A DNA stretch of 64,000 nucleotides, taken from assembly GCA_028097405.1 (NCBI GenBank), contig JAOHEK010000010.1, forward strand, positions 1 to 64,000, written 5' to 3'. Source of the DNA: Paracoccaceae bacterium (lineage in GTDB: Bacteria; Pseudomonadota; Alphaproteobacteria; Rhodobacterales; Rhodobacteraceae). Below the pieces are notes generated by a model, which saw only the letters and a list, made by a program, of their open reading frames with translations, made no database searches and was not told the DNA's origin. Positions 1-64,000 of the stretch are shown one piece after another (positions within the stretch are counted from its first letter, which is position 1; every line of letters starts with the position of its first letter). Made by a program: the position numbers and the translations under genes.

Positions 1-585
1 CATAAAGATGTTGGCCGTCGCGGTTTCAGCGACATTTCCCATAGCATCGGCGACCAGCGCATTCGGATAGCCCTTGGAGCGCGCTTCGGCGAGCATCCGT
101 GCGTTGTTTGGGTAAAGGCAGCCCGCCTTGGCGTTCAAAACGGCGCTTTCCAGAACGGGGCGGCGAAAGCGCGTTGTGGTCAGCCGGATCGCTGCGTCTT
201 CTGGGGCAAGCGCCGCTTCTTCAAGGCAAATTGCGAAGGCCGTTGTATCGGCTAAGGGAATGATAGCCGTGGCATCGCCGTCAACGGCCCAATACATAGG
301 ACGGATATAGACGGCGGCACCCCATGAAAACGCGCGCAATCCCTCCCAAATGATCTGAGCCATGTCTTCGGGCGTGTGCGTCGGCGTCAACATCAAAGCC
401 TCGGCAGACCGATTGACGCGTTGGCAATGGGCCAGCAAATCGGGTGCGACACCGTCAAAATACCGCGCGCCGTCAAAGACGTTTGATCCCAGCCAAGCCC
501 CGTGATCGGCACCGCTTATGATTTGGACGTCGCCGTCGTGCCAGCGCCCTTGGAAATAGGTGCGGATGTTGGTGCCGAATGCCAT
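1..585 (-). CDS. Class IV (branched-chain-type) aminotransferase, 3' part missing
   Basis: This frame is open from an ATG at 585 to the window edge, giving the first 195 residues of a PLP-dependent class IV aminotransferase. Enzymes of this fold exchange the amino group of branched-chain amino acids with 2-oxoglutarate. The N-terminal part (HDGDV, GSNVFDGARYF about residues 32-44), the RPMYW segment near 95 and a lysine in LNAKAG (K153), placed where the Schiff-base lysine belongs, support the family. ETATANIF near 187-194 fits the downstream cofactor-binding segment. The C-terminal third lies outside the window. It could be another member of class IV, such as a D-amino-acid or 4-amino-4-deoxychorismate type, but the N-terminus fits the branched-chain group best. 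Confidence 0.8.
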   Translation of the reverse strand, partial: MAFGTNIRTYFQGRWHDGDVQIISGADHGAWLGSNVFDGARYFDGVAPDLLAHCQRVNRSAEALMLTPTHTPEDMAQIIWEGLRAFSWGAAVYIRPMYWAVDGDATAIIPLADTTAFAICLEEAALAPEDAAIRLTTTRFRRPVLESAVLNAKAGCLYPNNARMLAEARSKGYPNALVADAMGNVAETATANIFM

Positions 586-643
586 GACGTCCTCCGTTCT
601 CTGTGAACACTAGGCGTGGGTGTTTACGGCGTCCAGAGCAGGT

Positions 644-1132
644 TTAAAGCGCGCCGTCGGCTATAAGTGCCGCGATATCGAGGGGCGCGTTCACCATTGC
701 TAAAAGACCATCTGTGTCACGCGGCCAGTCTTCCCGCGGGCGGTCGTGGTACAATTCGATGCCGTTTCCATCGGGATCGTCAAAATAGACCGCTTCGCTC
801 ACACCGTGGTCGGCGGCACCCGCAAGCGCCACGTCATGGGCGACAACATTGGCAACAGCGCGCCCAAGGCTTGGCCGGTCGGGGAACAGGAAAGCTGCGT
901 GGTAAAGCCCCGTCGCTTTGCCGGGCGGACGCGTGCCACCAAGGCTTTCCCAAGTGTTGAGGCCGACATGATGGTGATAGCCGCCCGCCGACAAAAAGGC
1001 CGCCTGATCGCCGTAGGTTTGCATAACCTCTAACCCAATGACGTCCGTGTAAAAGGCGATCGAACGCTGCAAATCCGACACTTTCAAATGAACGTGCCCG
1101 ATGCTCATTCCGGGGGCTGCGCGGTAGGTCAT
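644..1132 (-). CDS. VOC (glyoxalase/extradiol dioxygenase fold) family protein
   Basis: A 162-residue protein of the vicinal-oxygen-chelate superfamily. The two beta-alpha-beta-beta-beta halves are recognisable: GHVHLKVSDL with FYTDVIGL in the first 35 residues, and the second half ending in FDDPDGNGIELYHD. Candidate metal ligands are a histidine in the first strand (H13 or H15), H78 and E126. Members range from ring-cleaving dioxygenases to lyases and resistance proteins, so the substrate cannot be given. Its Shine-Dalgarno (AGGAGA) sits just after the stop codon of the slyX-like gene, so the two are probably cotranscribed. Confidence 0.75.
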   Translation of the reverse strand: MTYRAAPGMSIGHVHLKVSDLQRSIAFYTDVIGLEVMQTYGDQAAFLSAGGYHHHVGLNTWESLGGTRPPGKATGLYHAAFLFPDRPSLGRAVANVVAHDVALAGAADHGVSEAVYFDDPDGNGIELYHDRPREDWPRDTDGLLAMVNAPLDIAALIADGAL

Positions 1133-1141
1133 TGGACTCTC

Positions 1142-1339
1142 CTAATAGTGCGGCGGGGCCTCATCCCCCAGAACGATGCCACCGCCCCCTTGGGCTTCCC
1201 GTGACGCTTCGCGCTGCATCAACATTTGCACGCGACCCGTTAGCCGGTCGATCTCGTTGGCCTGAGCGCTGACGATCTCGTTCAGCTCCTCGGCCAATCG
1301 TTCCAAATGCGCCAATCGTTCTTCTATTTCGGTGCTCAC
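1142..1339 (-). CDS. slyX: SlyX-like small coiled-coil protein
   Basis: A 65-residue protein starting at a GTG (1339-1337) preceded by AAGGAG. It has the SlyX pattern: a heptad-rich helix over about residues 4-46 ([15 protein letters not shown], then [12 protein letters not shown]) and a C-terminus ending in APPHY, the hallmark tail of the family. The molecular role of SlyX is unknown. It lies ten bases upstream of the VOC gene on the same strand and diverges from hisS. Confidence 0.85.
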
Positions 1340-1407
1340 GCGTCAACTCCTTGCCCCAGCATGCCCCAAAGGCTAAACCCCGCGCGAAACCACCCGAGGA
1401 CCGGCCC

Positions 1408-2979
1408 ATGGCCAAACAGAAAAAGACCCCACGCCCCAAGGCGGATACGCCAAAGGGCTTTCGTGATTATTTCGGCGCGGATGTCGCCGAGCGCAAGGCG
1501 ATGCTGGATGCAATTGCCGGGGTGTATCATTTGTACGGCTTTGAAGCGCTGGAGTCTTCCGCCGTGGAAACGGTTGAGGCCTTGGGAAAGTTCCTGCCTG
1601 ATGTGGATCGCCCGAACGAAGGTGTGTTCGCGTGGCAAGAAGACGACGACTGGCTGGCGCTGCGCTATGATCTGACCGCTCCCTTGGCGCGGGTTTTCGC
1701 TCAGTATCGGAACGATTTACCGACGCCCTATCGCCGCTTTGCCATGGGGCCTGTCTGGCGCAACGAAAAGCCCGGTCCGGGGCGGTTTCGGCAGTTTTAT
1801 CAGTGTGATGCGGATACGGTCGGGTCGGGTTCTGTGGCGGCAGATGCCGAGATTTGCATGATGTTGGCGGATGCGCTTGAGGCGGTTGGGATCGAGCGGG
1901 GCGATTATGTGATCCGCGTGAACAACCGGAAGGTGCTGAATGGGGTAATTGACGGACTTCCAGTTTATAGTGATGGGAAAACGACCTTTCCGAAAGTGCG
2001 CAACGTTGATGAAATGATGCAAGTCAAAATGAGCGAACTAGAATTTGTATCGCCCGACGCGATTTTGCGAACAATTGACAAGTTCGACAAGGTTGGTCGA
2101 GAGGGAGTCCTAGAACTATTGACAACTGGCCGCAAAGACTCTTCAGGAGCGGAAATCGAGGGCGTTGGTCTCGGGATTTCCGACGCGCAAGCTGTTGTCA
2201 GATTCCTTGAAGCAAGAGGAATTAACAATGACGAGACTTTGAGAAACCTGCGTAACTTCGTAGGTGAGCCAATTGAATTTGATGATGGACAGGTCGTCCC
2301 GAAAAATATTGAATTTGCTGACGGCTTAGGGGAGCTTAGCGATATCGCCGACCTCTGCGCCGCCCAAGGCTACGGCCCAGACCGTATCGTCATCGACCCC
2401 TCTGTCGTCCGCGGCCTCGGCTATTACACCGGCCCCGTCTATGAGGCCGAACTCACCTTCGAGATCGAAGATGAAAAGGGCCGTCCGCGTCAGTTCGGCT
2501 CGGTTGCGGGGGGAGGGCGTTATGATGATTTGGTCAAGCGCTTCACCGGGCAGGAAGTGCCAGCGACGGGCGTTTCTATTGGGGTGGATCGCCTGTTGGC
2601 CGCGCTTCGCATGAAAGGTCGGATCAAAGCGGACACCACTGGTCCCGTTGTGATCACGGTGATGGATCGCGACCGCATGGGCGACTATCAGGCGATGGCG
2701 ACGACGCTTCGCAATGCGGGTATCCGGGCCGAAGTCTACCTTGGCAATCCGAAGAATTTTGGCAACCAGTTGAAGTATGCCGACAAGCGCGGGTCTCCGG
2801 TGGCGATTATCCAAGGCTCGGACGAAGCGGACCGTGGTGTTGTGCAGATCAAAGATCTGGTTTTAGGCGCGAAAATCGCCGAAACCGCGACGTTGGAAGA
2901 ATGGAAAGACCAGCCCGCGCAATTTGAATGCACGGTTGCGGATATGGTGGCGCGGGTGCGCGAGATACTGGACCGGTGA
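1408..2979 (+). CDS. hisS: Histidyl-tRNA synthetase (HisRS)
   Basis: Charges tRNA-His with histidine in the cytoplasm. The ATG at 1408 follows a GAGGA box, giving 523 residues; an upstream in-frame ATG at 1351 is not preferred. Class II motifs are clear: [11 protein letters not shown] near residues 126-135, the HisA-type signature RGLGYYTG near 333-340 and motif 3 ([10 protein letters not shown]) near 387-396. The middle of the gene, about 1945-2335, is odd. Its GC content drops to about 47% from about 60-65% on both sides, codon choice changes, and the protein around residues 180-310 is longer than I expect for relatives. The frame stays open, so the gene looks functional. It is translationally coupled to hisZ by a 4-base overlap. 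Confidence 0.95.
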
Positions 2980-4028
2980 CCGACAAAGCTGACATTCGCA
3001 CGGAAGCCGAACGCCTGCGCAGCCTGTTTGAGGCGCGCGGTGCCGAGGTGTTTGAAACCGACATTCTTCAGCCCGCCGGTGCGCTTCTTGACCTTTACGG
3101 CGAAGACATTCGCGCGCGGGCCTTCGTGACCCACGATCCCCTTCAAGGCGAAATGATGCTGCGCCCGGATTTCACGCTGCCTTTGGTCCAGCGCCATATG
3201 AGCGCGGGTGGTGGCGAAGGGCGCTATGCCTATTCTGGCGAGGTGTTTCGCCGTCAGGAAGACGATCCGGACCGGGCGTCGGAATACATGCAGGTTGGCT
3301 TTGAGCTGTTCAATGGCGCCACGCCACCCGAAGCTGATGCCGACGTTTTTTCCGCCATTTACGACGCTCTTGCCCCACTGGGGCTAAGGGCCGCCATGGG
3401 AGATATCGGGCTTTTGCGCGCGGCCGTTGAAGGTGTTGTGCGGAACCCGGCGCGACAGGCAGCTCTTTTACATCATCTTTGGAGACCGCGCAGGTTTCGC
3501 GCCGTGCTGAACCGGTTCAATAATGCGCAGGTTCGTGATTTCGCTGAGATTTCCGGCGTCAAAATAGGGTTGCGGAGCCACGACGAGGTCGAGGCACGAC
3601 TAACCGCGCTTCGACTGAATCAGCAGGAACCTCCGTTGGAGTCCGGCGCAGTGGCTATGATTGATACGCTTCTTGCGGTTCGAGAAAAGGCACCGGATGC
3701 ACTGTCGCAACTGCGTTACCTCTCGGTCGATTTGCCCGCCATCGCGCCTGCCGTTGATGCCTTGGCCGCACGTTTCGATGCCATGGCCGCGCGCGGTATC
3801 GATGTTGACGCGCTGGATTTCGAAGCGAGCTATGGGCGCACAACTCTTGAATACTACGACGGTTTTGTCTTTGGGTTCTTTGCCGAAAGCCGTCCCGATC
3901 TGCCGCCTGTTGCCACGGGCGGGCGCTATGACGCTTTGACGAGGGCTGTTGGTGGTTCCGTTGGGGTGCCTGCTGTGGGTGGTGTTATTCGACCCGGTCT
4001 GGTGATCGAGCTTGGGGGGGCGCCATGA
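2976..4028 (+). CDS. hisZ: ATP phosphoribosyltransferase regulatory subunit HisZ
   Basis: HisZ is a catalytically dead HisRS paralogue that pairs with short HisG to form the first enzyme of histidine biosynthesis and carries its histidine feedback control. The chosen start is a GTG at 2976 overlapping the hisS stop (GTGA); the protein then begins [17 protein letters not shown] and has 350 residues. Core HisRS-like segments remain: [15 protein letters not shown] near 65-79, YSGEVFRRQ near 88, and [20 protein letters not shown] near 282-301 in place of the histidine-binding loop. It overlaps hisG by ATGA at the other end. Confidence 0.92.
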
Positions 4029-4720
4029 CACTGAAACTTGGCGTGCCGTCCAAAGGTCGGTTGATGGACAAGACGTTTGCTTGGTTCAAGGAGCGGGGTG
4101 TCACCCTGAGCCGGATCGGGAATGACCGTGAATATGCGGGTCAGGTCGAAGGGGCTGAGGGCGTTGAACTTGTGCTTTTGGCTGCGGCAGAAATACCGCG
4201 CGAACTGGCAGCTGGTCGCATTCATCTGGGTGTCACGGGGATCGACATGGTGCGCGAAAAGCTTGCGTTCTGGCAAAACCGTGTGGCCGAGGTCGAACCA
4301 TTGGGGTTTGGAGAAGCCGATCTGGTGATCGCAGTGCCGGATTTCTGGGTTGACGTGGAAACGCTGGATGATTTGGATCAGGTGGCGACCGCGTTTCGCG
4401 CGACCCATGGTCACCGGCTTCGGATTGCCACTAAGTACCACCGTTTGATCCGCGACTTTCTACGTGAGACCGGTGTGTCGGACTATCAATTGGTTGATAG
4501 CCAAGGCGCGACCGAAGGCACCGTGAAGAACCTGACGGCAGAGGCTATTGCCGACATCACCTCGACTGGTGCGACCTTGTCGGCCAATCACTTGCGCATT
4601 CTGACGGACGGGTTGGTTTTGTCGTCGCAAGCGGTGCTTTACAAGACCCGTGCCGAAGTTTGGGATGCCGAAGCACGCACTGCGTGGGATGGATTAAAGG
4701 CGCAGCTTAGTCTCGACTGA
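4025..4720 (+). CDS. hisG: ATP phosphoribosyltransferase catalytic subunit, short form
   Basis: Condenses ATP with PRPP in the first step of histidine synthesis. At 231 residues it is the short HisG lacking the C-terminal regulatory domain, which is the form that needs HisZ, encoded directly upstream with an ATGA overlap. Recognisable segments are LGVPSKGRL at the N-terminus, HLGVTGIDMVRE near 67-78 and the PRPP loop SQGATEGTVKNL near 159-170. hisS-hisZ-hisG thus form one coupled operon joining tRNA charging and histidine biosynthesis. Confidence 0.95.
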   Translation: MTLKLGVPSKGRLMDKTFAWFKERGVTLSRIGNDREYAGQVEGAEGVELVLLAAAEIPRELAAGRIHLGVTGIDMVREKLAFWQNRVAEVEPLGFGEADLVIAVPDFWVDVETLDDLDQVATAFRATHGHRLRIATKYHRLIRDFLRETGVSDYQLVDSQGATEGTVKNLTAEAIADITSTGATLSANHLRILTDGLVLSSQAVLYKTRAEVWDAEARTAWDGLKAQLSLD

Positions 4721-4725
4721 GGGTT

Positions 4726-5157
4726 CTAGCGGACGCCGATATCGGCCAAAGCAGCCATCAAACTGGGTGGCAGATCATCATTGGCCTGACCCTTTGGCAG
4801 ATCGACAGGTGCGCTACCGCTTTCCAGATAGCGCCAGCCTTGGAATGGGCGGCGTTTTGCGCTGGCGGTATGGATCAGCTCGGGATCAAGGACGATACCA
4901 CAACGCCGGATGCCATCGCTTCGGACCACTTCGTCGAGGCGCAGGATGGTTTGACGGGCTTGGACAAACCCCTTAATCACCCAGTAAATCGAGCCGCCTT
5001 TCAGCAATTCCTCTTCCCGCCTTGGCCACATCCGTGTGACATGGCGGGGCAGACCGTCTGATCCTTGAGCCTGCGGCGACGACTGCCACGCCTGCAGAGT
5101 GTCGACGCTTTCGGTGCCGACGCTCAGTTTGATCAGGTTCAGTGATGAGTTATCCAC
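4726..5157 (-). CDS. DUF1489 family protein
   Basis: Residues LNLIKLSVGTESVDTL, HVTRMWPRREEELL, GGSIYWVIKGF, VLDPELI and RRPFQGWRYL match the pattern I recall for DUF1489, a conserved alphaproteobacterial family of about 140 residues with no known function. The frame is open to 5334, but that would overlap nrdJ; the GTG at 5157 gives 143 residues and puts the conserved block at the N-terminus. It is convergent with hisG (5 bp apart) and divergent from nrdJ. The start codon overlaps a perfect DnaA-box sequence. Confidence 0.8.
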   Translation of the reverse strand: MDNSSLNLIKLSVGTESVDTLQAWQSSPQAQGSDGLPRHVTRMWPRREEELLKGGSIYWVIKGFVQARQTILRLDEVVRSDGIRRCGIVLDPELIHTASAKRRPFQGWRYLESGSAPVDLPKGQANDDLPPSLMAALADIGVR

Positions 5158-5158
5158 A
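5150..5158. promoter_or_regulatory. Perfect DnaA-box match (TTATCCACA) upstream of nrdJ
   Basis: The nonamer TTATCCACA lies 90 bp upstream of the nrdJ ATG, in the divergent region shared with the DUF1489 gene. DnaA is known to control a ribonucleotide reductase operon in Escherichia coli, so the position is suggestive. The site also covers the start codon of the DUF1489 frame, so it may be partly constrained by coding. Only one copy was noticed. Confidence 0.35.
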
Positions 5159-5247
5159 GATTCGTCCCCAAGCTTAGAAGATATGGTAGCCCATTGCCGC
5201 GCAGGGGCAACCTGTAGTAAAATGTAGGACAACTTCAAGGAATCGCT

Positions 5248-7515
5248 ATGACCCGCTTTGCAGCACCGATCGCTGAACAGATCTGGGATATGAAATATCG
5301 TCTGAAGGCCCAAGATGGCGCGGCGATGGATCAAACCGTCGAGGAGACTTGGCGGCGGATTGCGCGTGCTTTGGCGGAAGGCGAAGCGGTGCCGGGTGAT
5401 TGGGAACAGCCGTTTTACGAAGCCCTTGAGGATTTCAAATTCCTGCCTGCGGGTCGGATCGTGGCGGGCGCGGGCACGGATCGTTCGGTGACCTTGTTCA
5501 ATTGTTTCGTCATGGGCACGATCCCCGACAGCATGGACGGCATTTTCGAGATGCTGAAGGAAGCCGCTTTAACCATGCAGCAGGGCGGGGGGATCGGCTA
5601 TGATTTCTCAACCATTCGCCCCAAGGGCGCGGACGTCAAAGGCGTGGCGGCGGATGCGTCGGGGCCTTTGTCATTTATGGATGTCTGGGACGCGATGTGC
5701 CGGACGATCATGTCGGCAGGTGCGCGGCGCGGGGCCATGATGGCAACCATGCGCTGCGATCACCCCGACATTCAGGATTTCATCGCGGCGAAATCGGATC
5801 CGGCGCGGTTGCGCAACTTTAACGTCTCGGTTCTGGTGACGGATGCCTTCATGGAGGCCGTGAAGGCCGAAACGTCGTGGGACTTGATCTTTGACGGTAA
5901 GGTCTATGCCAGCGTCGATGCGCGCGATCTGTGGAACCAGATCATGGCAGCAACTTATGAATATGCCGAACCCGGCGTGATTTTCATCGACCGGATCAAC
6001 GCGATGAACAACCTTGCCTATTGCGAGACCATCGCCGCGACCAACCCGTGCGGCGAGCAGCCACTTCCACCCTATGGGGCCTGTCTTTTGGGATCGATCA
6101 ATTTGGCGCGTCTGGTTGAATCTCCCTTTGGGGTTGACGCGGGACTAGACGAAACCGCTTTGACCGAGCTGGTCGGCACCGCTGTTCGGATGATGGACAA
6201 CGTGGTTGATGTCTCAAGATTTCCGCTTGAGGCGCAGGCGCAGGAAGCCAAGGCAAAACGGCGTATTGGCTTGGGCGTCACCGGATTGGCCGATGCACTT
6301 ATGATGGTCGGCGTGCGCTATGGGTCAAAGGAAGCAGCGCATCTGACCGGTCAATGGTTGAAAGCGATTGCCCGCGCCGCCTACCTAACGTCGGCGCGTT
6401 TGGCAGCTGAAAAAGGGGCCTTTCCGCTGTTCGATGCGGACGCGTTTCTGGCAAGCGGTGCGATGCAGAAGATGGACGAAGATGTGCGCAACGCGATCCG
6501 GGAAAACGGTATTCGAAACGCGCTTTTGACCTCGATCGCCCCGACCGGCACGATCAGTCTTTTCGCAGGCAATGTGTCTTCGGGGATCGAACCGGTCTTT
6601 GCCTATGCTTACACGCGAAAAGTGCTGCAGAAGGATGGCTCGCGGACCGAGGAAGAAGTCGTTGATTATGCCGTTGCCAAATGGCGTGAGATGTTTGGTG
6701 ACAAGGAACTGCCCGAGCATTTTGTGAACGCGCAGACTTTGGCGCCATCTGACCACGTCCGTATGCAGGCTGTCGCGCAGGAATGGGTGGATTCGAGCAT
6801 TTCGAAGACCATCAACGTACCTGAGGATATATCGTTCGAGGCCTTCAAAGACGTCTACACACAAGCCTATGAGACTGGCTGTAAGGGCTGCACAACGTAT
6901 CGGCCCAATGCGGTGACTGGATCGGTTTTGACGGTAAGTGACGTGGTTCAGGAAGTCCCCGTACCGGTGCAAGACACTGGTGGTGAGGTCGTTTACATCG
7001 CCAAGCCTTTGGACCGGCCCGCAGCGCTTGAAGGCCAGACCTATAAGCTCAAGTGGCCGATGTCCGAGCATGCCATTTACATCACCATCAATGACGCGAT
7101 CCACGGCGGTCGTCGTCAGCCGTTTGAGGTGTTCATCAACTCAAAGAACATGGAGCATTTCGCTTGGACCGTGGCCTTGACCCGAATGATCTCGGCAGTG
7201 TTCCGGCGGGGCGGCGATGTGTCGTTTGTGGTCGAAGAGCTGAAAGCCGTCTTTGATCCGCGCGGCGGTGCTTGGGTGCAAGGTAAATACGTACCTTCGA
7301 TCCTTGCGGCGATTGGCGGCGTTATCGAACGACACATGGTTTCCACCGGGTTTATTGCGGGCGAAGGCATGGGGTTGAAAAGCGATCCACAGGCCGAGGT
7401 TGTGAACCTTGGGCATACGTCCGGCCCTGCATGCTCTAGCTGTGGGCAGTACGGAATGCATATGGTTGAAGGCTGTATGACCTGTCCGCATTGCGGGCAT
7501 TCGAAGTGCGGATGA
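5248..7515 (+). CDS. nrdJ: Adenosylcobalamin-dependent (class II) ribonucleotide reductase
   Basis: Reduces ribonucleotides to deoxyribonucleotides using an adenosylcobalamin-derived radical. The 755-residue protein shows the RNR barrel: FNCFVMGT near residues 82-89 (an active-site cysteine), QQGGGIGYDFS near 112, NPCGEQPLPPYGACLLGSINL near 263-283 (radical-site cysteine) and APTGTISLFAGN near 430. The last 30 residues hold CSSCGQ, CMTCPHCG and KCG, a cysteine-rich tail able to bind metal or relay electrons. An AAGGA box precedes the ATG. No cobalamin riboswitch was recognised in the roughly 90 bp of leader. Confidence 0.95.
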   Translation: MTRFAAPIAEQIWDMKYRLKAQDGAAMDQTVEETWRRIARALAEGEAVPGDWEQPFYEALEDFKFLPAGRIVAGAGTDRSVTLFNCFVMGTIPDSMDGIFEMLKEAALTMQQGGGIGYDFSTIRPKGADVKGVAADASGPLSFMDVWDAMCRTIMSAGARRGAMMATMRCDHPDIQDFIAAKSDPARLRNFNVSVLVTDAFMEAVKAETSWDLIFDGKVYASVDARDLWNQIMAATYEYAEPGVIFIDRINAMNNLAYCETIAATNPCGEQPLPPYGACLLGSINLARLVESPFGVDAGLDETALTELVGTAVRMMDNVVDVSRFPLEAQAQEAKAKRRIGLGVTGLADALMMVGVRYGSKEAAHLTGQWLKAIARAAYLTSARLAAEKGAFPLFDADAFLASGAMQKMDEDVRNAIRENGIRNALLTSIAPTGTISLFAGNVSSGIEPVFAYAYTRKVLQKDGSRTEEEVVDYAVAKWREMFGDKELPEHFVNAQTLAPSDHVRMQAVAQEWVDSSISKTINVPEDISFEAFKDVYTQAYETGCKGCTTYRPNAVTGSVLTVSDVVQEVPVPVQDTGGEVVYIAKPLDRPAALEGQTYKLKWPMSEHAIYITINDAIHGGRRQPFEVFINSKNMEHFAWTVALTRMISAVFRRGGDVSFVVEELKAVFDPRGGAWVQGKYVPSILAAIGGVIERHMVSTGFIAGEGMGLKSDPQAEVVNLGHTSGPACSSCGQYGMHMVEGCMTCPHCGHSKCG

Positions 7516-7556
7516 TGTAATCTCTCCACCCGGTGTGGCTGAAAAGGATCGAATAA

Positions 7557-7967
7557 ATGACATTGTCGGAAGCAATCGCCCAACAACCCGCCTGGGTTGG
7601 TATCTGGCTGAATGTTATGATGGTTGGGGCCATGCTTTTGCCGTTTAGCCTTTTGATCTGGCGGGCCAGTCGCCTGACTGCCGTTGTCACCTTTGTCGCA
7701 AACGTTGGGGCTGTTCTCAGTACGGGATGGCTTTACTCGCAGCTTGGGTACGTCAAGCTTTTGGGTTTGGGGCATATGGTTTTCTGGACGCCTTTGATTG
7801 TGTTGATTGTGGTGCAGATGCGTCGAGAGGATATGCCCGTTTGGCCCCGTCGGATTATGGCTGTGGTCATGGTCACGATGCTGATTTCGTTGGTGTTGGA
7901 TTATATTGATGTCGGGCGTTACCTGTTAGGTGAGCGAACGGCGACTATCCCAGCACCGTCCAGTTAA
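7557..7967 (+). CDS. Conserved-looking four-helix membrane protein, unknown function
   Basis: 136 residues with four hydrophobic stretches at about 14-36, 42-59, 66-88 and 101-120, short loops and a hydrophilic tail. AAAAGGA precedes the ATG, and nrdJ ends 41 bp upstream on the same strand, so read-through from nrdJ is possible. No catalytic motif or family is recognised. Codon use matches its neighbours, which supports a real gene. Confidence 0.7.
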   Translation: MTLSEAIAQQPAWVGIWLNVMMVGAMLLPFSLLIWRASRLTAVVTFVANVGAVLSTGWLYSQLGYVKLLGLGHMVFWTPLIVLIVVQMRREDMPVWPRRIMAVVMVTMLISLVLDYIDVGRYLLGERTATIPAPSS

Positions 7968-7985
7968 GGCGTGGTAGTACGTAGG

Positions 7986-8005
7986 CTTCGCCACCGGATG
8001 CGAAG
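7986..8005 (+). terminator. Hairpin after the nrdJ/membrane-protein pair
   Basis: CTTCGC and GCGAAG form a 6-bp perfect stem with an 8-nt loop, 19 bp after the stop of the membrane-protein gene, followed by TTAAT. There is no U tract, so termination is only a possibility. The rest of the 204-bp gap 7968-8171 shows no gene; the arms GGTAGT/ACTACC about 50 bp apart are the only other symmetry noticed. Confidence 0.3.
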
Positions 8006-8171
8006 TTAATGATCAACCTAAAAGCTAGCGCTACTACCTAAAGTTGTGGGACTGTTGCGGAGTGGACTCACATTCATGAGCGGTCCTTATTCGTTAACGT
8101 TTTGGTTTGCCTCGCTTCGTTGTCGCGCTAAGGATTCGGGAAAGAACGAATAATAATACCGAGGCAGGTAG

Positions 8172-9242
8172 ATGAATATGATGGCGAGCCCAGAGGGCAC
8201 GTTTGTCATTTCCTGGTCGCAGACCGAAGTCGAGGGGTTGTCCGGTGCGCCGGTGACCGCGCTTGATGAAGGTGCGATGTGGACGTGGCGCGGTACCCCT
8301 GTACAGATCGATGCGGCTTTGGGCGGTCGCACCCATGCACTGACCCATAACGAACACGAGCTTTACCGGAAACGTGCGGCCGCCAGTGCCCGTCGTATCG
8401 TGGCCCGCGCTTTGGTGAAAGAAGGCGCGCGGATACCCTTTATCGATGACGTCGCTGAATTTGATCGTGCGTTCACCGTGACAGATGGACATCGGACATG
8501 GACGGCGACGTTGATCGACATGCCCGAAATTGCCCGGCCACTCTTGATGTTTGCTGGCTCCATGCCGCCTGAAGGTTTGCCGCTTATCGTTGTCGATGGT
8601 GTGATTTGTCCTGCCTTGCCGACACGTTTCGCCGAAGGTGCTGAAGGGGTGGTTTGCTTCACTCCGGGTACATGGCTTGAAACGCCGAAAGGCCCGCGTC
8701 TGGTCGAACACCTTGTTGCGGGTGATGAAGTTGTCACCAAGGACAGCGGGGCTGAACCGATCCTCTGGGTGGGCCACCGTAATGTTTCAGGGGCACGCCT
8801 TTATGCGATGCCAGACCTTCGACCCGTTTGCATCCGCCAAGGTGCTTTGGGTTTGGGCCGTCCGGGGGGTGATCTTTTTGTATCGCCTGATCATCGCATG
8901 TTGGTTCAGGGACAAGCCGCTCGCGCCCTTTGGGGCGAAGACGAGGTTCTGGTCGCGGCACGTGATCTGATAAACGGGCGCAGCGTAACCCGCGACTCGG
9001 GCGCGAAATCTGTTACCTACTTCCACATGATGCTGGCCAGCCACCATGTCCTTGTTGCGAATGGCGTCGAAACTGAAAGCTTTCATCCTGCGGCCGCTCG
9101 GTTGGATGCGATCGAGGAAGAACAGCGCCAACGTCTATTCGATGTGATGCCCGATCTGGCCTACGACCCTGAAACCTACGGACCGATGTCCCGGCGCGTG
9201 CTTAGCCGAGCTGAAGCAGCACTTATGCCTGCTGCTGCGTAA
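8172..9242 (+). CDS. Hint-domain (Hint_2-type) protein
   Basis: 356 residues. The C-terminal half, about 155-310, is a Hint module related to the self-splicing fold of inteins and hedgehog proteins. It starts at VCFTPGTWLETPKGPR, continues with LVAGDEVVTKDSG and PILWVGHR, then LFVSPDHRMLVQG and ends HHVLVANGVETESFHP. Such proteins are numerous in Rhodobacterales, often next to secreted repeats; whether this one cleaves itself is unknown. The N-terminal 150 residues have no recognised domain (SGAPVTALDEGAMWTW, then HTAL-type beta-rich sequence). The first of two nearby ATGs follows GAGGCAGG. Confidence 0.85.
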   Translation: MNMMASPEGTFVISWSQTEVEGLSGAPVTALDEGAMWTWRGTPVQIDAALGGRTHALTHNEHELYRKRAAASARRIVARALVKEGARIPFIDDVAEFDRAFTVTDGHRTWTATLIDMPEIARPLLMFAGSMPPEGLPLIVVDGVICPALPTRFAEGAEGVVCFTPGTWLETPKGPRLVEHLVAGDEVVTKDSGAEPILWVGHRNVSGARLYAMPDLRPVCIRQGALGLGRPGGDLFVSPDHRMLVQGQAARALWGEDEVLVAARDLINGRSVTRDSGAKSVTYFHMMLASHHVLVANGVETESFHPAAARLDAIEEEQRQRLFDVMPDLAYDPETYGPMSRRVLSRAEAALMPAAA

Positions 9243-9364
9243 GCGGGTTAGCTGCCGCGAATTGGCGACAATACGGCAGTTCTTCGCCGTATTGGTTACG
9301 CTGCCGTGAAATTGCCTGATTTTACTGAAAATCCTTGTTTTTAAGTAAAGAACAAGGGCGCAGA

Positions 9365-10252
9365 ATGCTAGATATCCCATTTCCCGTAGAATCCGTGCCG
9401 GCGGCTCAGGCTGAAAAAGCCTTGAAAGAGCTGATCGACGAGCGTGATGGCGTAGCGCCTGTTTTACTGGGGGATCGAGACGTATTTTCGACAGAATGGG
9501 CGGAATACGTCGATGTCTTCGAAAACCCCGAGACCATTCTGGCCGAAGCCCGTTCGATTGACACGGATCGCTGGTTTGCAAACCGCAAGACGCCACGGAA
9601 AATACGGACCGTCGACCTTGGCGTGCCGCATCAAGCTCAGTCTTGGCTGACCCGGATGACCCTGCTACCGGTGACCGCTCTGAATTTGCCGCTGCGCATG
9701 GTCAAAGGTTTGATCCGCACCCCCGATTTAGCAGTTGAAACGCCTATAGCCGAAACCCGTTTAGTGCAGGCGCTGAATACCCAACTTGCTGAACTGGAAG
9801 CGGCCGGCGAAGGCACAGATGTCGAGCTGGCCGAAATCCGTGAAGTTATCGCCGAAATTGAGGCGGGCGTCGACGAAGGCGTGTTTCCGGATCCCGTTGA
9901 CTATGTGACCCCAAGGCGCGGTGGAGACATGGCCGCTGGCTTAGTGAAAGCGTCGGAACCTTGGGAAAGTGCTGCATGGTTGCAGCACGGTGCCTATGCA
10001 ATCTGTGCGCCCAAGTCCGTTTACGTGGCCCACTGCCGCTGGCTTTGGAACGAAAATGACGCGCGGCTGATCACGGCTTCAACCGATCACTTGGGGTTCC
10101 AGATGGAACGCCCGATTGGGTCGTTGATCGAAGCTGTGGAGGTGATGCGTCGCTTCGAAATCCTTGGCGCAACGGAAATCAATGGCGATCTTATCGGAGC
10201 CGATGGCAAAAGCCTGATCAATGCGGATCGTCTTTGGGTCTGGTGGGATTGA
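9365..10252 (+). CDS. Protein resembling DUF4253, unknown function
   Basis: The frame opens at a TTG (9335), but the ATG at 9365, preceded by AAGGGCG, is the better start and gives 295 residues. The C-terminal 95 residues (PWESAAWLQHGAY, VYVAHCRWLW, ASTDHLGFQMERPI and a final RLWVWWD) resemble the C-terminal module I recall as DUF4253, which ends in an aromatic-rich WWD. The N-terminal 190 residues contain an acidic predicted helix (LAELEAAGEGTDVELAEI) and no known motif. No signal peptide or membrane segment is seen. The family assignment is from memory of the pattern and is moderate at best. Confidence 0.6.
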   Translation: MLDIPFPVESVPAAQAEKALKELIDERDGVAPVLLGDRDVFSTEWAEYVDVFENPETILAEARSIDTDRWFANRKTPRKIRTVDLGVPHQAQSWLTRMTLLPVTALNLPLRMVKGLIRTPDLAVETPIAETRLVQALNTQLAELEAAGEGTDVELAEIREVIAEIEAGVDEGVFPDPVDYVTPRRGGDMAAGLVKASEPWESAAWLQHGAYAICAPKSVYVAHCRWLWNENDARLITASTDHLGFQMERPIGSLIEAVEVMRRFEILGATEINGDLIGADGKSLINADRLWVWWD

Positions 10253-10283
10253 TTCTGCGGGCCTGAGGCCCCGGAAACCTGCC

Positions 10284-10311
10284 TTGACACGTGCTCAGGC
10301 AGGGATATAAG
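10284..10311 (+). promoter_or_regulatory. Sigma-70-type promoter of rpsD
   Basis: A consensus -35 TTGACA (10284-10289) is separated by 16 bp from TATAAG (10306-10311). Transcription would start near 10318, leaving an untranslated leader of about 110 nt before the rpsD GTG. The strength of the match fits a ribosomal-protein gene. Confidence 0.65.
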
Positions 10312-10335
10312 CGCGTCTTCATTGGTGTTGGTGGC

Positions 10336-10375
10336 CCCCGCAAGGGGAAACCTGTCGTCCCGGCCAAATCCGGGA
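10336..10375 (+). promoter_or_regulatory. Structured leader of rpsD: two stable hairpins
   Basis: Within the predicted rpsD leader, CCCC-GCAA-GGGG (10336-10347) forms a hairpin capped by a GNRA tetraloop, and TCCCGG/CCGGGA (10358-10375) forms a second perfect stem with a 6-nt loop, extendable by GTC/GAC outside. Ribosomal protein S4 is known to autoregulate through mRNA structures in other bacteria, so this may be an S4-responsive element; that role is inference. An AAGGAGG sequence at 10374-10380 lies against the second stem, but the rpsD ribosome binding site is the AAGGAG at 10415-10420. Confidence 0.45.
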
Positions 10376-10427
10376 AGGAGGACAACGCCCTTCACGCCCC
10401 TCATGGGCACTAAGAAGGAGATCAGCC

Positions 10428-11048
10428 GTGACCAAACGCACGTCTGCCAAGTACAAAATTGACCGCCGGATGGGTGAAAACATCTGGGGTCGTCCAAAAT
10501 CACCTGTCAATCGTCGTGAATATGGCCCCGGTCAGCATGGTCAGCGCCGTAAAGGCAAAATTTCTGACTTTGGTCTGCAGCTGCGCGCCAAGCAGAAGCT
10601 GAAAGGCTACTACGGCGATCTAACGGAAAAGCAGTTCCGCCGCATCTTTACCGAGGCCGAGCGAGTGCGCGGTGATACGGGCGAGAACTTGGTTGGTCTG
10701 CTAGAACGTCGCTTGGACGCTGTCGTTTATCGCGCCAAGTTCGTGCCGACTGTTTTCGCTGCCCGCCAGTTTGTGAACCATGGCCACGTCCGTGTGAACG
10801 GCCAAAAGGTCAACATACCTTCCTACCGTGTGAAAGAAGGTGATGTGATCGAAGTGCGTGACAAGTCCAAGCAGATGGCTTTGGTTCTTGAAGCAATTGG
10901 CCTGCCCGAGCGTGACGTTCCAGACTACATGGATGTGGATCACTCGAAATTGACCTGCACATTTGTGCGCACACCGGGTCTGTCTGATGTGCCCTATCCG
11001 GTTCTGATGGAGCCAAACCTCGTCATCGAATATTACGCACAGAACTAA
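10428..11048 (+). CDS. rpsD: 30S ribosomal protein S4
   Basis: Primary 16S rRNA-binding protein of the small subunit. 206 residues starting at a GTG with AAGGAG eight bases upstream. The N-terminal ribosomal S4 domain ([20 protein letters not shown], then [10 protein letters not shown] near 43-52) is followed by the S4 RNA-binding domain at about 96-160 ([36 protein letters not shown]). It is transcribed from its own promoter, and a strong hairpin follows 22 bp after the stop. Confidence 0.97.
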
Positions 11049-11058
11049 GTTTCTGGCG

Positions 11059-12390
11059 ATGAATGTTGAAAAAGGGACCGGTCAAGCGCCGGTCCCTTTG
11101 CGTTTGGTGGTCCTTGGTGCTTACGGGTTGATTGGTGCCGCCGTCACGCGGCGGTTGCTGGATGCAGGGCATCAGGTCACCGGGGTCGGTAGATCTGTTA
11201 AAGCCGCCGAGCAGGTGAATTTGCCAATTACTTGGCAGATTTTCGATATCGGCACGGCGACGACCGAGGATTGGCGACGTGCTCTCAAGGACGCGGACGT
11301 TGTCGTAAATGCGGCGGGCGCTTTGCAAGACAGCGCGCGGGATAACCTGACAGCAATCCATGAAACCGCGCCCAAACGGATTGCCGACGCGGTTGTTGGG
11401 ACAGACACGCGGATCGTCCAAATTTCGGCAGCAGGTGTCAGTTTTGATGCCTCGACCGAGTTCTTTCGTTCCAAAGCGCGCGGGGATGCCGCACTTCGTC
11501 ATGCAGGCCTGCCACTGGTGATCCTGAAACCCACTTTGGTTTTAGCACCTGCGGCATACGGAGGGACAGCGCTGTTGCGCGCAGGCGCCGCTCTGCCCGG
11601 CATTCTTCCAAAGGTGCTGTCGGAAAGCAGAATCCATTGCGTACTGGTCGATGACCTAGCCGAAGCTGTCTTGGATGCCGTCGAGGGGCGTATTTCTGCG
11701 GGGGTCGAGGTGGATGTCACAGGGCCAGATGCGCCGAATTTGCCTGAGCTTTTGCTCCTGACTCGTGCTTGGTTAGGGTTGCGCAAGGCGCGCGTTGAAA
11801 TACCGGTTCCAAACCTGCTTCTTGGTTTTCTGACACGTGCAGCCGACGTGGCAGGATTTTTGGGATGGCGATCACCACTGCGCACAACAGCTGTCCAAGT
11901 TCTGCGTGACGGTGTCAGCGGTGATCCCAATGCCTTAACTGTGGCTGGTGGTAAGCCTTGTCGCGGGCTTGCTGGCATCTTTCGCGCGATGCCAGCAACT
12001 TTGCAAGACCGCTGGTTTGCACAAGCCTATGTTGCCTTGCCGCTTGCGATCGTGATCCTCGCGGTCTTTTGGCTGGCTTCCGGTTTGATCGGTTTGGCAC
12101 AAGTCCCGGCTGCAACGGCCGTGTTAACTTTCCGTGGGGTTGGTGAATCCATTGCCTTACTGGCCGTCATCGGCGGCGGGATAGCGGATGTCGTTTTGGG
12201 GGCAGCGGTGCTTTACCGGCCTTGGGCAAAGCACGCATGTTTTGGCATGATCCTTGTGTCGCTTGGATATCTGACAGCGGGCACGCTTTTGACTCCCGAC
12301 ATCTGGGTTGATCCCTTGGGGCCTTTCGTAAAAGTTCTGCCGGGTATCGCTTTGGCGTGGATCACAATGGGATTTCTGGACGAACGATGA
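11059..12390 (+). CDS. NAD(P)-binding SDR-like protein fused to a DoxX-like membrane domain
   Basis: Residues 15-300 form an atypical short-chain dehydrogenase / NAD-dependent epimerase-like domain (LVVLGAYGLIGAAVTRRLL at 16-34, VVVNAAGALQDS near 88, VVQISAAG-like strand near 121). Residues about 315-443 hold four hydrophobic helices of the type found in DoxX-like proteins. The substrate is unknown. The frame opens at ATG 11059, but the rpsD terminator covers codons 5-14, so translation may instead begin at the TTG at 11098 or GTG at 11107, right where the Rossmann strand starts. The stop overlaps the start of the next gene. Confidence 0.75.
   Translation: MNVEKGTGQAPVPLRLVVLGAYGLIGAAVTRRLLDAGHQVTGVGRSVKAAEQVNLPITWQIFDIGTATTEDWRRALKDADVVVNAAGALQDSARDNLTAIHETAPKRIADAVVGTDTRIVQISAAGVSFDASTEFFRSKARGDAALRHAGLPLVILKPTLVLAPAAYGGTALLRAGAALPGILPKVLSESRIHCVLVDDLAEAVLDAVEGRISAGVEVDVTGPDAPNLPELLLLTRAWLGLRKARVEIPVPNLLLGFLTRAADVAGFLGWRSPLRTTAVQVLRDGVSGDPNALTVAGGKPCRGLAGIFRAMPATLQDRWFAQAYVALPLAIVILAVFWLASGLIGLAQVPAATAVLTFRGVGESIALLAVIGGGIADVVLGAAVLYRPWAKHACFGMILVSLGYLTAGTLLTPDIWVDPLGPFVKVLPGIALAWITMGFLDER
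11071..11099 (+). terminator. Intrinsic-type terminator hairpin of rpsD
   Basis: AAAGGGACCGG (11071-11081) and CCGGTCCCTTT (11089-11099) form an 11-bp perfect stem around a 7-nt loop. The stem ends in A/T pairs as bidirectional terminators do. It begins 22 bp after the rpsD stop and lies inside the 5' end of the next open frame. Confidence 0.65.
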
Positions 12391-12854
12391 GCCATGATCT
12401 GCTGCTTTATGCCCATGTGATCGGTGCGATCGTCCTTCTTGGAACAGGGGCCGGTATTGCCTTCTTCATGGTGATGTCCAACCAAAGCCGAGATCCTACA
12501 CTGATCGCCCACGTTGCGGGGATCGTTGTTTTGGCTGATATGGTCTTTACGGCAACGGCGGCGTTTTTTCAACCGATCACTGGGTATTTTCTGGCGCGAA
12601 GCGCAGGCTGGCCGGTGTTCGAAGGCTGGGTCGGTTTGTCTTTGTTGCTTTACGTCGTCGTGGGTGCATTCTGGTTGCCGGTGGTTGCGATGCAAACCCG
12701 AATGCGCAACCTCGCGCGAACGGCGCGAGACACGGATGCACCGTTACCGCCCGAGTATCACAGACTTTACCGGCTGTGGTTTGCCTGCGGCTTTCCCGCA
12801 TTTGCAGCTGTTTTGGCGATTGTCTGGCTGATGCTGTTTAAGCCGTCGTTCTAA
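12387..12854 (+). CDS. DUF2269-like integral membrane protein
   Basis: 155 residues with four membrane helices (about 7-30, 43-62, 80-100, 131-150). The pattern HVIGAIVLLGTGAGIAFFM, PITGYFL, then a small polar loop with PPEYHRLYRLW resembles DUF2269, a small conserved membrane family often found next to SDR/DoxX-like genes. The ATG at 12387 overlaps the stop of the upstream gene (ATGA), pointing to coupled translation and perhaps a shared membrane complex. Function unknown. Confidence 0.75.
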   Translation: MSHDLLLYAHVIGAIVLLGTGAGIAFFMVMSNQSRDPTLIAHVAGIVVLADMVFTATAAFFQPITGYFLARSAGWPVFEGWVGLSLLLYVVVGAFWLPVVAMQTRMRNLARTARDTDAPLPPEYHRLYRLWFACGFPAFAAVLAIVWLMLFKPSF

Positions 12855-12941
12855 GTTTAACCGCGCAGGTTACCCTATGCAATTTTCGACAGTTACGTCT
12901 GCGGCTGACAAGGGCTAGAAGCAACGTCAGGGAGAAGACCA

Positions 12942-13868
12942 ATGTCAGCCATCGTTCAGATCCGCGACCTCAACAAAACCTATGATGGTGGCTTTGAAGC
13001 CCTGAAGCACGTGTCTTTGGATATTAAAGAAGGTGAAATCCTTGCGCTTCTGGGCCCCAACGGTGCCGGTAAAACCACTTTGATTTCAACGATCTGTGGG
13101 CTGGTGTCGCCCACATCAGGCTCTGTCTCGATTGGTGGCCACGACGTTGTTGGGGATTACCGCGAGGCGCGGCGCATGATCGGTTTGGTGCCGCAGGAAA
13201 TTCACCTTGAACCGTTTTCGCGAGTCGGCGCTGCGGTGGCTTTCACCCGTGGGCTGTTCGGGTTGCGACGCGATGACAGCATGATCGAACAGGTTCTGCG
13301 TGACCTGTCACTTTGGGATAAAAAAGACAGCCGCATATTCGCCCTGTCCGGTGGGATGAAGCGACGGGTATTGATCGCAAAGGCGATCGCCCACGAACCA
13401 CGTGTGCTATTTCTGGACGAACCCACAGCGGGCGTCGATGTGGAACTTCGTCGCGAGATGTGGGGGCTGGTCGAAAAACTGCGCGCTTCTGGCGTCACCA
13501 TCATTCTAACGACCCACTACATCGACGAAGCCGAAGCAATCGCCGACCGGATTGGCGTGATTAACAATGGCGAGTTGCTTTTGGTCGAAGACAAGGCCGC
13601 GTTGTTAGCACGGCTTGGCAAGAAAGAACTGAAAATTGATCTTCGCGATCCAATCTCAGCTATTCCGCTAGGTTTAGAAGCCTATAATCTGGTTCTCTCT
13701 GATGAGGGCCGCGCGTTGGTCTATTCCTATGACACCAAAGGCGAACGAACCGGCATCACTGGCCTGCTTTCGGCTCTGCAAACCGCCGGTGCGCAACTGG
13801 CCGACATTTCAACACACCAAAGCTCGCTCGAAGATATCTTTGTCGGTATTGTGAAGGACACGCCATGA
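12942..13868 (+). CDS. ABC-2 type exporter, ATP-binding subunit
   Basis: A 308-residue ABC ATPase with Walker [10 protein letters not shown] (38-46), the signature LSGGMKRR (135-142) and Walker [11 protein letters not shown] (155-164), followed by the switch histidine in THYIDEAEA. It has a C-terminal extension of about 90 residues after the nucleotide-binding domain, usual in the drug/polysaccharide exporter group related to YadG and NodI. It is coupled by a 4-base overlap to its permease. The substrate is not evident. Confidence 0.9.
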
Positions 13869-14626
13869 ACTGGTCAGGTATTTCGGCGATCTGGATCTTT
13901 GAAATGACGCGGTTTTTTCGCTCGATCGCGCAGTCATTGATTTCACCAGTGCTGTCGACGTCGCTGTACTTCGTCGTCTTTGGCACGGCCATCGGAAGCC
14001 GGATCGAAGAGATCGAAGGCGTCTCTTACGGCGCGTTTATCGTGCCCGGTCTGATCATGCTTACGGTGTTACAGCAATCGATTCAGAATGCTGGTTTCGG
14101 CATCTTCTTCCCCAAGTTTATCGGTACAATCTACGAGGTCCTGACCGCGCCCATCAGTTCGCTAGAAATCGTGATCGGTTACGTCGGAGCGGCGGCGGCC
14201 AAGGCGATCATGATCGGTCTGGTTATCCTTGTGACGTCGTTCTTTTTCGTCGACATCCAGATCGCTCACCCGTTCTTTATGGTCGCTTTTCTGGTTCTGA
14301 CAGCCGTGACGTTTTCGCTTTTGGGTTTTGTGCTGGGCATCTGGGCGCAAAACTTCGAGCAATTGAACCTTGTTCCACTGTTGGTCGTTACACCGTTGGT
14401 TTTTCTTGGTGGCTCATTTTATTCGGTCAGCATGTTGCCGCCCTTTTGGCAGAATGTGTCGTTCTTCAACCCGGTGCTTTATCTGGTCTCTGGGTTCCGG
14501 TGGTCGTTCTTCGGCACGTCTGATGTGCCGATTGTGTTCAGCCTTGTCGCGGTGACAGTGTTTGCCAGCGTTTGCCTTGGGATCATTTGGTGGATCTTCC
14601 GAACCGGTTATCGTTTGAAGGCCTGA
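13865..14626 (+). CDS. ABC-2 type exporter, permease subunit
   Basis: 253 residues with six predicted membrane spans, including [16 protein letters not shown] near 20-35, [16 protein letters not shown] near 56-71 and the ABC-2 signature region [20 protein letters not shown] near 175-194. It resembles YadH-type permeases and pairs with the ATPase that overlaps its start (ATGA). It ends 3 bp before the stop of the convergent PfkB gene. Confidence 0.9.
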
Positions 14627-14628
14627 CC

Positions 14629-15579
14629 CTAAAGTTGGGTGATAGTACAGGCCTTCAGATTGCGTTCGGTGATGTCTGGTTCGCAGAGACGCGTGGCTTC
14701 GGTGCTGACAGCAGCACTGGCTGCAGCAACGCCCCAGCTTAGGCACTGTTGAACAGGCTCGTTCCCAGCTAGCGCCAAGGTGAATGCGCCCACGAAACTG
14801 TCGCCTGCGCCCACCTTTGACACAACTGGTCCGGGCGGGTTCACGGCGTGCCAGGCGCTGTCCTTGTCCGCCAGAACCGAGCCATCCGCACCACGCGCGA
14901 CGATAACAATTCGCGCAACCCCCTTGTCCACCAGTTCCCGCGCAAAGGCGGCGGTATCTTCCCGCGTGGGAAGGCGGCGACCTGCAAGCTCTTCGCCTTC
15001 TTCGCCATCCATCCGTAGGACGTAAAGCGCTTCATGCTGCTTGCTTGCCAAGTGAAATAGCGCTGGTCCCGAGGTGTCGACGATCAGTTTCGCGCCGCGA
15101 CCTGCAACGTGATTGGACAGGATTGACGGAAATTCTTTTGCGACACCCGGCGGTTGGCTGCCTGATAGAACGACCAATGTGTCTTCGCTGGTGGCTTGGT
15201 CAACTGATGCCAAGGCGCGCGGAACATCTGGTTCTTGCCAAACCGGGCCGGGCATCACGAAGCGAAACTGTTCCCCTGACGCGCGATCAATGACAGACGT
15301 GGATTGCCGAGTTTCGCCGGGGCCCTGAAAGGCCACGGTTGGAACGCCTTCTAACGCCAGCAATTGCAGCAAATGCGCGCCCGTGGCGCCGCCGATTGCA
15401 ACAAGGGCTGTCGCCTGACCACCCAATAGCTTTACCGCACGCGCCACGTTGATGCCGCCGCCACCGGGGTCGATCTGAGGTTCTGAACAGCGCAGTTTAA
15501 GACCGGGTATGATCTCGGGCGCAGTGGTCGAAAAATCAACCGTGGGGTTTAGCGTGATCGTTAGGATATGTGACTTCAT
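14629..15579 (-). CDS. PfkB-family sugar kinase (1-phosphofructokinase-like)
   Basis: 316 residues from an ATG at 15579 preceded by GAAGAAGG; an ATG 51 bp further upstream is less likely. It carries the two PfkB signatures: DPGGGGINVARAVKLLGG near 36-53 and the catalytic anion-hole/base segment SKVGAGDSFVGAF near 252-264. LNPTVDFS at the N-terminus is typical of the FruK / LacC / PfkB subgroup that phosphorylates phosphosugars. No PTS genes lie nearby, so the true substrate (fructose-1-phosphate, fructose-6-phosphate, tagatose-6-phosphate) is open. Confidence 0.85.
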   Translation of the reverse strand: MKSHILTITLNPTVDFSTTAPEIIPGLKLRCSEPQIDPGGGGINVARAVKLLGGQATALVAIGGATGAHLLQLLALEGVPTVAFQGPGETRQSTSVIDRASGEQFRFVMPGPVWQEPDVPRALASVDQATSEDTLVVLSGSQPPGVAKEFPSILSNHVAGRGAKLIVDTSGPALFHLASKQHEALYVLRMDGEEGEELAGRRLPTREDTAAFARELVDKGVARIVIVARGADGSVLADKDSAWHAVNPPGPVVSKVGAGDSFVGAFTLALAGNEPVQQCLSWGVAAASAAVSTEATRLCEPDITERNLKACTITQL

Positions 15580-15659
15580 CGAACCAGCCTTCTTCGTGTC
15601 CGCGAAAGCATGTCCTGTTAGCGCAATCACGGCAAGAGATTTCGCCCCAGTTTAGGGGG

Positions 15660-16976
15660 TCAGAGCGTTGGTTTTTTCTGCAAAAGCGCCATCACATCGG
15701 CCATCTCGGGTCCGCGCGGCTGGCCTGTCACTGCAAGGCGAAGTGGCATGAACAGCCCCTTACCTTTGCGTCCAGTTGCGCCTTTCACCGCTGTCGTCCA
15801 AGCTTTCCATGTCTCGATTGAATAGGGTGGCTCGGGCAGCAATGCGAATGCCTCTTTCACGAAACTCTCGTCTTCTTCGGCAATTTCGGGCGTCGCTTCA
15901 CCTGCGAACACAGGCCACCATTTATCGGCATCAGCGCGTATTGGCGTGTTGCCCCGAATCGTCATCCAATAGGCCTCGCGGATATCCTCGGGCACTGATT
16001 GCAGATGTTCGGCCATATCCGATGCGCTGAGCGACTGGATCACGCGCGCTGATAGGGGGATCAGATCATCTGAATCGAATTTTGTTGGCGCGGCACCGAA
16101 ATGGCTGATGTCAAAACCTTCAACCAGTTCGTCGTGCGTGCGGCGCAACTCGACCGGGTCCGAGGATCCAAGCCGTGCCATCAACGACAAAAGCGCCATG
16201 GGTTCGACACCGCTTTCGCGCAGGTCCCGAAGGGCCAATGTTCCAAGCCGTTTCGATAACGCCTCACCCTGAGGTCCTGTCAGAAGCGAGTGATGTGCAA
16301 ACGTTGGCGGCACCTTTCCAAGTGCTTCGATGATCTGGATTTGGGTGGCGGTGTTTGTCACATGGTCCGAACCGCGCACCACATGGGTGACGCCCATATC
16401 GGTGTCGTCCACAACGCTTGCCAACGTATACAACACCTGCCCATCCTGTCGGATCAACACCGGGTCCGACACACTGGCCGCATCAATCGACAGATCGCCT
16501 AAAATGCCGTCGGTCCAATTGATCCGCGCGTGATCCAGTTTGAACCGCCAAACTCCAGCCCCGCGGGCGGCTTTCAGTGCCGATTTCTCGTCATCTGACA
16601 AGGCAAGGGCCGAGCGATCATAGACAGGCGGCATTCCCATGTTCAGCTGCTTCTTACGCTTCAGGTCCAGTTCAACCGGCGTTTCCCATGCTTCGTAAAA
16701 CCGCCCAATGTTACGCAGGCGGTCGGCAGCTTCGTCATAAAGGTCGAGGCGTTTCGACTGACGTTCGACCCGGTCCCATGTCAGGCCCAGCCATTCGAGG
16801 TCTTCCTTGATCGCATCGACGTATTCTTCCTTAGACCGTTCGGGGTCCGTGTCGTCGATACGCAAGATAAACTGCCCGCCAGTCTTGCGCGCGATCATCC
16901 AATTGAACAAGGCGGTTCGCAGGTTGCCGATGTGAATATAGCCGGTCGGCGAGGGGGCAAAACGGGTGACGGTCAT
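15660..16976 (-). CDS. gltX: Glutamyl-tRNA synthetase (short form)
   Basis: Class I aminoacyl-tRNA synthetase of 438 residues. The HIGH motif is HIGN (15-18) in FAPSPTGYIHIGNLRT, and the KMSKS counterpart is ALSKRLG near 238. DDTDPERS and VRGSDHVTNT are also diagnostic. Alphaproteobacteria often carry two GltX copies, one of which charges tRNA-Gln for later amidation; which of the two this is cannot be told here. A perfect AGGAGA box precedes the ATG. Confidence 0.92.
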   Translation of the reverse strand: MTVTRFAPSPTGYIHIGNLRTALFNWMIARKTGGQFILRIDDTDPERSKEEYVDAIKEDLEWLGLTWDRVERQSKRLDLYDEAADRLRNIGRFYEAWETPVELDLKRKKQLNMGMPPVYDRSALALSDDEKSALKAARGAGVWRFKLDHARINWTDGILGDLSIDAASVSDPVLIRQDGQVLYTLASVVDDTDMGVTHVVRGSDHVTNTATQIQIIEALGKVPPTFAHHSLLTGPQGEALSKRLGTLALRDLRESGVEPMALLSLMARLGSSDPVELRRTHDELVEGFDISHFGAAPTKFDSDDLIPLSARVIQSLSASDMAEHLQSVPEDIREAYWMTIRGNTPIRADADKWWPVFAGEATPEIAEEDESFVKEAFALLPEPPYSIETWKAWTTAVKGATGRKGKGLFMPLRLAVTGQPRGPEMADVMALLQKKPTL

Positions 16977-17175
16977 GGGGTTCTCCTGATCGAGCAGGCT
17001 TTTTCATATGACGCCCGATTTGTCCATATGCAGGGCATGACAGTGGGTTGTCTTGACGCTTCAGATGCAGACAGGAGCTGTTCGTCACATATCTCACGAA
17101 GGCGTGGCTAGACTTTGGTCGCGCGAACGTTACTTGGTTAGGTATTGAATATTGAAACCTGCGAGGGAGAAACCC

Positions 17176-18102
17176 ATGACAGATATTAAGCTTTCACGTC
17201 GAAACATTTTGGCTGGTGCGGCTGCGTTGCCGGTCGCCGCGGGTGCGACCACGGCGCTGGCTGACGGCCATGCTGCTGCACCTGTTAACGCGTTGCAAAA
17301 CAGCTTCGAACTTGGAGAATTCCAAGTTTCGACACTTTTGGCAGGGACGCGGGCTGTCGAAGATATCCAAAGCATCTTCGGTATGAACGTCACACCCGAA
17401 GAGTTCGCTAAGGTCAGCCAGGAAAACTTCATTCCGGCCGACAAGGCTCAGTTCTTCTTTACACCCACCGTCGTGCGCACTGGATCCGATGTGGTTCTGT
17501 TTGACACCGGCCTAAGCGCGGCAGGAACTGTGCCTGCTCTTACCCAAGCTGGTGTATCTGCAGGCGATGTGACGATTGTGGTCATCACCCATATGCACGG
17601 CGACCACATCGGCGGATTGACCGACGACAGCGGAGCGCCAACCTATCCGAACGCGCGCTATGTCACCGGTCAGGTTGAATACGACACGTGGGCTGCCACC
17701 GACAATGAAACCTTTGCCGCAAAAGTGAAGCCCTTGGCCGACAAGTTCAGCTTTATCGGCGGCGGTGATGATGTCGTTTCGGGCGTTACTGCGGTTGAAG
17801 CCTTCGGTCACACACCGGGCCACATGGCGTACATGGTTGAATCGGGCAACGAGCAAGTTCTGTTGATGGCAGACGCGGCCAACCACTATGTCTGGTCGCT
17901 GGCCTACCCCGAGTGGGAAGTGCGTTTCGATCAGGACAAAGCCGCAGCGGCTGCGACCCGCAAAAAGCTACTTGGCATGGTTGCCGCCGACCGGATCCCA
18001 CTGATCGGCTACCATATGCCGTTCCCGGGCATTGGCTATGTCACCGAAGCTGGCCCCGGCAGCTATCACTACGTGCCAGCAACCTATCAGTTGATGCTGT
18101 AA
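17176..18102 (+). CDS. Exported metallo-beta-lactamase-fold hydrolase with Tat signal
   Basis: 308 residues starting at the ATG after GAGGGAGAA. The N-terminus SRRNILAGAAALPVAAG carries a twin-arginine motif followed by a hydrophobic stretch and an ALA-type cleavage region near residue 29, so it is likely exported folded to the periplasm. The metal-binding motif HMHGDH lies near 138-143, with further ligands in GHTPGHM and MADAANH. Periplasmic MBL proteins include quorum-quenching lactonases and many uncharacterised hydrolases; the substrate cannot be assigned. Confidence 0.85.
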   Translation: MTDIKLSRRNILAGAAALPVAAGATTALADGHAAAPVNALQNSFELGEFQVSTLLAGTRAVEDIQSIFGMNVTPEEFAKVSQENFIPADKAQFFFTPTVVRTGSDVVLFDTGLSAAGTVPALTQAGVSAGDVTIVVITHMHGDHIGGLTDDSGAPTYPNARYVTGQVEYDTWAATDNETFAAKVKPLADKFSFIGGGDDVVSGVTAVEAFGHTPGHMAYMVESGNEQVLLMADAANHYVWSLAYPEWEVRFDQDKAAAAATRKKLLGMVAADRIPLIGYHMPFPGIGYVTEAGPGSYHYVPATYQLML

Positions 18103-18107
18103 TTTGC

Positions 18108-18138
18108 TTTGGCCGGGGGCTTTTGGTTCCCGGTCAAA
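18108..18138 (+). terminator. Terminator-like hairpin after the MBL-fold gene
   Basis: TTTGGCCGGG (18108-18117) pairs with CCCGGTCAAA (18129-18138), ten pairs including one G-U, around an 11-nt loop, six bases after the stop. A/T pairs at the base of a GC stem suit a terminator, though no U tract follows. It lies between convergent genes. Confidence 0.5.
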
Positions 18139-18174
18139 TCCTGCGGGTGAATGGTCGAGTTGAGCCGTCAGCAG

Positions 18175-18480
18175 TTATTCCAAGCCAGTAACCTTGAAGT
18201 CCCTCTGGATGTTAGCGGTAGCTGACCACCACGTCGAACCACGCGTACGATGCTGATGAAACTTGAAGGCATCTGCGTCACGAAAACACTCCGCTACGCG
18301 CCAGATCATCGGGTCATCCGTTGGAACAACGTCGAATGTAATGCAGCCGGGTTCTTCTCGGGTTCGACGAATGTGTTCTGGAAGGTGAATGTACACAGTT
18401 TCTACGTCTTGCGAAGAAGCGCAGATTAGACGCCCGGACATTCTTACTTCGAGCGGTTTGCTTTCAGGTGTGTCAGTCAT
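18175..18480 (-). CDS. Antibiotic-biosynthesis-monooxygenase (ABM) fold protein
   Basis: 101 residues with the ferredoxin-like ABM pattern: a first strand near SGRLICASSQD, an EHIRRTREEPGCITFDV segment (helix then strand) and WRVAECFRDADAFKFHQHR. Such small dimeric proteins act as quinol oxygenases, heme-degrading enzymes or have unknown roles. A GGAAG box precedes the ATG. It is convergent with the MBL gene and divergent from the MATE gene. Confidence 0.7.
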   Translation of the reverse strand: MTDTPESKPLEVRMSGRLICASSQDVETVYIHLPEHIRRTREEPGCITFDVVPTDDPMIWRVAECFRDADAFKFHQHRTRGSTWWSATANIQRDFKVTGLE

Positions 18481-18622
18481 TTAAATAGCTTCCGCGTCTC
18501 TTGATCTAGTGATTGCATTACAATCAGATGATCACAAATCCCCCAAAGCCAAGTATCCAAATTGAGAAAAGGCCAGCCGCTTTCTAATTGAGCCACTCAA
18601 CTCAAACTGACATGCTTTTGAA

Positions 18623-20014
18623 ATGGAAACACCGGCCAAATTCCTTAAAGGCAATTTGTTCAGGCACATCACGGTGATGTCTTTGACGGCATCGGTTGGG
18701 TTGATGGCTGTTTTTCTTGTCGATTTCGTGGATATGGTTTTCATCTCGATGTTAGGAAAAGCCGAATTGGCGGCCGCAATTGGTTATGCGGGTGCGTTGT
18801 TGTTCTTCACCTCGTCTTTCGGGATTGGCATGGCCATCGCGGCGGGGGCTTTGGTTGCGATGGCCCTTGGAGCAGGGGACGAAGAACTAGCCAAACGGCG
18901 CGCGACCAACACGTTGATCTTTGGTGTGATTTTTGGGGCGATTTTCGCCTTTGTTGTTTGGCTAAACCTTAGACCCTTGGCGGCGTTACTGGGTGCGTCG
19001 GGCGAAACGCTTGATCTGGCCGTCAGTTACCTGTCCATTATCATCCCAAGTCTTCCCTTGTTGATCTTCGGTATGGTCGGCAGCGCCGTGCTGCGTGCCT
19101 ACGGTGATGCGCGGCGCGCTATGATGGCGACGGTTTGGGGTGGTCTGGTGAATGCGGTCCTTGATCCCATCCTGATCTTCGGGTTGGATCTTGAATTGAC
19201 CGGAGCAGCGATCGCCAGTGTCGTGGCCCGCGCAACGATCGCATGGTTCGGCATCATGCCCCTGATCCGCGCGCATCAAGCGCTGGCAAAGCCCAATGTG
19301 ACGGCGCTGCGATACGACTTGAAACCCGTCGTTGCCATCGCCGCCCCTGCTATCCTGACACAGCTTGCCACGCCTCTGGGCCAAGCCTTTGTCACCCGGT
19401 CCATGGCCGAGTTTGGCGAGGCCGCTGTCGCTGGGATGGCGATTGTCGGGCGGATGACCCCGATTGCATTTGGCGTTCTATTCGCACTTTCGGGCGCTAT
19501 CGGTCCGATCATCGGGCAGAACCACGGGGCGGGCAATGAAGACCGGGTGCGCGAAAGCCTGCGCGATGCGTTTATCTTCACGGCACTTGTCGTCGTTTTG
19601 GTCACCCTTGCCCTATATGCTTTGCGCGGACCGGTGGTGGCCCTGTTCGAAGCCGACGGCATCACCAAAGACCTTGTATTATTGTTCTGCGGGCCACTTG
19701 CATTGGCGTTCTTTTTCAACGGCGTGATCTTTGTGACCAATGCAGCGTTCAATAACCTTGGCCATCCATTTTACTCCACATGGATCAACTGGGGACGTCA
19801 TACGTTGGGGACGGTCCCGCTGGTATTGTTAGGGTCTGCATGGTTTGGCGCACCGGGCGTCTTGATCGGGCAGGCCATTGGAGGCGTGGTCTTTGCGGTG
19901 ATCGCTGTTGTGCTGGTCTATCGTGTTGTGGTCGTCGCAAAACCTGACACAGTGGAAGCCGAACCCTTCGCGCGGCAAGCGCGGCTGTTCCAATTGTTTC
20001 ATCATCGCCGTTAG
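18623..20014 (+). CDS. MATE family efflux transporter
   Basis: 463 residues with about twelve membrane spans arranged as two six-helix halves. The N-terminus (LFRHITVMSLTASVGLMAVFL) and repeated segments such as GSAVLRAYGDARRAM near 152 and PIIGQNHGAGNEDRVR near 293-308 are typical of the NorM/DinF-like MATE superfamily, which expels cationic compounds using Na+ or H+ gradients. Substrate unknown. Its stop overlaps the stop of the next, convergent gene by four bases. Confidence 0.88.
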   Translation: METPAKFLKGNLFRHITVMSLTASVGLMAVFLVDFVDMVFISMLGKAELAAAIGYAGALLFFTSSFGIGMAIAAGALVAMALGAGDEELAKRRATNTLIFGVIFGAIFAFVVWLNLRPLAALLGASGETLDLAVSYLSIIIPSLPLLIFGMVGSAVLRAYGDARRAMMATVWGGLVNAVLDPILIFGLDLELTGAAIASVVARATIAWFGIMPLIRAHQALAKPNVTALRYDLKPVVAIAAPAILTQLATPLGQAFVTRSMAEFGEAAVAGMAIVGRMTPIAFGVLFALSGAIGPIIGQNHGAGNEDRVRESLRDAFIFTALVVVLVTLALYALRGPVVALFEADGITKDLVLLFCGPLALAFFFNGVIFVTNAAFNNLGHPFYSTWINWGRHTLGTVPLVLLGSAWFGAPGVLIGQAIGGVVFAVIAVVLVYRVVVVAKPDTVEAEPFARQARLFQLFHHRR

Positions 20015-20574
20015 GGTCGGATGATCTGCGCATTCACCTTGGCTAGATGTGCATCCACAAGCAGCGTTTCAGTCATGCTCAAAACCTGATGCCGTGGATA
20101 GCGCGGCGCATGTCTGTCATCCAAAACTGGCGCGTCCCAACCATCGGTCGTATCAAAGAACTTTGCGACGCCGGTCGTTCCGTGTTCCGCCAGATACCCC
20201 TGCACGACCACATCGAGGTAGGACAACAGGATCGGGCGCAAGTCTGGCGCGGCTGGGTTCAATTCCAAAGGGGCGTGATAGTGTTGGATGTCTGGAGCAG
20301 GGGTCAGGGAATGCGTCACACCTCCTGTATCAATACGCTGATAGAACACCTCGCGTTCATCCAAGGCTGCCCAATCGGCACCCGGGACGGCGGCGATTAG
20401 CCCTTCGATGTGATCCCTCTCCGAGGGGATCGCGGTCAGAAAGGCGGTCTCTAACGCCGCGATATGCCGCCAGCACCGACGCCAGCCGGTCAAAACTGCG
20501 GGGTGCGCATCTGTGTAGACATGGGTGCGCCGGTTCACCAGCGAGCCATAGCCAAAGAAAAACGGTGTCGTCAT
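20011..20574 (-). CDS. Gamma-glutamylcyclotransferase-like protein
   Basis: 187 residues from an ATG at 20574; the frame is open 120 bp further, but that would run into the glycine riboswitch region, and the conserved FFFGYGSLVNRRTH motif then starts at residue 5 as usual. GYGSL is the substrate-binding loop of the GGCT/BtrG fold, whose members release pyroglutamate from gamma-glutamyl compounds. The acidic residue expected in the middle is plausible in DEREVFYQR near 83. The physiological substrate is uncertain. Confidence 0.7.
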   Translation of the reverse strand: MTTPFFFGYGSLVNRRTHVYTDAHPAVLTGWRRCWRHIAALETAFLTAIPSERDHIEGLIAAVPGADWAALDEREVFYQRIDTGGVTHSLTPAPDIQHYHAPLELNPAAPDLRPILLSYLDVVVQGYLAEHGTTGVAKFFDTTDGWDAPVLDDRHAPRYPRHQVLSMTETLLVDAHLAKVNAQIIRP

Positions 20575-20650
20575 AACAGTTCGTTTACGACGGAATAGAA
20601 ATGCTTGCCAGAGTGGGAAAAACCCGATTATGCATATGTGACGACATCGC

Positions 20651-20796
20651 GTCGGGAGAATCCGGGCCAGCCCCGGTGCCGAAGGAGCAACCACCCCGGT
20701 AAACTCTCAGGCAAAAGGACCGACGTGTTTGATAAACTCTGGAGAGACCCCGGATGGGGCGCCGACGGGATAATGCTCTCAGGCGAAGGGACAGAG
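20651..20796 (+). promoter_or_regulatory. Tandem glycine riboswitch upstream of gcvT
   Basis: Two aptamer-like units in series. Unit 1 (20651-20724) is closed by GTCGG/CCGAC and contains the conserved GGGAGA at its start and CTCTCAGGCAAAAGGAC near its end. Unit 2 (20737-20796) is closed by CTCTG/CAGAG and contains GGAGAGACCCC and CTCTCAGGCGAAGGGAC. The short linker and the order are those of glycine-binding tandem riboswitches, which normally switch on glycine cleavage genes when glycine is abundant. The 68 bp between unit 2 and the gcvT ATG hold GGGCA/TGCCC arms followed by GTTT that could serve as expression platform. Confidence 0.92.
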
Positions 20797-20864
20797 GGGG
20801 TGCTTGCCGGGCAGGATGTCCGGGGGTGCCCGTTTATAACGCGGGCCGATGTGAAGGAACCGCG

Positions 20865-21977
20865 ATGTCCGAATTGAAACGCACACCGCTCTATGATCTG
20901 CATCTGTCGCTTGGGGCGAAGATGGTGCCTTTCGCGGGTTACGAGATGCCGGTGCAATATGCGCCCGGTGTGATGAAAGAACATTTGCACACACGCGCGG
21001 CTGCCGGACTTTTTGACGTAAGCCACATGGGGCAGGTGCGCGTTGACGCCAGCTCGCTGGACGTTGCGGCCACAGCGCTTGAGCGCCTTGTGCCGGTATC
21101 AGTTTTGGGGCTGGATGAAGGACGGCAGCGTTACGGTCTTTTCACCGATGAAACTGGCGGCATTCTTGATGATCTGATGATTGCAAATCGCGGGGATCAC
21201 CTGTTTTTGGTCGTGAATGCTGCGATGAAAGATCAGGATATCGCACATTTGCAGGCGCATTTGATCGACTGTCAGGTGACACCGATCACAGATCGGGCAC
21301 TGTTGGCTTTGCAAGGTCCGTCATCAGAAGCGGCCTTAGAAACGATTTCGCCCGGCGTGGTTGACATGCGGTTTATGGATGTGCGCACTTTGGACTGGCA
21401 GGGGGGCGAGCTTTGGATTTCACGCTCGGGCTATTCAGGCGAGGACGGGTATGAAATATCGGTGCCCGAAGGGATTGCGCGGGCCTTTACGGAAGCGTTG
21501 TTGGGTATCGAGGCAGTTGAGGCAATTGGTTTGGGCGCGCGAGACTCGCTACGCCTTGAGGCCGGACTTTGCCTTTATGGATCGGATATCGACACGACGA
21601 CATCGCCCATCGAAGCGGGTCTTGCATGGGCTATCCAGAAACCCCGCCGTTCGGGCGGCGATCGCGCGGGCGGCTTCCCCGGAGCGGACCGAATTTTGCG
21701 AGAATTGGAGGAAGGTGCTTCGCGTCACCGCGTTGGCCTTTTGCCGGAGGGGCGCGCGCCCATGCGAGCGGGCACTCAATTGTTCGCTGGTGATACGGCG
21801 GTTGGCGAAGTGACTTCGGGCGGTTTTGGTCCGTCACTGGAACGGCCCATCTCAATGGGCTACGTCTCAATTAACTATGCTGAAACCGGCACGGCCCTTG
21901 AAGCCGACGTGCGCGGCAAGCGCTTGCCGGTTACGGTTGCTGACATGCCGTTCCGGCCATCCACTTACAAACGTTGA
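20865..21977 (+). CDS. gcvT: Glycine cleavage T protein (aminomethyltransferase)
   Basis: Transfers the aminomethyl carbon from the H protein to tetrahydrofolate, releasing ammonia. 370 residues from an ATG preceded by GAAGGA; the frame is open upstream through riboswitch sequence but that part is not coding. Typical segments: PLYDLHLSLGAKMVPFAGYEMPVQY at the start, GLFDVSHMGQ near 48-57, LALQGPSS near 147-154, SRSGYSGEDGYEI near 187-199 and GARDSLRLEAGLCLYG near 225-240. First gene of gcvTHP, 12 bp before gcvH. Confidence 0.96.
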   Translation: MSELKRTPLYDLHLSLGAKMVPFAGYEMPVQYAPGVMKEHLHTRAAAGLFDVSHMGQVRVDASSLDVAATALERLVPVSVLGLDEGRQRYGLFTDETGGILDDLMIANRGDHLFLVVNAAMKDQDIAHLQAHLIDCQVTPITDRALLALQGPSSEAALETISPGVVDMRFMDVRTLDWQGGELWISRSGYSGEDGYEISVPEGIARAFTEALLGIEAVEAIGLGARDSLRLEAGLCLYGSDIDTTTSPIEAGLAWAIQKPRRSGGDRAGGFPGADRILRELEEGASRHRVGLLPEGRAPMRAGTQLFAGDTAVGEVTSGGFGPSLERPISMGYVSINYAETGTALEADVRGKRLPVTVADMPFRPSTYKR

Positions 21978-21989
21978 AGGAGACCAAAA

Positions 21990-22349
21990 ATGAAATTCAC
22001 AGAAGAGCACGAATGGCTGCGGACTGACGGTGATGTTATCGTTGTGGGTATCACCGCGCATGCGGCGGAACAGCTTGGCGACGTTGTCTTCGTCGAATTG
22101 CCTGAGCCTGAGACCAAAGTGGCCAAAGGTGATGACATCGTGGTTATCGAAAGTGTCAAAGCCGCGTCAGATATTACCGCGCCCCTTGATGGCGAGATTG
22201 TCGAAGTTAACGACGCGCTGGCTGACAATCCTGGGATGGTGAACGACGATCCACTTGGGGCTGCATGGTTCTTTAAGATGAAGATCGACGACATGGGGCA
22301 GCTTAACGATCACATGGACGAAGACGCCTATAACGACATGATTGGCTGA
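21990..22349 (+). CDS. gcvH: Glycine cleavage H protein (lipoyl carrier)
   Basis: 119-residue shuttle protein. The lipoylated lysine is K57 in [11 protein letters not shown], and the [18 protein letters not shown] start is characteristic. It carries the aminomethyl intermediate from the P to the T protein. AAGGAGA lies just before the ATG. Confidence 0.97.
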
Positions 22350-22373
22350 TCCGCCCGCGTCAAAAATCTTGAG

Positions 22374-22393
22374 AAGAAATTTTCGAATTTCTT
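22374..22393 (+). other. UUCG-capped hairpin between gcvH and gcvP
   Basis: AAGAAATT (22374-22381) and AATTTCTT (22386-22393) form an 8-bp perfect A/T-rich stem closed by a TTCG loop. It sits in the 74-bp gap between gcvH and gcvP, followed by another TTCG. It could slow decay of the upstream message or attenuate transcription so that gcvP is made in a different ratio from gcvT/H; it is not a classical GC-rich terminator. Confidence 0.45.
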
Positions 22394-22423
22394 TTCGAGA
22401 GTTTTCCACTCAGGAGTCTCGCG

Positions 22424-25276
22424 ATGACCTTCACCCCAACCGATTATCTGCCCTATGATTTCGCCAATAGGCGCCATATCGGCCCGTCACCATCTGAAAT
22501 GGCCGAAATGCTTGCAGTTTTGGGGGTGGGGTCATTGGACGAGTTGATCGACCAAACCGTGCCGGAAGCCATCCGTCAAACCGAACCATTGGATTTTGAA
22601 AAGCCGCGGTCTGAACGTGAACTTCTGTTTCAGATGCGGAAGATTGCGGATCAGAATCAGGTTTTCACGACGATGATCGGCCAAGGGTATCACGGAACGG
22701 TCACGCCCCCTGCTATCCAACGCAACATTCTAGAGAACCCGGCGTGGTACACCGCCTATACGCCCTATCAGCCGGAAATCAGCCAAGGTCGTTTGGAAGC
22801 GCTACTGAACTACCAAACCATGGTAAGCGATTTGACCGGGCTTGAGATCGCGAATGCATCGCTTTTGGATGAAGCCACGGCAGCAGCTGAAGCCATGACC
22901 ATGGCGCAGCGTGTCGCCAAGTCGAAAGCCAAGGCATTCTTTGTCGACGAAAACTGCCATCCGCAGAATATTGCCGTTATGCAAACCCGCGCAGCGCCAC
23001 TTGGGATTGAGATCATTATTGGTGCACCTGATGAACTGGACGCGTCGCAGGTCTTTGCCGCGATCTTCCAGTATCCGGGCACATACGGCCATGTCCGTGA
23101 TTTCACCGATCACATCACGGCGCTTCATGAGGCCAAGGCGCTGGGCATCGTGATTGCCGATCCGCTGGCACTGACACTTCTGAAAGAACCCGGTGCCATG
23201 GGGGCCGATATCGCAGTTGGCTCGACGCAGCGCTTTGGTGTTCCACTTGGGTTCGGAGGACCTCACGCTGCTTACATGGCTTGTCGCGACGCCTATAAGC
23301 GCGCGATGCCCGGGCGTCTTGTTGGCGTTTCGATCGATGCCCGAGGTAACAAGGCCTATCGTTTATCCCTGCAAACCCGCGAACAACACATCCGCCGCGA
23401 AAAGGCGACGTCGAACGTCTGTACGGCGCAAGCCTTGCTTGCTGTTATGGCCAGTTTCTATGCAGTGTTCCACGGCCCCGAGGGATTGAAAGCCATCGCA
23501 CAACGGATCCATCGCAAAACCGAGCGTTTGGTTATGGGGTTGGAGGCAGGTGGCTTTTCTGTCGAACCGAAGAACTTTTTTGACACGATCACGATCGAGG
23601 TCGGAGCGCTTCAAGGCGTTATTCTTGAGGCTGGCAAGACTGAGCAGATTAATTTTCGCAAGGTCGGCGATACAAAAATTGGCATCGCGGTTGATGAAAC
23701 CGTTCGCCCGGACACCTTGGAAGCCGTTTGGCGGGCTTTTGGTTTAACGCTCAATCGCGACGAGTTCGAGGCGGGTTACACAAGGCTTCCACAAGAATAT
23801 CACCGAACGTCAGATTTTCTGACCCATCCCGTCTTTCACATGAACCGCGCAGAAACCGAGATGATGCGCTACATGCGTCGTTTGGCGGACCGAGATTTGG
23901 CACTTGATCGCGCCATGATCCCGCTTGGGTCCTGTACGATGAAGTTAAACGCGGCAGCTGAAATGATGCCCGTCACATGGCCCGAGTTTGCGCATATTCA
24001 TCCTTTTGCCCCCGCCGAACAGGTACAGGGGTACACGCAAATGATCGATGATCTGAATCGACGCCTTTGCCAGATCACCGGCTATGACGCCATGTCTATG
24101 CAACCCAATTCCGGCGCGCAGGGCGAGTACGCTGGTCTTTTGACGATCATGGCCTATCACCGGTCTCGCGGCGATGATGACAGGCGCATTTGCCTGATCC
24201 CGATCAATGCCCATGGCACCAACCCGGCGAGCGCTCAGATGTGTGGGATGGACGTCGTTGTCACGAAATGCACCGATAACGGTGACATCGATCTTGATGA
24301 CTTTCGCGAGAAAGCCGCTGCTGCTGGCGATAGGCTTGCCGCTTGCATGATCACCTATCCATCGACCCACGGCGTTTTCGAGGAAACCGTTCGCGAGGTT
24401 TCCGAAATTACGCATGAGTACGGGGGCCAGGTTTATATCGACGGCGCGAACCTGAACGCGATGGTCGGCCTGTCCAAACCCGGCGAGATCGGCGGTGATG
24501 TCAGTCACCTTAATCTCCACAAAACGTTCTGCATCCCCCATGGCGGTGGTGGTCCGGGCATGGGCCCTATTGGCGTCGGCGCGCACCTTGCGCCGTTCCT
24601 GCCCGGTCATCCGCAAATCGGCGGGGGCGAAGGGCCGGTTTCGGCCGCGCCCTATGGTTCACCTGGCATCCTTGTGATCCCTTACGCGTATCTCTTGATG
24701 ATGGGCGGCGAGGGGCTGACGCAAGCCACGCGTGTTGCGATCCTGAACGCGAATTACATCGCAAAACGATTGGAAGGATCGTTCGATGTTTTGTTTAAAG
24801 GCCGTCAGGGGCGTGTGGCGCACGAATGTATTCTTGATACCCGCCCCTTCGAAGACAGCGCTCAAGTCACCGTTGACGATATCGCCAAGCGGTTGATCGA
24901 CAATGGGTTTCACGCACCAACCATGAGCTGGCCCGTTGCAGGAACTTTGATGGTCGAACCAACTGAATCAGAAAACAAAGCCGAGCTGGACCGTTTTTGC
25001 AATGCGATGATCTCAATCCGCGATGAAATCCGAGCCATCGAAGACGGCACATCTGATGCAGAAAACAACCCACTTAAACACGCGCCACATACTGTCGAAG
25101 ATCTGATCGGTGAATGGGACCGCCCGTATTCGCGGGAAGAGGGTTGCTATCCTGCGGGTGCTTTCCGGGTCGATAAATATTGGCCTCCCGTCAATCGCGT
25201 CGATAATGCTTGGGGTGACCGGCATCTGGTTTGTACGTGCCCGCCGTTGGAGGATTACCAAGAGGCGGCGGAATAG
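22424..25276 (+). CDS. gcvP: Glycine dehydrogenase (decarboxylating), P protein, single chain
   Basis: PLP enzyme that decarboxylates glycine and passes the aminomethyl group to lipoyl-GcvH. 950 residues, the fused alpha/beta form rather than the two-subunit form. The N-terminus has [24 protein letters not shown] lies near 84. The cofactor lysine is about K700 in [19 protein letters not shown], with the glycine-rich stretch typical of GcvP following. It completes the cleavage operon, with lipoamide dehydrogenase presumably encoded elsewhere. Confidence 0.96.
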
Positions 25277-25390
25277 GGGGTAGTCCAGCCGTCGCTTAAA
25301 GGGTTTTGTCCTAGGGCATTCAACAACTTTGGCATCGTTACTTCGCGTGTTGTCGCTCTATTGGTGGCGTGAGATAAGTCATGTAGTCTA

Positions 25391-25418
25391 AAAACCATGG
25401 TTTTAACACAATGGTTTT
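25391..25418. promoter_or_regulatory. Palindrome plus half-site before the MerR gene (candidate operator)
   Basis: AAAACCATGGTTTT (25391-25404) is a perfect 14-bp palindrome, and its right half ATGGTTTT recurs at 25411-25418. The pair ends 5 bp before the ATG of a MerR-type regulator. MerR proteins bind palindromes in their own promoters, so autoregulation is likely, though not shown. No Shine-Dalgarno is visible, so a leaderless message is possible. Confidence 0.5.
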
Positions 25419-25423
25419 GCTAA

Positions 25424-25798
25424 ATGCGCATTGGTGAGCTTTCAAGACGTACCGGATTTACGCGCGACGCCATTCGTTTGTACGAACGCGAAGGCCTTAT
25501 AACTGCTGAACCGGTGCGTGAGCAGAACAGTAACTACAAATCTTATCCTGAAAACGCGGTTATGACGTTGGAGGTTGTACGTGATGCGCAAGCTGCGGGC
25601 GTAAGCATCGGGGACTTGTCCATCTTTTTGTCACAGGTTGCTGCAGGAAATTCCGATGGCTTTGACGGTGACGCGTTTCTTGCTGCCAAGATTGTACAAA
25701 TCGAAGCGCGCATAACAGCCTCAGAACGCTTTCTGCAATGGCTTCGAGAAGCCCGCCATGCGTTGGCAATCGCACCCTTGTCCGGCGCGGAAGATTGA
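25424..25798 (+). CDS. MerR family transcriptional regulator
   Basis: 124 residues. The N-terminal winged helix-turn-helix is clear (MRIGELSRRTGFTRDAIRLY at 1-20, then EREGLI), continuing to about 70 (AQAAGVSIGDLSIFL). A dimerisation helix covers about 80-115. No cysteines are present in the effector part, which argues against a metal- or redox-sensing type such as MerR, CueR or SoxR. It follows gcvP by 147 bp and is convergent with ureG, so its target is not evident; itself is the best guess from the palindrome upstream. Confidence 0.85.
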   Translation: MRIGELSRRTGFTRDAIRLYEREGLITAEPVREQNSNYKSYPENAVMTLEVVRDAQAAGVSIGDLSIFLSQVAAGNSDGFDGDAFLAAKIVQIEARITASERFLQWLREARHALAIAPLSGAED

Positions 25799-25803
25799 AA
25801 AAC

Positions 25804-26427
25804 CTACGCGGCTTTTTCTAAGCCCGCCTGTGCGACGATCAATTCGATAATGCCGTCGACGCCAATGCCAGATTTTAGCGACGAGAAAACGAACGGGCGT
25901 CCTTCCCGCATGCGCTTTGCGTCACGTTCCATCACCTGAAGCGACGCACCGACGTGGGGTGCCAGGTCGGTTTTGTTGATCACCAAGATGTCTGATCGCG
26001 TCAGGGCTGGCCCACCTTTGCGTGGGATTTCTTCGCCTGCTGCCACGTCGATGACGTAGATCGTCAGGTCGGCTAATTCGGGGCTAAAGGTTGCCGACAG
26101 ATTGTCGCCGCCGGATTCAATTAACACGACTTCAAGGTCGGGATGCCGTTCGTATAAGTCGGCGATGGCAGCAAGATTAATCGACGCGTCTTCGCGGATC
26201 GCCGTGTGGGGGCATCCGCCGGTTTCAACGCCGATAATGCGATCCGACGGTAGGATTTGCATCCGCGTTAAAGCCTCGGCGTCCTCTTGAGTGTAGATAT
26301 CATTGGTAATCACCCCAACTGAAAAGGCATCTTTCAGCCGTTCGGACAATCGCGCGGTAAGTGTCGTTTTGCCTGCCCCAACAGGTCCGCCGATGCCGAT
26401 TCTGATTGGTCCGTTAAGTGTTGTCAT
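25804..26427 (-). CDS. ureG: Urease accessory GTPase UreG
   Basis: SIMIBI-class GTPase that powers nickel delivery into urease. 207 residues, P-loop [10 protein letters not shown] at 13-22, followed by [12 protein letters not shown], the [15 protein letters not shown] metal-binding CPH segment near 67-81, [17 protein letters not shown] near 104-120 and [10 protein letters not shown] near 150. Last gene of ureDABCEFG; its ATG overlaps the ureF stop by four bases. Confidence 0.96.
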
Positions 26428-27071
26428 GATTGGAATAGCCTTTGTGGTGTCGTTTCGTGGCGCATCGACGCGATGTCGGACAGAAATGTCTGCGAATGAA
26501 TGTCGTGTGGCGTAGCGTTTTCAATGTCTTTGGCCAAGATCAGACAATCAGCATTCAGGCGTGCGATGATGGCTTGACCGTCAGATTGTCCAAGCTTCAT
26601 CAACCGTTGTGCTGCCGCGACAAGATTGCTGCAAAAGCCGTGGGCGTAAGTCGCGATTAGTGCTTGCCGTTCGATCTGAACAAGACGACCGGCGCGTCCA
26701 AGCGCTATCGGCAATTGCAATTCGGGCAGGTCCAACCCCCAAACTTCGCGGGTGATTTTAGCGAAGGCTGCACCTTGTCGTTCGGCCTCGCGTAACCGTT
26801 CGTTTGAGGCGGCATAGGCTCGGGCGATCTGGTTTAAATTTGTGATCTCGTCAATCATCTGCGCGTCATAGGCGCTTGCGATCAGAATGGCATCGGTACG
26901 AATTGAGCCATCGGTCAACAATGCGGTCAGCCAATCGCCAAGCTCATCGGCGTCGGTGATCCATCGATCCGCCACAGCGGCTTCCAATCCATGGGACCAA
27001 GAAAAGGCCCCGATTGGATAGGCGGGCGACAGCCACTGGATCAACGTCAAAAGTTTCGCGTCAATGGTCAT
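26424..27071 (-). CDS. ureF: Urease accessory protein UreF
   Basis: 215-residue all-helical chaperone that bridges apo-urease/UreD and UreG. The ATG at 27071 puts the typical [24 protein letters not shown] at residues 6-29. The frame is open upstream to 27200, but that part lies inside ureE. It overlaps the ureE end by 11 bases and ureG by 4, indicating coupled translation. Confidence 0.92.
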
Positions 27072-27534
27072 GATGCGCCGAATGCCCATGCTCGTGCGAA
27101 TGGGTACGTCCGTGGCCATAAGCCCCGCCTTCTGGCGTGAACGGTTCGACCACTTTGGTGACTGTTGCGCCCAAATGGCCCAACATGTGACCGATGACAT
27201 CGTCGCATAAGATCAAAAGCCGGTCCCCATCAATCTGGCAGGGCGTGTGGCGGTTGCCTATGTGCCAAGCCAGTTGCGCCAAGTTTGGGCCGGTCACCGC
27301 AAAGAGGTCTTCGGGCGCGGCGTGCACGGCGATGCACTGTCCGTCGCTGGTGACCAAGGCATCACCGTTGTTCAGCGAGATGACTTGCGGGAAATCGACC
27401 AAGATCGATTGGTTGTCAGTGGTCGTGACGATCTTGCGACGAAAGAACCTGTCGTCGTAGTTCAGTTCGCAGCGGCCAAGGGCGACAGTCCAGTCCCCGG
27501 CGGTTTTGACGGTTTGGCAAAGAAAATCGGGCAT
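27061..27534 (-). CDS. ureE: Urease accessory nickel chaperone UreE
   Basis: 157 residues from the ATG at 27534, which shares one base with the ureC stop (TGATG). The fold shows in DRFFRRKIVTTTDNQSILVDFP and the C-terminal binding domain NLAQLAWHIGNRHTPCQ. It ends in a histidine-rich tail of about 19 residues with eight histidines ([17 protein letters not shown]), expected to store or deliver nickel. Tails of this kind vary in length between strains. Confidence 0.93.
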   Translation of the reverse strand: MPDFLCQTVKTAGDWTVALGRCELNYDDRFFRRKIVTTTDNQSILVDFPQVISLNNGDALVTSDGQCIAVHAAPEDLFAVTGPNLAQLAWHIGNRHTPCQIDGDRLLILCDDVIGHMLGHLGATVTKVVEPFTPEGGAYGHGRTHSHEHGHSAHHDH

Positions 27535-29246
27535 CAGAATAAAAAGTACCTTTGGGCCATGGGAAGAACTTCTGCGGGCTGACACGTAAGCAATTCGCCA
27601 TCCGCGCGGACTTCATAAGTTTCGGGGTGCACCTCGATCTTGGGCGTCGCATCGTTCAGCTTCAGATCCTTCTTGCCGATTTTGCGGGTGTTCGTGACCG
27701 GCAAGGTTGATTTGGCAAGGCCAAGCGTGCCGCCAATGTTGTCAGCCTGCGCGGCCTCGGACACGAAAACCACCGCGGCTTGTTCGACGGCGCGCCCGTA
27801 AGCGCCGAACATCGGGCGGGTGTGGACGGGTTGCGGCGTTGGGATCGACGCATTGGGGTCGCCCATTTGTGCGCAGACGATCGAGCCGCCTATCAGCACC
27901 ATTTCGGGTTTCACACCAAAGAACGCTGGGGACCAAAGCACCAGATCTGCGCGTTTGCCTTCTTCAAGGCTGCCGATCTCATGGCTCATACCGTGCGCGA
28001 TGGCCGGGTTGATTGTGTACTTTGCGATATAGCGGCGGACGCGCAAGTTGTCGTTGTCGCCGGTTTCGTCGGGCAAGCGACCGCGCTGTTTCCTCATCTT
28101 GTCGGCCGTTTGCCATGTGCGGATCAACACCTCACCTACGCGGCCCATGGCTTGACTGTCCGATGCAATGATCGAAAACGCGCCCATGTCGTGCAAGATA
28201 TCTTCGGCTGCGATGGTCTCGCGGCGAATACGACTTTCAGCGAAGGCCACATCCTCGGGAATTGATTTGTCGAGGTGGTGGCACACCATCAGCATATCAA
28301 GATGTTCTTCGATCGTGTTCACGGTGAAGGGCCGTGTTGGGTTGGTCGAGCTTGGTAGCACATGATCTTCGCCGCAGATCTTGATAATGTCGGGCGCATG
28401 ACCGCCACCTGCACCTTCGGTATGAAAAGCGTGGATCGTGCGGCCTTTCATGGCGGCAACGGTGTGTTCCACAAAACCGCTTTCGTTCAGCGTGTCGGTG
28501 TGGATCATGACTTGGACGTCCATGGCATCTGCCACGCTCAGACAACAGTCGATAGCGCCGGGTGTGGTGCCCCAGTCTTCGTGAAGCTTCAGGGCGGCCG
28601 CGCCACCTTTGATCTGTTCTTCCAAAGCAGCAGGTAGCGACGCGTTGCCTTTGCCAGCGAAGGCAAGGTTCATTGGAAAGGCATCGGCAGCTTGCAGCAT
28701 CCGTCCGATATGCCAAGGCCCCGGCGTACAGGTGGTGGCAAGCGTTCCATGTGCAGGTCCGGTTCCGCCGCCAAGCATGGTGGTCAGGCCGGAATGCAGC
28801 GCGTCTTCGATTTGCTGAGGGCAGATGAAATGGATATGGCTGTCAAACCCACCAGCAGTCAGGATCTTGCCTTCGCCCGCCAATGCCTCGGTGCTGGGGC
28901 CGATAATGATGTCGACACCGGGTTGCGTATCGGGGTTCCCAGCCTTGCCGATCTTGTGAATCCGGCCACCTTTCAAACCGACGTCAGCTTTGTAGATTCC
29001 TGTGTGGTCGACGATCAAAGCGTTGGTGATAACGGTGTCAACTGCCCCATCAGCCCGTGTGACTTGTGATTGACCCATGCCGTCACGGATCACCTTACCG
29101 CCGCCGAACTTTACCTCTTCCCCGTAAGGGCCGGTCAGGTCGCGTTCGACTTCGATGATCAGATCGGTGTCGGCCAGACGCATCTTGTCGCCCGTGGTCG
29201 GGCCAAACATCGATGCATAGTCGGAGCGGGAGATTTTAGTTGGCAT
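27534..29246 (-). CDS. ureC: Urease alpha (catalytic) subunit
   Basis: Nickel amidohydrolase subunit of 570 residues that hydrolyses urea to ammonia and carbamate. Metal ligands HIH at 137-139, the carbamylated lysine K220 in [11 protein letters not shown], histidines in MIHTDT and [12 protein letters not shown] near 247-281, the mobile-flap histidine in MVCHHLDKS near 321 and an aspartate in the [11 protein letters not shown] segment all match. It shares one base with the ureB stop (TAATG). Confidence 0.98.
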
Positions 29247-29551
29247 TAGAGGTCTCCCATCACCGCTTGATTGAACCCAAAAATGCGTCGGCCGCCACTC
29301 ATCGGAATGAGCTGCACCTCGCGGCGCTGGCCGGGTTCGAACCGGACGGCGGTGCCCGCCGCAATGTCCAAACGTTGGCCATGGGCGGCGGTGCGGTCGA
29401 AATCCAGCGCGGGGTTCGCTTCGGCAAAGTGATAGTGCGATCCGATCTGAACAGGCCGGTCGCCGGTGTTTGCGACCATGAGCGTGATCGCGACTGCGCC
29501 TGCATTCAGTTCGATCGCGCCTTCGGCGACGAAAAGTTCTCCGGGGATCAT
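29246..29551 (-). CDS. ureB: Urease beta subunit
   Basis: 101 residues from ATG 29551, beginning [31 protein letters not shown] near 40-53 and the terminal FGFNQAVMG are family landmarks. An upstream in-frame ATG at 29620 would overlap ureA and is not used. Separate ureA, ureB and ureC match the three-subunit bacterial enzyme. Confidence 0.96.
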
Positions 29552-29561
29552 GTCGGGCCTC

Positions 29562-29864
29562 CTAACGGATGGGATTGTGAACGGTGACCAGTTTGGTGCC
29601 ATCGGGGAATGTGGCTTCAATCTGAACGTCGTGGATCATCTCGGGCACGCCTTCCATACATTGTTCGCGTGTGATGACCTGAGCGCCCGCTTGCATCATG
29701 TCGGCAACCGAACGGCCATCGCGAGCGCCTTCCACAACGGCATCCGCGATAAGTGCAATCGCTTCGGGGTGGTTTAACAAGACACCCCGCGCCAGACGCT
29801 TGCGCGCGATATCAGCGGCCATTGCGACCAACAGTTTGTCTTTTTCCCTTGGGGTGAGTTGCAT
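29562..29864 (-). CDS. ureA: Urease gamma subunit
   Basis: 100 residues starting [42 protein letters not shown] near 29-49 and the ending [13 protein letters not shown] are typical. It lies 3 bp after ureD and 10 bp before ureB in the same operon. Confidence 0.97.
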
Positions 29865-29867
29865 GGC

Positions 29868-30818
29868 TCAAAGTCTCCAGGATTTGGGAAGTGTGTTTTG
29901 GCTTAACCGGTCGAGAACCGGCAAAAGGCTTTGACGAAGCTCGAATCCATCGACAGCAAGGCATCGCAGGACCAGCACGTCGGGTTGCAAAAGGCTGGCT
30001 CCGGCCGTCTTTGGCAACAGCCCGCGGACGGGCTTAAGTTGCGCTTCGGCATCGGGGGCCACGTAGACAAGGCTTGCCATAGCGCATGCACCACGGGCGA
30101 CCGCCGTTGCTGCCAACTGAGCGCGGATTTGGCCGGTTAGCCGGATTGCATCCATGTAAAGCGGTTGGCCATCTCGGGAAATTCTGACCCGGTCCGAGAA
30201 ATGTCCGGTCTCAACCGTTTCGCCCATGGCGCTGCGGCCAAAGATCACCGGTTCCACGAACAAAAGCTGTGCCGAGGGCGCAAGGTCGATATCCATGGAT
30301 CGCTCTAATGCGCAGTGATCGAACAAGATCATCTCTTGTGGCAACCAGTGCAGGCAGGCGTCAGCATCCACCTGAAGAGATGCCACGATTTTAGCGACGG
30401 AGCCTTCGGCGCGGTAGGCCCGTTCGGCGGCCTGCGTCGTCAGTGTCAAGTGTGAACCTGCGCCGGCGCGTGACTTTAACGAAAGGCGATCACCAGACGT
30501 CAACCCGCCCGAGGTGTTGATCATGATCGCTTCCAAACGGCTCTGTGACCGGGGAAACAACGCTCGTAAGGCCCCGCTGCATCTGAAATCTTCCAGACAA
30601 CTTAGGTTGCCCCGCTGTTTGGATTGCACATCCAACGCCCCAATGGCCCGAGGAACCTCGGTCGCAATAGGGCGGGGTGCCGTGACCCAAGGTTCGTTGG
30701 TGTGCAACAATTTAAAGGCATCTTCCCGTGGCAGAACGACTCGTTTCTGACCAGTTGTTCGCCAGCCGCCAAGTTTCCATGCAGATTCTGCATCACCTCT
30801 GCGAGACAATGCCCGCAT
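29868..30818 (-). CDS. ureD: Urease accessory protein UreD
   Basis: 316 residues. The core (GALRALFPRSQSRLEAIMINTSGGLTSGD near 83-111, LTTQAAERAYR near 125, WLPQEMILFDHCALERS near 156) is UreD/UreH, the scaffold with which UreF and UreG load nickel. The first 45-50 residues have no family match and the start at 30818 has only a weak ribosome binding site, so the real start may lie further in. First gene of the urease operon, 289 bp from the divergent urtA. Confidence 0.92.
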   Translation of the reverse strand: MRALSRRGDAESAWKLGGWRTTGQKRVVLPREDAFKLLHTNEPWVTAPRPIATEVPRAIGALDVQSKQRGNLSCLEDFRCSGALRALFPRSQSRLEAIMINTSGGLTSGDRLSLKSRAGAGSHLTLTTQAAERAYRAEGSVAKIVASLQVDADACLHWLPQEMILFDHCALERSMDIDLAPSAQLLFVEPVIFGRSAMGETVETGHFSDRVRISRDGQPLYMDAIRLTGQIRAQLAATAVARGACAMASLVYVAPDAEAQLKPVRGLLPKTAGASLLQPDVLVLRCLAVDGFELRQSLLPVLDRLSQNTLPKSWRL

Positions 30819-31026
30819 TCAAGGCAATCATCCCCATACCTGCGTAACTTTTAGGCGAATGCATGGAATGCGTTTTTGTCGATGCGCTGTCGCTTGAACT
30901 TGGGACAGAGCTTTGGCGTGACTGACGCTGTCTGAAGCTGCCGCCGCTTCCCTGGGGAGGCTCAAGAGCAGTTGGGATGTGTGACGACCAAACGAATTGG
31001 ACCTCGATCCGGTCGCCACACGGTTT

Positions 31027-31075
31027 GCAACAACAGTTGCGAAGCCTTGTTACGCCCTTGCACCCATCGGTGCAA
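31027..31075. promoter_or_regulatory. Two inverted repeats in the ureD/urtA divergent region
   Basis: GCAAC-aaca-GTTGC (31027-31040) and TTGCACC-catc-GGTGCAA (31058-31075) lie 33-81 bp before the urtA ATG. The second resembles the nitrogen-regulator NtrC site of enteric bacteria (GCAC, spacer, GTGC) but its spacer is one base shorter. Urea uptake and urease genes are commonly nitrogen-controlled, so this is a candidate operator; as RNA it would be a hairpin in the urtA leader. The remainder of the 289-bp region (30819-31107) shows no gene, and no convincing sigma-54 promoter. Confidence 0.35.
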
Positions 31076-31107
31076 TCGCGGGCAGGGTGCTTCGCTGGGA
31101 GATATGG

Positions 31108-32394
31108 ATGACGATTCTAAGAAAAACCCTCAAAGGCGCTGCCGCTTTGACATTTACGGCGGGCATGGCTTCGGCCGAATGTGCCGAACCGATCAAAGTT
31201 GGTGTGCTGCACTCGCTGTCAGGTACGATGGCGATTTCCGAAACCACGCTTAAAGACACGATGCTGATGCTGGTTGAGCAACAGAATGCTGCCGGTGGTG
31301 TACTGGATTGCCAGATCGAAACTGTCGTCGTTGATCCAGCGTCGGATTGGCCATTGTTTGCGGAAAAAGCGCGCGAACTTTTGACGGTACACGATGTTGA
31401 CGTCATCTTCGGCAACTGGACGTCGGTTTCGCGGAAATCCGTCTTGCCCGTCATCGAAGAATTGAACGGCCTTCTGTTCTATCCTGTTCAATACGAAGGC
31501 GAAGAAAGCTCGAAGAACGTGTTCTACACGGGCGCTGCACCCAACCAGCAGGCGATTCCAGCGGTTGATTACTTTCTGGAAGAACTGGGTGTGGAAAAGT
31601 TCGCACTTTTGGGCACAGACTATGTTTATCCGCGGACGACGAACAACATTCTCGAAAGCTATCTTAAGGAAAAAGGCATCGCAGCCGAGGACATCTTTGT
31701 GAACTACACGCCTTTCGGCCACTCTGACTGGGCAACTATTGTGGGTGATGTCGTTGCACTTAGCGAAGACGGCAAGCAGGTTGGTGTGATTTCTACCATT
31801 AACGGCGACGCAAACATCGGTTTCTACAAGGAACTGGCCGCCGCCGACGTTTCCGCTGACGACATTCCCGTCGTAGCGTTCTCGGTTGGGGAGGAAGAGC
31901 TCTCTGGCCTTGATACGTCAAACCTTGTCGGGCACCTTGCGGCCTGGAACTACTTCATGTCCGCCGACACGCCCGAGAACGCATCGTTCATCGAAGAATG
32001 GCACGCATTTATTGGCGACGAAAACCGGGTGACCAACGATCCGATGGAGGCGCACTATATCGGCTTCAACATGTGGGTGAATGCGGTCAAAGAAGCCGGC
32101 ACAACCGACGTCGACGCCGTGCGCGGTGCCATGTACGGTCAGACCTTTCCGAACCTGACGGGTGGTGTGGCCGAGATGTTGCCGAACCATCACCTTACGA
32201 AGCCAGTGCTGATCGGCGAGATCCGCGCAGACGGTCAGTTCGATATCATCAGCCAAACCGATCCCGTCCCCGGTGACGCCTGGACAGACTACCTGCCTGA
32301 ATCTTCAGTCTTGAAGTCCGACTGGTTGGACCTTGAGTGCGGCATGTACAATGTCGAAACTGAGTCTTGCGTTCAGTTGACGTCGAACTACTAA
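31108..32394 (+). CDS. urtA: Urea ABC transporter, substrate-binding protein UrtA
   Basis: 428 residues from the ATG after GGGAGA; the frame is open upstream to 30997 but that part is not secretory. A signal peptide of about 23 residues ends at MASA-EC. KVGVLHSLSGTMAISETTLKD near 30-50, QNAAGG and GNWTSVSRKSVLPVIEE near 100-116 are hallmark UrtA/FmdD-type segments, as is FYPVQYEGEESSKNV. It delivers urea in the periplasm to UrtBC. First gene of urtABCDE, divergent from the urease operon. Confidence 0.96.
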   Translation: MTILRKTLKGAAALTFTAGMASAECAEPIKVGVLHSLSGTMAISETTLKDTMLMLVEQQNAAGGVLDCQIETVVVDPASDWPLFAEKARELLTVHDVDVIFGNWTSVSRKSVLPVIEELNGLLFYPVQYEGEESSKNVFYTGAAPNQQAIPAVDYFLEELGVEKFALLGTDYVYPRTTNNILESYLKEKGIAAEDIFVNYTPFGHSDWATIVGDVVALSEDGKQVGVISTINGDANIGFYKELAAADVSADDIPVVAFSVGEEELSGLDTSNLVGHLAAWNYFMSADTPENASFIEEWHAFIGDENRVTNDPMEAHYIGFNMWVNAVKEAGTTDVDAVRGAMYGQTFPNLTGGVAEMLPNHHLTKPVLIGEIRADGQFDIISQTDPVPGDAWTDYLPESSVLKSDWLDLECGMYNVETESCVQLTSNY

Positions 32395-32457
32395 AACAAC
32401 GCGTGGCGCGGGGATCACCTTCGCGTCACAGCTGCTGCTAGACAGGCTTCTTCACAT

Positions 32458-34389
32458 ATGATCCGTCTGATTTTCGCTGTCCTTCTGGGCATGATTGCCC
32501 CTTCCGTCGTCATGGCGCAGGATTTGCAAAGCCTTTTGCAGACACACCAAGAAGAAGTGGCTAAACCCGGCCGTCGCAGCGTCGGTGTTGTACTTGACGA
32601 TCTTGTGGCATCGGGCCTGACAGAAGCGGCGTCGTTTCTGGAAAATTGGCAGGCAAGAGAAGTTTATGTCCGTGATGAAGATGGATTGTTCTTTTACCTG
32701 AACGACGACGAAACTCAGTTGATAGATATCACGTCGGGTGCGCCTTCAGGATTGGCAGACGTCGGGCTGACGCAGGTCAGACCAAATGGTGGCGTGCGTC
32801 GGGCGATTGGCACCGCCCTCGTACAGTTCCAGCTTTCCGACCCAGATATAAATCGGCGCCGGGGTGCAATCGAGGCGATTGCAAGGGATATGCAGGCCAG
32901 CCAATTGGAACCGTTGGTTGCCTCAATCGAAGGCGAAGCTGATCCCGGTCTAAAGGTCGTTAAAGAACGGCTTGCGGGTCTGATGCGCGCCTCGTTTGGC
33001 GAAACAAATGAAATTCGTATCGCTGCCATCGAAGGTATGGCGGGCGATCTTTCGGTTGATGTGCGTGCCGTCCTTAACCAGATTTTGGCAACCAAGCGCG
33101 TTGTTGCCACCGAACTGCCTGATGATCAGAATATCGCAACCGTCTTAGAACCCGGCACCGATCTGCCGATGGAAGACGCCTACGACATTCTGGTTGCTGC
33201 CGATTTGGCAAAGCCGCGAACCACGCAAAACCAGATCAAGGCGGCGTTGACAGGCAACATTGTTGAGGGCCGGGTTGGCGGCATGGCGATCGCTTCGCTT
33301 GATACCTTTGAGGCCCGCGCAATGGCTTACGAAATGTTAGCAGCTGCAGGGCTTGTCGAGCCCCTTGTGGGCGATGACGAGGTGCAGGATGCAATCGCCG
33401 TCCACGTGATCTATGATGTTTACACCGAACAAGACACCGAGATTACGGAAGCTGCAGCGGCCAGCCTAGACGCCTTGCAAACCAGAATTGCCGTACACCA
33501 GACAGCAGATTTATTTCTGGATGGTTTGTCACTTGCGTCCATCTATTTTCTTGCTGCGATTGGTCTGGCTATCACTTTTGGCGTCATGGGCGTGATCAAC
33601 ATGGCCCATGGCGAATTCATCATGATGGGCGCTTACACTGGCTTCGTCGTCCAACAATTCATCCCGAATTACACCGTGTCGATTATTGTTGCTCTGCCGG
33701 TTGCCTTCGCGATTACTTTCGGGGCCGGTGTCTTGATGGAGCGCACGGTGATCCGTCGTCTGTATCATCGACCGCTTGAAACCTTGTTGGCGACCTTCGG
33801 CATTTCTATCGTTTTGCAGCAACTGGCGAAGAACATCTTTGGAACCCAAGCCCGCCCTTTGACGTCGCCGGCTTGGCTAGATGGTGCGCTGGTTTTCAAC
33901 GATATCGTCGCGATCTCATATATTCGGATTGCCATTTTTGTATTGGCCTTGATCTTTCTTTGTCTGATCCTGTTTATCCTGAAGCGCACGCGGCTTGGTC
34001 TTGAAGTTCGCGCTGTCACGCAGAATTCGCGCATGGCGGCTTCGATGGGAATCAACCCCAACCGGATCAATATGCTGACCTTTGGGTTGGGCTCGGGCAT
34101 CGCCGGTATCGCGGGAGTCGCAATCGGTCTTTACGCCAAAGTCACTTCGGAAATGGGCGCAGATTACATTGTGCAAAGTTTTATGACGGTCGTGGTTGGC
34201 GGTGTCGGCAATGTCTGGGGTACCTTGGCGGGTGCTGGCATGATTGGCGGTCTGCAAAAGGTTATCGAATGGTTGAACCCTTCGAATACACTGGCGGCGC
34301 AAACCTATATGATTTTGTTTATCATCCTCTTTATCCAATTCCGGCCAAAGGGCATTGTCGCCCTCAAAGGCCGTGCGGCCGGGGATTAA
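32458..34389 (+). CDS. urtB: Urea ABC transporter permease UrtB (long form)
   Basis: 643 residues. After a signal-like start (IRLIFAVLLGMIAPSVVMAQ), residues about 20-340 form a soluble, helix-rich N-terminal region with repeated short helices. The LivH-type permease follows from about 355 (ASIYFLAAIGLAITFGVMGVINMAHGEFIMMGAYTG) to the end. The MAHGE/MGAYT motif and GGVGNVWGTLAGA near 580 are typical. The extra N-terminal domain is known in proteobacterial UrtB; its job is unclear. Confidence 0.94.
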   Translation: MIRLIFAVLLGMIAPSVVMAQDLQSLLQTHQEEVAKPGRRSVGVVLDDLVASGLTEAASFLENWQAREVYVRDEDGLFFYLNDDETQLIDITSGAPSGLADVGLTQVRPNGGVRRAIGTALVQFQLSDPDINRRRGAIEAIARDMQASQLEPLVASIEGEADPGLKVVKERLAGLMRASFGETNEIRIAAIEGMAGDLSVDVRAVLNQILATKRVVATELPDDQNIATVLEPGTDLPMEDAYDILVAADLAKPRTTQNQIKAALTGNIVEGRVGGMAIASLDTFEARAMAYEMLAAAGLVEPLVGDDEVQDAIAVHVIYDVYTEQDTEITEAAAASLDALQTRIAVHQTADLFLDGLSLASIYFLAAIGLAITFGVMGVINMAHGEFIMMGAYTGFVVQQFIPNYTVSIIVALPVAFAITFGAGVLMERTVIRRLYHRPLETLLATFGISIVLQQLAKNIFGTQARPLTSPAWLDGALVFNDIVAISYIRIAIFVLALIFLCLILFILKRTRLGLEVRAVTQNSRMAASMGINPNRINMLTFGLGSGIAGIAGVAIGLYAKVTSEMGADYIVQSFMTVVVGGVGNVWGTLAGAGMIGGLQKVIEWLNPSNTLAAQTYMILFIILFIQFRPKGIVALKGRAAGD

Positions 34390-34393
34390 GATC

Positions 34394-35560
34394 ATGGAAC
34401 GCACCTTCATCGCACGTAACCCGTCGATCCTATGGTTTCTGTTGGGGTTGGGGCTGTTCACACTCGTCGTGACGATTTTATCGGAAGCCACGGGCAATGG
34501 AGCGATTTCCACATCCTTCGTCAAAACGCTGGGTAAGACGCTGATGTTATGCCTTGTCGCCATCGCAATGGACGTTGTCTGGGGCTATTGCGGTATTCTT
34601 TCGCTGGGTCATTTCGCATTTTTCGGGATTGGAGGCTACGCGGTCGGCATGTGGCTGATGTATGCCCGGACTAAGGAAATTGTCGTTGAAAACCTTTCGA
34701 ATGCAGTGATCCCCGCGACCGAGGCTGAAATCAACGGTGCCATCGGCGTGCAGATTTTTGGTGTGGTGGGTTCATCTGAATTCCCATGGATTTGGGCTTT
34801 CGCCGATAGCCTGTTCCTGCAACTTTTGGCTGTCGTTTTGGTGCCGGGCCTTTTGGCGCTGGTTTTCGGATGGCTGGCCTTTCGAAGCCGGGTCACAGGC
34901 GTTTACCTTTCGATCCTGACCCAAGCGATGACATTGGCGCTTTCGCTATATCTTTTCCAAAACGATAGCGGCTTGCGCGGGAATAACGGACTGTCGGGTC
35001 TGCAGAACATCCCCGGTATTGGTGACTTCAATCAGGCGCAAATCTCGATCGGGTTCTTTTGGGCATCTGCTTTTACGCTCGGCGCGGGATATTTTTTGTT
35101 CGCCTGGGTTTTGGATGGCAAGATGGGCAGCGTCATCAAAGCCATCCGAGACGATGAATCCCGTGTAAGATTTTTGGGTTATCACGTGGAAAGCTACAAG
35201 CTGTTCGTCTTTACCCTAACAGCTATGGTCGCGGGCATCGCGGGTGCACTTTATTATCCACAAGCAGGCATCATCAACCCAGCCGAGATCGCACCTATTG
35301 CCTCGATTTACCTAGCTGTCTGGGTGGCCATCGGCGGACGTGGGCGGTTGTATGGCGCGGTGTTAGGCGCTGCTTTCGTCTCACTTCTTTCAAGCTGGTT
35401 TACCGGGGGCGGCGCGCCTGACATCAATCTCGGTTTTTACATCATCCAGTGGACGGATTGGTGGCTTGTTCTTTTGGGTTTGTCATTTGTCATAGTGACC
35501 CTGTTCTTTCCCTGTGGCATCGGAAGCCTTTTTGACAAGCTGGTGCGGAGACAGCAATGA
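34394..35560 (+). CDS. urtC: Urea ABC transporter permease UrtC
   Basis: 388 residues, LivM-type permease, from the ATG at 34394; an in-frame start 39 bp earlier lies inside urtB. CGILSLGHFAFFGIGGYAVGMW near 68-89, TGVYLSILTQAMTLAL near 170 and AVWVAIGGRGRLYGA near 309-323 match. It ends overlapping urtD (ATGA). Confidence 0.94.
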   Translation: MERTFIARNPSILWFLLGLGLFTLVVTILSEATGNGAISTSFVKTLGKTLMLCLVAIAMDVVWGYCGILSLGHFAFFGIGGYAVGMWLMYARTKEIVVENLSNAVIPATEAEINGAIGVQIFGVVGSSEFPWIWAFADSLFLQLLAVVLVPGLLALVFGWLAFRSRVTGVYLSILTQAMTLALSLYLFQNDSGLRGNNGLSGLQNIPGIGDFNQAQISIGFFWASAFTLGAGYFLFAWVLDGKMGSVIKAIRDDESRVRFLGYHVESYKLFVFTLTAMVAGIAGALYYPQAGIINPAEIAPIASIYLAVWVAIGGRGRLYGAVLGAAFVSLLSSWFTGGGAPDINLGFYIIQWTDWWLVLLGLSFVIVTLFFPCGIGSLFDKLVRRQQ

Positions 35561-36297
35561 GCACATTGTTGGAAATGTCTGGCGTCTCAGTCTCATTCGA
35601 CGGGTTCAAGGCGATCAATAACCTATCATTTCAGATATCAGAACCTGAATTGCGCGCTGTCATTGGTCCGAATGGCGCAGGAAAAACAACATTTATGGAT
35701 ATTGTAACGGGTAAGACACGGCCAGACACCGGGCAAATTATCTTTGGTGAAAAAAACATTTCACTTATTGGTATGTCAGAAAGTGATATTTCTTGTGCTG
35801 GTATTGGCCGTAAGTTTCAAAAACCGACGGTATTCGAAGCGCAATTTGTTCGCGATAACCTTGGAATGGCGTTGCGAAATCCCCGAAGTCCATTTGATGT
35901 TTTGTTCTTTCGTGGAAGCGCAGACAATACTTTGCGGATCGAAGAAATTGCTTCACAGGTCGGTTTGACAGAACAACTCTCTCGGACCTCGGGTGAGTTG
36001 AGCCATGGTCAAAAACAATGGCTTGAGATCGGGATGTTGCTAGCACAAGACCCTAGACTTTTACTGGTCGATGAACCTGCCGCCGGAATGACACCCGCCG
36101 AACGCGAAAAGACAACCGACATTTTGGTTGAAGCAGCTAAAACCCGATCTGTGGTGGTCGTCGAGCACGACATGGAGTTTGTACGGCGCTTGGATTGCAA
36201 AGTGACCGTCTTGAACGAGGGGTCAGTTTTGGCAGAAGGTACATTGGATCATGTTACGCAAATACCTGAAGTTATTGATGTATACCTGGGGCGCTGA
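35557..36297 (+). CDS. urtD: Urea ABC transporter ATPase UrtD
   Basis: 246-residue LivG-type ATPase with Walker [10 protein letters not shown] near 37-45, the signature LSHGQKQWLEIGM near 148 and Walker B RLLLVDEPAAGMT near 167. Couples ATP hydrolysis to urea import with UrtE. From here rightward, codon use becomes richer in A/T than in urtA-C (for example TTATTGG, AATATTT-type codons), foreshadowing the exopolysaccharide region. Confidence 0.95.
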   Translation: MSTLLEMSGVSVSFDGFKAINNLSFQISEPELRAVIGPNGAGKTTFMDIVTGKTRPDTGQIIFGEKNISLIGMSESDISCAGIGRKFQKPTVFEAQFVRDNLGMALRNPRSPFDVLFFRGSADNTLRIEEIASQVGLTEQLSRTSGELSHGQKQWLEIGMLLAQDPRLLLVDEPAAGMTPAEREKTTDILVEAAKTRSVVVVEHDMEFVRRLDCKVTVLNEGSVLAEGTLDHVTQIPEVIDVYLGR

Positions 36298-36300
36298 CAA

Positions 36301-36999
36301 ATGCTGGACGTGGAAAATCTGACGCTGCACTACGGCCATTCTAAGATTCTGCACAATGTGTCATTTAGCGCTCAAACGGGTGCAGTCACTTGTCTGATGG
36401 GTACGAATGGGGTTGGTAAAACCAGTTTGCTAAAGGCGGTCTCTGGCACTCATCCACGGTCGGGCGGCACCCTGCGATTGAATGGATCAGACGTTCCCCT
36501 GAATGCCAAGCCGCACACTTTGGCCCAGCTTGGCGTTGGTTATGTGCCGCAAGGACGCGATGTGTTCCCACTTTTGACAGTGCAGGAAAATCTAGAAACT
36601 GGCTTCTCTTGCCTAACCAAAGCCGAGCACTACATTCGTGACGAAATCTTTGAACTCTTTCCAGTGTTAAAGGAAATGCAGGGGCGTCGTGGAGGGGATC
36701 TGTCTGGTGGTCAACAACAGCAATTGGCCATTGGACGGGCGTTGATTGCCAAGCCAAAGCTATTATTGTTAGATGAGCCAACAGAAGGTATTCAGCCGAA
36801 TATCATTCAACAAATTGGGCGCGTTATTTCTTATCTTCGTGATCAAGGCGATATTGCAATACTTTTAGTGGAGCAATACTTTGATTTCGCATTTGGCCTT
36901 GGCGATCATTTTGTGACACTGACACGTGGGACGGTAACGCACGACGAACCTCGAAGCAAAACTGATCGGGAAGAACTATTATCTAAAGTTTCGGTTTAG
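36301..36999 (+). CDS. urtE: Urea ABC transporter ATPase UrtE
   Basis: 232-residue LivF-type ATPase. Walker A MGTNGVGKTS near 33-42, signature LSGGQQQQLAIGRAL near 135-149 and Walker B LLLLDEPTEGIQP near 156-168; GRDVFPLLTVQENLETGF is typical of UrtE. Last gene of urtABCDE, 3 bp after urtD. The 153 bp that follow contain no gene. Confidence 0.95.
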   Translation: MLDVENLTLHYGHSKILHNVSFSAQTGAVTCLMGTNGVGKTSLLKAVSGTHPRSGGTLRLNGSDVPLNAKPHTLAQLGVGYVPQGRDVFPLLTVQENLETGFSCLTKAEHYIRDEIFELFPVLKEMQGRRGGDLSGGQQQQLAIGRALIAKPKLLLLDEPTEGIQPNIIQQIGRVISYLRDQGDIAILLVEQYFDFAFGLGDHFVTLTRGTVTHDEPRSKTDREELLSKVSV

Positions 37000-37152
37000 G
37001 AAAACGACCATCAAATAGCTGATGAAAGTAAACGATACGTTCCGCAACTAAATGCCTTGATCTATCAACCCCTTGGTAGCATTTAATCCGCTATCAAGCA
37101 TGATTTGAGACATACGCACTGGCCGCAATGTGCGCCAATCTTAAGCTGGATT

Positions 37153-38052
37153 TTACGGACTGTGTCCATATAGCTCGGCCTGGCGTGACGAAACGCAACC
37201 ATAACAGACTCCGACATGGAGCGCGCCACGTAACATCCAGTAATTGCGGCGGTCCTGACTGAGAAAGTTCACAAACCCCAAAACAGTACAGATCGATGCC
37301 TTTACGAACGCTGATAGTGCTAATTTAACCCGAGCGAGGCCACTTTTTGCAGTTACGGCATAGCTTTGTCCCATGCGAACCTTCCGACGTCGTAACCATC
37401 GAAAAGACAGGCGCTCTTTTGGAACTGTCTCACGCACAATTGCACCTGTGCTGATTTCATATTGCGCGCCCATGCGGTAAAGCCGATTGAAGAATTCAGT
37501 GTCTTCACCGCCTGATCGGCCGCGGGCCAATTCGAAACGTTCATCTTGCCAAGGTGTACCGCGCCAGCGAAGAAGCGCGTTTCCGGTGTGCCCTGTCTCA
37601 ACAATTTGGCCTCTGCGTACTGGAAAGCTAGAATGATAATCCCTTTGGCGAATCCAGTCGGGCGCGTTTGTGTCGTAATCCGCTAGAACCGGTCCAAATA
37701 CTCCGTCAACAGAGGCTTCGCGGGCACAAGCAGTCAGATTGACCAGCCAATTTTCGTCGACGGTTTCATCATCATCAAGGAAAGCGATCCAATCGCTATC
37801 TGAAAAATCAAGGCATGCATTACGAGCAATAGAGATGTTTCGTGCGGGAGCATGCATGTAATGAACCGGGTAGGGAAGCGTAGCCGATAGGTCAAATATT
37901 CGCTTCTGTGCGCTCGGTGTGTCGTCATTATCTGCCACCACAACGCGAAGCGAAACGCCATCTGGCAACTTGAGCCGAGTAAGTGATTCAAGCGTTTTCG
38001 TTACATGAGGACGTTGAAAGGTGCATATCAGTACATCAACGTAGTTACTCAT
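37153..38052 (-). CDS. Family 2 glycosyltransferase, ExoM-like
   Basis: 299 residues, GT-A fold. VDVLICTFQRPHVTKTLESL opens the nucleotide-sugar domain, VVVADNDDTPSA near 38 and WIAFLDDDETVDENWL near 90-105 contain the metal-binding acidic cluster, and RSGGEDTEFFNRLY near 187-200 the acceptor-side ED motif. The C-terminal 80 residues include a basic helix and one or two membrane-near hydrophobic stretches. It resembles ExoM, which adds a glucose to the succinoglycan repeat; the sugar here is unknown. GGAG precedes the ATG. Outermost gene of the EPS cluster. Confidence 0.85.
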   Translation of the reverse strand: MSNYVDVLICTFQRPHVTKTLESLTRLKLPDGVSLRVVVADNDDTPSAQKRIFDLSATLPYPVHYMHAPARNISIARNACLDFSDSDWIAFLDDDETVDENWLVNLTACAREASVDGVFGPVLADYDTNAPDWIRQRDYHSSFPVRRGQIVETGHTGNALLRWRGTPWQDERFELARGRSGGEDTEFFNRLYRMGAQYEISTGAIVRETVPKERLSFRWLRRRKVRMGQSYAVTAKSGLARVKLALSAFVKASICTVLGFVNFLSQDRRNYWMLRGALHVGVCYGCVSSRQAELYGHSP

Positions 38053-38525
38053 CGCAAAAAAGCTCCAAAAAATTGACGTATAAAGCCAGTGCTACGGGCA
38101 TTGTGCATAGTTCCGTGGGGTAGATCGCAAACTTTCGATTTGATTTCGGTCAATCTATATCCGACTTAGTTCAAGCGGCAAGACTTGCAAAGATCGCAAA
38201 CCGGCAACCTTCGCCAATTTGGCCTTTCTTGATGATGTGTGTTGTTTCGATGTCATCAAGAATCGCACCCATCGATTGACGCCTATTACATGGGTCCGAC
38301 ACGCATCGTGGTGCGGCTGTGGTTCTGCTAGACATGGGACAAACCGTATCGACGAATCTCGCCGGCTGATATACGACGATATGGAAAGTTGCGCCGGAAC
38401 CCACGCAATGACGTGACATACGCCCAACTTGTTGAAAGACTTTTCGATATTGGAATGAGTAGAGAAGGAGGCAAACGTCGCTAGCAAGGTATCCCAAGGG
38501 ATGTTTTCAGCGGCGCTTTGATTAT
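38053..38525. other. 473-bp intergenic region between divergent EPS genes
   Basis: Separates the ExoM-like gene (minus) from the GH16 gene (plus), so it should hold both promoters. Two overlapping minus-strand frames of 108-110 codons are open here, but they have no recognisable motif and no ribosome binding site and are not called. AGAAGGAGG at about 38464 is too far from the GH16 ATG to be its binding site. No clear promoter or repeat could be picked by eye. Confidence 0.5.
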
Positions 38526-39746
38526 ATGTCGACAGGTCATCAATTCACAAAAATTGTACTTGCTGGATTAGCAATTACCGTAGCTTTCACGGTCGGCGGC
38601 TACGGCGTTGACGTAGGGGAACAATCCGTAAGACGTGAGGCCAATACCTATACACGCCATTCTCTGACTGAGGCAGATGGCACCTTTGCTAAGACCTCTG
38701 AAGTCGGTCAAACCAGATGCAGCGTTCCCGTGTTTGTTACTCGCGAAAACGAATGCTCCGAGTATGGGCGCAATCCTAGCTTAAGTACTTTTGCGTCAAC
38801 AACTGCCTTGTCTGGGACGGATGCAGTTGAACCTGCTGATTTGCTTCTGGATGTGCCAGATATTGCATCTGTGTCAGATGAGATGTCACCGGTGGATGCC
38901 GTGACGGCAAGGATCGCATTGCGCGAAACATTTAACTACGATTTTTCGGATTTCAGCATCGAGAACGGTCGGACTGTAAATGGAAATTCCGTGTCTGATG
39001 ATCTGGTGTGGTCTACCGTAGCTTTTCGGAACTTCCCACCAGACAATAACGCTCGGGGACCTCGAACGAATAATAATCAAGAAAGCTTGACGGTCGATCC
39101 GCTTTTCGCCGGCACAACAGGCGTGCCGCTTGGCCTGAACCCATTCTCCGTGAATGCGGAAGGAAATCTGGTTATCACTGCATCAGCTCGACCGGCCGAA
39201 ATCTCTGCCGCTGAACTTGGAACACACGAAGATACCGGCCAAGAGTTTACGGTCGTATCCGGCGCTTTAACTTCGTGGCCTTCATTCAAACAACGTTACG
39301 GCTATTTCGAGTTTCGAGCGCGCATGCCTAATCGTGGTCAAGGGTCATGGCCAGCTTTATGGATGCGAGGTGACAATACAAGTGGACAATGGCCCAAAAC
39401 TGGCGAAATAGACATTCTCGAAGTTGTAGATGAAAAATTGTATCAAGTGATCCATTACGGAGAGTCAGTCAAACTGCGAGAAAATTCAGGACGTGCCCTT
39501 TCTGGATTTGACGACTTTGATAATTTCCACTCTTACGGCGTTCTTTGGACCGAAGACTATTTGGTATTTTACGTAGATCAAAAAGCCGTTCATGCTATTA
39601 AGAATACCGGGCAAATACCTGATGAACAATTCATGCTGATCACCCTTCAAGTTGGCGGCAACTGGCCCGGTTCACATGATCCGTCAGACCTTCCCTTTAC
39701 GATGGAACTTGATTACGCACGTGCATATTCGATTATGGGCAGGTGA
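38526..39746 (+). CDS. Family 16 glycoside hydrolase, ExoK-like beta-glycanase
   Basis: 406 residues. An N-terminal hydrophobic segment (ILV-rich, about 9-28) suggests export. A Ser/Thr/Asp-rich linker of about 110 residues follows with no domain. The GH16 beta-sandwich covers about 140-405: RYGYFEFRARMPNRGQGSWPALWMRG near 257-282, catalytic GEIDILEVV near 293-301 with the two glutamates of the ExDxxE motif, then FHSYGVLWTEDYLVFYVD near 336. ExoK-type enzymes trim nascent beta-glucan-type exopolysaccharide; the position in the cluster supports that role. The long linker is unusual. Confidence 0.9.
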   Translation: MSTGHQFTKIVLAGLAITVAFTVGGYGVDVGEQSVRREANTYTRHSLTEADGTFAKTSEVGQTRCSVPVFVTRENECSEYGRNPSLSTFASTTALSGTDAVEPADLLLDVPDIASVSDEMSPVDAVTARIALRETFNYDFSDFSIENGRTVNGNSVSDDLVWSTVAFRNFPPDNNARGPRTNNNQESLTVDPLFAGTTGVPLGLNPFSVNAEGNLVITASARPAEISAAELGTHEDTGQEFTVVSGALTSWPSFKQRYGYFEFRARMPNRGQGSWPALWMRGDNTSGQWPKTGEIDILEVVDEKLYQVIHYGESVKLRENSGRALSGFDDFDNFHSYGVLWTEDYLVFYVDQKAVHAIKNTGQIPDEQFMLITLQVGGNWPGSHDPSDLPFTMELDYARAYSIMGR

Positions 39747-40270
39747 CTGCGCTTCTAGTTTATTAAGACTCCGAATAAATGACGAGTGACGCGACGTATA
39801 CTTCGTCCAATGCAATTGTGGGCCAAACTTGCTTAAGCTGTGCCAAAGTTGGTTTGGTTTTGGAGATGGGTTTGATGCCGCAAAAACTTCATTTGGATAA
39901 GAATATTTGATGTATTTTGCAGGCAGAATTTCAATTCCATTAGCGCTCGAGTTCCTTCGATAAACGCAAAGGGATTTCGTGCGAGTGGATTGCGAGTGCA
40001 AGCCCAACGGCACTCGCGACTTTGCAGTTTATGAGCCTGTCCTAGATATATTGTCTATCGAGTGGAATTTCGATCTTTAGTAAGGGCATTTCGAAGCGTC
40101 GATGAGCCCTGCGGTGCATTGCCCAATTGGTCGCCAGAAAATTGAAGCCATGCATCAATGTTCCTAAGTACAACCCTGCTTCAAGGTGCAGTTGCGGCCA
40201 ACCAATCGATCCAAACGTGCTTCCAGCAAGCTTTGAAGTCGATTGGTTGGCCGCTCATGGACAACATAGA
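39747..40270. other. 524-bp gap between convergent EPS genes, possible coding relics
   Basis: No intact gene is recognised. A minus-strand frame (39684-40013) and a second minus-strand stretch without a start codon (about 40060-40253, with a segment reading GFNFLATNWAMHRRAHRRFE) have protein-like composition but match nothing I know; they may be decayed coding sequence. The gap also contains the 16-bp inverted repeat described separately. Confidence 0.35.
40194..40254. repeat. 16-bp perfect inverted repeat with 29-nt loop
   Basis: GCGGCCAACCAATCGA (40194-40209) and TCGATTGGTTGGCCGC (40239-40254) are perfect reverse complements. The right arm ends 16 bp beyond the stop of the minus-strand ExoY-type gene, so as RNA it could terminate or protect that transcript, but there is no U run and the loop is long for an intrinsic terminator. 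A mobile-element end or recombination scar is the alternative. Confidence 0.6.
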
Positions 40271-40957
40271 TCAGTAGCCGTCTCTCCGGAGTAGAAGGAC
40301 TACGACGGTCTGACATATGATCGAAAGGTCTAGACCAAATGACTGATTCCTTACGTACTCTTGGTCGATTGTAACACGCTCATCGAACGTAAACCTGTTA
40401 CGTCCAGAAACCTGCCACAGTCCAGTTATTCCCGGGCGCACCGAAAGAACCTTCGGAGCCGCGCTGCCATAGAGCTTGATTTCAGGTTCAGTGACCGGGC
40501 GAGGCCCAACAATACTCATTTCGCCGCGCAGAACGTTGATGAACTGTGGCAACTCGTCGAGGCTTGTCTTCCGTAAAAACTTGCCAATGAAACCGATGAC
40601 CCTCGGATCATCCCTAAGCTTTAGGTAGGTATTATACTCCACCCGAGCTTCCGGGTTTTCCACAAGATGTTGTGCAAGGATCGCGTCGCTGTCGCTATAC
40701 ATGGTTCTAAACTTCAAGCACTTGAACGTCTTTCCGTCCAATCCCACGCGCTCATGCGCGAACCATACCGGATCTTTGCTGCAAAGACGCAGACAGATCG
40801 CAATTACCAACATGACTACCGCCGCGCTTGCCAGAGCAAATACAGCGAAAGTTACGTCAAAACTTCTTTTAAAGCGCTTGGAGCAAAAAAAGCTCTCTCG
40901 TTGCGAATCAATTGATACCGCAACCGAATGCTCCACCGCACGGTTGAAAACCGTCAT
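40271..40957 (-). CDS. Undecaprenyl-phosphate sugar-1-phosphate transferase, ExoY-like
   Basis: Starts the EPS repeat by moving a sugar-1-phosphate onto the lipid carrier. 228 residues from the ATG at 40957 (GAGGGG box); an ATG 69 bp upstream is less likely. One N-terminal membrane helix (about 31-55) follows KRSFDVTFAVF. The catalytic domain has the WFAHERVGLDGKTFKCLKFRTM segment, RKTSLDELPQFINVLRGEMS near 141-160, VGPRPV, and RPGITGLWQVSGRN near 180-193. It is short like ExoY, without the extra N-terminal helices of WbaP/WcaJ. The sugar, usually galactose or glucose, cannot be read from sequence. Confidence 0.92.
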   Translation of the reverse strand: MTVFNRAVEHSVAVSIDSQRESFFCSKRFKRSFDVTFAVFALASAAVVMLVIAICLRLCSKDPVWFAHERVGLDGKTFKCLKFRTMYSDSDAILAQHLVENPEARVEYNTYLKLRDDPRVIGFIGKFLRKTSLDELPQFINVLRGEMSIVGPRPVTEPEIKLYGSAAPKVLSVRPGITGLWQVSGRNRFTFDERVTIDQEYVRNQSFGLDLSIICQTVVVLLLRRDGY

Positions 40958-41279
40958 ACTAGTCCCCTCGTCCCAAATAGAAGCAGTGTCTAAGCAAACT
41001 AAACAAACTGCTTTCTGAATCATCACCCAGCCACTCTTATAAATTGTGGAAGTCTTAGAGTCGACTGATTCGTTAAGGTTTACCGTTAGTTACGGCAACA
41101 GACCGCCTATTCGCCCAGAAAAGGGGCCAATATCGCCATGTTTGCGGGGTTAACGTCGCATGCCGATTAGTTTCGGAGGATTTGATTAAGCCTTCGCTTG
41201 TAGACAATTGCACCTACTTAGGAAACAATCTGTCCGTAAAGAAAGAGATTATTACTAATGCCATTCTAGGAAAATTCGT
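40958..41279. other. 322-bp divergent promoter region of exoY-like and small membrane gene
   Basis: Should contain promoters for the priming transferase (minus) and the 70-residue membrane protein (plus). It is A/T-rich around 41041-41090 and 41220-41270. Only weak dyads were noticed (for example around GTTAAGGTTTACCGTTAG near 41072). No gene. Confidence 0.5.
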
Positions 41280-41492
41280 ATGAACGGTTCTTTGTTATTA
41301 TTTCCACTAGCTTCCGCATTTTCGGCGGTTTTGGCATTCGCTTTCGGAATGGGATGGACAGTCGTTGCCGTCGCGTTTTTCGTCGTAGGCCCAGCTATAG
41401 CGATCTGTCTTTTGGCTCTTTTGGTCAGGGAGCCGAATCGGGAAAGTCGTGTGGTCGACCGCCGGATCGAGGCACAAGATGGACCGAACTGA
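41280..41492 (+). CDS. Small two-helix membrane protein in EPS cluster
   Basis: 70 residues with two hydrophobic segments at about 4-23 and 25-49 and a charged tail (REPNRESRVVDRRIEAQ). AGGAAAA lies before the ATG, a convincing ribosome binding site, which separates it from chance frames around it. Small membrane proteins such as ExoX tune ExoY activity in rhizobia; this one sits opposite the ExoY-like gene, but its sequence is too generic to claim that role. Confidence 0.6.
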   Translation: MNGSLLLFPLASAFSAVLAFAFGMGWTVVAVAFFVVGPAIAICLLALLVREPNRESRVVDRRIEAQDGPN

Positions 41493-42056
41493 TCAGGGTG
41501 AGCGGATCAAACGAATTTTAAGGCACCAGAATACTAACAATGTCGCATAAATGTATGGGCTGGTCCTAGCCCGTTTTCATCAACATATGAGTTGTGGATG
41601 TGACCGACGCGTTGCATTCGGTGTTGCTTGAGTTAGGTTGTGACCAAGTTCAAGTTGATGTCGTTCAACAGCTACGCTTACGTCGCGAAAATCGAATGAG
41701 TTACGTCTGTGGCAAACATCGCGCGTTATGGTCACCCGCCAAGAGCTCTCTAGATTTAGGATGCGCGGATCAATTATGTGGCGCGTGTGAATTGATCGTG
41801 TGTTTGTCGATAATCTGGCCGCTAGTCGGTCATTGTCTACCATTGGCATTGCTCAAATCAACGTCCGGTGGTGTATCGACTGTAACACCTTGAGATCTAA
41901 ATGGCTTCGCTGTACCCCCCATGTTCCGCATGATGGCGTTAGACAACGCGTACTTGCGGTTCTTTTGGTGGCTGTTCTGACTGCAAGAAGCTGGACTAAG
42001 TGTCGATCGAATAGCTTCGACTTCTGAAGTGTGTTTAGGTGTGTGGAACTGAGGTT
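41493..42056. other. 564-bp region without a recognised gene
   Basis: Lies upstream of the ExoL-like gene. Two frames of 90-99 codons overlap on opposite strands (41594-41893 plus, 41580-41849 minus), neither with a ribosome binding site or known motif. An inverted repeat GATCAATT (41768-41775) / AATTGATC (41790-41797) with a 14-nt loop is present. It may be promoter plus decayed sequence. Confidence 0.4.
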
Positions 42057-43211
42057 ATGGGCGAAAAATTGACTTCAATTTTGGTGTTTGGCTTTGATAT
42101 CTCGGAATCCTCGCAGATCCGTCGTATACGTCTTATGCAGACTGCTGGGTTTGATGTGTCTTCCGCCGCTATGCGACGTGACAACATGAACCTTGATTTT
42201 GTTCCAGATTGGCCAAATATTGAACTTGCACAGGCTGGCAATGCTAAGATGCTAAATCGCCTGGTCGCAATTTTGAAATCCTCTAAGACCATGCTGGCTC
42301 ATCGGAGCATGGTCCGTGACAGCGATGTCGTCTGGGCACGGAACTTCGACATGTTGGTGATTGCCTGGCTCTGTCGTGTGGCATCCCGTTCTTCGAAGAC
42401 GCGCCAAACCTTCGTTTACGAATGCCTCGATATCCACTCGCTCTTTACTCGAACCGACTGGATCGGGCGCGCAATGCGTGCCGTTGAGCGTTTATTGCTC
42501 CGGCAGATTGATCTTCTGGTCGTTTCGTCGCCCGGATTTATGCAAAATTATTTTGAACCCCACCAAGGGTATGACCGGCCAAGCGCTCTGATTGAAAACA
42601 AAATCAGCTTTCGTGGTGAGGCGCCGAAACGGCCACCCGCACGGCCTGAGAAAGCCAAAACCAGCGTTCCAGTCGTGGGATGGGTTGGTACCCTTAGATG
42701 CCCCGCAAGCTTTGAATTGTTACTTGGATTGGCGAGCGAGATGAAAGATACCGTGCGAATTCGCATGGCGGGCATCGTTCATGAACATATGCTGACCGCA
42801 TTTCGTGAACGAATTCAGGAGTTTGAAAACATTGAATTTTTGGGCGCATATGACTATCCAATGGGGCTCACTGAAATCTATCGGAACTGCGACTTTGTCT
42901 GGTCGCAGGATCTTTGGCAAATGGGTGCAAATTCTGACTGGCTGCTTCCTAATCGCATCTATGAAGCGTCTTGGAACGGATGTCCGTCAATCGCGCTGGA
43001 AACCACGGAGACAGGCCATTATATCAGGGAAAATGAAATGGGCTTTGTGCTTTCTAAACCGACGGTTGGTTGTTTGATGGAATGTATCTCAAAAAACTGG
43101 CCCGGCGCAGCAGTAGAAATGTCGAACCAGCTATTATCACGTGACCGCGCGGCCTTTGAACAAAACGGATCAGACATAATTCGTGCGTTACAGATGGCAG
43201 AGTCGAAATGA
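42057..43211 (+). CDS. Glycosyltransferase, ExoL-like / GT4-type
   Basis: 384 residues from the ATG at 42057 with GAGGT before it. Two Rossmann-like halves: N-terminal acceptor domain with VVWARNFDMLVIAWL near 88 and VYECLDIHSLFTR near 122, then a nucleotide-sugar domain from about 205 (PVVGWVGTLRCPASFELLLGL) to LPNRIYEASWNGCPSIALETTETGHYI near 302-328, where the glutamate of the E-x7-E-like signature falls. This layout matches GT-B enzymes such as ExoL of succinoglycan synthesis. It is 19 bp before the chain-length kinase gene. Confidence 0.82.
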   Translation: MGEKLTSILVFGFDISESSQIRRIRLMQTAGFDVSSAAMRRDNMNLDFVPDWPNIELAQAGNAKMLNRLVAILKSSKTMLAHRSMVRDSDVVWARNFDMLVIAWLCRVASRSSKTRQTFVYECLDIHSLFTRTDWIGRAMRAVERLLLRQIDLLVVSSPGFMQNYFEPHQGYDRPSALIENKISFRGEAPKRPPARPEKAKTSVPVVGWVGTLRCPASFELLLGLASEMKDTVRIRMAGIVHEHMLTAFRERIQEFENIEFLGAYDYPMGLTEIYRNCDFVWSQDLWQMGANSDWLLPNRIYEASWNGCPSIALETTETGHYIRENEMGFVLSKPTVGCLMECISKNWPGAAVEMSNQLLSRDRAAFEQNGSDIIRALQMAESK

Positions 43212-43230
43212 ACTTTCAGGGGGGTGACAT

Positions 43231-45390
43231 ATGACGATCGAACGCCCGCATATGACGCTGCGATCCAAGGATGGCGAAAGGCTGTCTGAGCGGCCCAGTC
43301 AACCACAAGTCTCCGAAATCCTCTGGGACATTGGAACGGCTATACTTCGAAGCCGCTTCTTGGTGATGCTTTGTGTAATTCTGACGACCGCTCTTGGGTT
43401 GCTCGCAGGACAAGTTTTAGCCCCTAAATACGAGGCATTCGGACGCTTGGTCATTGATCAGTCGATCAATGCCCCAAGTTCAGACTCTCGCGGGTTCAAT
43501 CCGCTTGGAGACTCCATGATTATCGACAGCGAGGTCGAGAGTATTCACTCGCGCGATCTTCTGTTGAAGTTGGGTGAAAGCCTCTTCGATGCTGGTATTG
43601 ACGCAGACTTTTCGATCAGCCCAGAAGACGACTTTATTGTGCGCGAGGAAGCTATCGATGCGCTGACCGATGCGCTCGAAGTAGAACGGGTCAATTCCAC
43701 GTTCGTGGTCGACATCCGTTTTGAAGCGGATATGCCCGAAGTTGCGGCAGCTGTGGTCAATCAGTTGATGGAAGAGTTCCGTCTTGCGCGCGAAGAGGTT
43801 CTGGCTACCTATCTTGACGGGGCCGGTAACTTGCTCCAAGCGCAGATCGATTCATCGGATGCTGAAGTTGCTAAAGCTGAACGGCGCATCGAGGAGTTCC
43901 GAACACAGTTCCAAGTCGAAAGCAACGACGGGCGTGGGATGCTTGAGGGGGAGATCGCCGATACAGACGAAGATCTCTTGCGCATTGAAGCTGTCATTCA
44001 GGAACTCGACGACCAGATCAACGCAATCGACAATGCCGTTGTTAATGTGGAAGCCTTGACGCTCGCAAAATTGGACGACCTCGCCTCTGCCACCGATGTT
44101 GAAGCCGGCCCATTGCGATCACGCGTTATCGACCTTCAGGATTTGGTCGCGAGCGACGGCAGTTCTACGGTCCGAGAAGCCTTAAGTACTGAAATCGCGA
44201 CTCAGCTGGGCGCCTATTCATCCCGTCTTAAAGCTCGGCGCGACGCGGTTTTGCCGTCAGCCGAGGCTCTTGAACGGAGACGCGGTTATCTTTCTTCTGA
44301 GCTTTCGGAACGTAGAAATAATTTGGTAGATATGCGCGGGCTTGAGCGGCAAGCGCGCGCGCTTGAGTCGCGCCATATCGCTCTCCTTGCCCAGTTGCAG
44401 GATACACGGCAAGCCTCGACGCTACTAAACCCGGTCCGAGTACTTCAAGCTGCGGTACCACCTTTAGAGCCCTCAAGTATGAGCCCGAAAATGCTGTTGG
44501 CCATATCGATTTTGTTGGGCTTGATGGCGGGTATTGGATTTGCGTTATTGCGTGAACAAGTCGACAGCAGTTTTCGAAGCTCCCGCCAATTGGAAGAAAT
44601 CACTGGAACGAAGTACCTGGGTGCCGTCCCGGTCATCCGGCCGACTAGAATCAAGCGTATTCCTGTGATCGAGGGTCTGGACCAGACGCATTTGAAGCGT
44701 TTCGACAAGAAAGAGTTGATAAAGCTAAGCTTTGCCGCGAGATATCCGGATTCACGCTTCGCCAAGACCGTCGATCGTTCAATATTCGAGATTGAGACAA
44801 CATGTGGAGCGCCCGCTAACGTGGCAATTCTTTCGTGTGTGGGCGACGAGGGTAAAACTCTTTTCGTATGTAATCTTGGATTTTCTTTGGGGAAGCGAGG
44901 GCGCCGCGTTCTGATAGCCGATCTCGACAAAAAAAATCGTGGCCTTAGCAAGGTGATCGGCAATATCGGGTTTCCCGTAGAAACCGAATTTGATGCCGAA
45001 CTTAGCGAAGTAGGGGCGGAGTATCGTGAGATTACGCCAAATCTCTACGCTGTTTGTTTCAAGGGGGATGGACCGAGAAACACCAGTAAATTGCTTCCTC
45101 TGATACAAAGACTTCAGGAGGCACAGTCCGAACCGTTCGACTTCACGATCCTAGACACACCACCGATTGCGTATCTACCTGAGACCCTTGAGTTTGCGCG
45201 ATTTAGTGACGCGTCAATCATGGTTGTGCGTTGGGGCAGGACTCGAAAAGGGCTTGCCTCGCGTCTCTTGAACCAGAACCGTGCAGCGTTACCATCGCTT
45301 ATCGGCGCAGTCATGTCGCAAACGGATTCCGCATTGTTTGACCGCTACGAACATCTTCCCGACAGCCAGCATTACTACGTCGAACCGTGA
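43231..45390 (+). CDS. Polysaccharide chain-length protein / tyrosine autokinase, ExoP/Wzc-like
   Basis: 719 residues. A Wzz domain with first membrane helix near 45-67 is followed by a long coiled-coil periplasmic part (about 170-400), the second helix after PPLEPSSMSPKMLLAISILLGLMAG near 407-430, and a cytosolic BY-kinase domain. Walker A is GDEGKT at 538-543, Walker A' RVLIADLDKK near 563, and TILDTPPIAYLPE near 638 is Walker B. The tail ends with RYEHLPDSQHYYVEP, a small tyrosine cluster that may be phosphorylated. The Walker A lacks the usual proline and serine. It controls polymer length and export with the Wzy and Wzx proteins encoded nearby. Confidence 0.92.
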   Translation: MTIERPHMTLRSKDGERLSERPSQPQVSEILWDIGTAILRSRFLVMLCVILTTALGLLAGQVLAPKYEAFGRLVIDQSINAPSSDSRGFNPLGDSMIIDSEVESIHSRDLLLKLGESLFDAGIDADFSISPEDDFIVREEAIDALTDALEVERVNSTFVVDIRFEADMPEVAAAVVNQLMEEFRLAREEVLATYLDGAGNLLQAQIDSSDAEVAKAERRIEEFRTQFQVESNDGRGMLEGEIADTDEDLLRIEAVIQELDDQINAIDNAVVNVEALTLAKLDDLASATDVEAGPLRSRVIDLQDLVASDGSSTVREALSTEIATQLGAYSSRLKARRDAVLPSAEALERRRGYLSSELSERRNNLVDMRGLERQARALESRHIALLAQLQDTRQASTLLNPVRVLQAAVPPLEPSSMSPKMLLAISILLGLMAGIGFALLREQVDSSFRSSRQLEEITGTKYLGAVPVIRPTRIKRIPVIEGLDQTHLKRFDKKELIKLSFAARYPDSRFAKTVDRSIFEIETTCGAPANVAILSCVGDEGKTLFVCNLGFSLGKRGRRVLIADLDKKNRGLSKVIGNIGFPVETEFDAELSEVGAEYREITPNLYAVCFKGDGPRNTSKLLPLIQRLQEAQSEPFDFTILDTPPIAYLPETLEFARFSDASIMVVRWGRTRKGLASRLLNQNRAALPSLIGAVMSQTDSALFDRYEHLPDSQHYYVEP

Positions 45391-45397
45391 CTGATTG

Positions 45398-46669
45398 ATG
45401 GCGACTTACTTGGATATTAACCCAAGCGACGATGTCCTCAATCCGCGAACGACCTTGCCGGTTGGGCGAGTTGATGTCGCCTTTCGTTATATGGCGGTCT
45501 TTGCAGGGATGGCGGCCTTTGGTAGCACCGGCGTACCGTCGTTGCTTTGGGCCCTCATCTACTTGATGACCCTTATGTTTGTGGCCCTTCGCTTCAGTGT
45601 TATGTTGCCAGTGATCACTCGGAATACACCTCTTATTCTCTTTCCAATTATGTGTTGGGTATCCGTACTCTGGAGCGTGGACCGAGGATCGACCATCACC
45701 TATTCGGTTATGCTAACGGTGACATATCTGGCGGCGCTACAGATTGGCATGACGACCTCACCTCGAAAAGTTCTGCGGACCGTCAGCCTTGTTTTGATTT
45801 TTGGAATGTTATGTTCTGCGGTGAATTACTTCGAAATTTTCTCAAACCCCTGGGATCATCGTGGAAATTTCCAAGGTGTTTATGCTTCGAAAAATACGAT
45901 CGGACATGTGATGGTCCTACTAATTCTAATCTCTCTATATGAGATTTTTCGACTAAGGTCTGGCCGCTTTGGAACGCGATTGTTATGGATCTTAGTCGCC
46001 GCGGTGGCCGGCGTTCAAGTTTTGTTGGCGGACTCGGCAGCCTCTCTCGCGACAGGATTCCTGTTCGGAAGCATGCTGGTCATTTCGCTCTTTGCTCTTA
46101 GGATTGGCTTTCGACCCCTCTTCGTTGCAGGTGCCACTCTTTTGTTGGCAAGCGGATTTCTTCTCGCGCTGGCGATAATCCAGACTCCACTAAATGAGCT
46201 CTTTTTTGACCTTCTCCAACGTGACGCGACTATGACTGGCCGCACGGTTATCTGGGATGTCGGGTGGACCACTTATGCTGAGCGCCCGTTGCTAGGATAC
46301 GGCGCCAACACCTTTTGGGGCTGGGGTCGAACCGCCAACATCGTCGCGATCCTGCAAGCCCAGTATGGTGAAGGTATGCATGGCTTTCACAATTTGATAA
46401 TCGAGATTCTTGTTATGGTTGGACCAATAGGATTGGCAGCGTTCGCCATAGGTTTTCTATTCATGTTCTATCGTGCGATATCGGCACTTTCTGGTCTAGA
46501 TCCAGAGATCGCTTTACTTACTCTCGCTATTCTTGGATTCTTACTGGTGATCGCGATGATTGATATCGCTCTGTACAAAGAACATTCCTTGATGACGATG
46601 CTGCCGATCATCTTGTGTGTGTCGCTTGGTGAAATGCGAGAACGAGAAAGTAGAAGCCGGTCGTTGTAA
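45398..46669 (+). CDS. Wzy/O-antigen-ligase-like polymerase, ExoQ-like
   Basis: 423 residues with about eleven hydrophobic spans. The Wzy_C-type region is marked by FEIFSNPWDHRGNFQGVYASKNTIGHVMV near 146-174 and MTGRTVIWDVGWTTYAERPLLGYGANTFW near 287-315, whose R and the following long periplasmic loop ending in FHNLIIEIL are family features. It should link repeat units in the periplasm. The ATG lies 7 bp after the kinase gene; a TTG just upstream is not preferred. Confidence 0.88.
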   Translation: MATYLDINPSDDVLNPRTTLPVGRVDVAFRYMAVFAGMAAFGSTGVPSLLWALIYLMTLMFVALRFSVMLPVITRNTPLILFPIMCWVSVLWSVDRGSTITYSVMLTVTYLAALQIGMTTSPRKVLRTVSLVLIFGMLCSAVNYFEIFSNPWDHRGNFQGVYASKNTIGHVMVLLILISLYEIFRLRSGRFGTRLLWILVAAVAGVQVLLADSAASLATGFLFGSMLVISLFALRIGFRPLFVAGATLLLASGFLLALAIIQTPLNELFFDLLQRDATMTGRTVIWDVGWTTYAERPLLGYGANTFWGWGRTANIVAILQAQYGEGMHGFHNLIIEILVMVGPIGLAAFAIGFLFMFYRAISALSGLDPEIALLTLAILGFLLVIAMIDIALYKEHSLMTMLPIILCVSLGEMRERESRSRSL

Positions 46670-46696
46670 CGCCATTGCCAATGGTATGCTAAAATA

Positions 46697-47536
46697 ATGC
46701 AAAAAACTGAAAATCCTGATTTTACCTTGACCAAAAAATTGGGGCGTTTCGCGCTTCGGTTTGCTCGGACGCCTTTCGGGCCGCCAAAGAGAAAATTCTG
46801 CTTTGTACACGTTCCGAAATGTGGCGGTAACTCTGTGGCAATTGCCTTTATAAATCGTATACCATTAATGCAGGATTCGACTTGGGTCCCTGTCGTTGAA
46901 ACGAGGCGTGCCCTATCAGTTGCTTATCTGGGTCATATGGATGAAAATAAATTCCACGATGACGGGCCTAATTGCGCAAAGGTCTATGAGTTGCGTCGCC
47001 AGATCGCCACGATGGGGATGGATCTTGGTCACTATTTCGTTGGCGGTCATTTTCTCTTCGACTCTGCCAGCTATGAGATTTTTTCTGACGAATATGCTTG
47101 GGTCACCATTTTACGAGATCCCGTATCGCGGTTGATTTCCCATTATCGTGAAGAAGTTCGATCAGGCTTTATCGACTTTTCGCTGGAAGATTATCTAGAC
47201 ACCTATACGGCAAAGATGCATGCCACTATGATCACGCGCTACATGGCGGGATGGTTGGATAATTCGCTTGCACCCGACGAGATCGCAAAGAATCTTGCAC
47301 TTCAAAATCTAAAGAAATTTTCGGCGATCGGATTTCTTGATGACCTTGCTCCATTCAAAGAAAGGGTATCAAATATTTCAGGCAAGTCTTTTTCGCTTGG
47401 ACATTCTCGCGCCGGAATTGCCATCAAGCCGGATGTTAGTGATCAAACTCTTGCTCGGATTCGCAAATTGTGCCAATCTGATTCAGAAGTCTACGAGCAT
47501 GCAAGAGCGCTGCGTTTAGAAACACTAAGCCAATGA
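46697..47536 (+). CDS. Sulfotransferase family 2-type protein
   Basis: 279 residues. The PAPS 5'-phosphosulfate loop is HVPKCGGNS at 38-46, and the 3'-phosphate loop is LRDPVSRLISHY near 138-149; EYAWVTIL before it forms the usual strand. This fold includes carbohydrate sulfotransferases. Together with its position between the polymerase and the phosphoglycerol transferase-like gene it suggests sulfation of the EPS, which is inference. No signal peptide, so it would act in the cytoplasm on lipid-linked precursors. No clear ribosome binding site. Confidence 0.85.
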   Translation: MQKTENPDFTLTKKLGRFALRFARTPFGPPKRKFCFVHVPKCGGNSVAIAFINRIPLMQDSTWVPVVETRRALSVAYLGHMDENKFHDDGPNCAKVYELRRQIATMGMDLGHYFVGGHFLFDSASYEIFSDEYAWVTILRDPVSRLISHYREEVRSGFIDFSLEDYLDTYTAKMHATMITRYMAGWLDNSLAPDEIAKNLALQNLKKFSAIGFLDDLAPFKERVSNISGKSFSLGHSRAGIAIKPDVSDQTLARIRKLCQSDSEVYEHARALRLETLSQ

Positions 47537-47977
47537 CTTATGATCTGAGACCAAACTCTCCATCAGTCTTTTGGCGAACCTGATTTATATTTTCGCCTTT
47601 TACAGCCAGCTTCCGCAACGTCATTCTGGCTACAATCTCGTTGGTTTTGAATTTATCCAGTGACGACTGCAGTCGTTTGTGTGGTGGCGGTTGCCCCATT
47701 GTTTAATCAAAATTTGTGGGACCAGAAGAGTGAAGACGACGTCGCAATTTAATAGCTTGCAGCAGAGCCGGAGCAAGCCTGTTGACGGCCTTGGCAAGAT
47801 GCTGCACAGCAGTTCAATCGGATCGGGAGAAAACAAATTTTACGAGGCCTACTATTTGATATTGTTCGAACGGGCCCGATTGTACTGTGTCTCTATGTCT
47901 CGGGACTTGTCCTTTATTCAAGTCTGTTCGTCGCATCTGCGAGCCAAGCTGTATTTTCTCATTTCGTAAAAGTTTCT
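47537..47977 (+). other. 441-bp stretch containing a probable missing 5' end of the next gene
   Basis: From 47786 to 47977 the frame of the downstream LTA-synthase-like gene stays open for 64 codons. It encodes a convincing membrane helix (IVLCLYVSGLVLYSSLFVA), yet contains no ATG, GTG or TTG. A different frame, open from a GTG at 47730, overlaps it. Either a frameshift near the A-rich 47826-47838 joins the two, or a rare start codon is used. Upstream, 47537-47729 shows nothing recognisable. Confidence 0.5.
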
Positions 47978-49540
47978 GTGGCGGGTCTGTACAGCTTGTT
48001 TTTCATAGTTCCGATTTTTTTGGCACAGTCACGTTGGTTTGTTCTTCGAGTGACCGGCTATACCATTTTGGTGGCATATTTCATCTATGTCTTCTTTCTG
48101 ATCGGCTATTTTTCTTACTTCGGATTTGTACCCGAGGTTTACGCACTTGGATTGGCCAGCGCGGGCGACCTTACTGGCGTCTTAGATCATTACTTCCAGC
48201 AGGTTTTCGGGTTCGAGGAAGTGGCATTATTAGTCAGTTTCTTGGTGCTTCTCATCCTTCTGCCAAAACAAAAGTTACAAAAGAAGGCTAGTTTTTTATT
48301 GGTCCTGCCATTAGCATTATTGGGTGTAAACGTTGGTCAATTTGGTGACCCAGTATCCAACCAAAATTTTGGTAACGGGACAATCATTCGACGCTTCGGC
48401 CTTCCGACCTTTTACTATCTCTCAGCTTTGGAATGGCGAAATCTAAGTTCGGATTACGTCGCAAAAGAAACCCCCTTCCCCGGTAAGTTGGCTCAGATCA
48501 TCTACCCGGATGCAAACACGTCTGATCAGAAAGAAGTAGACGTAAGCACAGAGATCAAAAGGGTCGTTTTGGTACAAGTCGAATCCTTTGATCGTGAGGT
48601 GGTAGATGCAGAACTCAACGGTGTTGCGGCTATGCCTTTTGTCTCGAATTTGAAGAGCTCCTCCTGCCGCGAATACGGAAATTTTTACACTACAAAGAGC
48701 TTGGGGGGATCGTCTGATGCTGAATTTTCTGTTGCAACAGGACGCCTTCCTTCATCAAAGCGCCAATCCATTCGTCATACAGACTTTAGCGAGATCGAGA
48801 CGCTTTATGATATCTTGTCCGGAAAGGGTGTTGATTCCTATTTCGCTCACAACAATTTTATTGGATTTTATGGGCGAAACCTTGCCTACAGCCAGTTTGA
48901 AAAATTGGATTATAAATTCTTGCAACCTGATGAAACGACCAGTGAACGGCAATTTGCATTGGATACATTCAATAATGCATTAAACACGTCGGATCGGTTG
49001 TTCTACTATTTTTTCAATTTCCAATCACACGGACCGTACAAGCGATATAGTGATCAAACCAAAGAAAAGTTTTCTCTATTGAATGAAACAAATATCGATT
49101 CCGATTACATTGCGACTATGCATGATGTAGATCAAACAATTGCCGAAATGTTTTCCCTACAACAAACGAGTTTTGACGCGGGGGAAAGCCTCTTTATTTT
49201 GACTGCTGATCATCCAAGCTACCTGTCCACAGATGATACTGAACTCAGCCGTGCTCGAATTCCGATGTTGGTTTGTCACAATAGTTTTTCGGGACAACAG
49301 GTCGACACGGTTGCCTCAACAGTTGATCTGTTTCCTACTATTCTAGATGCGTTTAACATTTCTGGCGAAGACATGGTTATCGGGAATAGCTTGCTAAAAA
49401 ATATGCCAAATGTCGTTCTTTTTCCAACCGGTACTGTCTTGTATCAGCAGGAGGATGGAGCGTTACAAACCAAAGTGTGCGGAGATATTTGCCAAGGGTA
49501 TTTTGACTATACTGACCAGTCGATACGCGTTTTGAGATAA
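47978..49540 (+). CDS. LTA-synthase-like membrane phosphoglycerol transferase (sulfatase fold)
   Basis: 520 residues from the first usable start, a GTG. About four membrane helices in the first 120 residues (a fifth lies in the open frame upstream, matching the five usual in the family) precede an extracytoplasmic alkaline-phosphatase-fold domain from about 185. Metal-site segments: VQVESFDREV near 200, YTTKSLGGSSDAEFSVATG near 233-251 and LFILTADHPSY near 407. The nucleophile position, usually Thr in the T-S-D-x-E motif, appears to be Ser here (GSSDAEF). Relatives move sn-glycerol-1-phosphate from phosphatidylglycerol to polymers or periplasmic glucans. GC is about 40%, well below the chromosomal level. 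Confidence 0.8.
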   Translation: MAGLYSLFFIVPIFLAQSRWFVLRVTGYTILVAYFIYVFFLIGYFSYFGFVPEVYALGLASAGDLTGVLDHYFQQVFGFEEVALLVSFLVLLILLPKQKLQKKASFLLVLPLALLGVNVGQFGDPVSNQNFGNGTIIRRFGLPTFYYLSALEWRNLSSDYVAKETPFPGKLAQIIYPDANTSDQKEVDVSTEIKRVVLVQVESFDREVVDAELNGVAAMPFVSNLKSSSCREYGNFYTTKSLGGSSDAEFSVATGRLPSSKRQSIRHTDFSEIETLYDILSGKGVDSYFAHNNFIGFYGRNLAYSQFEKLDYKFLQPDETTSERQFALDTFNNALNTSDRLFYYFFNFQSHGPYKRYSDQTKEKFSLLNETNIDSDYIATMHDVDQTIAEMFSLQQTSFDAGESLFILTADHPSYLSTDDTELSRARIPMLVCHNSFSGQQVDTVASTVDLFPTILDAFNISGEDMVIGNSLLKNMPNVVLFPTGTVLYQQEDGALQTKVCGDICQGYFDYTDQSIRVLR

Positions 49541-49543
49541 GAC

Positions 49544-49930
49544 TCAGGACAGCGAGATTAAACCAAGCCAACTTAACAGGCTTGCTCCCCAAATAAATAC
49601 TGGAAATATCGCCGTGGTGACAACCGCCAAAGAACCAAGGTCTTTCGCTATCCGAGAAAGCTCGTGTCTTTCCGGTCCAATTCGGTCAACGATCGCTTCG
49701 ATAGCAGAATTCAAAATCTCGACAATAACGAGCAAGAGAATTGAGCCAATCAGAAGTCCCGTATGACCAAGCGAGTTGCCGAGCCATGTTGCCAGCGGAA
49801 CGGATAGAACCAACGTGGTGATTTCCTGACGAAACGCGCTCTCGCGTCGCCAGATATCTCGAAATCCAGAGATCGAGTTTTGAAAGGCAGGGATCAATCG
49901 CGCTACCCCTTTCGCTGTGTCTTTTCCCAT
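49544..49930 (-). CDS. dgkA: Diacylglycerol kinase (prokaryotic, membrane)
   Basis: 128 residues, three membrane helices. AFQNSISGFRDIWRRESAFRQE near 15-36 and the catalytic VEILNSAIEAIVDRIGPERHELSRIAKDLGS near 69-99 are the DgkA signature. It turns diacylglycerol into phosphatidic acid. Its stop lies 3 bp from the stop of the convergent phosphoglycerol-transferase-like gene, whose reaction would produce diacylglycerol, so the two probably form a functional pair, as MdoB and DgkA do in E. coli. Confidence 0.93.
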   Translation of the reverse strand: MGKDTAKGVARLIPAFQNSISGFRDIWRRESAFRQEITTLVLSVPLATWLGNSLGHTGLLIGSILLLVIVEILNSAIEAIVDRIGPERHELSRIAKDLGSLAVVTTAIFPVFIWGASLLSWLGLISLS

Positions 49931-50276
49931 CGTTGTAATACTCGCTTGTACTGTTAGTTGAGTGATAAGGCCGTATTGATCAGGTATGAAACTACTTAGC
50001 TAGGGATTAGCGGATTCGTCGGCTTTGTCATAGAAAACCGGGTCTAGGTCGGAAGGGCAGTTTGTAGCCAACTCGCCTCAGGTTTCGCTATTCTGGGTTT
50101 GCACAGTTTAGTTATTAGTCTTCCCTTGAGCGTTTAACATATTCCACCAGTGTCTTGCCAGCGTGGTTGGAACGTGGGGAAGTCGAGGCTATTGTCGGCA
50201 CGTCATTCTTCAATTTGCAGAAGCTATTCCTCAAGATAGACAGGAAGAATAGTCGCGAAACTTTCCGTAGCCTGGA
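49931..50276. other. 346-bp gap upstream of dgkA
   Basis: Holds the dgkA promoter region (minus) and ends at the stop of the ExoA-like gene. A plus-strand frame running from 50155 into that gene has no ribosome binding site and is antisense to a clear gene, so it is not called. Nothing else noticed. Confidence 0.5.
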
Positions 50277-51281
50277 TCATCTAAGCACGGGAGAAACTTT
50301 AGCCTTGGCCTCGTTAATGATCGTTTTGCACGCACCCAGTGACCAAGATAGCTGCAACACTAACAAGGCAGTTACGACCCAAAGACCACTACGCACTGAT
50401 TTAACCTCGGGTGCAGTTAGGGCGGTCACTATGCCGACACCTATTGTGCCGACCAGCCAGAATAGCGCTGGAACTGCTGCAAGCGATGAATACACCGATA
50501 ACGCCGCGAATAGGCACGAGGGTATGATCACCATCGGGATCAGTTGCCGTAATTTTGGGCGAAGACGATGCTTGAACAAAGTGCGTAGGCGACCTGCACC
50601 AAACTTGAAATACTGAAGTGCAAGTGCGCTAAACGTGGAGCGAGGAAAATAGTCGATCCGTGTCGATCCGGTCAGCCAGATCGTGCCACCAGCTAAGCCC
50701 AATCGAAAATCAAGTTCTGCATCTTCATTGTGTGAGAAGCTTTCGTCATAACCACCGACAGCTTCAAACAGTTCGACTTTCATCAACGCGTGATGCGCAT
50801 GATCCACCCAACGACCGGTTTTCCCTGTCAACCGGTGGGCGGCGCCACCATTTCCCAAAATAGAATTTTGCGCGACGGCAATAGCTTGCTGTTTGGGCGA
50901 TAGACCAATTGTGTTCATCGCAACCGTGACAGAATCCGCACCTGTCGTTTGTGCTTCTTTCACCAACGTGGACAAAAAATCATCTGGATATTGAGCATGC
51001 GCGTCGATCCGGATGAAATAGGTAAAGTTCGCCCCGTAAGTTTTAACGGCAAGATTGACCGCCGCACTTTGAATCTTGCCGGGATTATTAAGGTAACGAA
51101 CGCGATTGTCTTGTACGCTTCTTGCCTTGATCAGCTCGATAGTGCCATCAGTACTACCGCCATCGACAACACAGATTAGATTATCGCCACCAGATGTTTG
51201 TTGAAGCAAACTTTCCAGCAGAGTTTCGATGTTCGCAGCCTCATTTAGGCAAGGTACAACGACGAGCACATCCGTAGTCAT
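50277..51281 (-). CDS. Family 2 glycosyltransferase, ExoA-like, membrane-anchored
   Basis: 334 residues. VLVVVPCLNEAANIETLLESLL opens a GT-A domain, VDGGSTDGT near 39-47, FIRIDAHAQYPDDFL near 90-104 with the DxH/DxD-like metal site, and SHNEDAELDFRL near 184-195. Three hydrophobic helices cover about 248-320. This architecture matches ExoA, a beta-1,3-glucosyltransferase of succinoglycan synthesis. It is 31 bp downstream of the flippase gene on the same strand. Confidence 0.88.
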   Translation of the reverse strand: MTTDVLVVVPCLNEAANIETLLESLLQQTSGGDNLICVVDGGSTDGTIELIKARSVQDNRVRYLNNPGKIQSAAVNLAVKTYGANFTYFIRIDAHAQYPDDFLSTLVKEAQTTGADSVTVAMNTIGLSPKQQAIAVAQNSILGNGGAAHRLTGKTGRWVDHAHHALMKVELFEAVGGYDESFSHNEDAELDFRLGLAGGTIWLTGSTRIDYFPRSTFSALALQYFKFGAGRLRTLFKHRLRPKLRQLIPMVIIPSCLFAALSVYSSLAAVPALFWLVGTIGVGIVTALTAPEVKSVRSGLWVVTALLVLQLSWSLGACKTIINEAKAKVSPVLR

Positions 51282-51312
51282 GGTTGATCCACTCTAAGCA
51301 GCCCCGCCCCAC

Positions 51313-52782
51313 TCAAGATCCGGTTCCTGTGCGAAGACGTGTTTTGAATCTAAGTAACATTTTGTGTGCTTCCTCAAAATCGCTTGGGGATAGAATGTAC
51401 AAGGCAAGTGCGTAGACGCTGACTCCGATGCTGACGCCAATGAAAGATGATAAGAAGGCGCCGAAAGGGTCTAAGAAGTACGCATATAGAAGAAACGTAG
51501 ATACGCACATAACCAGTGCGGATATCAACGGAGCAGAAATGACGTTTAGCATTCTTGAATACCCAATTGAAAACTCTTGCCGCAGGTAAATTAAGGATGC
51601 AATTGTTGAAATTAGCTTTGCAATTCCCAAGGCCAGCACGGCATTCCAGAGAGTTCCAAATAAGATACATGCCAATATGACGCTGACAAATATCAGAAGT
51701 GCACGAAATCCTTCTAGTAGAAATACAGCGGATGCATGGCCGCGGGCCTGAAAAAAGGATTGAGTGCAATTGAAAGGCAATTGTACGAATTGACCTAGCG
51801 AGAAGAGAGCAACGATAGGCCAGAACGGTGCAAACTGGGCTCCAAGAACACTGTCCGTGATTGGTGCTGCCAAACTGATCAGGCCCAGATAGGCCGGGGA
51901 AAGAATGAGAAAATTAAGCCGTAGGGCCCAGAGAAAGCCTGTAGCGGCGTCCTCATCAGAAACATCAGCGACGCCGACAAACAGGCTTTTTCTGATGCTT
52001 TCGCCAAAGACTTGGCGGGGAAGCTCTGTCAATCGATCTGATACGCGATTAATCCCTCCAGATGCGACACCTAGATAATTAGTCACAATTAAGAGCGGAG
52101 ATTGGCGCGATAGCCACACGAAGGTTTCCGCTCCGGTGATCCGAAAAATATAGGGAAGCATTTCGCGTATGGCATGCGTGCTGAATACGAGCCGTGGTTT
52201 GTGGCCGGAAAGCACTAGAAAAGCAATGAATCGTAAGACAACAAAGAGGCCGTACTGCCATATGAGTGACCACACGCCATACCCGTTGAATGCAAGAAAG
52301 AGGGCCGCGATTACCGAAATGATCGAGGCAATTAATTTTACAACAGTTACTTTCCCAAACTGCTGTCTACGAGTGATAAATGCTTCGCTTATTCCAGCTA
52401 ATGCTTCCAATGGAATTAAAAAGCCAACCACGCGAATGAGGGGCGCAGATTGTGGGGATCCAAAAAAATCAGCCATGGGATTCGCATAGATTACGCAGAC
52501 GGCTCCAAGGCAGAAGCCCAAAAACAACGAGATCCAAAATGCGCTTTGATCGTAATCGTCACCCCTGTTTTTGAAATACGTTACTGCAGCGGCCATCGCG
52601 CCCGTTCCGCCCAAGACTGCGCCAAGTTCAAGCATCGACAATGCGACCACCGCCACACCAAAATCCGACGGGGTAAGAAGGCGCGCCAGAATCGGAAGGA
52701 TTAGGAAGCTCAGAAGAGCCGATGCCGCTGCGCCAAGGCTTAGCAGTGCGCTGCCTTTGCCCAATTTAGCGACGTCGAACAT
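51313..52782 (-). CDS. Wzx-type polysaccharide flippase, ExoT-like
   Basis: 489 residues with about fourteen membrane helices. The N-terminus GKGSALLSLGAAASALLSFLILPILARLLTPSDFG is characteristic of the polysaccharide-transport MATE-like group, as is ITRRQQFGKVTVVKLIASIIS near 135. It should flip the lipid-linked repeat unit across the inner membrane for the Wzy-type polymerase. GGGAGAA precedes the ATG. Confidence 0.92.
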   Translation of the reverse strand: MFDVAKLGKGSALLSLGAAASALLSFLILPILARLLTPSDFGVAVVALSMLELGAVLGGTGAMAAAVTYFKNRGDDYDQSAFWISLFLGFCLGAVCVIYANPMADFFGSPQSAPLIRVVGFLIPLEALAGISEAFITRRQQFGKVTVVKLIASIISVIAALFLAFNGYGVWSLIWQYGLFVVLRFIAFLVLSGHKPRLVFSTHAIREMLPYIFRITGAETFVWLSRQSPLLIVTNYLGVASGGINRVSDRLTELPRQVFGESIRKSLFVGVADVSDEDAATGFLWALRLNFLILSPAYLGLISLAAPITDSVLGAQFAPFWPIVALFSLGQFVQLPFNCTQSFFQARGHASAVFLLEGFRALLIFVSVILACILFGTLWNAVLALGIAKLISTIASLIYLRQEFSIGYSRMLNVISAPLISALVMCVSTFLLYAYFLDPFGAFLSSFIGVSIGVSVYALALYILSPSDFEEAHKMLLRFKTRLRTGTGS

Positions 52783-53112
52783 ACAATTTCTCCCAATTCG
52801 AACTACGATAAGCCCATTTTATCTCGGCGACGTATAGTGTTACTTGCCGAGAGCGGCAACGTCGTTTGAAGCTCTAATTTTTCAACCTAAGGTTTTAATT
52901 TTATAGGTCAGCCCAGGTCAAACGACCGGGTGATAGCACTATTGCTAGACGGATTATTTCAAAGCTCGCCCTGCGGTTGCTTAATGGCTTGAGTTTTCGC
53001 AAAAATGGAGATTGCGATAGGGCTTAACCAGTTTCATTTGACGCTGCCTGACGGTGCCGTCGGAGAATTTTTACCCAGTTCATTTTGACGAAGCCTGTGC
53101 AATCTGATAGTT
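52783..53112. other. 330-bp gap between flippase and exostosin-like genes
   Basis: Lies between two minus-strand genes, so it contains the promoter of the flippase-ExoA pair. It is A/T-rich around 52860-52905. No open frame of note, no strong repeat. Confidence 0.5.
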
Positions 53113-54162
53113 TTATTTCTTGTTTCGATACGACCAAACTCCTTCGAGCTTGCCGTGCCCGCCAACTCGGTGACGTACGCGTTGTGCAATAAACCTACTG
53201 CGCTCAACGATTTGGCTAAGGTTTTGCTGAAGTGCCGATTCATATATCCTGTTGAAGGGCCCGACCTTCGAGGTTTCGAACTGTTCATTCAAATCTTGTA
53301 CAAAGTCGCCATTAACACCAGCGCGCAAGAAGTCGACCAGTTTGTCACGAACCTGAAGCTTTTCAGCCTCCCACCAGGATAGACACTCCTTTTGCAGCCC
53401 GTCCAACCCGACCAAATCGCTTGCCATACCATTAACAAACCGGCGAGCTTTTCTCCAATTATTGAAGGATGGAAGAGGGTGTTCGCCGAGAAGTTCCTTG
53501 AACTTGTCCGCCAGCAGGCGGGAAGGCACAATCGGAATGGCACCGTACTCCAGTGCTTCGTAGGGACGACTGGTCTCAAGTCCCACGTTGCCCGACGGAC
53601 TTGGTGCAAAAACCGCATCCGCCATACCTTGTAGATAGTCCTCTCTGGAAATTCCTTTTTCGCCGTGAAAGGACCGTGTCAACGAAATGTCACCGCGATC
53701 GAGATCCGAAAAGTTGCGCGCGAAGGATGCCCTATCGGTTTTCCAGTCCCCCGCAAAGAAAGACAAATATTTGCGTTCGCTTGCCGGTTTTATATCCACT
53801 TGACCAAGTTCAGCAGTATATCCAAGGGGAATTGTAAGAACGCCTCGGCGCTTCAAAGGGGTAAACGGGTACATCCGGATAATATATTGAAAATTATGGT
53901 AGTCCGAATAATCGCCTCTATAATACTCGTCGCCCAGATGTAGCAACCCACACCCTTTCAAAGCCTTCACGGCGTCTAGAAATCTCGGTGGTAAATTTAA
54001 TTTTTCCGCGCTGTTATAAATGTATAGTGCATTGTCAATCAGTGGGGGTTGTTCCTCACGGGGCAACCACACGGAATCAAGCGGTTCTAAAAGGTAACGC
54101 AACCAATCTCGCTCCGACGCTTGGCTCGAAGATAGCGGTACGATTGTTACTCGATCCGACAT
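53113..54162 (-). CDS. Exostosin-like glycosyltransferase (GT47-type)
   Basis: 349 residues from the ATG at 54162, preceded by GGAG; an ATG 42 bp upstream is not preferred. The pattern FFAGDWKTDRASFARNF near 150-166, DYLQGMADAVFAPSPSGNVGLETSRPYEALEYGAIPIVPS near 190-229 resembles exostosin-type GT-B enzymes, with the P-x-G-x3-ET-R-x2-EAL-x-GAIPVI-type donor motif. Expected to add a sugar in the cytoplasm. The acceptor and donor are unknown. Last gene of the EPS cluster. Confidence 0.78.
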   Translation of the reverse strand: MSDRVTIVPLSSSQASERDWLRYLLEPLDSVWLPREEQPPLIDNALYIYNSAEKLNLPPRFLDAVKALKGCGLLHLGDEYYRGDYSDYHNFQYIIRMYPFTPLKRRGVLTIPLGYTAELGQVDIKPASERKYLSFFAGDWKTDRASFARNFSDLDRGDISLTRSFHGEKGISREDYLQGMADAVFAPSPSGNVGLETSRPYEALEYGAIPIVPSRLLADKFKELLGEHPLPSFNNWRKARRFVNGMASDLVGLDGLQKECLSWWEAEKLQVRDKLVDFLRAGVNGDFVQDLNEQFETSKVGPFNRIYESALQQNLSQIVERSRFIAQRVRHRVGGHGKLEGVWSYRNKK

Positions 54163-54910
54163 TGTCGAAACTCCAAACCCGCAATACGCAAAAGCGGAAA
54201 ACACTACTAGACGACTAGATTGCTCAACACTCGGCCTTCACAAATCTGACACCATGGAACACGGATCTGTTTTTCGCGGCCGATTCACCCTCTGTTTTTA
54301 AGTCGCTCATCTTTTTAGCACTTTATTTAGAACGATGAAAAATAATAGACAACATCACCGTCTAACCCGATATAAATTCCTCGTTGAAACTAAAATCCTC
54401 TGAATTTAAGGGAAAAACACTCATTTCGTTGGATACTGTGACTTTTCCTGCGCCAAAAACCACGTTCCCATACCAATCAAACTCCGCAAAATTAATGTGC
54501 AAACTTCCGTTTATGACCGGATTGTTTCTTAGTTTAAGTTAGCTGTTATCCAGCTTTTGCGCGAATGACAGTGGGTGTGGAAGCAAATTAGCTTGGTAAC
54601 TTGGCGACCTGTTCTCCATGTCCGGGAATAAGTCGCACTGTCTTGCAATGGGCACCGCACAATCCAATGATATCGCCGTGGTGAAAAATATCAGCATCTA
54701 TTGGGCGCGGGTATCAAATTCTCAACCCGTCAGTTGTTATCGCCAGACAGCGGCGCTCTCTCATCAAATGCCACTTTTGGCTCATTGGTACTGATGCCAA
54801 ACAGTCGCCCGATTGCTTGCATCGGCGGCAGACTTGGACAATCTTGTGATCAAGAAGGGCCGTGAATACACAGGCAGGGCCTTCAAGACTTCCCCAAACG
54901 GATACATCGT
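54163..54910. other. 748-bp A/T-rich boundary region with possible gene relics
   Basis: No intact gene. On the minus strand 54362-54538 is open without a start codon and reads like a protein end (INFAEFDWYGNVVFGAG). The same frame is interrupted by TAA at 54539-54541 and continues open upstream to about 54700 (FPDMENRSPSYQANLLPHP). Another minus-strand frame at about 54594-54710 (DADIFHHGDIIGLCGAH) and a plus-strand stretch 54795-54917 (DLDNLVIKKGREYTGRAF) that ends over the glpD start also look protein-like. I recognise none of them. The region marks the change from A/T-rich EPS genes to core composition. Confidence 0.4.
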
Positions 54911-56500
54911 ATGCTGAACGACAAGACCGACCCGGCCGAAACCAGATATGACATTTTCATCGTTGGTGGTGGCGTCAATGGCTGTGGTATCGCGCGCGAT
55001 GCTGCCGGACGCGGACTAAACGTCGGACTGGCCGAGATGAATGATCTGGCATCAGCCACCTCATCGGCGTCAACAAAACTGTTTCACGGTGGGCTGCGGT
55101 ACCTTGAATACTTTGAACTTCGATTGGTTCGCGAAGCCCTGATCGAACGGGAGATTCTGCTCAAGGCGATGCCGCATATCTCTTGGCCGATGCGCTTTGT
55201 GCTGCCCTATCACAAAGACATGCGCTTTGAAGGCGGCACGCCGACGGCGAAGCTGTTAACCACCATCATGCCTTGGATGAAAGGACGACGTCCAGGGTGG
55301 CTAATCCGGTTGGGGCTGTTCATGTACGACAATCTTGGGGGCCGGAAAATTCTGCCAGCGACAACAACCGTTGATCTGACACGCGACCCCACGGGTGATG
55401 TTTTGGATGGCCGGTTTCGCAAAGCGTTTGAGTACTCGGATTGTTGGGTGCAGGATGCGCGTCTTGTGGTTTTGAACGCGCGTGATGCCGAAGCTCGCGG
55501 TGCCGATATCATGGTACGCACAAGGGTCGTCTCGGCAGAACGTAAAGACGGTGGTTGGGATATCTTGTTGAACAGCGGCGGTGAAAACTGTCGTGTCAGC
55601 GCGCGCATGCTGGTGAATGCTGCGGGGCCTTGGGTCGGTGACATCATCCGCAATAAAATTCGGTCAAACGCCAAGGAAGACGTGCGTTTGGTTCGCGGTA
55701 GCCACATCATAACCAAGCGGCTGTTTGGCCACGACAAATGCTATTTCTTCCAAGGAACAGATGGCCGGATCATTTTTGCCATCCCTTACGAAGAGGATTT
55801 CACACTGATCGGCACCACGGATCAAGAGCATCCTGATCCCGACAGTCCGCCCGTTTGCACACAGGAAGAACAAGCGTATCTTATTGAATTCGCTTCTGGA
55901 TATTTCAAGACGCCGCTGACGAACGCGGATGTGGTTTGGACATTTTCAGGGGTTCGGCCGCTTTATGATGATGGGGTAAGTTCGGCTACAGCCGCCACGC
56001 GCGACTATGTATTGACGATTGATGACACAGGCGGCGCGCCGGTTCTCAACGTGTTCGGTGGCAAGATCACATCTTACCGAAAGCTTGCTCAATCCGCACT
56101 GAAGAAGATCGCGCCGATCTTTGACAACACCCATGGCGATTGGACGGCGGGAACGACTTTGCCGGGCGGTGATTTTCCAGTCGATGGGGTCGCCGATCTG
56201 GAAGCGTCCTTGCGTGCCACCTATCCCTTCCTGACCGAGTATTGGACCCGCCGGATGGTTCGCACATATGGAACGCTGACGCGCGATGTCTTTGGTGACG
56301 CAAAAGACGCAATTGCCCTTGGCGAAGATTTCGGTGCAACGATCACGGCGCGCGAACTGGATTGGGCCGTCGCCAATGAATGGGTCCGTACGGCCGAGGA
56401 TTTTGTTTGGCGGCGCACCAAGCTTGGGCTTCGGTTGACGTCTGAACAGGTTGTACGTGTCGATACCTACATCCAAAACGCGGTCCAAACGCTGGCTTGA
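54911..56500 (+). CDS. glpD: Aerobic glycerol-3-phosphate dehydrogenase
   Basis: FAD enzyme that oxidises glycerol-3-phosphate to dihydroxyacetone phosphate and feeds electrons to quinone. 529 residues. The FAD-binding IVGGGVNGCGIARDAAGRG lies at 17-35, then SSASTKLFHGGLRYLEYFELRLVREAL near 50-76, and the C-terminal DAO family domain with FGGKITSYRKLAQSAL near 381-396. No clear ribosome binding site; the frame opens 10 bp after A/T-rich non-coding sequence. Glycerol-3-phosphate also links to the phosphoglycerol chemistry of the EPS cluster, but no operon joins them. Confidence 0.94.
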   Translation: MLNDKTDPAETRYDIFIVGGGVNGCGIARDAAGRGLNVGLAEMNDLASATSSASTKLFHGGLRYLEYFELRLVREALIEREILLKAMPHISWPMRFVLPYHKDMRFEGGTPTAKLLTTIMPWMKGRRPGWLIRLGLFMYDNLGGRKILPATTTVDLTRDPTGDVLDGRFRKAFEYSDCWVQDARLVVLNARDAEARGADIMVRTRVVSAERKDGGWDILLNSGGENCRVSARMLVNAAGPWVGDIIRNKIRSNAKEDVRLVRGSHIITKRLFGHDKCYFFQGTDGRIIFAIPYEEDFTLIGTTDQEHPDPDSPPVCTQEEQAYLIEFASGYFKTPLTNADVVWTFSGVRPLYDDGVSSATAATRDYVLTIDDTGGAPVLNVFGGKITSYRKLAQSALKKIAPIFDNTHGDWTAGTTLPGGDFPVDGVADLEASLRATYPFLTEYWTRRMVRTYGTLTRDVFGDAKDAIALGEDFGATITARELDWAVANEWVRTAEDFVWRRTKLGLRLTSEQVVRVDTYIQNAVQTLA

Positions 56501-56546
56501 ACCGTCTGCCGCTGCACGCCATGGTTACGGCACCGAAAGGGGTTTC

Positions 56547-57623
56547 ATGGACAAGATTAGATACGCAATCGTAGGCGCCGGGTGGATCAGCCAAGAGGCA
56601 TTCATGCCCTCGGTCTCGCAAACCAGCAACGCCCAGATGACAGCCATCGTGACGGGCAATGGCGAAGTTGCGTCAAAGCTGGCTGAGTTTTACGGTATCG
56701 AACACACTAGCGGGTACGATGGCTTTGATGCGCTTTTGGCGGGGGATGCTTTCGATGCGGTCTATGTGGCCTTGCCCAATTCGATGCATGCTGATTTTGC
56801 GATCCGTGCGTTGAACGCAGGTAAGCATGCAATTGTCGAAAAGCCTTTGGCCATCAGCGTCGGTGAATGCGAGGCGATGATTGCGGCGGCTGAAGCCAAC
56901 GGTGTATACCTGATGACAGCCTATCGTCTGCAATGCGAACCGATGACGGTTCAGATGCTGGAACGTATCCGCGCAGGGGCGATTGGCACACCGAAACATT
57001 TCTCATCCGTCTTCGGGTTCCAGACTTCGGCCACAAATCATCGATTGGGCTGCGAACACTGGGGCGGGCCTTTGCAGGATATTGGCATCTATTGCCTGAA
57101 CGCCGCACGGCAGATTTTCCAAGCCGAACCGATCGAAGCGCAGGCCATGCGGGTTCAGGCCAAAAACGACCCCCGCTTTTCCGAGGTGGAAAGCTCCATG
57201 GCTGTGACGCTGCGGTTTCCCGGCGAGCGGCTGGCGCAGTTTACGGTCAGTTTTGAAACCGGCGACATCGATACGTATCATGTTCTTGGAAGCGAAGGCG
57301 TGCTTATGGTTGAAAAGGGGTATGATTTTCGAACGACGCCAGAAGTGAGCATCACGAAGGGCGGCACAACCGAACAGCTTGCCATTCAGAATAGTGATCA
57401 TTTTGGAGGGCAACTGGCGTATTTCTCGGATTGCATTTTGAACGGCACGCCGCCTGCGCCCGATGGAGTTGAAGGCATGGCCGACGTCATAGCGCTGCAC
57501 GCTATTGAAAAAGCTGCAGAAACAGGGCAGTCGCAGCCAATCGATGCGCCTTCACCGGCGAAACGACCCGGATTGGAGACCTTGCGCGTAGTGCCGCGAA
57601 CTGACCGCCGATTGGTGCTCTAA
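56547..57623 (+). CDS. Gfo/Idh/MocA family NAD(P)-dependent dehydrogenase
   Basis: 358 residues from the ATG after GAAAGGGG; the frame is open upstream into glpD but that part is not used. Rossmann motif YAIVGAGWISQEAFMPS near 5-21, the catalytic-lysine segment HAIVEKPLAIS near 93-103, and the C-terminal sheet beginning near CEHWGGPLQDIGIYCLNAAR. Members oxidise or reduce sugars, inositols and their derivatives. Its stop overlaps the stop of the convergent aldolase gene by four bases. Confidence 0.88.
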   Translation: MDKIRYAIVGAGWISQEAFMPSVSQTSNAQMTAIVTGNGEVASKLAEFYGIEHTSGYDGFDALLAGDAFDAVYVALPNSMHADFAIRALNAGKHAIVEKPLAISVGECEAMIAAAEANGVYLMTAYRLQCEPMTVQMLERIRAGAIGTPKHFSSVFGFQTSATNHRLGCEHWGGPLQDIGIYCLNAARQIFQAEPIEAQAMRVQAKNDPRFSEVESSMAVTLRFPGERLAQFTVSFETGDIDTYHVLGSEGVLMVEKGYDFRTTPEVSITKGGTTEQLAIQNSDHFGGQLAYFSDCILNGTPPAPDGVEGMADVIALHAIEKAAETGQSQPIDAPSPAKRPGLETLRVVPRTDRRLVL

Positions 57624-58426
57624 TACGCCCCAGAATTGCTGTCGGACCCAACTGACCCCGTTAGTGTGCGAAATCGATCCACGACTGCTCCGGCGGCGGT
57701 GGCCAAAAACCGAACGTCGTTCTGAACGGTCACCATATCAAACCCCCATTCGATGCCACGCGCCGCATAGTCTGAGCTGCCACAATGGAGCGTGGCATGA
57801 ATCCCTGCCGCTTTGGCGACCGAGGCGATCCGTTGCTGTAATTCGATCATTTCAGGTTCTTCGCGATCAAAACCGGGGGCCAGTCTTCCGTTCGTAAAGC
57901 CTAGCGTCAGATCGGCAGGCCCGACGTAAAGTCCGTCCAGCCCCGGAGTTGCGGCGATCGCCTCAAGGTTTTCGACGCCTGCGGCGGTTTCGATCATTGC
58001 GAATGCCAAGATGTGGTCGTTGGCAGCCGTGGTTGAATAGCCATCTATGGCGAAAGCGGCACGGGTCGGGCCAAAGCTACGCTGGCCAAGGGGTGGATAC
58101 CGCAGATAGCTGACGAATTCTGCGGCTTCCTCAGCAGAATTGATCATGGGGCAGATGATCCCCATGGCGCCGGCATCAAGGTATTTCATAATCACGCCCG
58201 GTTCACGCCACGGCACACGGGCCAGAAGTGTTTTGCCTGATCCCCGCATGGCCTGAAACATGGGCAATGCGTCCGAATAATCTAAAGCACCGTGCTGGCC
58301 GTCTATTGTAATGGAATCAAATCCTTGGGCGGCCATAATTTCTGCGGTGAATGGACTGCCGACCGAACACCAGCCATTTAAAACCGGCTCTCCACGGGAC
58401 CAGATTTGTTTCAATGCATTTTCCAT
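57620..58426 (-). CDS. HpcH/HpaI-type class II aldolase
   Basis: 268 residues. WCSVGSPFTAEIMAAQGFDSITIDGQHGALDY near 19-50 carries the usual substrate-binding segment with H45. TLLARVPWREPGVIMKYLDAGAMGIICPMI near 66-95 contains the conserved catalytic arginine (R70) and the stretch leading to the metal site; AMIETAAGVENLEAI near 143-157 holds a metal-binding glutamate, and GLYVGPADLTLGF near 164-176 the aspartate. The family cleaves 2-oxo-3-hydroxy acids to pyruvate plus an aldehyde. Facing a Gfo/Idh dehydrogenase suggests sugar-acid metabolism, but the substrate is unknown. Confidence 0.88.
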   Translation of the reverse strand: MENALKQIWSRGEPVLNGWCSVGSPFTAEIMAAQGFDSITIDGQHGALDYSDALPMFQAMRGSGKTLLARVPWREPGVIMKYLDAGAMGIICPMINSAEEAAEFVSYLRYPPLGQRSFGPTRAAFAIDGYSTTAANDHILAFAMIETAAGVENLEAIAATPGLDGLYVGPADLTLGFTNGRLAPGFDREEPEMIELQQRIASVAKAAGIHATLHCGSSDYAARGIEWGFDMVTVQNDVRFLATAAGAVVDRFRTLTGSVGSDSNSGAY

Positions 58427-58536
58427 GATGTACCCTCAAGCCGCTTGCGCTGTATTTGAGGGCAGCATGGCATTCGACGTCGAGTTCAGCAATCGACGCG
58501 CGCCAGTTACCGGCGAGATTTTAGCGGTCCGGGAGA

Positions 58537-58704
58537 TCAGTCTCGCGAGTAACCGTTGACCAGAGTAGCAACAAAGAGGCTAAGCGCACCTACTGTTGCA
58601 TAAAGGGCAAAACCCTCACCGGCCCCCAAACCATTGAGAAAACTTATGAAAAATACCGTCAGCATTGCCGTCGGCATGCTGAACATCATTGCACCTAGTG
58701 CCAT
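58537..58704 (-). CDS. Small hydrophobic protein, 55 residues
   Basis: An ATG at 58704 opens a 55-codon frame with two membrane helices: MMFSMPTAMLTVFFISFL near 6-23 and FALYATVGALSLFVATLV near 32-49, ending GYSRD. GGGGACGAG lies nearby upstream as a possible ribosome binding site. The clean two-helix layout and codon use argue for a real gene, but no family is recognised. It lies between the creatininase-headed operon (whose last gene ends 109 bp upstream) and the aldolase, all on the minus strand. Confidence 0.6.
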   Translation of the reverse strand: MALGAMMFSMPTAMLTVFFISFLNGLGAGEGFALYATVGALSLFVATLVNGYSRD

Positions 58705-58812
58705 TTTTCTCGTCCCCGGGGGTACCCCCCCTTTTGTAACAAGCTATCCAGAGGCTAGCACAGCCATTGACGCTTCAAACTCAAAGCTTGTCAACTAAGT
58801 GTTACAAAGGTG

Positions 58813-59610
58813 TTAACAAGGCCCATGGAGGGTGGGCGTGAACTCGCCAAGGGGCGTGTCTCTTACGGTTCGCAACAGTTCTATGAAGCCCTGAACCTGA
58901 TGATGCGCGCTCTGTTCGCCCTTATTTGCCGTGGCCAAATGTGCTTCGCCGACGGTCCCATCGGCGTTCAGATCCGAAGCCACCCAGCCATAAGAAATTG
59001 GGCCGATAGGGGAAATCGCCGTGGTTTCTGCAGTCGATACAAAGTCGACAGCCTTACTCATATCGACTGTTTCAGGTCGAAAACTCAGCATCAGCGAGGT
59101 TTCCCGATCGCCTCCGTGAATACCAAAAGACACTTCGCGTTCAGAAAACAGCCCCTCAGGCGCACCGAAATTGCCCCATTGGCATTTGACAGCCAACATT
59201 CCGGCTTCAACCCGCAACTCGCGGGCAAGGATTGAAATCAGGTCAAGGTTGCCGCCATGACTGTTGACGATGATGATCTTGCGCACACCAGCGCGGGCCA
59301 CCGAAAGCCCGATCTCGCGCCAAGCCCGTAGTGCTGTTTCAGCCGTTAGGGTCAGGGTTCCGCGAGCGTGCAAGTGTTCGTTTGACTTGCCTACTGCTTG
59401 AACCGGCAGAATGCGGATATCCAGATCGTCGGGGCATTGGCGGCGAAGTTCGCCTAACATGCCCTCAGCAATCATCGTATCAACGCCAACCGGCAAGTGT
59501 GGTCCGTGCTGCTCAATGGCAGCCGTTGGCAGGATGGCGATGACCTTTTCGGGGTCTAGCCCTGCGAATTCGGTGGTTCGGTAATCGGCCCAATCAAAGC
59601 GGCGGGTCAT
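58813..59610 (-). CDS. Creatininase family hydrolase
   Basis: 265 residues with the family metal site: TAAIEQHGPHLPVGVDTMIAE at 29-49 (E33, H35, H38, D44), IIVNSHGGN near 113-121 and GIHGGDRETSLML with the glutamate ligand. This family opens cyclic amides (creatinine) or removes formyl groups from pyrimidine precursors, and includes inosose lactonase-type enzymes. No creatinase or sarcosine oxidase is nearby, so creatinine itself is not the obvious substrate. It is the last gene of a six-gene overlapping operon, its ATG overlapping the stop of the dioxygenase gene. Confidence 0.85.
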   Translation of the reverse strand: MTRRFDWADYRTTEFAGLDPEKVIAILPTAAIEQHGPHLPVGVDTMIAEGMLGELRRQCPDDLDIRILPVQAVGKSNEHLHARGTLTLTAETALRAWREIGLSVARAGVRKIIIVNSHGGNLDLISILARELRVEAGMLAVKCQWGNFGAPEGLFSEREVSFGIHGGDRETSLMLSFRPETVDMSKAVDFVSTAETTAISPIGPISYGWVASDLNADGTVGEAHLATANKGEQSAHHQVQGFIELLRTVRDTPLGEFTPTLHGPC

Positions 59611-60539
59611 GTAGTCACCTTTTCGGTATACGTCGCGTCTAATCGCAGTTTCAGATACTCGGCCCCGGTCACGGGTGGGTACTTGGCTCCGCCGGTTCCC
59701 GGAAGTGCTTTGATTACGGCGTCGGGGTTGGGATCAAGGAAGAACGCCAGCGAGCGACGTGTGTTTTGTGGAATCAACACGCGGTGTGGGGTCGAGACAT
59801 AGATGTCGTTCGTCCAGCGCATCAGGCAATCGGCAATATTGATGATGAAAGCGCCGGGTACGCTCGGCACGTCGACCCAATCCTTACCGCGCGGTTGCAC
59901 CTGAAGTCCCGGTTCGCCGTCGCTGTAAAGCACGGTGATTGATCCGTAGTCGGTGTGCGCACCCGCACCGATGCCATCTCCGCCGCCACCGGGGTAGCGA
60001 AGCATGCGTAAGGTTGCGAGCGGTTCGTCCAGATAGGGCGCGAAGTAATGTTCGGGCAGGCCCAGATCCAATGCGATTGCACGGTGCAGATCGACGCCAA
60101 GGTCGTGTACGGCTTCGAAATAAGCCATGACCGTGTCGCGAAAGCTCGGCAAGTCGGGCCAAGCGTTCATGCCGCGAAAGGGTTGTTCGGTCAGGCGTGG
60201 ATCGGCGGGCGCGAATTCAAGTCCGGTGTTGAATGCTTCTTTACGGTCGACCTGATCGGGTTTGCTGTCGTCCAGATTTTCGGTACCCGGGCCAGACCAA
60301 CCGCGATTGTTGCCAATGGTTCGGATATCAAGCTTTGCCTTTTCAGCCGTTGGTAGGGCGAAAAGCTGATCTGCGGCGGCAAGCGTTTCGTCGATCAGAG
60401 ATTGGGGAATACCGTGACCTGTCATCAGAAAAAAGCCAGTGTCGCGGCAGGCGCGGCTTAGATCGGCAACAAACCCAGCCTTGTCGCTGTCCGAGGTAAA
60501 GCGAGACCAATCGAGAACCGGAATTTGTGTGTCTGTCAT
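59607..60539 (-). CDS. Isopenicillin-N-synthase-like 2-oxoglutarate/Fe(II) dioxygenase
   Basis: 310 residues. The iron triad is H195, D197 (AHTDYGS) and H252 (STPHRVL), with the 2-oxoglutarate-binding R261-x-S263 (RRSLAFF). The N-terminal DIOX_N part (VPVLDWSRF-type start, TGFFLMTGHGIPQSLIDE at 34-51) is typical. Members hydroxylate or demethylate small molecules, thymine-7-hydroxylase among them. The presence of R-x-S favours 2-oxoglutarate as cosubstrate. Overlaps both neighbours by four bases. Confidence 0.88.
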   Translation of the reverse strand: MTDTQIPVLDWSRFTSDSDKAGFVADLSRACRDTGFFLMTGHGIPQSLIDETLAAADQLFALPTAEKAKLDIRTIGNNRGWSGPGTENLDDSKPDQVDRKEAFNTGLEFAPADPRLTEQPFRGMNAWPDLPSFRDTVMAYFEAVHDLGVDLHRAIALDLGLPEHYFAPYLDEPLATLRMLRYPGGGGDGIGAGAHTDYGSITVLYSDGEPGLQVQPRGKDWVDVPSVPGAFIINIADCLMRWTNDIYVSTPHRVLIPQNTRRSLAFFLDPNPDAVIKALPGTGGAKYPPVTGAEYLKLRLDATYTEKVTT

Positions 60540-61132
60540 GAGAGAAGACGATCCATAGTTTTGGCCACGCGGTCAAGGTGAGCGCGGCGCGACGTTTCGG
60601 TTGAACTGTCCATAAGGTAGTGCGCGGCGAAGGCGGTTTTGCGGTTCTTCGCGCAAAGAAAGCCAATACCCCGCATCAACGTGCGTTTCCCCGGCGCACC
60701 GATAAGTTGGGTCAGCCACCATGACGCGCCGCAGGTGGTGAAAACACCCAAACGATTGATGTGCGTCAAACCGGGGCGGATCGTTTTGTTGGTCTCGTCT
60801 GGCATTAAAAAGGCCACGCCGGGTAAAAGCACACGATCTAACCACCCTTTCAAAACCGCCGGCAACCCGTACCACCATGTTGGATAGACTAAGATCAAAG
60901 TATCGCACCATTCGATGTCAGCCACGTCCTCCTTCACCGGGTCACGATTTACCGGTATCTCAAGGTAGGTCTCGTGCTCGAACGCGGACAGGCACGGCTC
61001 AAAACCCTTGGCATAAAGATCGGTTAGCCGGATTTCCGCACCTCGTTCGCTCAGCTTCTTTGCGACGATGTCTCGAACAGCCGATGTGAAGCTCCCCTCG
61101 CGGGGATGGCAGTACACGACCAGCGCTTTCAT
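60536..61132 (-). CDS. Flavodoxin-fold NAD(P)H oxidoreductase, copy 1
   Basis: 198 residues starting KALVVYCHPREGSFTSAV, the FMN/FAD phosphate loop of the NQO1/MdaB-type family. TLILVYPTWWYGLPAVLKGWLDRVLLPG near 78-105 is the flavin-isoalloxazine segment, and TTCGASWWLTQLIGAPGKR follows. These are quinone or azo reductases or flavin reductases. It is a clear paralogue of the neighbour at 61129-61710, sharing the start, the PxW-WFxP-like middle and overall length. It could supply reduced flavin to another operon product. Overlaps both neighbours by four bases. Confidence 0.87.
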   Translation of the reverse strand: MKALVVYCHPREGSFTSAVRDIVAKKLSERGAEIRLTDLYAKGFEPCLSAFEHETYLEIPVNRDPVKEDVADIEWCDTLILVYPTWWYGLPAVLKGWLDRVLLPGVAFLMPDETNKTIRPGLTHINRLGVFTTCGASWWLTQLIGAPGKRTLMRGIGFLCAKNRKTAFAAHYLMDSSTETSRRAHLDRVAKTMDRLLS

Positions 61133-61710
61133 AAGAGAGCCCGCATGTCGCGTTCGACCTTGTCAAGAAAAGCGCCGCGCTTTTCATCTGTGGCTAGGTT
61201 CATGTCGTAAAGTGCAAGATAGCGCATGGTTTCGGGCTGCATCACGTAGCGCACCGAGCGTGTGAAATGCTTTCTGGGTGGATCGCCGCAGATCATGGCG
61301 CGCATCCGATTGCCGCCATAGGTCGTCACGGCGGCGAGTTTCTTGATATGGGTCAGGTTGGGCCGTACTTTCCCATCGACCAGCTTGAACGACACGCCCG
61401 GCAGGAAAACGCGGTCAAAAAAGCCCTTGAGGATTGCGGGATAGCCAAAATTCCAAACTGGGAAAGAAAACACTAGCGCATCAGCGGCCCGAAGCCGTTC
61501 GACATAGTTACGCACGGGTTCGATGTTGCCGGGTTCCTCGTGGTAGTTTCGGCGTTCTTCTTCCGTAAGGACTGGCTGAAAACCCTCGGCATTCAGGTCG
61601 CAATCGTCCACGTCCCATCCACGATCCGACAGTGTTTCAACGACCTTGGTGTGAAGCGCTGCGCCGAAGCTTTCCGGGCAGGGGTGCGCGAAGACGACCA
61701 TCGCCTTCAT
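61129..61710 (-). CDS. Flavodoxin-fold NAD(P)H oxidoreductase, copy 2
   Basis: 193 residues starting KAMVVFAHPCPESFGAALH, then ADALVFSFPVWNFGYPAILKGFFDRVFLPGVSF near 77-109, aligned with the first copy. Divergence is moderate: the active-site WWYG of copy 1 is WNFG here, so substrate or partner may differ. Two tandem copies in one operon suggest two reductive steps, or a heteromer. Overlaps its neighbours by four bases each. Confidence 0.87.
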   Translation of the reverse strand: MKAMVVFAHPCPESFGAALHTKVVETLSDRGWDVDDCDLNAEGFQPVLTEEERRNYHEEPGNIEPVRNYVERLRAADALVFSFPVWNFGYPAILKGFFDRVFLPGVSFKLVDGKVRPNLTHIKKLAAVTTYGGNRMRAMICGDPPRKHFTRSVRYVMQPETMRYLALYDMNLATDEKRGAFLDKVERDMRALL

Positions 61711-63107
61711 TCGGCGGCCTGTATTTTGGGGTAGGCGTACATCTGATTGAAGCCCCAGTTCGGATCATCCCAAGCGATCATCTTGCCGGGGTTTAACAGG
61801 CCTTTTGGGTCAGCCTCTTGTTTAAAGCGTAGTTGCCTGTCGTCGACGGTTTGGCGGCCACCTTCTTCCAGCGTGTATCGGTGCGGATTGAAGACCATCG
61901 CGCCCGCGTCTTCGTGCATTTTGACGATTTCATCCAAGCGTTCTTCGGTGGTGAACTTGACCAGACTAAGGCCTGCAAATATGACTTTTCCGTTCTCGCG
62001 CAGGACCTCAAGGTGCTGTAAAACTTCCGGAGACAACGCGCCTTGCATCTTAGCAATCAGCGCTTTGTGTTGTGGATAACCGTAACGTACCTGCAAGTAG
62101 GTGATCGATGGATCGACCTTCAAGGCGCGCAGCGTCGTATGGTTCCAGCCGTATTCGAACACGGGCCCGGGGCTGCGATCCCAGTCATAATCGTCGCTGC
62201 GATAGATCAGCTTGGCTTCCGGACGTCGGCCAAGAAACGTCAGAAACCCATCCATGGAATGGGGTGCGATCATCAGGCCGATAAGGTTGGTGCCTGCCTC
62301 GACATAAGGGGCGACACGTTGGAAAAAGTCCTTGGCAATGGGCGCTTCGAACACCGTGCCAAGCTTCATCAGGATGCCGTCTTGGTTGGCAAGGTCTTCG
62401 GCGAAAGCAACCGCCGCACTAAAGTCTTCCGTTGCGACAAACATCTCGGTCCAGTCATAGGCCGGAGCCAGCGGAAGCTCGATTTCGGTGATGATGCCGT
62501 TGGTTCCGTAAGCGTGGCTGACGCGGGCCAGTTCTTCGCCGCGGAACTCCAGCACACGGGGCTCTTGTTCCATGGTCACGACGCGCAGGCGAATGATGTT
62601 GCCTAGATCGCGAAGCGACCCCCAAGTGCAGGACCCAACACCGCCCGAACCGCCTGCGATAAAGCCGCCGATGGTTGCCGTCGCCCATGTTGAGGAAAAC
62701 ATACGGATTTCTTGGTTTGAGTGTTCCTTGCAGGCCGCATCCAAGTCTTTCAGCAGAACGCCGGGTTCTGTGATGACGCGACCGGGGTGAACTTCGCGCA
62801 CTTTGTCCATATGGCGCAGGTGCATGACGCATCCGCCCGCCAAAGGCATGGCTTGGCCGTAGTTTCCCGTACCTGCGCCGCGTGTCGTCACGGGGCAATC
62901 GTGGTCATAGCAGGCTTTCAGCACCTCAATGATCTCGGCCTCGCTGCGCGGGCTTACGACAAAGTCAGCGATCACATGGTCTAAACGCGCCTTCAAAACC
63001 GGCGAGTACCAAAAGAAATCGCGACTTTTGGCTTTGATGGCGGCTTCGGATTGGTCAATGTCCAAGTGTGACAGGGCCGCTTTCGCGGCGGCGACGTTGT
63101 CTTTCAT
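61707..63107 (-). CDS. FAD-binding oxidase/dehydrogenase, GlcD/VAO-type
   Basis: 466 residues from the ATG at 63107, which overlaps the upstream stop (TGATG); a TTG three bases earlier is not preferred. The FAD-binding PCMH domain shows as FVVSPRSEAEIIEVLKACYDHDCPVTTRGAGTGNYGQAMPLAGG near 49-92 and the flavin-contacting STWATATIGGFIAGGSGGVGS near 139-159. The C-terminal cap ends with GLLNPGKMI. Such enzymes oxidise 2-hydroxy acids, alcohols or amines. No cysteine-rich iron-sulfur partner is encoded alongside. Confidence 0.87.
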   Translation of the reverse strand: MKDNVAAAKAALSHLDIDQSEAAIKAKSRDFFWYSPVLKARLDHVIADFVVSPRSEAEIIEVLKACYDHDCPVTTRGAGTGNYGQAMPLAGGCVMHLRHMDKVREVHPGRVITEPGVLLKDLDAACKEHSNQEIRMFSSTWATATIGGFIAGGSGGVGSCTWGSLRDLGNIIRLRVVTMEQEPRVLEFRGEELARVSHAYGTNGIITEIELPLAPAYDWTEMFVATEDFSAAVAFAEDLANQDGILMKLGTVFEAPIAKDFFQRVAPYVEAGTNLIGLMIAPHSMDGFLTFLGRRPEAKLIYRSDDYDWDRSPGPVFEYGWNHTTLRALKVDPSITYLQVRYGYPQHKALIAKMQGALSPEVLQHLEVLRENGKVIFAGLSLVKFTTEERLDEIVKMHEDAGAMVFNPHRYTLEEGGRQTVDDRQLRFKQEADPKGLLNPGKMIAWDDPNWGFNQMYAYPKIQAAE

Positions 63108-64000
63108 CAAGACGTCTCCATCAGGTGATCAAGTTCGGAATAGTCCGGAAGGGTTGTGTCGATTGACTTGCCATTTCGGAAGACGATGCGGTCGGACTGT
63201 GGGCGGGCGAAAAGCTCGGTCCAGCTCCGCGCCTTGAAGACAATAAAGTCGGCAGGCGCGCCGGGTGCGAACGACGAAGCCTCGAACCCACACGCCTTTG
63301 CGGGGTTGTGGGTGAATGCGTTTGGCCAGTCTTTGCGACCATGGTCAAGGTGACCGATGCGGGTCGCTTGGCGCATCACTTCCAGCATATCGAGATCGCC
63401 ATAGGCGTAGAACGGATCGCGCGTGTTGTCGCTGGCGAAACTGACGTTGATGCCGCGCACTATCATTTCATGGACAAGCGTAATGCCCCGATTGCGCGGG
63501 GTGCGGTCTGCGTGCCGGTCTTGCAGGTACAGGTTGCACATGGGCAGACTGACGATGTTCAGACCGGCCTTGGCGACCAGATCCAATGTCTCCATTGCGC
63601 GGGGTTCGTCTTGTGTCGAAAGCGAGCAGCAGTGCCCGACCGTGACAGATCGTGTCCAACTCATCTCAAGAACGGTTTCTGCAATCACCCGTAAGGTTTC
63701 CGAACTGGCATCCATGGTTTCGTCCGCATGGAAATCCACGTCAAGATCACGATCCCCGGCCAATTCGAAGAACTGTTGCACCCGATCCTTTAGGTCGGGA
63801 ATGGGATAGGTCACGAAGCCCAGAACGCCGCCCGTCGCCGCTACAATATCGGCTGTGCGGGCGTAGTCTTTGCGAGTGTTTTCAATACTGTCGCAGCCGA
63901 TAAGGCTAGACGCTTGCAGATCAATCCGCCCTTTCCAGGCACGGCGCACGTCGTCGAAAACCGGCCACGATATTTCGTCTTGGGGCGCTAGGCTGTCAAT
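63107..64000 (-). CDS. Cytosine-deaminase-like amidohydrolase, N-terminus cut by window end
   Basis: 298 codons are visible; the frame remains open at the window edge, so the N-terminal part with the HxH metal motif is missing. FHADETMD carries the H-x-x-E type catalytic pair of the CodA group, VGHCCSL the next metal histidine and SFASDNTRDPFYAYGDLDML the aspartate plus the DxxRDPF signature of cytosine deaminase relatives. WKGRIDLQASSLIG also fits CodA. Substrates in this group include cytosine, isocytosine, creatinine and s-triazines. It is first of the visible part of the six-gene operon. Confidence 0.88.
   Translation of the reverse strand: MDSLAPQDEISWPVFDDVRRAWKGRIDLQASSLIGCDSIENTRKDYARTADIVAATGGVLGFVTYPIPDLKDRVQQFFELAGDRDLDVDFHADETMDASSETLRVIAETVLEMSWTRSVTVGHCCSLSTQDEPRAMETLDLVAKAGLNIVSLPMCNLYLQDRHADRTPRNRGITLVHEMIVRGINVSFASDNTRDPFYAYGDLDMLEVMRQATRIGHLDHGRKDWPNAFTHNPAKACGFEASSFAPGAPADFIVFKARSWTELFARPQSDRIVFRNGKSIDTTLPDYSELDHLMETS

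Follow-up and report, generated by a model that had tools for sequence, protein, structure and literature searches.

What substrate is handled by an operon that unites an amidohydrolase, an FAD enzyme, two NAD(P)H oxidoreductases, a 2-oxoglutarate (2OG) oxygenase and a creatininase-like hydrolase? This is the question raised by the last six genes of the 64-kb window, the term we use for the whole stretch of DNA analysed. The preliminary description held that the set should attack a nitrogen heterocycle. The relatives of these genes with a tested or deposited role agree with that and point to the pteridine ring, and we consider it very probable that the block is an uptake and ring-degradation operon for folate-derived pteridines (pterins).

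Layout and conservation of the gene block

The six genes lie on the minus strand at the positions originally assigned, and their families were confirmed by Pfam:

58813..59610, minus strand: creatininase-family metallohydrolase, 265 aa (PF02633, E 4.4e-66); proposed cyclic-amide/ring hydrolase
59607..60539, minus strand: Fe(II)/2-oxoglutarate oxygenase, 310 aa (DIOX_N and 2OG-FeII_Oxy); optional member of the block
60536..61132, minus strand: flavodoxin-2 family NAD(P)H oxidoreductase B, 198 aa (PF02525)
61129..61710, minus strand: flavodoxin-2 family NAD(P)H oxidoreductase A, 193 aa (PF02525; PDB relatives NADPH quinone reductase and NQO1/NQO2)
61707..63110, minus strand: VAO-type FAD enzyme, 467 aa (PF01565, FAD-binding-4; homologue of 6V42)
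63107..64000, running off the window edge, minus strand: amidohydrolase, putatively of the pterin-deaminase type by homology (NCBIfam name: cytosine deaminase)

The ORF coordinates and a reading of the junctions bear out the earlier observation that all five overlap by 1-4 bases: four are ATGA, with a 4-base overlap each, while the junction of the amidohydrolase and FAD genes is TTGATGA, where the overlap is 1 base with an ATG start or 4 with a TTG start. The amidohydrolase ORF is truncated by the window edge; in whole it extends to contig position 64402, or to 64372 if its start is the ATG that overlaps the permease stop. Beyond the edge, the operon continues with an ABC permease, an ATPase and an NMT1/THI5-type substrate-binding protein (SBP), with a RidA gene divergent from it. 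Of the transporter and regulator anticipated there, the former is thus present, and in the records examined from Rhizobium, Klebsiella, Pantoea and Rahnella the block has a LysR regulator gene beside it.

We surveyed the block by tblastn with the window's proteins under preset score floors, counting genes within 9 kb of the FAD gene as co-located, and kept 80 loci from named genomes (the best 80 of 586), of which 64 had enough flank. The genes for the SBP, ATPase, permease, amidohydrolase and FAD enzyme occur together in all 64 well-flanked loci. A flavodoxin-2 gene is found in 63 of them, the creatininase gene in 57 (absent within range in seven) and the RidA gene in 54 (absent within range in ten). 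The 2OG oxygenase gene is present in 29, including one copy that is 34% identical and on the opposite strand (L086), and none was found in the other 35: it occurs in 0/16 Rhizobiales loci and in about 60% of the remaining, mostly Rhodobacterales, loci. It is accordingly an add-on to a block of about ten genes that are linked more than by chance and recur in Rhodobacterales, Rhizobiales, Comamonadaceae and Enterobacterales. The preliminary view of one coupled gene set was right, and the ABC transporter accompanies the set in every well-flanked locus.

For six of the seven loci without creatininase, we considered whether genes on the far side might take its place; the three tested, all in L109, proved to be sugar genes of the opposite strand. 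In the RidA-less loci, one of two ORFs upstream of the SBP gene had no match and the other barely passed the threshold of a phosphatase-like family; neither is a regulator. The RidA proteins of the block are not one close family, since that of Klebsiella gave no BLAST match to the window's and that of Comamonadaceae is only 29% identical to it. A search with the Klebsiella FAD gene gave no DNA match among E. coli genomes.

The constancy of the transporter also bears on a reading in which the block serves detoxification or salvage, clearing oxidised pterins or inhibitors that resemble folate, rather than nutrition. Proteins of the quinone-reductase type, like RidA, also belong to damage-control families, and the block is carried on plasmids in 109 Rhizobium and some Enterobacterales records, both in keeping with such a role. 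However, a binding-protein-dependent importer in 64/64 well-flanked loci fits uptake for use, and we regard detoxification as quite unlikely.

Pteridine enzymes among the relatives of the block

Two enzymes of the block have relatives with a tested or deposited role. First, the amidohydrolase is named for cytosine deaminase, and even the truncated window protein passes the corresponding NCBIfam equivalog (PRK07583; 418.9 vs 403 bits). The metal-binding and catalytic residues H61, H63, H214, E217, H246 and D313 are kept in 79/79 amidohydrolase sequences. In contrast, at Q156, D314 and W319, which we take to be the substrate residues of CodA, the window enzyme has G, N and F: the D314N and W319F replacements occur in 79/79 sequences, and Q156 is kept in none of the 79. 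These replacements, in the window enzyme and its relatives alike, led us to reject the cytosine deaminase (CodA) reading. In the amidohydrolase tree, a 53-row block group (support 100/99) is separate from E. coli CodA and from three CodA-like sequences retaining Q156 and W319. One further sequence outside the block group (L191) has N and F at positions 314 and 319 but is without E217 and D313.

The tested relative is the pterin deaminase of Variovorax sp. F1. According to You et al. 2022 (PMC9513972), it has 399 aa, is active on folic and pteroic acid, is 37% identical to Arad3529, and was cloned with a primer placed on the next gene downstream, an ‘endoribonuclease’. The primer complement (MSMGKPM) lies at the start of a RidA gene with no mismatch in L166 (= L195) and with one mismatch each in L167 (= L196) and L168 (= L197). 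Directly upstream of this RidA gene is a CodA-like gene, whose product is 37% (L166) or 39% (L168) identical to the window's, and all three loci also carry genes for an SBP, an FAD enzyme, a permease, an ATPase, a creatininase and a PDR reductase inside 9 kb. As in F1, where the amidohydrolase gene comes just before the RidA gene, the deaminase position thus adjoins a whole block. These primer-anchored orthologues fall in the 53-row group and share D314N and W319F with the window enzyme. Their blocks differ in having a PDR/VanB reductase (L197 also has a flavodoxin-2 gene) and no 2OG oxygenase in the 20-kb stretches examined.

The coding primers of the F1 deaminase itself, searched with up to four mismatches, matched two unrelated places (5' primer) or none (3' primer), leaving the orthologues unmatched, and its degenerate 5' primer had no match in 200 genomes. 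What ties the window family to the tested F1 enzyme is a single primer match, together with gene length and the order of the genes. The window amidohydrolase is only 25% identical to that of the Klebsiella block. Taken together, we regard the window amidohydrolase as a putative pterin deaminase by homology.

Second, the FAD enzyme retrieves PDB 6V42 with 573 bits in sequence search, and this is also its closest solved relative in structure (Z 45.8, 2.3 A, 447 of 467 residues, 54% identity), the next structure scoring Z 30.1. The deposited title of 6V42 is ‘Crystal structure of the flavin oxygenase with cofactor bound involved in folate catabolism’. In a midpoint-rooted tree of 60 chosen rows, it falls inside a group of 37 (support 100/99) with the window and Rhizobium block members. 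The window enzyme thus shares with the 6V42/6V43 oxygenase a fold, over half of its residue identities and a common tree group, and from this homology we propose that it may oxygenate a pteridine. The best plasmid relatives of 6V42 are about 66% identical, with Rhizobium making up 11 of the 12 rows listed; in the one record examined, Rhizobium WSM1689, the relative (65%) sits inside the block. A literature text search on 6V42, the gene set and folate or pterin catabolism found no paper on the operon or on 6V42.

A partner operon and candidate enzymes for the later steps

Further evidence comes from relatives. In Klebsiella and Rahnella records, an operon of SBP, amidohydrolase and 2OG oxygenase genes is divergent from the block. 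The Klebsiella version of its SBP has 41% identity to that of the window, and its amidohydrolase there matches 2PAJ with 673 bits; the PDB names this protein a ‘putative cytosine/guanine deaminase’, and we take it to be isoxanthopterin deaminase. A homologue in a similar operon is annotated ‘Isoxanthopterin deaminase’. Thus, a homologue of the isoxanthopterin/pterin-6-carboxylate deaminase (Hall et al. 2010, as cited in PMC5270733) adjoins the block in these records, as a protein distinct from the block's own amidohydrolase. This evidence concerns relatives, because the window's genome (62.6% complete) has no such homologue at E <= 1e-70. At that threshold, matches occur in 19 of 289 genomes of the class, and two genomes (G061 and G076) have one among the 14 with the FAD gene; this class-wide co-occurrence proves nothing, because only the G076 match (51%) exceeds 45% identity. 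The others, at 35-41%, may be 8-oxoguanine deaminases.

The 2OG oxygenases beside the isoxanthopterin deaminase are only 31-34% identical to that of the window. The latter has the motifs HTD at 195, PHRV at 251 and RRSL at 261, with H195, D197, H252 and R261 invariant in set A3. Its model is closest to thymine-7-hydroxylase (5c3p; Z 36.8, 34% identity), tied within 1 Z with 9ovh (Z 36.2) and 9ig5 (Z 36.1), and by sequence it is closest to 9ovh, an ancestral ethylene-forming enzyme. In fold and Fe/2OG motif, it is thymine-hydroxylase-like.

A rival reading takes another nitrogen heterocycle, fused or simple, as the substrate, for example a modified purine or pyrimidine (such as a methylated nucleobase, 8-oxoguanine or a thiamine pyrimidine), with the 6V42 and Variovorax folate links reflecting related enzymes of different substrate. 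Consistent with this are the thymine-7-hydroxylase likeness just described, tied as it is with others, the sequence match of the 2OG oxygenase to 9ovh, the weak match of the window SBP to ThiY/THI5-type pyrimidine binders, the divergence of the amidohydrolase, which differs at about 60% of positions when compared with the primer-anchored orthologues, and the 8-oxoguanine deaminase that adjoins an isoxanthopterin-deaminase homologue in Pantoea At-9b. Against it, three separate genes of the block and partner operon trace to pteridine enzymes, and the two replaced CodA residues are common to the window and the primer-anchored orthologues. We therefore hold this reading to be unlikely.

The creatininase-like protein is a clear member of its Pfam family (PF02633, 223 bits vs a cut-off of 31.3), but falls far below the equivalog cut-offs for creatininase (TIGR04448; 81.1 vs 235 bits) and for mycofactocin MftE (TIGR03964; 95.4 vs 172 bits), and neither identity was retained. 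Where creatininase has NGHYEN, the window protein has NSHGGN. Catabolism of creatinine, hydantoin or an N-methyl nucleobase, in which the 2OG enzyme would demethylate and the hydrolase would be a genuine creatininase, has only the family names in its favor; given these scores and this motif, and the 35 of 64 well-flanked loci in which no 2OG gene was found, we consider it highly improbable. The methylated bases, hydantoin and creatinine first suggested as targets are disfavored, with the relatives pointing instead to the folate/pterin ring, and nothing was found in support of the demethylation step.

A proposed route for pterin degradation

For pterin degradation, we envisage the following scheme. 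Gene content, its conservation, the homologies and the residue patterns are observed; 2-deamination and a folate-catabolic role of the flavin oxygenase are carried over from published or deposited work on relatives; and we infer which substrate this organism uses, as well as the chemistry of every step after deamination and the sequence in which these steps occur. The NMT1/THI5-type transporter would take up a pterin or a folate fragment, and the CodA-like amidohydrolase would hydrolyse its 2-amino group, converting pterin to lumazine and ammonia. The two flavodoxin-type oxidoreductases might supply the reducing power needed by the FAD enzyme or, alternatively, reduce the pteridine directly, and the FAD enzyme would oxygenate the pteridine. 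Where present, the 2OG oxygenase could add a further hydroxylation. The creatininase-family hydrolase would then open the cyclic amide so formed, and RidA may hydrolyse a reactive imine or enamine. The Rut pathway of pyrimidine degradation likewise joins flavin-dependent ring oxygenation, served by a flavin reductase, with a hydrolase and with RutC, a protein of the RidA type. Apart from RidA, however, the Pfam hits of the block are to other families.

The judgment that the set has no recognised pathway was too strong, because the pterin deaminase and the structure of the flavin oxygenase were already known; the later steps are still largely undescribed. In the F1 study, cell extract decomposed only minimal deaminopteroic acid; therefore, onward ring opening was unseen in F1, and the question with which You et al. 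2022 close is whether bacteria can break down the pteroic and deaminopteroic acid left from folate, and by what means (PMC9513972). The block could be this missing onward route, in which the ring of deaminated pterins (lumazines) is oxygenated and opened so that its nitrogen becomes usable, in the window version with a 2OG-dependent pteridine hydroxylase and a creatininase-fold ring-opening hydrolase; on this fuller proposal we are evenly divided. In a literature text search, we found no description of either of these two enzymes in pterin breakdown.

The analysis links the family of the F1 deaminase to a block of ten genes that offers a candidate enzyme for every later step and is hosted by Alphaproteobacteria of sea and soil, by Comamonadaceae and by some Enterobacterales. 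If the proposal is true, many operon proteins currently labelled ‘cytosine deaminase’, ‘creatininase family’ and ‘FAD-binding oxidoreductase’ would act on pterins, and the block would be a route that returns a class of vitamin and pigment rings to the nitrogen cycle in sea and soil.

Organization and conservation of the operon

The six minus-strand genes of the window are real and densely packed, as judged from gene calls, Pfam matches and a reading of their junctions. As the preliminary description had anticipated, the operon they form continues past the window edge into transporter genes, namely those for a permease, an ABC ATPase and an NMT1/THI5-family binding protein (SBP). A 4-base overlap joins the permease stop to an ATG of the amidohydrolase, and a RidA (L-PSP) gene lies divergent from the operon, likewise beyond the edge. 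The parent contig, whose bases 1-64000 make up the window, spans 72,784 bases in an assembly of 118 contigs with a completeness of 62.6%. Directly downstream of the block, on the same strand, is an aldolase-like gene (57620-58426; HpcH/HpaI type by eye), which also adjoins the block at another locus, L052.

When named genomes were scanned with a profile of the FAD enzyme, at least 586 relatives were confirmed, and the analysis retained the best 80; the closest named locus among these is from an uncultured Rhodobacteraceae MAG (93% identity), with Silicimonas second. Gene counts were taken over the 64 of these best 80 of 586 loci with sufficient flank. Here, the SBP, ATPase, permease, amidohydrolase and FAD genes occur together in 64/64, with flavodoxin-2 in 63 (as a pair in 45 and singly in 18), creatininase in 57 and RidA in 54. 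Within range, creatininase was not found in 7/64 and RidA in 10/64 of these loci. The 2OG oxygenase is present in 29/64. All 29 belong to the 48 loci in L052-L112 (mostly Rhodobacterales), and none was found at the 16 loci of L113-L131, which come from Rhizobium, Ciceribacter and unnamed Rhizobiales; at L086, counted among the 29, the copy is a 34% identical relative on the opposite strand.

With the window's own genome counted, the FAD enzyme is matched in 10/61 genomes of the set of relatives (E <= 1e-30) and in 14/289 drawn from the class (E <= 1e-50). Among plasmids, it has matches in 140 records, Rhizobium accounting for 109, and the block is also present in the stretches read from Comamonadaceae, Klebsiella, Pantoea and Rahnella. 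Starting in reverse from the amidohydrolase in wider samples, with loci given to 42 of the best matches, 37 of the 38 loci L153-L190 (L153 and L181 being the same place) have one or more further block families within ~1.5 kb, L189 having none in that range; none was found near the four remote matches (L191-L194; 28-31% identical). One of the families sampled in this way is probably Burkholderiales, judging by L139 and by the primer match described below.

The block also shows local variations. The FAD gene occurs in three tandem copies in L046 (6688-11971; G164) and in two in L048 (8713-11441; G267), in a single block each, and these may be paired oxygenases for successive steps. A reduced block on an Agrobacterium F2 plasmid (L136, 8111-14059) comprises creatininase, FAD, SBP, permease, ATPase and 2OG oxygenase genes, the last 40% identical to the window's, with no amidohydrolase annotated in that stretch. 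On a Rhizobium leguminosarum WSM1689 plasmid (L135, 1-2681), annotated PaoABC-type molybdenum aldehyde oxidoreductase genes lie divergent from the block; their product might oxidize a pterin aldehyde.

The FAD enzyme and the amidohydrolase

The modeled FAD enzyme (pLDDT 82.7) matches the PDB structure 6V42 with Z 45.8 and 54% identity (next match, Z 30.1). This structure is titled 'Crystal structure of the flavin oxygenase with cofactor bound involved in folate catabolism'; we take its role from that title, a literature search having found no paper on it. In a tree of 60 chosen sequences, 6V42, the window's FAD enzyme and those of Rhizobium blocks fall together in a group of 37 with 100/99 support.

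The amidohydrolases of the block family retain the presumed metal and catalytic residues of E. coli cytosine deaminase (CodA) in 79/79 sequences. At Q156, D314 and W319, which we take to be the substrate residues of CodA, D314 is replaced by N and W319 by F in all 79 sequences, none of which has Q156. In an amidohydrolase tree, the block family forms a separate 100/99 group of 53, whereas CodA-like sequences from the same genome sample (L192-L194) cluster with CodA itself and retain both Q156 and W319.

PMC9513972 describes the cloning and assay of a pterin deaminase (399 aa) from Variovorax sp. F1, with a kcat of 10.1 per s and a Km of 0.28 mM for folate and slower action on pteroate; its cloning used a primer on a conserved downstream 'endoribonuclease' gene. 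The complement of this primer encodes MSMGKPM and matches the start of a RidA gene without mismatch in L166 (L195 is a longer stretch of that place) and with one mismatch each in L167/L196 and L168/L197. Directly upstream of the matched RidA is a block-type amidohydrolase (400 aa from its likely start in L168), and all three genomes have PDR reductase, SBP, FAD, permease, ATPase and creatininase genes within 9 kb. The L167 amidohydrolase match (G660:C1:305740-306879) is reported with one in-frame TGA, which may be either a sequencing error or a genuine break. Because the deaminase's own two coding primers found no match at these loci, the evidence tying them to the F1 enzyme is the RidA primer together with the order and size of the genes.

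A partner operon in other bacteria

Plasmid records of Klebsiella pneumoniae and Rahnella show the block with genes for a PDR/VanB reductase, amidohydrolase, RidA, creatininase, SBP, ATPase, permease and the FAD enzyme; divergent from it are a LysR gene and, after this, genes for another SBP, another amidohydrolase and a 2OG oxygenase. This second Klebsiella amidohydrolase matches 2PAJ, which we take to be an isoxanthopterin deaminase, with 673 bits. Isoxanthopterin/pterin-6-carboxylate deaminases from Sargasso Sea DNA were described by Hall et al. 2010, as cited in PMC5270733. A 43% identical homolog in Paracoccaceae La 6 is annotated as an isoxanthopterin deaminase, and the pairing of this deaminase with a 2OG oxygenase is found again in La 6, in Qingshengfaniella and in the genome G076 (there on a different contig from the block), with the two genes close by in Pantoea. 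The 2OG oxygenases paired in this way share 31-34% identity with that of the window; the partner-operon SBP is 41% identical to the window's in Klebsiella and weakly related in La 6 (32% over 90 residues). On the La 6 plasmid (L140, 2122-11437), the operon adjoins annotated FolD and methylene-THF reductase genes, and on the Pantoea At-9b plasmid (L142, 6004-8823), an annotated 8-oxoguanine deaminase adjoins the isoxanthopterin-deaminase homolog.

A proposed pterin/folate pathway

Several results count against a pterin/folate reading. The window amidohydrolase shares 37-39% identity with the two primer-anchored orthologs compared and 25% with that of the Klebsiella block; other 2OG enzymes match the fold of the window 2OG oxygenase as well as thymine-7-hydroxylase does, its best PDB match by sequence being 9ovh, an ancestral ethylene-forming enzyme; and there are the loci at which creatininase or RidA was not found within range. 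Further, the Klebsiella RidA gave no match to the window's at E <= 1e-3, no isoxanthopterin-deaminase homolog was found in the window's incomplete genome at E <= 1e-70, and deaminopteroate was barely degraded by Variovorax F1 extracts, according to PMC9513972.

In the proposed pathway, the substrate would be imported and deaminated at position 2, after which the FAD enzyme, backed by a flavodoxin-type reductase (PDR-type elsewhere), would oxygenate it, with optional 2OG-dependent hydroxylation; the creatininase-fold enzyme would open the ring by hydrolysis and RidA would hydrolyze an imine. Among these proposed steps, we found biochemical support for deamination alone, in an apparent relative; their exact order is inferred, and the reductases may serve either the FAD enzyme or the pteridine. 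The narrower substrates first suggested, methylated nucleobases, hydantoin or creatinine, find no support. The operon is best read as one for pterin/folate ring catabolism; the version here has an extra 2OG oxygenase and, relative to that of Rhizobium, a second flavodoxin-type reductase.
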